Positions 1 to 24,566 of a DNA stretch of 24,566 bases are shown here, in pieces (within the stretch, counting starts at the first letter, position 1; every line of letters starts with the position of its first letter). Below the pieces are notes generated by a model, which saw only the letters and a list, made by a program, of their open reading frames with translations, did not search any database and was not told where the DNA came from. This DNA comes from Syncephalis fuscata (Eukaryota > Zoopagomycota > Zoopagomycetes > Zoopagales > Piptocephalidaceae). A program made the position numbers and the translations under genes. The stretch is from assembly GCA_025786725.1 (NCBI GenBank), contig JAHLTZ010000127.1:1-24566 (forward strand). The letters run 5' to 3'.

Positions 1-575
1 AATGCTATTACCATCTAGCCTTGGGTCTTTATAAATTAACTTTTTATCACATTACCAATTATGGTAATAGCAATTAATGGTGATTGCAGTATCACATGAT
101 TTATTTACACCTGGTATTCTTCACTTGCATTTTACGAAACAACAAACGGCACAGAACCTAGTTTAAATCCACTTTCCAGTGATCACCTGATCACCTAATA
201 GTACTACAAACATCTTAGCCTTTTTAAAGAATTTACAATTTTAATCAGGTATGTAACACAATATTAAAATAGTTTCAATTAACAATTATAATGTCTATAA
301 TTTGTTTTGTTATTTGATTAAACAAAATTAAAATGAAACCAAATGTTTATTGCTAGAATTTGGACAACTGAATGAAAAACAGCTAAATTCAGATTTGTAG
401 TAATATAATGGCATCATTAATTATAAGTTGAGTAAACCGGTGCATTGATCGGTAGTTGATATGCGAATGAACTAGACGGCAACTACTTAGAGGTCTTGCC
501 GCCCCAAATGTATATCTAAATGTATAGATTGATAATTCAGTCGTACTATCAATAGCAATGCCTTCGATAAGCCGG
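1..575 (-). other. 3' UTR and 3' flank of gene A
   Basis: About 310-575 aligns by eye with 4310-4556, the 3' region of gene B, for example the shared ATGAAACCA, TGTTTATT and AATATAATGGC blocks. This supports a shared 3' UTR. A minus-strand AATAAAC polyadenylation signal lies at 345-351. Positions 1-300 are AT-rich with a small direct repeat of TGATCACC near 180-197. No gene is visible there. Confidence 0.55.
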
Positions 576-2852
576 TTAATCTATGTTCATAAATTTATAC
601 AGCAAATTTCATGTAGTTAGTGTTTAAATCAACAATATATAAAATTATTTACCAACTATTAGTGCAAGTTATTAAACACACGCAGTGCATAAAGTGTAAT
701 TAGTTTATAACTATTTAATATACAATGGCACTTACACCCTATCAACACAAGTTATTACACAAGAGCAGTACATAACATATGCTTAGTGTATCGATAATTT
801 ATATAAAATGCCACTTACGGACTATTAATGTTGTTATTGAATACATACAGTGTATATCACATGGTCAGTATATATTTGGTTAGTACAAAGTTTCACCTAC
901 AAGCTACCAAATACACGCAGTACATAGAACATGTTTAATATACAGTTGAGTAATATACTATGTCACTTACGACCTATTGATAGCCGTTATTAAAAATGTA
1001 ATCCATGCCGCATAATTAATATATAGCTGGTTAATATACAATGTCACTTACGTTCTATTAATACAAGCCATTAAACATACACATTGCATGGTATATATTT
1101 AGCGTATATTTGCCTAATATATAGAGTTATTTACCAGCTATTAATATAAGTCGTTAAACAGATAGATTGTGTGACATGTTTAACACATAACTAACTAAAA
1201 CATAATTTCATTTACCAGCTATTGATATAAGTTATTACACACACGTAGTGGATGATATATGCTTAGTAAATAGTTAATTAATATAAAATGTTATCTACCT
1301 TCTATTGGTGCAGGTTATCCACATCAAATAATTTATGATTAGCGTATAAATAATTACTATACAATGTCCCTTACTAGCTATTAATACAGATTATTACACA
1401 AATGTGCATGTCATATACTTAGTAAATTATCAATTAACATACAATGTCATTTACCAGTTGTTACTTCAAGATATTAAGCAATCACAGTACATAGCATAGG
1501 CTTAGTTTTTAGTCGATTAATAAACAATGCCATTTACCAGCTATCGATATAGGTTATCAAGCAGACGTAGTGCATATCATATATTTAGTGAATGAACGAT
1601 TAATATACAGTATCACGGGGGGACGTTGCTAGCCCAGTTGGTAAGGCAGCGTCTCCCGAGCTGAAGGCTCCGGGTTCAAACCTCAGTTTGAATCAATCCT
1701 TAAGTGGAAAATCCCCCCCTCCAGTTTTCTCTAGTTAACAAATTGCAAACCAGAACCCAATAAGTAGGTCCGGAAACAAGACCTTGGCCAGAATAGCCGA
1801 GGAAAACCAATTGGGACCAACTTCAAGAGAATAGTGCTGTGTAGCACCATTTAAAGGAAGATGGCCCCCGTGTAAAATCTATATGGACCAGATTTTGCGC
1901 AAAAACGTGGCAGTCCACCCGTTAAAAGTTTGGAAAAGTCCAAATATAGTGGGAAGCAGCGCAAATTCTTTAATTATGCGCAGCGGGGGCTCACAAGCTC
2001 TTCAAAATAAAATAAAATAATATACAGTATCACTTACGTTCTATCAATAAAAATTATTATACAGATGAAATACCCGACATATGTTAGTACATAAATAGCT
2101 AATTTGCAATTCCACTTACTTCCTATTGATACAAGGGATTACACATCATATGGTGCATGCTTAATGTATAAATAATTAACATACAGTATTACTTACCCCC
2201 TAGCAATACAATTTATCATACAAGCATAGTATACAATCTATATTCAGTGCGTAGCTATTTAATATATAATGCCATTTACCAACTATTAATATAAGCATTG
2301 CATAAACGTAGTACATAGCATATGCTTAGCATATAGTTAATTAATATGCAGCGTCATTTACCAACTATTGATACATGATATTAAACAACCACAGGGCATG
2401 ATATTTTAGTATAATCGATTAATATAGCATTTTACTTACAGGCTATTAATGTACGTTATTAAACAAATATGGTACATGTTATATGCTTAGCGTATAGCCA
2501 ATAAATACACGACGTCACTTACTAACTATTGATACAGGTTAGTATACAGGCATGCATGCCACATACTTAGTGTATAGTCAATTAATACATAATTTCATTT
2601 ACTTTCTATTAATACAAGTTATTAAACATAAAAATTATATGGTGTATGTTTAGCATATAATAACTAATATATAATGACGCTTACGATCTATTAACGTGGT
2701 TTTTCAGTGTATACATTATTTAATTAAGTGAATGACTGATTATTGTAATACGACATACCACGACGGCCTAGAGTCGGCATGGCATCCACCGTAGCTGTGA
2801 TAACTACCAAGGCCATAAAAATGGTACATACGACGCCAATAGAAAACTTCAT
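576..2852 (-). CDS. Secreted peptide gene A, built from 21 microexons (20 of 3 nt)
   Basis: Exon 1 (2759-2852) codes 31 residues starting MKFSIGVVC, a clear signal peptide with a hydrophobic core and a likely cleavage site after VDA, then PTLGRR. It ends after one base of a codon at a GTATGT donor. From there to 581 the sequence is a regular array of introns separated by 3-nt exons (coordinates in the array entry). Read in phase 1 with no stop, they code DQITFVGGKP, then VTT if the 9-nt exon at 1455-1463 is used, then AKAAERPFRFD. The terminal exon starts at 580 and reads AT-TAA. The product is about 55 aa, a basic secreted peptide of unknown function. A TATA-like element lies at 2988-3000 and a minus-strand AATAAA signal at 345-351. 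No family recognised. The paralogue at 4557-5189 shares signal peptide, phase, first microexon and stop position. Splicing is inferred, not observed. Confidence 0.7.
1601..1616 (+). repeat. Left target-site duplication of the SINE
   Basis: TAATATACAGTATCAC, identical to 2018-2033. The sequence belongs to the intron repeat unit. Identity between the copies suggests a recent insertion relative to divergence of the array. Confidence 0.92.
1617..2017 (+). mobile_element. tRNA-derived SINE (401 bp) inside an intron of gene A
   Basis: The element starts with a run of G and a tRNA-like head. The A box reads TAGCCCAGTTGG (1630-1641) and the B box GGTTCAAACC (1673-1682), the two internal RNA polymerase III promoter elements. 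An unrelated body of about 300 bp follows, visibly richer in G and C than the flanks, and then an A-rich tail of AAAAT repeats. It is flanked by perfect 16-bp direct repeats and replaces nothing. With the element and one duplicate removed, the host unit returns to the 83-bp period of its neighbours. It is in the opposite orientation to gene A. It has no coding capacity and would need reverse transcriptase from a partner LINE not present here. Confidence 0.93.
2018..2033 (+). repeat. Right target-site duplication of the SINE
   Basis: Same 16 bp as 1601-1616. It ends 4 bases before the microexon at 2038-2040, so the last bases of the minus-strand donor region (GTAAGTGATAC) are preserved by the duplication. 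Confidence 0.92.
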
Positions 2853-4300
2853 GCTGGTATTGATTTGTTAAAATAAACAAGTAGAATGAACAATGCAAAA
2901 TGCTAGGAATAAAATGAACAATGCAATGGTTTTGCAAAAGTAGAATGCGATGATGCTATCACTGGGTAGTTGTGTGTATTTTGTGGGCTATTTAAATATA
3001 CGTCTGTCCTAGAGAATTAGAAAATGTATTCTATCGCCTATACCCTTGAGGTGCAATGTGGCCAATAAAGTGAATTCACATAATAGCTAGAAGCGCGCGT
3101 ACAACAATATACCAATGACGTAGCAGTATGCAATCTAGCTCTTTATTCTAAACATGTTTGGCAATTACACAAGTGATTCAACAATATAAATGATTTAACA
3201 CATATGTTGTAAAATATGTTATCGACTGTTCTTGCGCGGTTACACAATTCAGCAATGGCGCGCAAGCTCAATCTACTAGTTTTCCAAAACAAAAACAATA
3301 AACTGTTGCGTCTTTGATGTTGCCTTTGGTGTTATTTTCGCCGACAAATTCAGTTTCTAATATATTTATGAACATTGAAAAACACGGCTGCAATTCACTG
3401 GCACAAATAACATAATAAGATTGTATTTATTTACAATTCTTTAAACCACAAAAATGCACTGATCAGTTTTTCATGAATTATCTTGACATTTAATATTTGA
3501 TTATGAAATGAACGGTTTATTTTTAGTATTGTACTACCAAATACTGCTAAAGGCTTTATCGCCAACAATTGATTGTTTTTATCAATTATTCATCGTTGTG
3601 TAATGCCATTCTAATAATAAAACACTAGATTCGAGTATCAACGTCATCGATTCTTTGTTTATAAAGTGATGTAAAGGCAATAGAAAGCACCCACTAGGCC
3701 ATCCTAGTTAAATATAGCTGATTTTGGGTGTACAACAGTAATATACGACATATCAATTGGCGACAATGATGTAAAAATAGTTTACTTGATAGTAACTTGA
3801 TGGGAATAACCTGTTTTATTATGATTGTCATGGTTTGCAATAAGTGGACGTAGCAAATTGCATTGTTTTGAGTTTGACTAAAAGTTTGACTAGTCAACGG
3901 CTTTTAAAGGTATACGGCATTTTTATATTTAGAATACATAACTAATATACGCTTTATATAAATATAAACATAATTGCACACACATTTATTTAATCATTAG
4001 TATTCTCATTAGTGTTGCTTTATTGTTATTAATTTGCAATTTTGCAAGAACATATTTAAAATCCAACTTTATCAAATGGTTCCGTTTCCATAATTTTGTT
4101 TTGGTTCAGTTTGCTTTGAATTTTAGCAATTTTTATCACTTGTAACTGTAATAAATATTTATAATTATGCATTCGGCAGATTACAGTAATTAAATTAAGT
4201 TTATATTTGCATAAATACACTTTTAATATACTTGCTTTATTGATGTTTTTTTAATTATTAGATGGTAATAAAATACGAAAGTAGATATAGCACACTAATT
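2853..4300. other. Upstream region of gene A and spacer to gene B
   Basis: 2853-3640 matches the upstream region of gene B in scattered blocks. Examples are GCTATTTAA at 2988 and 5319, ATGTATTCTAT near 3023 and 5355, and a block near 3450-3550 that matches 5880-5980. The GCTATTTAAATAT block reads as a TATA-like box on the minus strand, about 140 bp before the ATG. 3640-4290 has no counterpart elsewhere in the window and no convincing ORF. It is AT-rich and probably non-coding. Confidence 0.5.
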
Positions 4301-4556
4301 AAATATAATTGAAATGAAACCATATGTTTATTACTAAAGTTTGCACAGATGAATAGAGACGACTAATTCTGGCATATAGCAATATAATGGCGCCACTAGT
4401 TAAAGTTTAATAAACCGGAATATTGAATAAAACTTGATATAAGAATAGACTTGAATGGTAGTTGCTGGATGGTCTTGATTTTGCTAAATGTATACCTAAA
4501 GTTTATAGACTGGCAGCATGTTCACGTCACCAATGCCAGTGTTTTGGATGTGTCGA

Positions 4557-5189
4557 TTACACTATTTTCATAAGTTTATACAAAATGTAACATAGTTAGC
4601 GTATAAATCAATACTATGTAATTCTACTTACTAACTATAGATTGTTAAACACGCAGTGCGCAGTATGTTTAATGCATAGCTAATTGATATATACGTAACT
4701 TACCAGCTATTGATGGCAAATTATCGGGCACAATGCATATGTTAATTTATAGCCAATTGCTATACAATGGCACTTACGTACTATTAGTGTCAAATTATTG
4801 GACACACAATACATAGCATATGTTAATTTATAGTTAATTAATATACAATATCACTTACAAGCTATTAACATCAGGTAATCAAACACGCAGTACATAGCAT
4901 ATGTTAATACATAGTTAATCGATATACAATGACACTTACGCTCTATTGATGTGTGTTATGTATTACCCACAGTAAATTAAACATAAACGATACATTCTAT
5001 TAATATGTAGCATTACTTACGATCTGGTAACATCGGTTGGGTAATGCAAGCAGTATTTAATTAGCTAAGTAGTTAATTATTGTAATACAATATATTACCA
5101 CGAATTGGAGCCGGCTTAGCATCCACCATGGCTGTAGCGGCTATCAAAGCCACGACAATGGCACAGATGGCGGCAATAGAAAGCTTCAT
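4557..5189 (-). CDS. Secreted peptide gene B, paralogue with six 3-nt microexons
   Basis: Exon 1 (5099-5189) codes 30 residues starting MKLSIAAICAIVV, a signal peptide ending near VDA, followed by KPAPIR. It stops after one base of the next codon at a GTAATA donor. Microexons follow at 5021-5023 ATC, 4940-4942 AGC, 4859-4861 CTT, 4778-4780 TAC, 4704-4706 CTG and 4632-4634 TTA. The terminal exon begins at 4561 and reads TG-TAA. In phase 1 the tail reads DQPLPVM and then stops, so the product is 37 aa. Introns are 69-78 nt, all GT...AG. The first microexon (ATC) and the Asp-Gln it helps encode are the same as in gene A. A TATA-like GCTATTTAAG lies at 5319-5328 and a minus-strand AATAAAC at 4326-4332. 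Function unknown. Confidence 0.7.
4562..5098 (-). repeat. Intron/microexon array of gene B (seven introns)
   Basis: Introns occupy 5024-5098, 4943-5020, 4862-4939, 4781-4858, 4707-4777, 4635-4703 and 4562-4631. They share sequence with the gene A units (CAATG.CACTTAC at the donor end, CTATTAAT-like at the acceptor end on the plus strand). The array is shorter than in gene A by 15 units. Copy-number change of a whole unit alters the peptide by one residue without changing frame. Confidence 0.8.
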
Positions 5190-6133
5190 GGTGATATGGA
5201 TTTGTTAAGAAAAACAAACAAAATAAAAGAGTGTCTAGGGTAAAATAGATGCAATGAACGTTTGGCAGAAAGTAGAGTACGATGATAATGCTACTATTTA
5301 GTTGTGTGCATTTTGTGAGCTATTTAAGTTCATGTTTATTCCAAAGGATCAAGGAATGTATTCTATAGAATGTACGATTAAATGGAGGCTAAACCAATAG
5401 GTTACATCCATATGCTAACATAAAACATGTGTATAACAATATCAATGGTGTGTTAACATGTTGCCAAGTCTTTACTTCTATGCCCTTGGCAAATAATATA
5501 CTGTAGGGTCTTTACTTTAATTTTTTAACAAATAACATGCTGCCAGATTTTACTTCAATTATTTTTAACAATTACGCAGATAAAATGGCAATATTAATGG
5601 TTCAACGTATATGTGGTGGAAATGTATATATTGATGTGTATTTTACCATTTCACATAGTTCAAACGTGCAGTGCAAACTAAATTGATTAATGCTACAGAA
5701 ACAATAGGGATGCATCGCTACACATTTGCTGTTGTTTTAGCCAAGAACCTCATTGCTCAATATCTGCATGCATCTCAAACAGCTCTTAGCGCTGATACAG
5801 CAACAGCATCAATAAATTGGCCTTGTAGTGCTTTACGGCTATTTACTAGTGCGTAGGCTAATTATATTTTTAAATCATAAAAATGTACTGATTAGTTTGA
5901 TCGTTTATTCAATTTGACATTGTAATCATTGCTTAAAATAAGTGGTTCATTTTTAGCATTGTGTTATCAAATGTTACTACATATTTTATTATTAAATAAT
6001 TATATAGCACAATAATTGATCTTTATAATCTTACTGTAAACATTAAACATATTCGTTTCACTAAAGATTATTTATTTAATAATTTATTTATTACAAAGTT
6101 TAATTTTAAAGAATATAAATGCAATATTATAAA
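5190..6133. other. Upstream region of gene B; no gene seen
   Basis: This holds the probable promoter and 5' UTR of gene B and a block near 5880-5980 homologous to the upstream region of gene A. Short open frames here are not preserved in the gene A copy and look accidental. The left-reading SLC41 gene ends at 6134. Confidence 0.5.
5458..5575. repeat. Three imperfect 40-bp tandem copies upstream of gene B
   Basis: Three tandem copies share TGCCA(A)G, TTTACTT and an AACAA(A)TAA tail, starting near 5459, 5499 and 5538. Gene A has a single related stretch near 3124-3171. It lies about 270-390 bp before the gene B ATG and could be a promoter element. The role is unknown. Confidence 0.5.
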
Positions 6134-8598
6134 TCAAGTTTTAATGGCTGTTGCCTCGATAGATGGATTACTGCCTTGTAAGATAATAAATACCAACACA
6201 AGTAGACATGTACCCGCTACATCGCCAATCGCTGTTCTAAATGTTGGACAAGTAAGTGCTCAGCTATCTAGCTGTATTATATCGAATCACTTACATGTAT
6301 GGCAGTGCATAATTATCCGGATCTAGACTCCTATGCCATAATGCAACGACAATCCATCGTGATGCGACTAACAGACCAGCAACCTATCACGTTGAATATA
6401 CATTGTCAATAATTGATAAAATACTATCAATGTCATTCATTCATTCATTAACTTACTAGTAGCATTGAGGCCAGTGTATATAGTAAAAACATGCCAACAG
6501 TAACACTACCATGACCAAGATTAAATGCCCGTACTATACCCAAGAATGGCCATTGGACGGGTAGGTTAAGTAGCCATAGCACGACACCAATAACCAGCTG
6601 CTTCTCTTGTCGTCGTGCATGTAATGCAGTGGATATACGTGAAGCAAATACACAACATAGATTACCTGATACGCCTAACAAATTACAAGTCAGTATTATA
6701 TAGTTAAAAGTATATAATAATACTATACCATTAAGTACAGGAACTAGAACTGCCATGCCGGCATATCGATCAATAAACCGTTCAAGTACTAGACCGGCCA
6801 GACTAATGATCATTATAATGATGCAATTGTTAATAAGCTAACGTATAATATATATATGGCTATTACCTTGAAATAGCCATGGCTAATAGAATGGGTACCC
6901 AACCATCGAACATCGTTTCTCTTATAAGTTCATTTTTGCGTATTAGCCAGAACCATACTGGTAATGAGAATAGCATAATAATAAAAGTACAGTAGGAAGT
7001 ATAGTATCTTTTTAATCAATTAGTAGCAAATCCTATATTAATACAAGTCAATCACACTTACCCATGACGGGGTAAAGCCAGCTGCTAATGATAGCCAATA
7101 CCGCTAGCGTAATTAAATCACCAAAACTCGCGGCAATTGGTGTAGCCACATTATCTGGATTAATGCCTCGTCGTCGGCAAGCGATACATAGGAAACACAT
7201 ACATAGACCAAGTAATGCACTACTTACTGCAGCACATATCATAGCCGATGTAATAATAAGCATTGCTTGGTGAAATGAGAATGGACTAGCTGTGCCACTA
7301 CTACCATGTGTAATGAACCCCATAATAACTGATAATAGACCAGCCAAACACGAGACACTGAGTGCTTGTAGTTGTAGCAAGGCTAAATTGCCCCATACTA
7401 AAAGACGTTGTGATTTTGGCACATCCAAATCACCTAAATTTGCCTAATATTGATTATTCATTTACTAACGAGCTATTAATATTAATGAATACTTACGGCT
7501 GTTGACATTCTTGAGGCAAGATTCATTTCTAGATTGCCTTTAAGACCAAGTAACACGGGAACCATAATAAATAGCTGGGTAATATGCGTAAATACCGTCC
7601 AATGCTAATTATAGTTAATTAACGATTACCATAGAATATTTAATAAATATCGTTTATTGCTGATATACAACTTACCTGTACAACATCGAGTAACCAACCC
7701 GCCATGATAAGACCAACAACGGCAACTAACAATGATGGAAGCGTCTAATGGTTATCCATTTTATATTAATATTTGCAATAATGGCCATATCTACACATTC
7801 ACTTACCTGAAGTGCCACTACAAGTGGACTATCCTCAACCGGCCCATCTTCAGCATTAGTTCGACGGCCACCAAGCATACTTGTATCTGATGCGGCAAAA
7901 CTAAACTTTCGTCTAAAGTGTCCAGCCACATCTTCAAGTAGAATAGTGGAAAAAGACGCGCCTCGATCACGTAATCTTTTACGACTCATATGTAGCCACG
8001 CATCTCCATCCTCCTCGTCGTCATCCTCATTCTCTTCCTCTATTATATCCTCGCCACGGCCTCGTAATCCATGTTGACCTTTTCGTGGCTGTATCGGTGT
8101 CAATGGAACATCTTGCCCATCCAATTCAATAGCTGTATCCAATCGACTCACATTGGCTGCTACACGTCGATCATTTAAATCCATCGTATCACTACTATTT
8201 TCACTCTGCAATAATCTATAAGGCCCACGAGATGGCCCTGTTCGATGCGGCCCTGTCACCGAGTCGTGCAACACTACTGTTTCCTCATCTTCACTATCAG
8301 GTGTTTCATGAAGTGTATGATTGCCTAGATTCGTATAGCCTGTATTCGGCCTATTTAACGAAGGTTCACTGAAGGTAAGATGGCGACCTAGTAAATTGCC
8401 ATCGAGTCGAATAGCTTCTGTAGACGCGGCTTCGCTATTATTAGCCGCTGTTGTCGCGACTGCTCTGTCATGACCACGCTCGTCACTATGACTTGCTTCA
8501 TAGGTAAATGGACGTGTAGGTGTTCGTGGTTCTGAAGAAGCGTCAGACGGTGACGGCAATGTTATTATTGGTAGCCGTGATAATTCTGGTTCAGTCAT
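6134..8598 (-). CDS. SLC41/MgtE-family magnesium transporter
   Basis: Integral membrane divalent cation (Mg2+) transporter. Nine exons: 7807-8598, 7676-7744, 7497-7604, 7058-7443, 6867-7007, 6729-6802, 6457-6674, 6295-6383, 6134-6236; they join in frame to 659 aa. Residues 1-264 form a long polar, presumably cytoplasmic tail with an acidic run ([13 protein letters not shown]). The membrane part carries both halves of the duplicated MgtE fold. Half one has [12 protein letters not shown] (about 308-319) and [19 protein letters not shown]. Half two has [13 protein letters not shown] (about 524-536) and [16 protein letters not shown]. The exon 4 donor is uncertain: GTGTGA at 7057 keeps frame with the TACTAAT-AAAAAG acceptor, while the stronger GTAAGT four bases earlier does not. 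The intron before exon 7 is 54 nt without a stop, so its retention would also stay in frame. Human SLC41A1 is about 510 aa; the extra length is the N-terminal tail. Confidence 0.9.
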
Positions 8599-8965
8599 TG
8601 TGAAGCAATGGGGAAAGTAAAGGAGTATAATATATTAGTAGAAGTCGTAGAAGTAATAACAGTATATAGAGTATAAAAGGGAGGGCTATTGACTTTTTAG
8701 TTATTAAAATACTGTCGGTGTTTAATTAACCTACACGTTACCTATATTATTTGTAAGGGATATTTTGTTAAAGATTAATGTTATCGTAATTTGAATCATC
8801 ATAATAATGATAACAACACTTTGATACTTTTATCCTTAGTACTTTCTTTATTGTATCACGTCGTTGTTGCTTTATTACTGATTGACACGATTGCGTAATA
8901 GTTTATTAAACATTGACTATTGATCAAGTATTATAGTGTTGTATAAGCAACTATAACTTTACACT
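8599..8965. promoter_or_regulatory. Shared divergent promoter region of SLC41 and SRP9
   Basis: 367 bp separate the two start codons, so both 5' UTRs and promoters must lie here. AT-rich with no clear TATA position. TATATAGAGTATAAAAG near 8663-8679 is a plausible core element. Confidence 0.45.
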
Positions 8966-9506
8966 ATGACTGTAATTGCCAGTTGGGATGAATTCCATCA
9001 AGCCGCTATTGATCTTGGTCAAGAGGCGCCTAAACAAGTAAGTCTTTACTGCATACAAATACATAGATATGTACAGCGGTTAGTTATTGATTCGATATTG
9101 CATTAAATGATCGTATAGACACGATTTGTTACAAAATATCGACACTGTGATGGTAAGCTTGAACTTAAAGTCACGGATGACCGAACGGTAAGTATAGCGA
9201 CCAAACAGTGTTTATATCTATTCTAATCATTTCAATACAGTGTCTGCAATATCGAACAGATCAAGCAGTCGATTTAAAACGATGGGAACGACTTACACGC
9301 GCTTTAATGCAATCCATGTCCAACCGTGTATCGGAACCAGAAGGTAACTATTGAGTCTATAATGTAAATACTATAATAACCCTCCGTTACATATAAAACC
9401 AGAAGTGGCTCAGCTAGCACCCGTAACTATAACCGCTACTACTACTACCGCTACAGCAACCACAAAAACCACTAAGCAAGGTGGTAAACGTAAAAAAGGA
9501 CGATAA
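8966..9506 (+). CDS. SRP9: Signal recognition particle 9 kDa subunit
   Basis: Binds the Alu domain of SRP RNA together with SRP14 and slows translation elongation while ribosomes are targeted to the ER. Four exons (8966-9037, 9119-9187, 9241-9343, 9403-9506) give 115 aa. The SRP9 fold is recognisable from WDEFHQAAIDL near the N terminus, VTKYRHCDGKLELKVTDDR at the exon 2 end and CLQYRTDQAVDLKRWERL in exon 3. This follows the order of animal SRP9. The C-terminal tail is Thr/Ala-rich and ends in a basic GGKRKKGR, longer than the 86-aa human protein. Downstream the gene converges with the TBC1D31-like gene. Confidence 0.93.
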
Positions 9507-9780
9507 ACATATAGTTATAATAATGATACGGGTGGATATAATTATACATAGATTCATGTATAAATCCACAACATTACTTAATAAACATTGATTATATATA
9601 TATAAACTTTAACTAATAATTCTTTCTTTGATAACAACACTATTCATCATCGACTGTTTCTTAACAAACAAAAAACAATAATTACGCATTCACGTGCAAA
9701 CATCCACGCACACATTGTCTTGCCACGATAAATACGCTTAACATGAACTTCTTTTAACAAATCGACACTTGACCAATGTT

Positions 9781-12700
9781 CTACAAAGCACCCAATCTAT
9801 ATATATATATATGTATATGTATATTGTTAGTGCCATTATTCTATTCAATAAATACAACACTTACCGGTCACGTAATAATTCAACTTCATCTAATAGAATT
9901 TGTGATCGAAGTCTTGATTCCCGTCGAGAAGAGGACTGGTTCAGGTCGGGATAGTTGCCAGGAGGCATGGCGGTGAACGGATTATGGTAGGCAAATGGAG
10001 AAGTCTCCGTACCGGTGTCCTCTTCAATACGGTTGGCCAAATCAATCAAATCTAATAGACGTACTTGTTGAGGTTGGTGTAGTATTTCCTATAATAACAC
10101 AGTGTTAATTAGTTGAATAGTAATTATAATGTACACTTACTTCAAACTCTTCTTCTGTACGCAGATTAAGTAATGTGTCACGACACCCAATAAGTAGAGC
10201 TACGGCAAAGAAGTAAATAAAGGAGGGTGGTCGTGTAAAGCAATGATCCCATAGACGGGCCCAATCTTCTTTACAAAGTACTTCTGAAAAGAGTGATTGT
10301 AATGGAATCCATCCGTAAATCTATTAATATTAATGTTTATAAATATAATAAGCATAGTATTGGTTATCTATCTACTCACCTCATTAGGAATGACATGAGA
10401 CCGGAAGTGCTCAAGTAGTTCAAGGTCATGCTCCGATAGTAATTCATCCAATTTCTCCAAGAATAGCTTAGGGGCAGACGGGAATTGATTCCACCAGCCT
10501 TGGCACCAATTACCTAAGTATAAAATAAATTGATTAATAAACTAATAGTAAATACTATTAAATATAAATATATACGTACTTAATAGTGTAGCTACAAGCT
10601 CAAAGCAAGCAAACAAATCATCGCCCATCATCTTCACAAAGGGGAAGACTAAATAGGGCATATAGTCGAGTTCTTCAAATGCTGGATTCCAATGTACTAG
10701 CAATGATATCATACTATTGTAATGTTAATTAGTAATTAGTAATTGGTAATAATTACTATTATATTATGCTTACCGTTCCATGGCCAGTTGCAATTTACGG
10801 TTCTGCATAGAAAATCGTTCACGGAATCGATCAATACATGAATGTGTACCTTGTGATACCAAATCACGAAATGCATCTATTATTATTATTATTATTATTC
10901 ATTATTCATTATAAATAATGACATCAATATTCATTTAGATTAATAGCTTATTATAGTGTTTACCTTGGTTCTGAGGCAGTACAAGTAAGAATCGCCAGAT
11001 AAGTGTACGATAATCACGTGGAAAACGACCACGCTTCTCTAGAATCTCTACTAAACTCTTTCGATTCATTTCTGGATTGCCATTATGGGTCAGGTCAATA
11101 TCCGAGTCAAGTACCGATCGGTTGGCTTCACTGGATGCATCAGTTGGCGTAGGCGATGCATTAAGATATTCACGATACTGAATATTTGAACGTGAACCGG
11201 AGTTACCAGAACGTGATGGTCCTGGTGCATCCGACATACGACGGTTCGAGTAAGTATCGCGTATCGATTGAGGACGGGCACCCGAAAGACTATTACGAGA
11301 CCTTGTGGAGTTGGCCGTATTCGATAGATTGCGTGGAATCGACGGGGGACCACTAAGACGATTGGGACGATTACCAGACGCTGAGGACACTGAATTACTA
11401 CGAACTGGCATAGGAATACGTGATGCTGATGCACCCGATAAACGACGGTCCTCTTGACGGTTTCGTGTTGGTGTAGCAGCACCACTACGAATACTAGTAG
11501 CGGGTGAAGATGCACCGGAAACTCGACGAGAATGGGTTACTGACATATTTGCATAATCATCTTCAGAGGGCGACTAATAGTGTGTGTGTGTGTGTTTATG
11601 GATCATTCATTAATAAATATAGTGTATACACCTTTATATTCTAAATCACTTACTGGCGCACGTAGTAACGTTTCAACTGACCAAAGTGTGATAAATGATG
11701 GCGAATTGATCGGCAGTGTTGATAGAATTAAGCCATCTGATGAAATGGTAAAATTCTTGGCCTAATTAATCATTTAAATGATTGTTGTTATATTGATATT
11801 TAATAAACTATAAACTATAAACTATAGATTTACTTACTGGCTTAAGACCAACACCTTTGGAAAAGTTTGATATCGCATCAAAAATAATAATGCGGCCTTG
11901 AGCATTAAGTACAACAAGCAATGTAGTTCGCGCGGCAAACTCCATTTGTACAATGCCTGTCTGTAGTCGTTCATCAATAATCTCTCTCTGTAGACGCTGC
12001 TCTTCAACGTTCCATACATGAATAATACCCCTGTAGATCCATGTTACCTACAATATATGCATGCTAATCAATTCAACTTACCAGCCCCCTGTGACCATCA
12101 ATTTACCATCACTTGATAGAGAAAATGAACTTAAACCACCAACAACATCATCATCTAATCCGACTAAATCATCTGGTGTAATCTTCCAGATCTGATCAAG
12201 TGTTTCAGAGTCCCATAGTACAATTGAATCATCGCGGAAATTAGCTACAATCATATCGCCAGATGGAGAGAATTCAGTTTGATTGACGCCCACTGCATCT
12301 ACACCTGTAAGTACATGTCGACGTGACCAATCCAACGTATCCCATAGAACAGATTCTGAGGCTGATGAAGTCAAAACACGAGGACGTGAGGGATGAACAC
12401 TAATACGTGTTACAATATTCTCGTGATGAGAAGTAAGTTTAGCCACTGGTGCGCCCGTGTCTATTCAATAATGTTAAGTAAATAGTTATATAATTAATAA
12501 AAGTATTTGTTATTTATATTTCTAAAGATAACATAAACAACAACTATGTTGTACTTACCCATATTGTAACAGTGAACAGCACGATCCGATAGACCCACAA
12601 TAAGCTCATTGGGTTTGGCAACACCCAGGGCCACAGCTGTACCAGAGATACCTGTACGTGCAATCAACCAGTATTTGTTGGCCTCAAGGTCAAACAAATA

Positions 12701-13075
12701 GATATGGCCTCGTTGATCCACAGCACTCATCAGTGCCGAAGAAGTAGCTGCGCCCTGAGCCATACTGCCGCCTATCGGTGTTGTAAAACGCGCCCGACGA
12801 CCATGATCACGTCGGAAACCAACACAGCCCCACTGAACACCGCCTGTGACCTTGTCACCTTTCTTAGCGGGACGGTTAGCGTTAACAAAGGCCAGACGCG
12901 CGGTGACTCTATATTGAAGCACAGTCTAGTTAGATGTCATCGCAACTGCAAATACTCGTGGAATCTATACTGACTTTTCGCTAGGAGGGGCGGCAAATGG
13001 ATCATCTCTATTCTCCCATAAACTACCTGAACGCGATTCCGCCACATAAACACAGGCTGATGAAGTAACAGACAT
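9781..13075 (-). CDS. WD40 plus TBC-domain protein, TBC1D31-like
   Basis: Twelve exons: 12975-13075, 12559-12908, 12082-12460, 11838-12030, 11654-11761, 10964-11573, 10774-10876, 10580-10713, 10380-10513, 10141-10320, 9865-10088, 9781-9796. They join in frame to 843 aa. Residues about 34-377 are WD40-type repeats (HIYLFDLEANKYW, SIVLWDSETLDQIWKI, GIIHVWNVEEQRLQREI). Residues 378-565 are a Ser/Arg/Pro-rich low-complexity linker. The TBC-like domain starts at YRTLIWRFLLVLPQN (about 568) and includes HWNPAFEELDYMPYLVFPF and GWIPLQSLFSEVLCKEDW. A charged, probably helical tail follows. The order matches animal TBC1D31 (1066 aa), a centriolar-satellite/cilium protein. I cannot see the IxxDxxR and YxQ finger motifs of active Rab GAPs, so a scaffold role is likelier. 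The exon 1 donor (GTCAGT) and the 16-nt last exon are the weakest parts of the model. Confidence 0.85.
11578..11594 (+). repeat. GT microsatellite in a TBC1D31-like intron
   Basis: An uninterrupted (GT)n run next to the acceptor of the intron before exon 6 (the minus-strand acceptor is at 11574-11575). Confidence 0.8.
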
Positions 13076-14042
13076 GATATAATAAACACGGATATAGATA
13101 CTGAGGTAAGTGTGGGTAAAAGAGAAGTGCTTTGAAAGAAGTAGAGAGTGAAAGAGGATGTGGTGTAGGGGTGTGAAAGTGAAAGAGCAAGTGTAATAGA
13201 GAGAGCGAGAGTAGTTAAATAGGAGTCGTGTTATTAGTGTATTAATAGAGGTGATGGTGTGGGGTTTGTAGCTGATAATGTATTATCAAAATAAAGTAAA
13301 AGTAAAAGTAGTAAGTATTCAAGTAAAAGTAGTAGTAGTAGTAGTAGAGTAGTCGTAATCAATAACAGGATTGAGTATTATTGATAATAGTAATAAAATA
13401 AGGATATATGACGTGAATAGTCAATAAAATAGAAGCAACGACGTAACAATATGAATTTTTTTAAAGGAATTTTAAACAAAAAGAAGAACGGTATTTATGG
13501 TAGTGAATTACAACACACAATTAAAAAGCATGCACTTGCTAACCCGCAGTTAGTATAGTTTGAAAACAAGTAAGCTGCTTTACGTAATGCTGCTCTGTTC
13601 GTTGCCAGCAATAATAGAAAAAGCGTAGCGACAAAAAGCCACAACCACAAACGGTAGACACACACACGCACACCGTTGTGGTACAAAAAGATGCTACCTG
13701 GGAGAAAAAGTAAGTATTAAGAGCGCTACCAACCGCACCAAATCACGCGCGCAGTTATAATCCGCTACACTTTAGTCCCAGAATGAGAATAAAAGCGTTT
13801 TTTAAAGGCGACTAGACCAATAACGACAATAACCACTGGATGAGAAAAGTGAGATGACTAAATGCGTGTTGATACGAAGTACGGAGGAGAAGGAAAAAAA
13901 GCAAGAGCGACGACTGCAACCGATGCTAGATAAAGCATTGATGGCTTCCTTGCCTATTGACTCCACTTTCTATTTACTTGCCATTCTTTTACTTTAAAGA
14001 AAGGAGAATATAGTTGTATTGAAATTCGTCAGCTTTAACGTT
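13076..14042. promoter_or_regulatory. Divergent promoter region of TBC1D31-like and NECAP genes
   Basis: 967 bp between two start codons. The part next to the TBC1D31 start is strongly purine-biased on the plus strand (GAGA and AAAGTA tracts, 13090-13350) and includes an AGT trinucleotide run at about 13327-13346. A 63-codon hydrophobic open frame on the minus strand (13495-13686) has no family resemblance and is not called. No conserved core element seen. Confidence 0.45.
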
Positions 14043-15264
14043 ATGGCGACAGCATCTACGTCATCGGCCTCTAGTAGTGCTGATGCCGCGAAAACGACAG
14101 AGGTAGTAGCAGCAGCAGAGCCGACAAAGACAGATGAAGTATATGAAATGGTATTATTACAACTACCTGAATGCTTTGGTAAGCTACATTATTTATTGTT
14201 CTATATAAATACGTAGATATAGATAGTTGGATATATAAATGAAGAGAATGTATATTATAATGTATAATACTAACAACAACTTGTATTTTGTATGTACAGT
14301 GTATCGTTTACCACCTCGCACCCGTAGTGGAGGCTATCGGTAGGAAGCAGCGCATAATTCAGTGTTAATTTGTAATATAAACTTAATTAAGACGGTAGGG
14401 CAGAAGAATGGGGACTTGATAATCCAATGTGGACTGGCCGTATACGCATTATTGGTCAAGGAGAGCAATGCTTTATTCGACTAGAGGATCCAAAGACAGG
14501 TAGGAAAGCAAAAGCTTAATAAAATACAGCGAAAGGTCATTTATTATTATAATAGAGGAGTTATTTGCCGTTGGTCCTTACGCATCGGATGGACGAGCAG
14601 TTGAAGTGGCTCTTGATAGTAGTCGGTATTTTGTATTACGTGTTGAAGATGCGGGTAAGTAGATGAATATATTAACAGAGTAGATAAATATAATGAATAT
14701 AATTCATTTATAGGACGGCGGGCATTTATAGGTATAGGATTTCGTGAACGGAATGATGCGTTTGATTTTAATGCTACACTACAATCCTATCTACGGTAAG
14801 TAAATATAGTAGTAGTCTACTAATTAAATCATTTTTAATGTATTTTAATAAACAACTAATTCTACTAGACATCGACGTGCGATTGAAGATCGTGCTTCTG
14901 GCAAGGCATCCGTATCAAATACACCTTCTATCAATTATCAATTAAAGGAGGGTGAAGTTATTCATTTAGCATTAAATGGTGTAAGTTTAAATTAAATAAC
15001 TATTTATGTGTATTGACATAATTATAGATGCCAACTACAAAGGCATCTAATCGAGTAAATGCTACATTAAATGGTAAATAGTTATTTAAATCATTAGCAT
15101 AAATGTTAATGAATGACTTTTAATAATTGAGTCTAGATGTATTACCATTATTACCGCCACCACCACCGCCGACAACAAAAAAAACACAAGATAATGTAGA
15201 TAATAGCAATAACAATGAAGAAGACGAAGAAGACGAAGATTTTGGTGATTTTATGAGTGGTTAA
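14043..15264 (+). CDS. NECAP: NECAP: adaptin-ear-binding coat-associated protein
   Basis: Endocytic accessory protein that binds AP-1/AP-2 adaptors at clathrin-coated sites through its PHear domain. Eight exons (14043-14178, 14300-14339, 14399-14499, 14556-14654, 14714-14795, 14869-14980, 15028-15073, 15137-15264) join in frame to 247 aa. After an Ala/Ser/Thr-rich start the PHear domain runs from VLLQLPECFVYRLPPR through EEWGLDNPMWTGRIRI, SSRYFVLRVEDAGRRAFIGI, GFRERNDAFDFNATLQ and LKEGEVIHLALN. The tail is Pro-rich then acidic and ends in EDFGDFMSG, likely an adaptor-binding FGDF-type motif in place of the animal WVQF. The first ATG in frame is at 14043. The stop is 54 bp from the stop of the convergent MMAA gene. 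Confidence 0.93.
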
Positions 15265-15318
15265 CATGACTAAACAATATGCTTCTATTAAATAAAATGA
15301 CGGCTTTGAAACATCTAT

Positions 15319-17176
15319 TTATTTAGTCACTGCTTCTTGTTTTAAGAAGGTCTGTACCAATTGTTCTGCCGCATCTCCCCAGGCAAGTTTACCACTAGAC
15401 ACTACTGGTTCAAGAGAAATGGCTTTGTTATATACTGTTTGATTTTCTTTAAGTCTAATAAATACAACCAATATTAGTAAAGTATTATTATTATTACTAT
15501 TAGCTAGTACTATTTTACTTGCCGTTGTAATAGGTTTGCTGACACTTGATGCCACATCCATCTTGTTCGCTGTGATGATCTTATTTCTTCTAATCGACCC
15601 GTGTCCTATTGACATACATACATACATACATATATATTAATTCATTAAACATTATAATTATTAATGAATTTATTTGATCTTTTCTATACTAAAGCTAATA
15701 TTCTACTTACAATAATTGTTTCTCGATAATCTGACATCTTATCCCATACTCTTTTCATATCATCGACGCTCTTGGCTGATGCACGCATCACCTAAATACA
15801 TGGTTAGACTATCTATCTATCTATATCTATATGCTATTGATAAATAATAATTACTTGAGGTCTCCATTCGGGAATTCGTGGTTGAACAAACTTTAATGCA
15901 CTTGTATATTCTTGTTGGGCTACACGGGCAGCCGGTAACAAATCTCCATCGGCCTTGGTGACCACAACAAGATCAGCCAATTCTACCACACCTTTTTTCA
16001 TTCCCTATTTACATATAATAATTAAATAAATACCAAGTCGATAGAACTAGTTAATGATGTTATCATTTACCTGCAATTCATCACCACCTAAATAATAATA
16101 ATAATAATAATTACCAATTGACTTGTTATAATACTCTAATTGACTTACCACCTGGTGGTACAAATAAACAAAACCTACCGTCTATTATTTAGTAATACTT
16201 TTAATATATAGATACAAGTAACCTATACTTACATATCAACCATCTCTGCAACTGTTGTCTCGGACTGACCCACACCTACTGTTTCAACAAGACATATATC
16301 GAATCCTGCCGCTATTTATTATTAAATATTAGTATTACATTACTATTAGGTAATAGCACTTGACTATTTACCTTCACATAGCATCATAGCTTCGGCCGTG
16401 TTGCGAGCAACACCACCTGCATATTACTACTCATTAAACGTGGTTATTATTGCAGTGTCCTTGAACTTACCAAGAGATCCACTGGTAGGTGAAGGGCGGA
16501 TATAGGCGCGATCATCGCGTGATAGTTCAGGCATACGTGTTTTATCACCAAGAATAGATCCACCGGTTCGTGAAGAAGATGGATCAATGGCCTATAGTGT
16601 ATAATATATTTCAATACAATCTATAAAGTATTTGTTTATTCTATTATACCAGTACTGAGACGCGATGTCCTTCCGCCAAGAGCACTTTGCCAAACTGTTC
16701 GATAAATGTAGATTTTCCCACACCTGGTGGACCAGATAAACCGATGCGAAAGGAGCGTCTATCGTCGTGAGTTGCCTTTAACACGGTCGACAATAGCCGC
16801 GATGCTTCAACTTGATGGTCATGCCGTGACGATTCAACTAGCACCAATCGATAGTCAACATATATATAAACTTAGTATTCAATATACAATTCCTAATTAC
16901 AGTTTATTTTAATTTACCTAATGTAATGGCCCGAGATAGTGCATATCGTTCGCCGTTAATTAATTTGTCGCGAAGCATTAACGTTTCCGACGATAATTGC
17001 TAGTAGAGTGGTAAAGCGGAGTTGTTAGTACCCGTCTAGTGTATATTGCTACGTGTATCGCCTAGTCCTTGCTTGTATAGTGACAGCCTTACCGTAGAAC
17101 TGGCCTGTTGCGCCAAACAGCGTCGTTGGACTGAACGTGCCATTATATTGGCCGCATGCCGTTGAATGAAATACAT
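15319..17176 (-). CDS. MMAA: Mitochondrial MMAA-type GTPase (MeaB/ArgK family)
   Basis: G3E-family GTPase chaperone that loads and protects adenosylcobalamin in methylmalonyl-CoA mutase. Twelve exons: 17093-17176, 16918-16999, 16650-16837, 16471-16591, 16372-16416, 16233-16311, 16149-16174, 16071-16087, 15855-16004, 15711-15791, 15523-15605, 15319-15454. They join to 363 aa. The N terminus is Arg-rich without acidic residues, as expected of a mitochondrial targeting peptide. Walker [10 protein letters not shown] is at 91-99, followed by [46 protein letters not shown] and the base-recognition motif [15 protein letters not shown]. The C-terminal WMWHQV helix is typical. Two exons are very short (26 and 17 nt). 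The last intron (15455-15522) only works as GC-AG (GCAAGT donor): the GTAAAA alternative gives an immediate stop. An upstream in-frame ATG at 17227 is possible. Confidence 0.93.
16090..16111 (+). repeat. AAT microsatellite in an MMAA intron
   Basis: Run of AAT triplets between the 17-nt and 26-nt exons of MMAA. Confidence 0.7.
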
Positions 17177-18053
17177 AGTAGAATATTGATTTTCTTTATT
17201 CTTTTGGAATATTATGTCAATGAACAAGTAAACAGATGCAAAAGGGGTGGTTGGTTAAACAAGAGTGGTAAGGAGCAATAAATACAGTAATAGCAACAAT
17301 AGTAATAACAAATACATAATGTCAGATATAGCAATCATTTGATGGTTTATTAATTGTAACAATGACGTCTTTTAATCACTTATATGAATTAAAGTAATGT
17401 CTATTTAAAGGGTATTTAATCCTGCTTGGAATACATAGCACTTGACCACTGATATTCATCGATGGTAGATGGTGGACAATAAAAACCAAAGAGTTGTTAT
17501 TATCGTAATATTAAAAATTAATTGGCCTATTACGAACAATGATGGCTTGGTGTAAAAGAAGGGAACTGTACGTCCAATAGATAGCCACTAATGACGATAG
17601 AAAGAAGAGGAACAAACAAAGACGTATCAAAATGGGTAACATGTGCGCAACAGTTATAGACTTATGGTGGATTTTAGACTAGGAAATGAGTGTGTGCAAC
17701 TCGAGAATTAATTTAGCATTGTTAAAATTATATTCGCCTTGAGATTAACCGGTTTATATGTTAATCTTGGGACCATGCTTGGGACATAACCACCATTGTT
17801 TGTTCGGTCGCCTAGTTGTATGAATGCCTGATCAAGTATAGACAACCATATTATTCCAGGTCTATTTTTATCTAGCACTTCATCACAATAATAACAACAA
17901 CAAAGTTTTGAGTAGTGCTGTTGTACTATGCCAAAGGTCTAAATAAAAGCCACAAGGGGTGCGTCGTCGGTACTTGATTGAAGCATCATTTTTATCATAC
18001 ATTTGCATATTAGCAATAGCAACTTTAGCATAACAATTATAACAACAATAACT
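17177..18053. promoter_or_regulatory. Divergent promoter region of MMAA and the PA-7TM gene
   Basis: 877 bp between start codons, AT-rich, with no ORF of note and no repeat. Both promoters must lie here; no specific element stands out. Confidence 0.4.
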
Positions 18054-19958
18054 ATGTTTATTAATTTCAATTCAATTATATTGCTTGTGGTTTGTTCCAC
18101 TTTACCAATCTTTCTTTATTCGTTCAAGCATCCATCACTCTTCAGCATAATAATTTACTTATTCTACTTTTGATGTATTTGGTGCAGCAGTGGAGTTTTA
18201 CATATCACGGGTGTGTTAATGGCACCACAGTTTTCCCAAAATTCGTCCTGTCGTCTAATCACTACTAATTCTACCAATACCACTGCTGTATCATCCCCAC
18301 ATCAGAAAATGCAACCTCTACCATTCTATTGGTATCAAGCAGTCTTTCTAAAAATGCTGGTTGTGCATCATTAAACGATGTAAGTAACTGCTGCGCAACA
18401 AGTACATTGTAATTAACCTATTATTATTACTATTATTATTATTATTACTATTATTATTATTATTATTAGGTGTATGAAGAAGCACTAGCTTATAATCGAC
18501 GACTTGTATTAAATGGAGGATTGCCCATTAGCTCCGTCATTTATTCATTTGTAACACTTACAAGTAATACATTAACTGGACCTTTTAGTCCGTTGTATAT
18601 TTCAAATCAATTTTCATTACCTGGCTCGTTTGGTATACCTTTCATTCTATTACCGCAGCATGATAATGATCAAGTGCATGCCTTAATACAATCAACACCA
18701 GTAGTGGCCACATTAAAACAAGGTAAATTGACGTTATTAGACTTGTTATACTATAAGTAATATTAATATTAATATACTAATTAGAACGTGGGCCCTGGAA
18801 TGATGTTATTCTTTCGCCTGCCTATCGCGCATTTATTTGGTTTATGTTTTCTGTCAATTTATTCCTTATTCTTCGTACATTGGCCATTCTATTCTTTTGG
18901 CTAAATCGAAAAAATTGGAGATGGAACTTCGAACTGTAGTCGTAATCATTGCCCTAGTTTCAACTATAAGTAAGTTAACATTTATTTACTGATTTACATG
19001 GTACTTACCTCGATGATATAGTTTTTACTAGTCAATTTCCATTGAATTGTATAACTTTTGAAGCGCAAATTATCGGCCAATTCAGCTATATTTTGTCATT
19101 TATTGCTATTTATATGCTACTATTATCATGGTAAGCTATTGGTTAAATGGCTGTAAAACACAGTGTTAATATTATTATTACAGGGAATCAGTCCAGACGG
19201 CTATGCGAATTGAACGCCCAGTTACAATCATGCGCGTTATCATTTATAGCTGTTTAGTGCTACATATATTTTCCTATTCAGCTCATTTATTCGGTAAAAT
19301 GTATTTCATTTCTTATTATGAATCATCGTTCAGCTATGTAGTATCGTATTCAACATTATACTTTCTAGCGCCAGTGCTTTTAACTTTTTATACTATGGTA
19401 AGCTTTCATGTTTACACTAATTACCATCATACTAATTCGTCTCTAGGCTTCTTTTTTGTCAGAAAACAAGATGATTATCAAATTAGTTTAGTAACTTGTG
19501 AAGTAATGAGTCGGGTAAGTTGAATGGCAATTAATAGTCAAAATCGATGGGCTAATATGTCCCAAATTATTTAGATGAGCTACATTTCGTTCTCTTGTTT
19601 CATAAGCTATTTTATTCTTGCTGCCTCTAATATAATGGTGAAAATACCATTTGTCAGGGATAACATTGCCGCCAGTATTACATGCCTTGTACTTTTCTAT
19701 TTGGCCAATACGATTCGTTCGTTCGTACTGCTATTTACCCTCGGCATGCGCATATCCCCTGAATCCGTACCTGCCAATTTGGTCAACTGCATGGACGTGT
19801 ACAACCTTTGGGTGCAGCTCCGAAACAATGTTTGTCAGGTGGAAGACAAAGCTGGCACAAAAAAGTGGGACAGTAACAGTAATCGAGTTATGTCGCAATC
19901 CTCTTACACGTCCGATTCGCAATCTAGCGAATACGACATTGCCTATAATTTTTCATAG
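18054..19958 (+). CDS. Seven-transmembrane-type protein with secreted PA-like ectodomain
   Basis: The model has eight exons (18054-18121, 18191-18252, 18306-18379, 18470-18722, 18785-18935, 19032-19130, 19184-19514, 19575-19958), in frame, 473 aa. A signal peptide (MFINFNSIILLVVC) is followed by a protease-associated-like fold: GVLMAPQFSQNSSC, STILLVSSSLSKNAGCA, GLPISSVIYSF, FGIPFILLPQHD. Hydrophobic segments start at YRAFIWFMFSVNLFL and continue with IIGQFSYILSFIAIYMLLL, VTIMRVIIYSCLVL, YVVSYSTLYFLAPVLL, YISFSCFISYFILAA and ITCLVLFYLA. The tail is Ser-rich. With the alternative donor at 18970, the reading frame that contains TVVVIIALVST (18936-18969) would supply a seventh helix, but only with a one-base frame change near 18911-18935. 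Three donors are weak (GTTCAA, GTCTAA, GTAGTC), so exon edges in the first half are tentative. Likely a plasma-membrane receptor of unknown ligand. Confidence 0.65.
18421..18467 (+). repeat. ATT microsatellite in a PA-7TM intron
   Basis: Near-uninterrupted TTA/ATT run filling most of the intron before exon 4, up to its TTAG acceptor. Confidence 0.8.
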
Positions 19959-20406
19959 TCATTGGCACTCAACAATAATCAGTAATTTAATGAAAATCAA
20001 AAGGCTTTTGTCAATTAATGCCTGTATTAATTTATTCCACACAATAATAATAGTAATAATAAAACAGCTTTGATCATCACATATCACATTTATTACCATA
20101 CATACAGATCACGATATGACAGCAACGTTCAAGTAAGGGGAAGCTAGTGTTGACAATGCCTTGTAACTGGTTTCCCACCTCAATGGGTCGACTATTATGG
20201 AAGGTATGTCACGCATGATTAAACTTGTTTATGCATGTGCCAGCCCATATATGCATATTTTACCATAAGGCTCATAATGTACCAGCATTACATCTTCCTT
20301 ATAAAGTTGATCACTTGTCCCTTGGACTCTAATATTCGCATATTCAACCATTAATCAGTTTTTAATTTATTTTTTGTATACGCTAGTCGGTTTTTGCATA
20401 TTAAAA
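19959..20406. other. Spacer between the two 7TM genes
   Basis: Contains the 3' end of the PA-7TM gene and the promoter of the next plus-strand gene. An AATAATAATAG-rich stretch lies at 20044-20062. Nothing else recognised. Confidence 0.4.
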
Positions 20407-21346
20407 ATGGAGATCCGTGACCCCACGGGTGCTCTAAATGTATTCGAATATTTATCAATGATGTCTGACGATGAAGCTACAGTTCGTCAGCGATACACAA
20501 GCCTTAATCGTGAGCTGTTCTGCTTTTCAATTATGCTTGTCATTTTTGTGCGTAATAGCTATTATGCAGGTAAAATAACTTTTCAGTATTCGAATAAACT
20601 TGCACCATGGTGTTGTAGCTTTATGAACTGTACCGGCCTCTTGGCTCATACAGTATTTACACTACCTTCATGGTTCCCTATTGGACCATCTTGCTACACA
20701 ATGTTATCGACATCCATCATTCTAATGGTATTGGCAACCATAGCGGCCAACACCATACTCTTGGAGCGTGCCTATATTGCTTATAGTCGCAATCGATGGC
20801 TTCTTGCACTGGGTATAATTACCATCGCTTTTCCCGGCCCTATATTCATATATATCACACGCTATTTTGCCATTGTCAAGATAAATGACAAATATGGCTG
20901 CTATCTTGACTATAAGTTTTACGTTCCTTATTTTCGTCTTTGTGTCGATCTTCCCGCCAATATTATTTTCTCAATTGCCTCCTGTCTCGCCATTTACCGC
21001 GAATACCAACGACGTCACGAAGATTGCTGGAAGAAGCTGGCCCGCAACGGTATTCTCACCATGTTACTTGTAGCATCTTCAAATATGCTGTGTTTTGCTT
21101 TACTTATTTCGCCTTCGCTTCGATTTTTGGGCGATCTTATGTTTTTCGCTGATTGGTAAGTGCTATAAAAGCGTATATTTAAAAAACACCAACGCTTTTG
21201 TAATAAGGACGATAGCAAGCGCACTACTTACAAAAAGTGTTGAAAACTTGCATTTTATTGCATCAAACTCCTCATTACCAAGTACCAAGCCCAAATCAAA
21301 TTACAAACAGAGCATCATTCAATTGAACATGTGCAGGGATCCGTGA
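20407..21346 (+). CDS. Seven-transmembrane receptor-like protein
   Basis: Two exons (20407-21155 and 21208-21346) give 295 aa; the intron has a GTAAGT donor and a TAATAAG acceptor. The ATG at 20407 is the first in frame. Seven hydrophobic segments can be placed: ELFCFSIMLVIFV, WCCSFMNCTGLLAHTVF, MLSTSIILMVLATIAANTI followed by LLERAYIAYSRNRW, LLALGIITIAFPGPIFIYI, FRLCVDLPANIIFSIASCLA, ILTMLLVASSNMLCFALL, and FLGDLMFFADWTIASALL across the splice junction. The short loop REYQRRHEDCWKKLARNG between helices 5 and 6 is typical of GPCR-like proteins of early-diverging fungi. A Ser/Lys/Asn-rich cytoplasmic tail follows. Ligand unknown. Tandem with the PA-7TM gene on the same strand but not similar to it. 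Confidence 0.75.
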
Positions 21347-21634
21347 CTAGTATTTGGCTAGCAAATACTGTAACGCCCAATAATAATAACTGTACAATGT
21401 ATATGTAGCTATTAATAAACTATATTATATCTGGTATATTTTACAGTCGTAAAACTGCGTTTCAGTACTAAATAATCATGATAGTAGAAGTTAATAAGTA
21501 TTAATAAAATAAGCTATTCATCTAGCAGGTTAGATATTGTTCTGGACAACTAAAGGTAATTCTTTAAATGTTTATTATAATAAAATATTAGCTATGCACA
21601 TTGTTAATAGTCGATAACATTGCATGGTACATGA

Positions 21635-22939
21635 TTACAGTATAAAACACTGGCGCCGCAGCTTTTGCATTCGCGTACGAAGCGATGCACGCGCTGCTAT
21701 TTCAAATACATCGTCAATACCAGATAGATCGAGCGCAGAGCATTCAACATAGCGCATAGCGCCAATTCTTCTGGCCATCGCTTCTCCCTAAATAATTTAA
21801 ATAAATGCAGTTTAATAATAGCTATTAGATTTAGTATAAGCTGCAATTCACCTGTTCATAAGTAACAATGGCTGTGCCATCCTCAGAACCTGGCTCGCGA
21901 AGCGAATCTAGCCATAGCCCCATATTGCCCAGTTGGCTATTGCACGGCCGTAGCAGCAGCAGACATGGATGTAATCCCCGTGCTTCCTGTACGAGCACTC
22001 ACTTCTGATAAAATACTATTGCGATTGCTTGCGGTATTTTCCGTTCTATTACTTGGGATAGGTGGCGTGAGAGTCGTGGGTAGTTTGGATATGCACTACC
22101 TGTGTTAATGGGCCCGTCCAAGATTTCCATAGGTATGCCTCGATCTACCGGTGTATTATCTTTATAGATGCTTGAACATGCAGATTTGGTGTGCCCTCTT
22201 GAGAGGAACGGCCAGTCCATTCGTGTCGACTGAAAGTTCTCCATTCATAGCCCGTTTACGTAAGTCGGTTTTACACCCAACTAAAATAGTTGGCACATGC
22301 TCACAAAAGTGTGCCACTTCAGGTGCCCACTAATTGAATGAAATATTATTGTATTAGTAAATTAAATGTACTAATTTAGTAGTCAGTCTTAATCAAATTA
22401 CCTTGTCGGCTACATTATAGAACGAACGACCATTAACAACAGAGAAGCAGATTAGAATGACATCCGTTTCCGGATACGATAATGGCCGTAGTCTATCATA
22501 TTCTTCTGACCGGCTGTATCCCATAGTGCAAGTTCGACACGTTTCCATTTGATGTTTTGACAAAAGCCAATAATTTTCAAATACAGTAGGTAAATATCCC
22601 TATTAGCACATGAAGCACACAAACCATTTGCCCATTAGTCGGTTAAAGATTAATAGATATAAAAGTAATATTTACCTTTGGAAACATACCGGTAGAATAA
22701 ACGATAAGTAGGCAAGTTTTACCACAAGCTCCATCGCCGACTACAACCAGTTTCCTTCGAGTAGCAGCGCTCGGACTGCCACTCGTATCAGTGGCAACTC
22801 CTCTTACAGAGTTATTAAGCATAGGAAGTGCTGCTTTTGAATAAGAGCTATTCGTAGATACGGACGCTCGATTCCAATATGATTGCTATACCAAATTAGC
22901 TATCTTATTATTAATTAAAAATACGCGACTTACTGCCAT
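21635..22939 (-). CDS. Rho-family small GTPase with insert and altered G3 segment
   Basis: Seven exons (22934-22939, 22676-22885, 22402-22599, 22260-22329, 22053-22195, 21852-21986, 21635-21787) join in frame to 304 aa. The first coding exon is 6 nt (ATGGCA). A 47-residue Ser-rich extension precedes [18 protein letters not shown] (P-loop 52-59). Then come switch [28 protein letters not shown]4 LVGCKTDLR (154-162; Cys where Rho has Asn and Rac has Thr), an insert of about 90 residues where Rho proteins have a short insert helix, G5 YVECSA (267-272) and a CaaX box CFIL that predicts geranylgeranylation. Residues 83-103 are out of frame relative to the family: the expected [13 protein letters not shown] and ALWDTAGQ are present at 22507-22569 but one frame off, bounded by an extra base after FENY and a missing base after CAG. 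The read-through frame has no stop. Without the shifts the product lacks the DxxGQ motif. Confidence 0.8.
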
Positions 22940-23096
22940 TTAAACAATAATTAGTGCACAAGTAGTAGCTCTTCAATAGTGACCAACAAATAAAATAAAG
23001 TACAATCTATTGTACGATTTAAAGTAAAGTAAAATAAAGAAGAAGTCAACAGTGGCAAGTCTAGTCGAGTTGATGCACACGCACGCACACAGAGAA

Positions 23097-23123
23097 ACAG
23101 ATAGACAGATAGACAGATAGATA
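23097..23123 (+). repeat. ACAGATAG microsatellite
   Basis: Tandem 8-mer/4-mer run (ACAGATAG repeated, then ATAC) in the intergenic region upstream of the Rho gene. Confidence 0.75.
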
Positions 23124-23516
23124 CTAGGGGCTCGTTTCTAGCGTGTCAAAACCAAAAGAGACGTGGAATTATCGTGTATTACGAAGAGATGGTTGACAAG
23201 CTATCGACGCTGTCACACAATACAGCTTGTCTTTGTTAAGCACAAATACTATCAAAATTAATTGGGTAAAAGTCGTATCTGTATACGGAACGAACAAAGA
23301 ATAGTTGCGGTTGGCAAGCACAATAAGTCGAATAATGAACGCCTTTTCTTTACGACAGAATAAGATAACCGACAAATAAAACGGATCCACTGATTATAGA
23401 CAACAATAAGAATGGTTGTCCCGGTAACAGATGGCCGTATAGAAACATTGATTTGTAGACTGAATAATAAACAATAGTGATTTTACAAGTAGAAAGTATG
23501 TATGTATTGCTATGTT

Positions 23517-23593
23517 ATTGCTACTGTTATTATTATTATTGCTATTATTACGTTGAGTATTGTTGTTATTACATTGAATATTGTTGTTGGTAA
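23517..23593. repeat. TTATTA/TTGTTA trinucleotide tract
   Basis: Low-complexity trinucleotide repeats with imperfect repeats of ATTGTTGTTATTACATTGAA type. No coding role seen. Confidence 0.6.
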
Positions 23594-23679
23594 CCAACAA
23601 AAAGAAAAAAGAACAACAACAATAAAGGCTTATTTGTTATGACATTTAGTTTATTTGCTCAATGTGTTACATATCGTCT

Positions 23680-24566
23680 TTATAGGATAAGTTTAATATG
23701 GTCATAATCAGTTAGTCTCTCGTTGAATACTGACAGTGGGGATTGCCAAATATCATAATCATTATCAAGAGTATGATCACCCAATGGGCGAAGTGCCAGT
23801 ACCGTTAAATAGTAACGGCCATTAGGTAAATCCGATACAGTGTGCCGATCATCGAGCGATTCAACATCACCAGTCCAGGGAAGGGCCAGTTCATAATTAT
23901 CGGGTGTGTCGTCATTACGGCTTAGTAATTCGCTAATACTATTAGGAACAATACCTAAAAGCTGTTTTGTTTCGGCCGAGTAAATACGAACAAAAGATAG
24001 GCGTGTTGCGTATTCAAGCCGAATGTAGACCCAAGGGAAATCGTAATTTTCATACTATAGGTGGCCGTTTCGTTAGGAAGGGCAATCTGCGTATTATCAT
24101 TTAAATTACGCAAGAATGGATAATTACTGGCCAGATTAAATACGTGAATATCACGGAGACGGCCCTTCATGCCTAAATAAGGCACATAGACGGCATCCTT
24201 ACTGCTCGTACTACTATGACAGCGCCACGATGAATTTGCCGTTGGATCGATCGATAAATAGCCAGAATAAACCCATCTTTCTGCTTCAGGGAGTGATCTT
24301 GGTGGTCGAATGGTTACGGTGATGTCACGTGACTCACCGGCTGGTATTTGAATTTCTTGAGTGGAGAAGGTCACAGCAGCGTAAATACGCTTTTGAAGTG
24401 GTGTAGCTGGGACCATTTGTGAGGCATTAAAGCTTTGTACCGATAGAGCAGGCTGGTGCCTTAAACGATAAGTTTTCGCCTCTTGATCGTTATTGAGAAT
24501 TGTAATAGTTTTTTGAATAGTTGAAGTAGCATCTGCCTGTTGTTGCGTATCATTAAGTGCGAGACG
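23680..24566 (-). CDS. Subtilisin-like protease, C-terminal part (partial, one frame break)
   Basis: The visible part is the region that follows the catalytic domain in large subtilases of the minor-extracellular-protease/C5a-peptidase type. The catalytic triad lies beyond the right edge. The Fn3-like segment reads STIQKTITILNNDQEAKTY, PAGESRDITVTIRPP, WVYSGYLSI and VYVPYLGMKGRLRDIHVF, a known layout for these enzymes. Then, in another frame, FPWVYIRLEYATRLSFVRIY and NGRYYLTVLALRPLGD follow to the stop at 23680. The two parts join only if one base is missing near 24055-24060 (around CCTATAGTATGAAA). No intron with compatible phase fits. This is either a sequence error or a broken gene. If intact the enzyme would be secreted or wall-associated. 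Confidence 0.7.

Follow-up and report, generated by a model that had tools for sequence, protein, structure and literature searches.

Introner elements are near-identical spliceosomal introns that are scattered across unrelated genes. The arrays described here differ: their introns follow one another in tandem, separated by 3 nt, and the copies that are most alike carry the codon with them. For the micro-exon genes (MEGs) of schistosomes, the abstract of PMC10526429 gives exons of 3–81 bp and introns of up to 5 kbp, and a passage of the same paper gives exons of 6–81 bp, the vast majority of 15 bp, with introns that range from 100 bp to nearly 5000 bp. An exon of 3 bp is not new in itself, since the lower bound given for MEGs is already 3 bp (PMC10526429, abstract). 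MEGs resemble the arrays in that, according to the same passages, they are secreted, have a conserved N-terminal signal peptide and many short exons, mostly multiples of three, and diversify fast. This build is also found in the 22 arrays that we modelled, where a signal-peptide-like exon is followed by short internal exons; of the 600 in all, 594 are of 3 or 6 nt and one is of 30 nt. The wide spread of exon and intron sizes of MEGs is not found: internal exons are nearly all of exactly 3 nt (571 of the 600) and the introns form similar tandem modules of 70–83 nt.

The bicycle and megacycle genes of aphids have about 17 exons per gene on average (PMC9168663). As in the arrays, their tiny internal exons are almost all in one phase, and in the passages concerned they are treated as fast-evolving putative effectors; one-codon exons and tandem intron modules do not appear in those passages (PMC9168663). 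The single phase of the arrays, seen as avoidance of stop codons in phase 1 across 19 of them, is a resemblance of build only. A profile search, with the sensitivity of shared words, gave no homology to either MEG or bicycle proteins. In filamentous fungi, a functional microexon is described for Xlr2 of Trichoderma virens, which in the passages of PMC11121469 is a regulated microexon in the gene of one DNA-binding regulator and not an array. Repeated insertion at one sequence position, which is also seen for an element in the arrays, is described in passages on the target-specific non-LTR retrotransposons Utopia, which targets U2 snRNA (PMC4640811), and R2 (PMC10499050); in the present case the element inserts into spliceosomal introns of a protein-coding family that is itself repeated. 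No description of the present architecture was found among the matches listed in the open-licence journal literature. We rate the architecture, in which the tandem unit is one intron plus one codon, as categorically new and the class of its product as familiar.

The DNA analysed (the window) is a stretch of 24,566 nt from Syncephalis fuscata, contig C32 of an assembly of 28.95 Mb in 299 contigs. Syncephalis is a mycoparasitic genus. Passages on the mycoparasitism of another Syncephalis species are found in PMC6784888. Two genes on the minus strand of the window, A and B, have the following features.

2759..2852, minus strand: exon 1 of gene A, 94 nt, with a signal-peptide-like start, a segment ending in ...GRR and the first base of a split codon.
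581..2758, minus strand: array of gene A, with 22 GT-AG introns and internal exons of 3 nt (20) and 9 nt (one).
2685..2687, minus strand: first 3-nt exon of gene A, ATC, read from the sequence.
Starts at 2605 (AAA), 2525 (TTA), 2442 (CCT), 2364 (TTG), 2282 (TTG), 2199 (GGG), 2122 (GAA), 2040 (AAC) and 1540 (CTG), minus strand: internal exons 2–10 of gene A.
1617..2017, plus strand: 401-bp SINE-like element in an intron of gene A and antisense to it, with a 16-bp target-site duplication, GTGATACTGTATATTA, at 2033–2018 and 1616–1601.
1463–1455, minus strand: 9-nt exon of gene A, TAACAACTG, preceded by an unusual AAG acceptor.
Starts at 1377 (CTA), 1301 (AAG), 1218 (CTG), 1137 (CTG), 1054 (AAC), 973 (GTC), 903 (CTT), 821 (TCC), 738 (GGT) and 655 (TTG), minus strand: internal exons 12–21 of gene A.
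576..580, minus strand: final coding bases of gene A; AT (580–579) completes GAT (Asp) and is followed by TAA (578–576), the last acceptor ending at 581.
5099..5189, minus strand: exon 1 of gene B, 91 nt, MKLSIAAICAIVVALIAATAMVDAKPAPIR followed by G.
4562..5098, minus strand: array of gene B, with seven introns and six 3-nt exons, ATC (5023), AGC (4942), CTT (4861), TAC (4780), CTG (4706) and TTA (4634).
4557..4561, minus strand: final coding bases of gene B; TG completes ATG and is followed by TAA.

The earlier note had described gene A as written codon by codon, and this layout, with its 94-nt first exon, 22 GT-AG introns, 3-nt exons, single 9-nt exon and terminal TAA, is confirmed in the sequence. 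Re-reading the minus strand also returns the same length of 168 nt for the predicted spliced coding sequence, stop codon included. The spacing from exon to exon is 70–85 bp with a single exception of 500 bp, which arises because that intron carries the 401-bp element; neither this gap nor gene B had figured in the note. Gene B (5189–4557) was identified by eye, the automatic splice model having made no call there. In gene A the model finds 20 introns against the 22 obtained by reading, with two pairs merged, and its end is ATTAACC, the TAA lying two bases past the last acceptor. The motif AATAGNNNGTAARTG, with at most one mismatch, has 22 matches in the window, 21 of them inside genes A and B (expected 0.65, s.d. 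0.93).

The same arrangement recurs throughout the genome. The strict pattern AATAG-NNN-GTAARTGNNRTT, an acceptor and a donor separated by a gap of 3 nt, has 1062 exact matches against none for the reversed-pattern control. With gaps of 0–2 nt there are four matches (control, eight), and the thirty gap lengths from 4 to 33 nt together give 55 (control, 19). Several of these 55 strings contain an internal AG-NNN-GTAAGT. Chance clustering of splice motifs is ruled out by the motif counts in the window together with the genome-wide gap counts and their controls. The strict pattern recovers just 121 of the 505 three-nucleotide exons in 19 gene models. By extrapolation from these chosen genes, some 4,400 such exons may be present genome-wide.

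Exon 1 of gene A has seven matches in the genome, including C79:344422 (100%) and C79:377862 (96%). The junction of exon 1 with intron 1, allowing two mismatches, occurs 121 times, haplotigs included (control, one), and part of these loci were fetched and inspected. In genes A and B the first intron departs from this pattern, so the family probably exceeds the 121 junctions. The unusual layout noticed earlier is real, and gene A is no isolated oddity but one member of a large family.

The arrays were modelled by chaining donors and acceptors by score, the reading frame never being used; the model was trained on introns that it had found itself and its scoring was set by hand. The sample is not random: genes were picked because their signal exon resembles those of genes A and B. 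The 31 signal-exon matches comprise 22 with at least four introns, six that are uninterrupted, one cut by the fetched region and two arrays recognized only by eye (gene B and its copy on C79). Besides the 571 internal exons of 3 nt in the 22 arrays there are 23 of 6 nt, three of 2 nt, two of 10 nt and the one of 30 nt, and most introns are of 70–83 nt. One array has 83 predicted introns. An ordinary gene in the window has three GT-AG introns of 52–68 nt that splice to an open frame, and five ordinary introns fit the array consensus unevenly beyond GT-AG, with scores of −0.1 to 15.7 for donors and −5.6 to 12.3 for acceptors. No RNA families or tRNAs were detected in the window at the thresholds used.

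For counting stop codons, the duplicates C79:344422, C245:357764 and C1:475325 and the cut array C68:436103 were left out, and C13:299645 (see below) stands outside all array counts, both for stops and for the comparisons with paralogues. With the phase taken locally from each neighbouring exon pair, the 19 non-redundant arrays have 486 codons that span an intron in phase 1, of which one is a stop; shuffling the triplets within genes gives 28.4 ± 4.0 stops, with a minimum of 15 in 2000 shuffles. Reading in phase 2 produces 32 stops in 448 codons. In phase 0, where whole triplets are the codons, there is one stop in 505, a scarcity that we attribute, without a formal test, to codon bias with few NTA and NTG codons. 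Cysteine accounts for 79 of the 486 codons across introns (16%). Two arrays look damaged: C135:464301 has two 10-nt exons, with stops after the first, and C230:154952 has one stop.

One could regard the arrays as non-coding, satellite-like repeats with motifs that look like splice sites only by accident and triplets that have no exon role. Their tandem periodicity, which can be detected, would suit such repeats, yet AATAG and GTAAGT are strongly conserved around triplets that vary, the predicted joins hold fewer stops than either shuffles or phase 2, and the match to an uninterrupted gene described below runs through fifteen 3-nt exons in order. The idea is very improbable, and for the family we reject it on the stop depletion and the homology to an uninterrupted gene. 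A further reading, in which exon 1 is spliced directly onto the last exon and the triplets in between are neutral, is likewise discarded at the level of the family, since such triplets would neither avoid stops nor spell cysteine patterns; gene A alone is not covered separately by this argument.

Members of the family that lack introns provide a second line of evidence that the triplets are exons. When 29 loci were checked for open frames, 22 proved intronless with at least four cysteines after residue 31 (19 of them distinct), five had fewer cysteines or an early stop, and two had no frame. For a comparison with the 19 uninterrupted mature peptides arrays with fewer than eight introns were also dropped, leaving 18 spliced arrays. 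Twelve of these score better than their triplet shuffles (at most 10 of 200 shuffles reach them) and seven also better than a shuffle that keeps composition, which the other 11 do not. Gene A is among the six that do not exceed the triplet shuffles; its product does not resemble the uninterrupted peptides, its score being reached by 71 of 200 shuffles, and the case for its being coding would be made by family membership and the open frame. The mature parts of genes A and B contain no cysteine. For the product of the longest array the search found no uninterrupted paralogue.

A cysteine pattern is common to a chosen set of 12 uninterrupted and eight spliced proteins. In the alignment of these 20 sequences (A1), Cys42, Cys56 and Cys60 are invariant and Cys39, Cys46 and Cys64 are at least 90% conserved. 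Together with the signal-peptide-like N-terminus, which was judged by eye, this pattern would place the A1 set in the class of small secreted cysteine-rich proteins. Five Pfam families each match one of the 20 members, the best being Toxin_2 (2.5e-4) and Cys_box (1.1e-3), matches that are too weak to classify the family. A database search with one uninterrupted member finds three proteins and a profile of 20 members finds 13 at E values of up to 1, all from Syncephalis fuscata. The deposited proteins P0001 and P0012, the two that were compared with array loci, leave the array. An intron-per-codon layout, if confirmed by transcripts, would explain such poor gene models.

The strongest single result is obtained from the array at C13:299645, which has exons of 9 and 33 nt followed by triplets that spell KGDTCKCQDEDGNCTSC. 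An uninterrupted gene with GACKCRDDDGYCTSC has contiguous matches on C24 and C157 (100%), C289 (98%) and C222 and C278 (83%). Over 14 codons that are split over fifteen 3-nt exons, the array sequence TCKCQDEDGNCTSC agrees with the uninterrupted ACKCRDDDGYCTSC at 34 of 42 nt. The local score of this pair, which had been spotted before being tested, is 27, and 2000 triplet shuffles give a mean of 8.8 and a maximum of 19. Read in order, the predicted triplets of this array are homologous to a continuous coding sequence. The core of the earlier note, tandem 3-nt exons between copied introns, thereby draws support from the stop depletion, from similarity to uninterrupted secreted proteins and from this one match at the nucleotide level.

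On this evidence from DNA, genes A and B are very probably members of a large family that encodes small secreted proteins, the mature peptide being encoded by intron-plus-codon modules of about 80 bp whose introns are probably removed sequentially. Exon 1 would supply the signal peptide and a pro-segment that usually ends in Arg-Arg, presumably a Kex2 site. The mature peptide would come from tandem modules, each consisting of a GT-AG intron and an exon in phase 1 that nearly always amounts to one codon. We infer that the array is transcribed and its introns then removed, their length of 70–83 nt being suited to recognition across the intron. With an acceptor and a donor only 3 nt apart, neighbouring introns could hardly be assembled upon at once, and removal is therefore probably a stepwise process in which the upstream exon grows with every intron taken out. 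If transcripts confirm this, the spliceosome can resolve dozens of acceptor–donor pairs 3 nt apart in a single message, and intron- and exon-definition models are not easily compatible with such splicing. Gain or loss of a module would add or remove one amino acid and leave the frame unchanged, so that the mature peptide, which may act as an effector, could grow, shrink and diversify codon by codon. The unit of mutation would then be a whole codon at no cost to the frame.

Splicing might instead be combinatorial, with interchangeable donors and acceptors, modules freely skipped and many in-frame peptides made from each gene. Donors and acceptors are indeed very similar across modules and the frame would survive the skipping of any 3-nt exon; one codon of gene B, the AGC exon, is missing from the DNA of its copy on C79 through a difference of 65 bp, and the frame of that copy is intact. 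The cysteine pattern shared with the uninterrupted paralogues, in contrast, suggests one main product under selection, and we regard combinatorial splicing as rather unlikely.

Similarity between introns shows how the arrays change. Within a gene, intron identity is 0.758 at a lag of one module and 0.720 at a lag of 12; between genes it is 0.706 (0.535 when shuffled). The introns had been called copied, which they are, and the newest copies took the codon along with the intron: where both flanking introns are at least 95% identical, the triplet is the same in six of six module pairs within genes. At 93% or more in both introns it is the same in 12 of 23, and the closest pairs between genes share it in 84% of 25, a duplicated gene pair being left in. 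When the flanking introns are 90–95% identical, triplets differ at 1.65 of 3 nt within genes (54 pairs) and 1.63 between genes (59 pairs), and those of unrelated pairs at 2.17. In C267 alternating CAA and ACC modules give NPNP.

When C246:37000 is compared with C267:539592, eight of the first nine introns and all of the last seven have their best match at the corresponding position and those of the middle do not. Of four gene pairs compared, this one corresponds clearly, C225/C267 partly, and C249/C66 and C46/C68 chiefly at the ends. In the near-identical pair C66/C245 the gaps measure 454 and 147 bp and are not whole modules, and one of these copies has the 30-nt parse. Between C267 and C246, 39 of 89 exon bases differ and 184 of 1883 intron bases (12 of 51 and 84 of 1249 for the corresponding ends alone), so that in this pair the triplets change faster than the introns. 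A set of 122 module pairs, not independent of one another, has an identity of at least 90% in both introns; 30 of them have the same triplet, and the fraction of pairs that differ is 0.55 at the first codon position, 0.61 at the second and 0.34 at the third. Such fast change fits diversifying selection; homogenization of introns, or their spread without the codon, could give the same pattern, and selection is therefore not claimed.

As to direction, we lean towards the arrays having come first, with the uninterrupted members as cDNA-derived copies of spliced messages. Upstream of the ATG, the alignment of C212:183081 and C289/C290, which are uninterrupted, with main-type arrays extends over just ∼102–118 bp, and five arrays compared among themselves have nearly the whole 300 bp in common. 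The short shared stretch fits a transcript start. In C212 an AATAAA and a short A-tract (TTAAAAAAG) lie where the likeness to two arrays ends, 283–298 aligned bases past the stop. Against a third array the likeness continues to about 337, and C289 shares several hundred downstream bases with two of three arrays. These are weak signs that uninterrupted members may be retrocopies.

The opposite order, in which the ancestors were uninterrupted and one intron was copied into every codon by an introner-like process, is less likely. Uninterrupted C57:350504, which has both flanks in common with the arrays (300 bp upstream and up to ∼900 bp downstream), must for that reason either have lost all its introns by cDNA conversion or represent the state before their gain. 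Intron gain would also account for introns that are alike between genes (mean identity of 0.71 against 0.53 shuffled) and for the nearly random triplets at 90–95% intron identity, as if introns had spread without the codon. However, it needs special targeting for the uniform phase and the exact 3-nt spacing, which duplication of modules gives directly, and it is at odds with the triplet shared by the closest module pairs (6/6 within genes, 84% between) and with C246 and C267, where introns match by position at the ends of the array but not in its middle. Confirmation of the layout by transcripts would show a possible route between arrays and uninterrupted genes.

The 401-bp element of gene A is absent from the C79 copy of the gene. 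Its tRNA-like boxes were read by eye. At least 41 copies, covering at least 355 of 399 bases at 86–100% identity, occur in the genome (40 of 60 candidates scored). Among the signal exons listed, 35 of the 41 have a partner 77–2159 bp upstream and all 35 are antisense to it, some of these loci being known by the signal exon alone; the other six have no listed partner in either orientation. Of six element-bearing introns examined, four have clean duplications of 14–17 nt at the same point, ∼20 nt after the donor, and two have degenerate ones. A LINE with a match to reverse transcriptase (C2:270984–271676) lies antisense in an array intron at this same insertion point, is bordered by GTGGCGTTGTACATTA on both sides and has a 3′ end like that of the 401-bp element, as read from the two ends. 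One repeated insertion position and a shared 3′ end point to a site-specific LINE/SINE pair.

As a guess, nicking at the element site could promote exchange between modules. A bolder view, which we hold to be speculative and probably wrong as a whole, is that the arrays serve a parasite as evolvable codon libraries: every unit of a satellite-like repeat supplies one codon, secreted peptides are rewritten by duplication, deletion and frame-neutral skipping of modules, a dedicated LINE endonuclease with one fixed cutting site in the introns drives exchange and reverse transcription fixes successful versions as uninterrupted genes. On C1 the gaps between the inverted copies measure 67, 79, 79, 82 and 169 bp, and an insertion of 424 bp sits in the copy that bears the element.

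One intron of gene A, the window gene in which a signal-peptide-like exon is followed by 22 predicted introns between mostly 3-nt exons, contains a SINE-like element, and a LINE lies in an intron of another such array:

Window 1617-2017, plus strand: SINE-like element of 401 bp inside the gene A intron, with a 16-bp target duplication
Contig C2, about 268358 (region L024) to about 275716 (region L025): LINE that has a reverse transcriptase and lies antisense within an intron of an array

By eye, tRNA-like promoter boxes are visible in the SINE-like element, of which the genome holds at least 41 copies. When these 41 are compared with the list of family signal exons, 35 are antisense to, and downstream of, such exons. 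The C2 LINE occupies the same intron site as the SINE-like element and resembles it at the 3' end. A further reverse transcriptase match is located at C177:7191, with SINE-like pieces coming after it.

One array stands out by its length:

C2:653300-660680 (regions L086 and L083): very long array, predicted to contain 83 introns, with 81 of its exons 3 nt long

Its predicted product is helical-looking and not Cys-rich. A 2-nt exon, probably a misparse, causes a late frame shift in the model. In-frame stops or 10-nt exons are encountered in the arrays at C135:464301 (L038) and C230:154952 (L051), which are possibly decayed or misparsed. Exons of 6 nt recur in several arrays (23 of 600 internal exons), often as the third or fourth internal exon, and seem to result from displacement of the acceptor by one codon.

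Nearly the same triplets are carried by the arrays of two pairs of inverted duplicates, C1:475325 with C1:534399 and C2:519-522k with C2:537-540k. When the window is compared with C79:340100-347100 (L035), its contig C32 proves to be a near-identical second copy of part of C79, either a haplotig or a recent duplicate (4190 matches versus 26 mismatches).

The deposited proteins P0001 and P0012 match array loci, C13:299645 (L088) among them. Their models follow exon 1 and then leave the array, that of P0012 after also including exons of 9 and 33 nt. The uninterrupted, intron-free member at C212:183081 (L049) possibly has a 5' boundary like that of a processed retrocopy, while its 3' boundary is ambiguous. 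Pfam Toxin_2 is matched by one of the 20 members of alignment A1 (12 uninterrupted and eight spliced proteins) at 2.5e-4, which probably reflects Cys spacing only.

The window also contains an ordinary gene, which gives an open frame when its introns are spliced:

Window 9797-10541, minus strand: gene judged TBC-like by eye, with GT-AG introns of 52-68 nt
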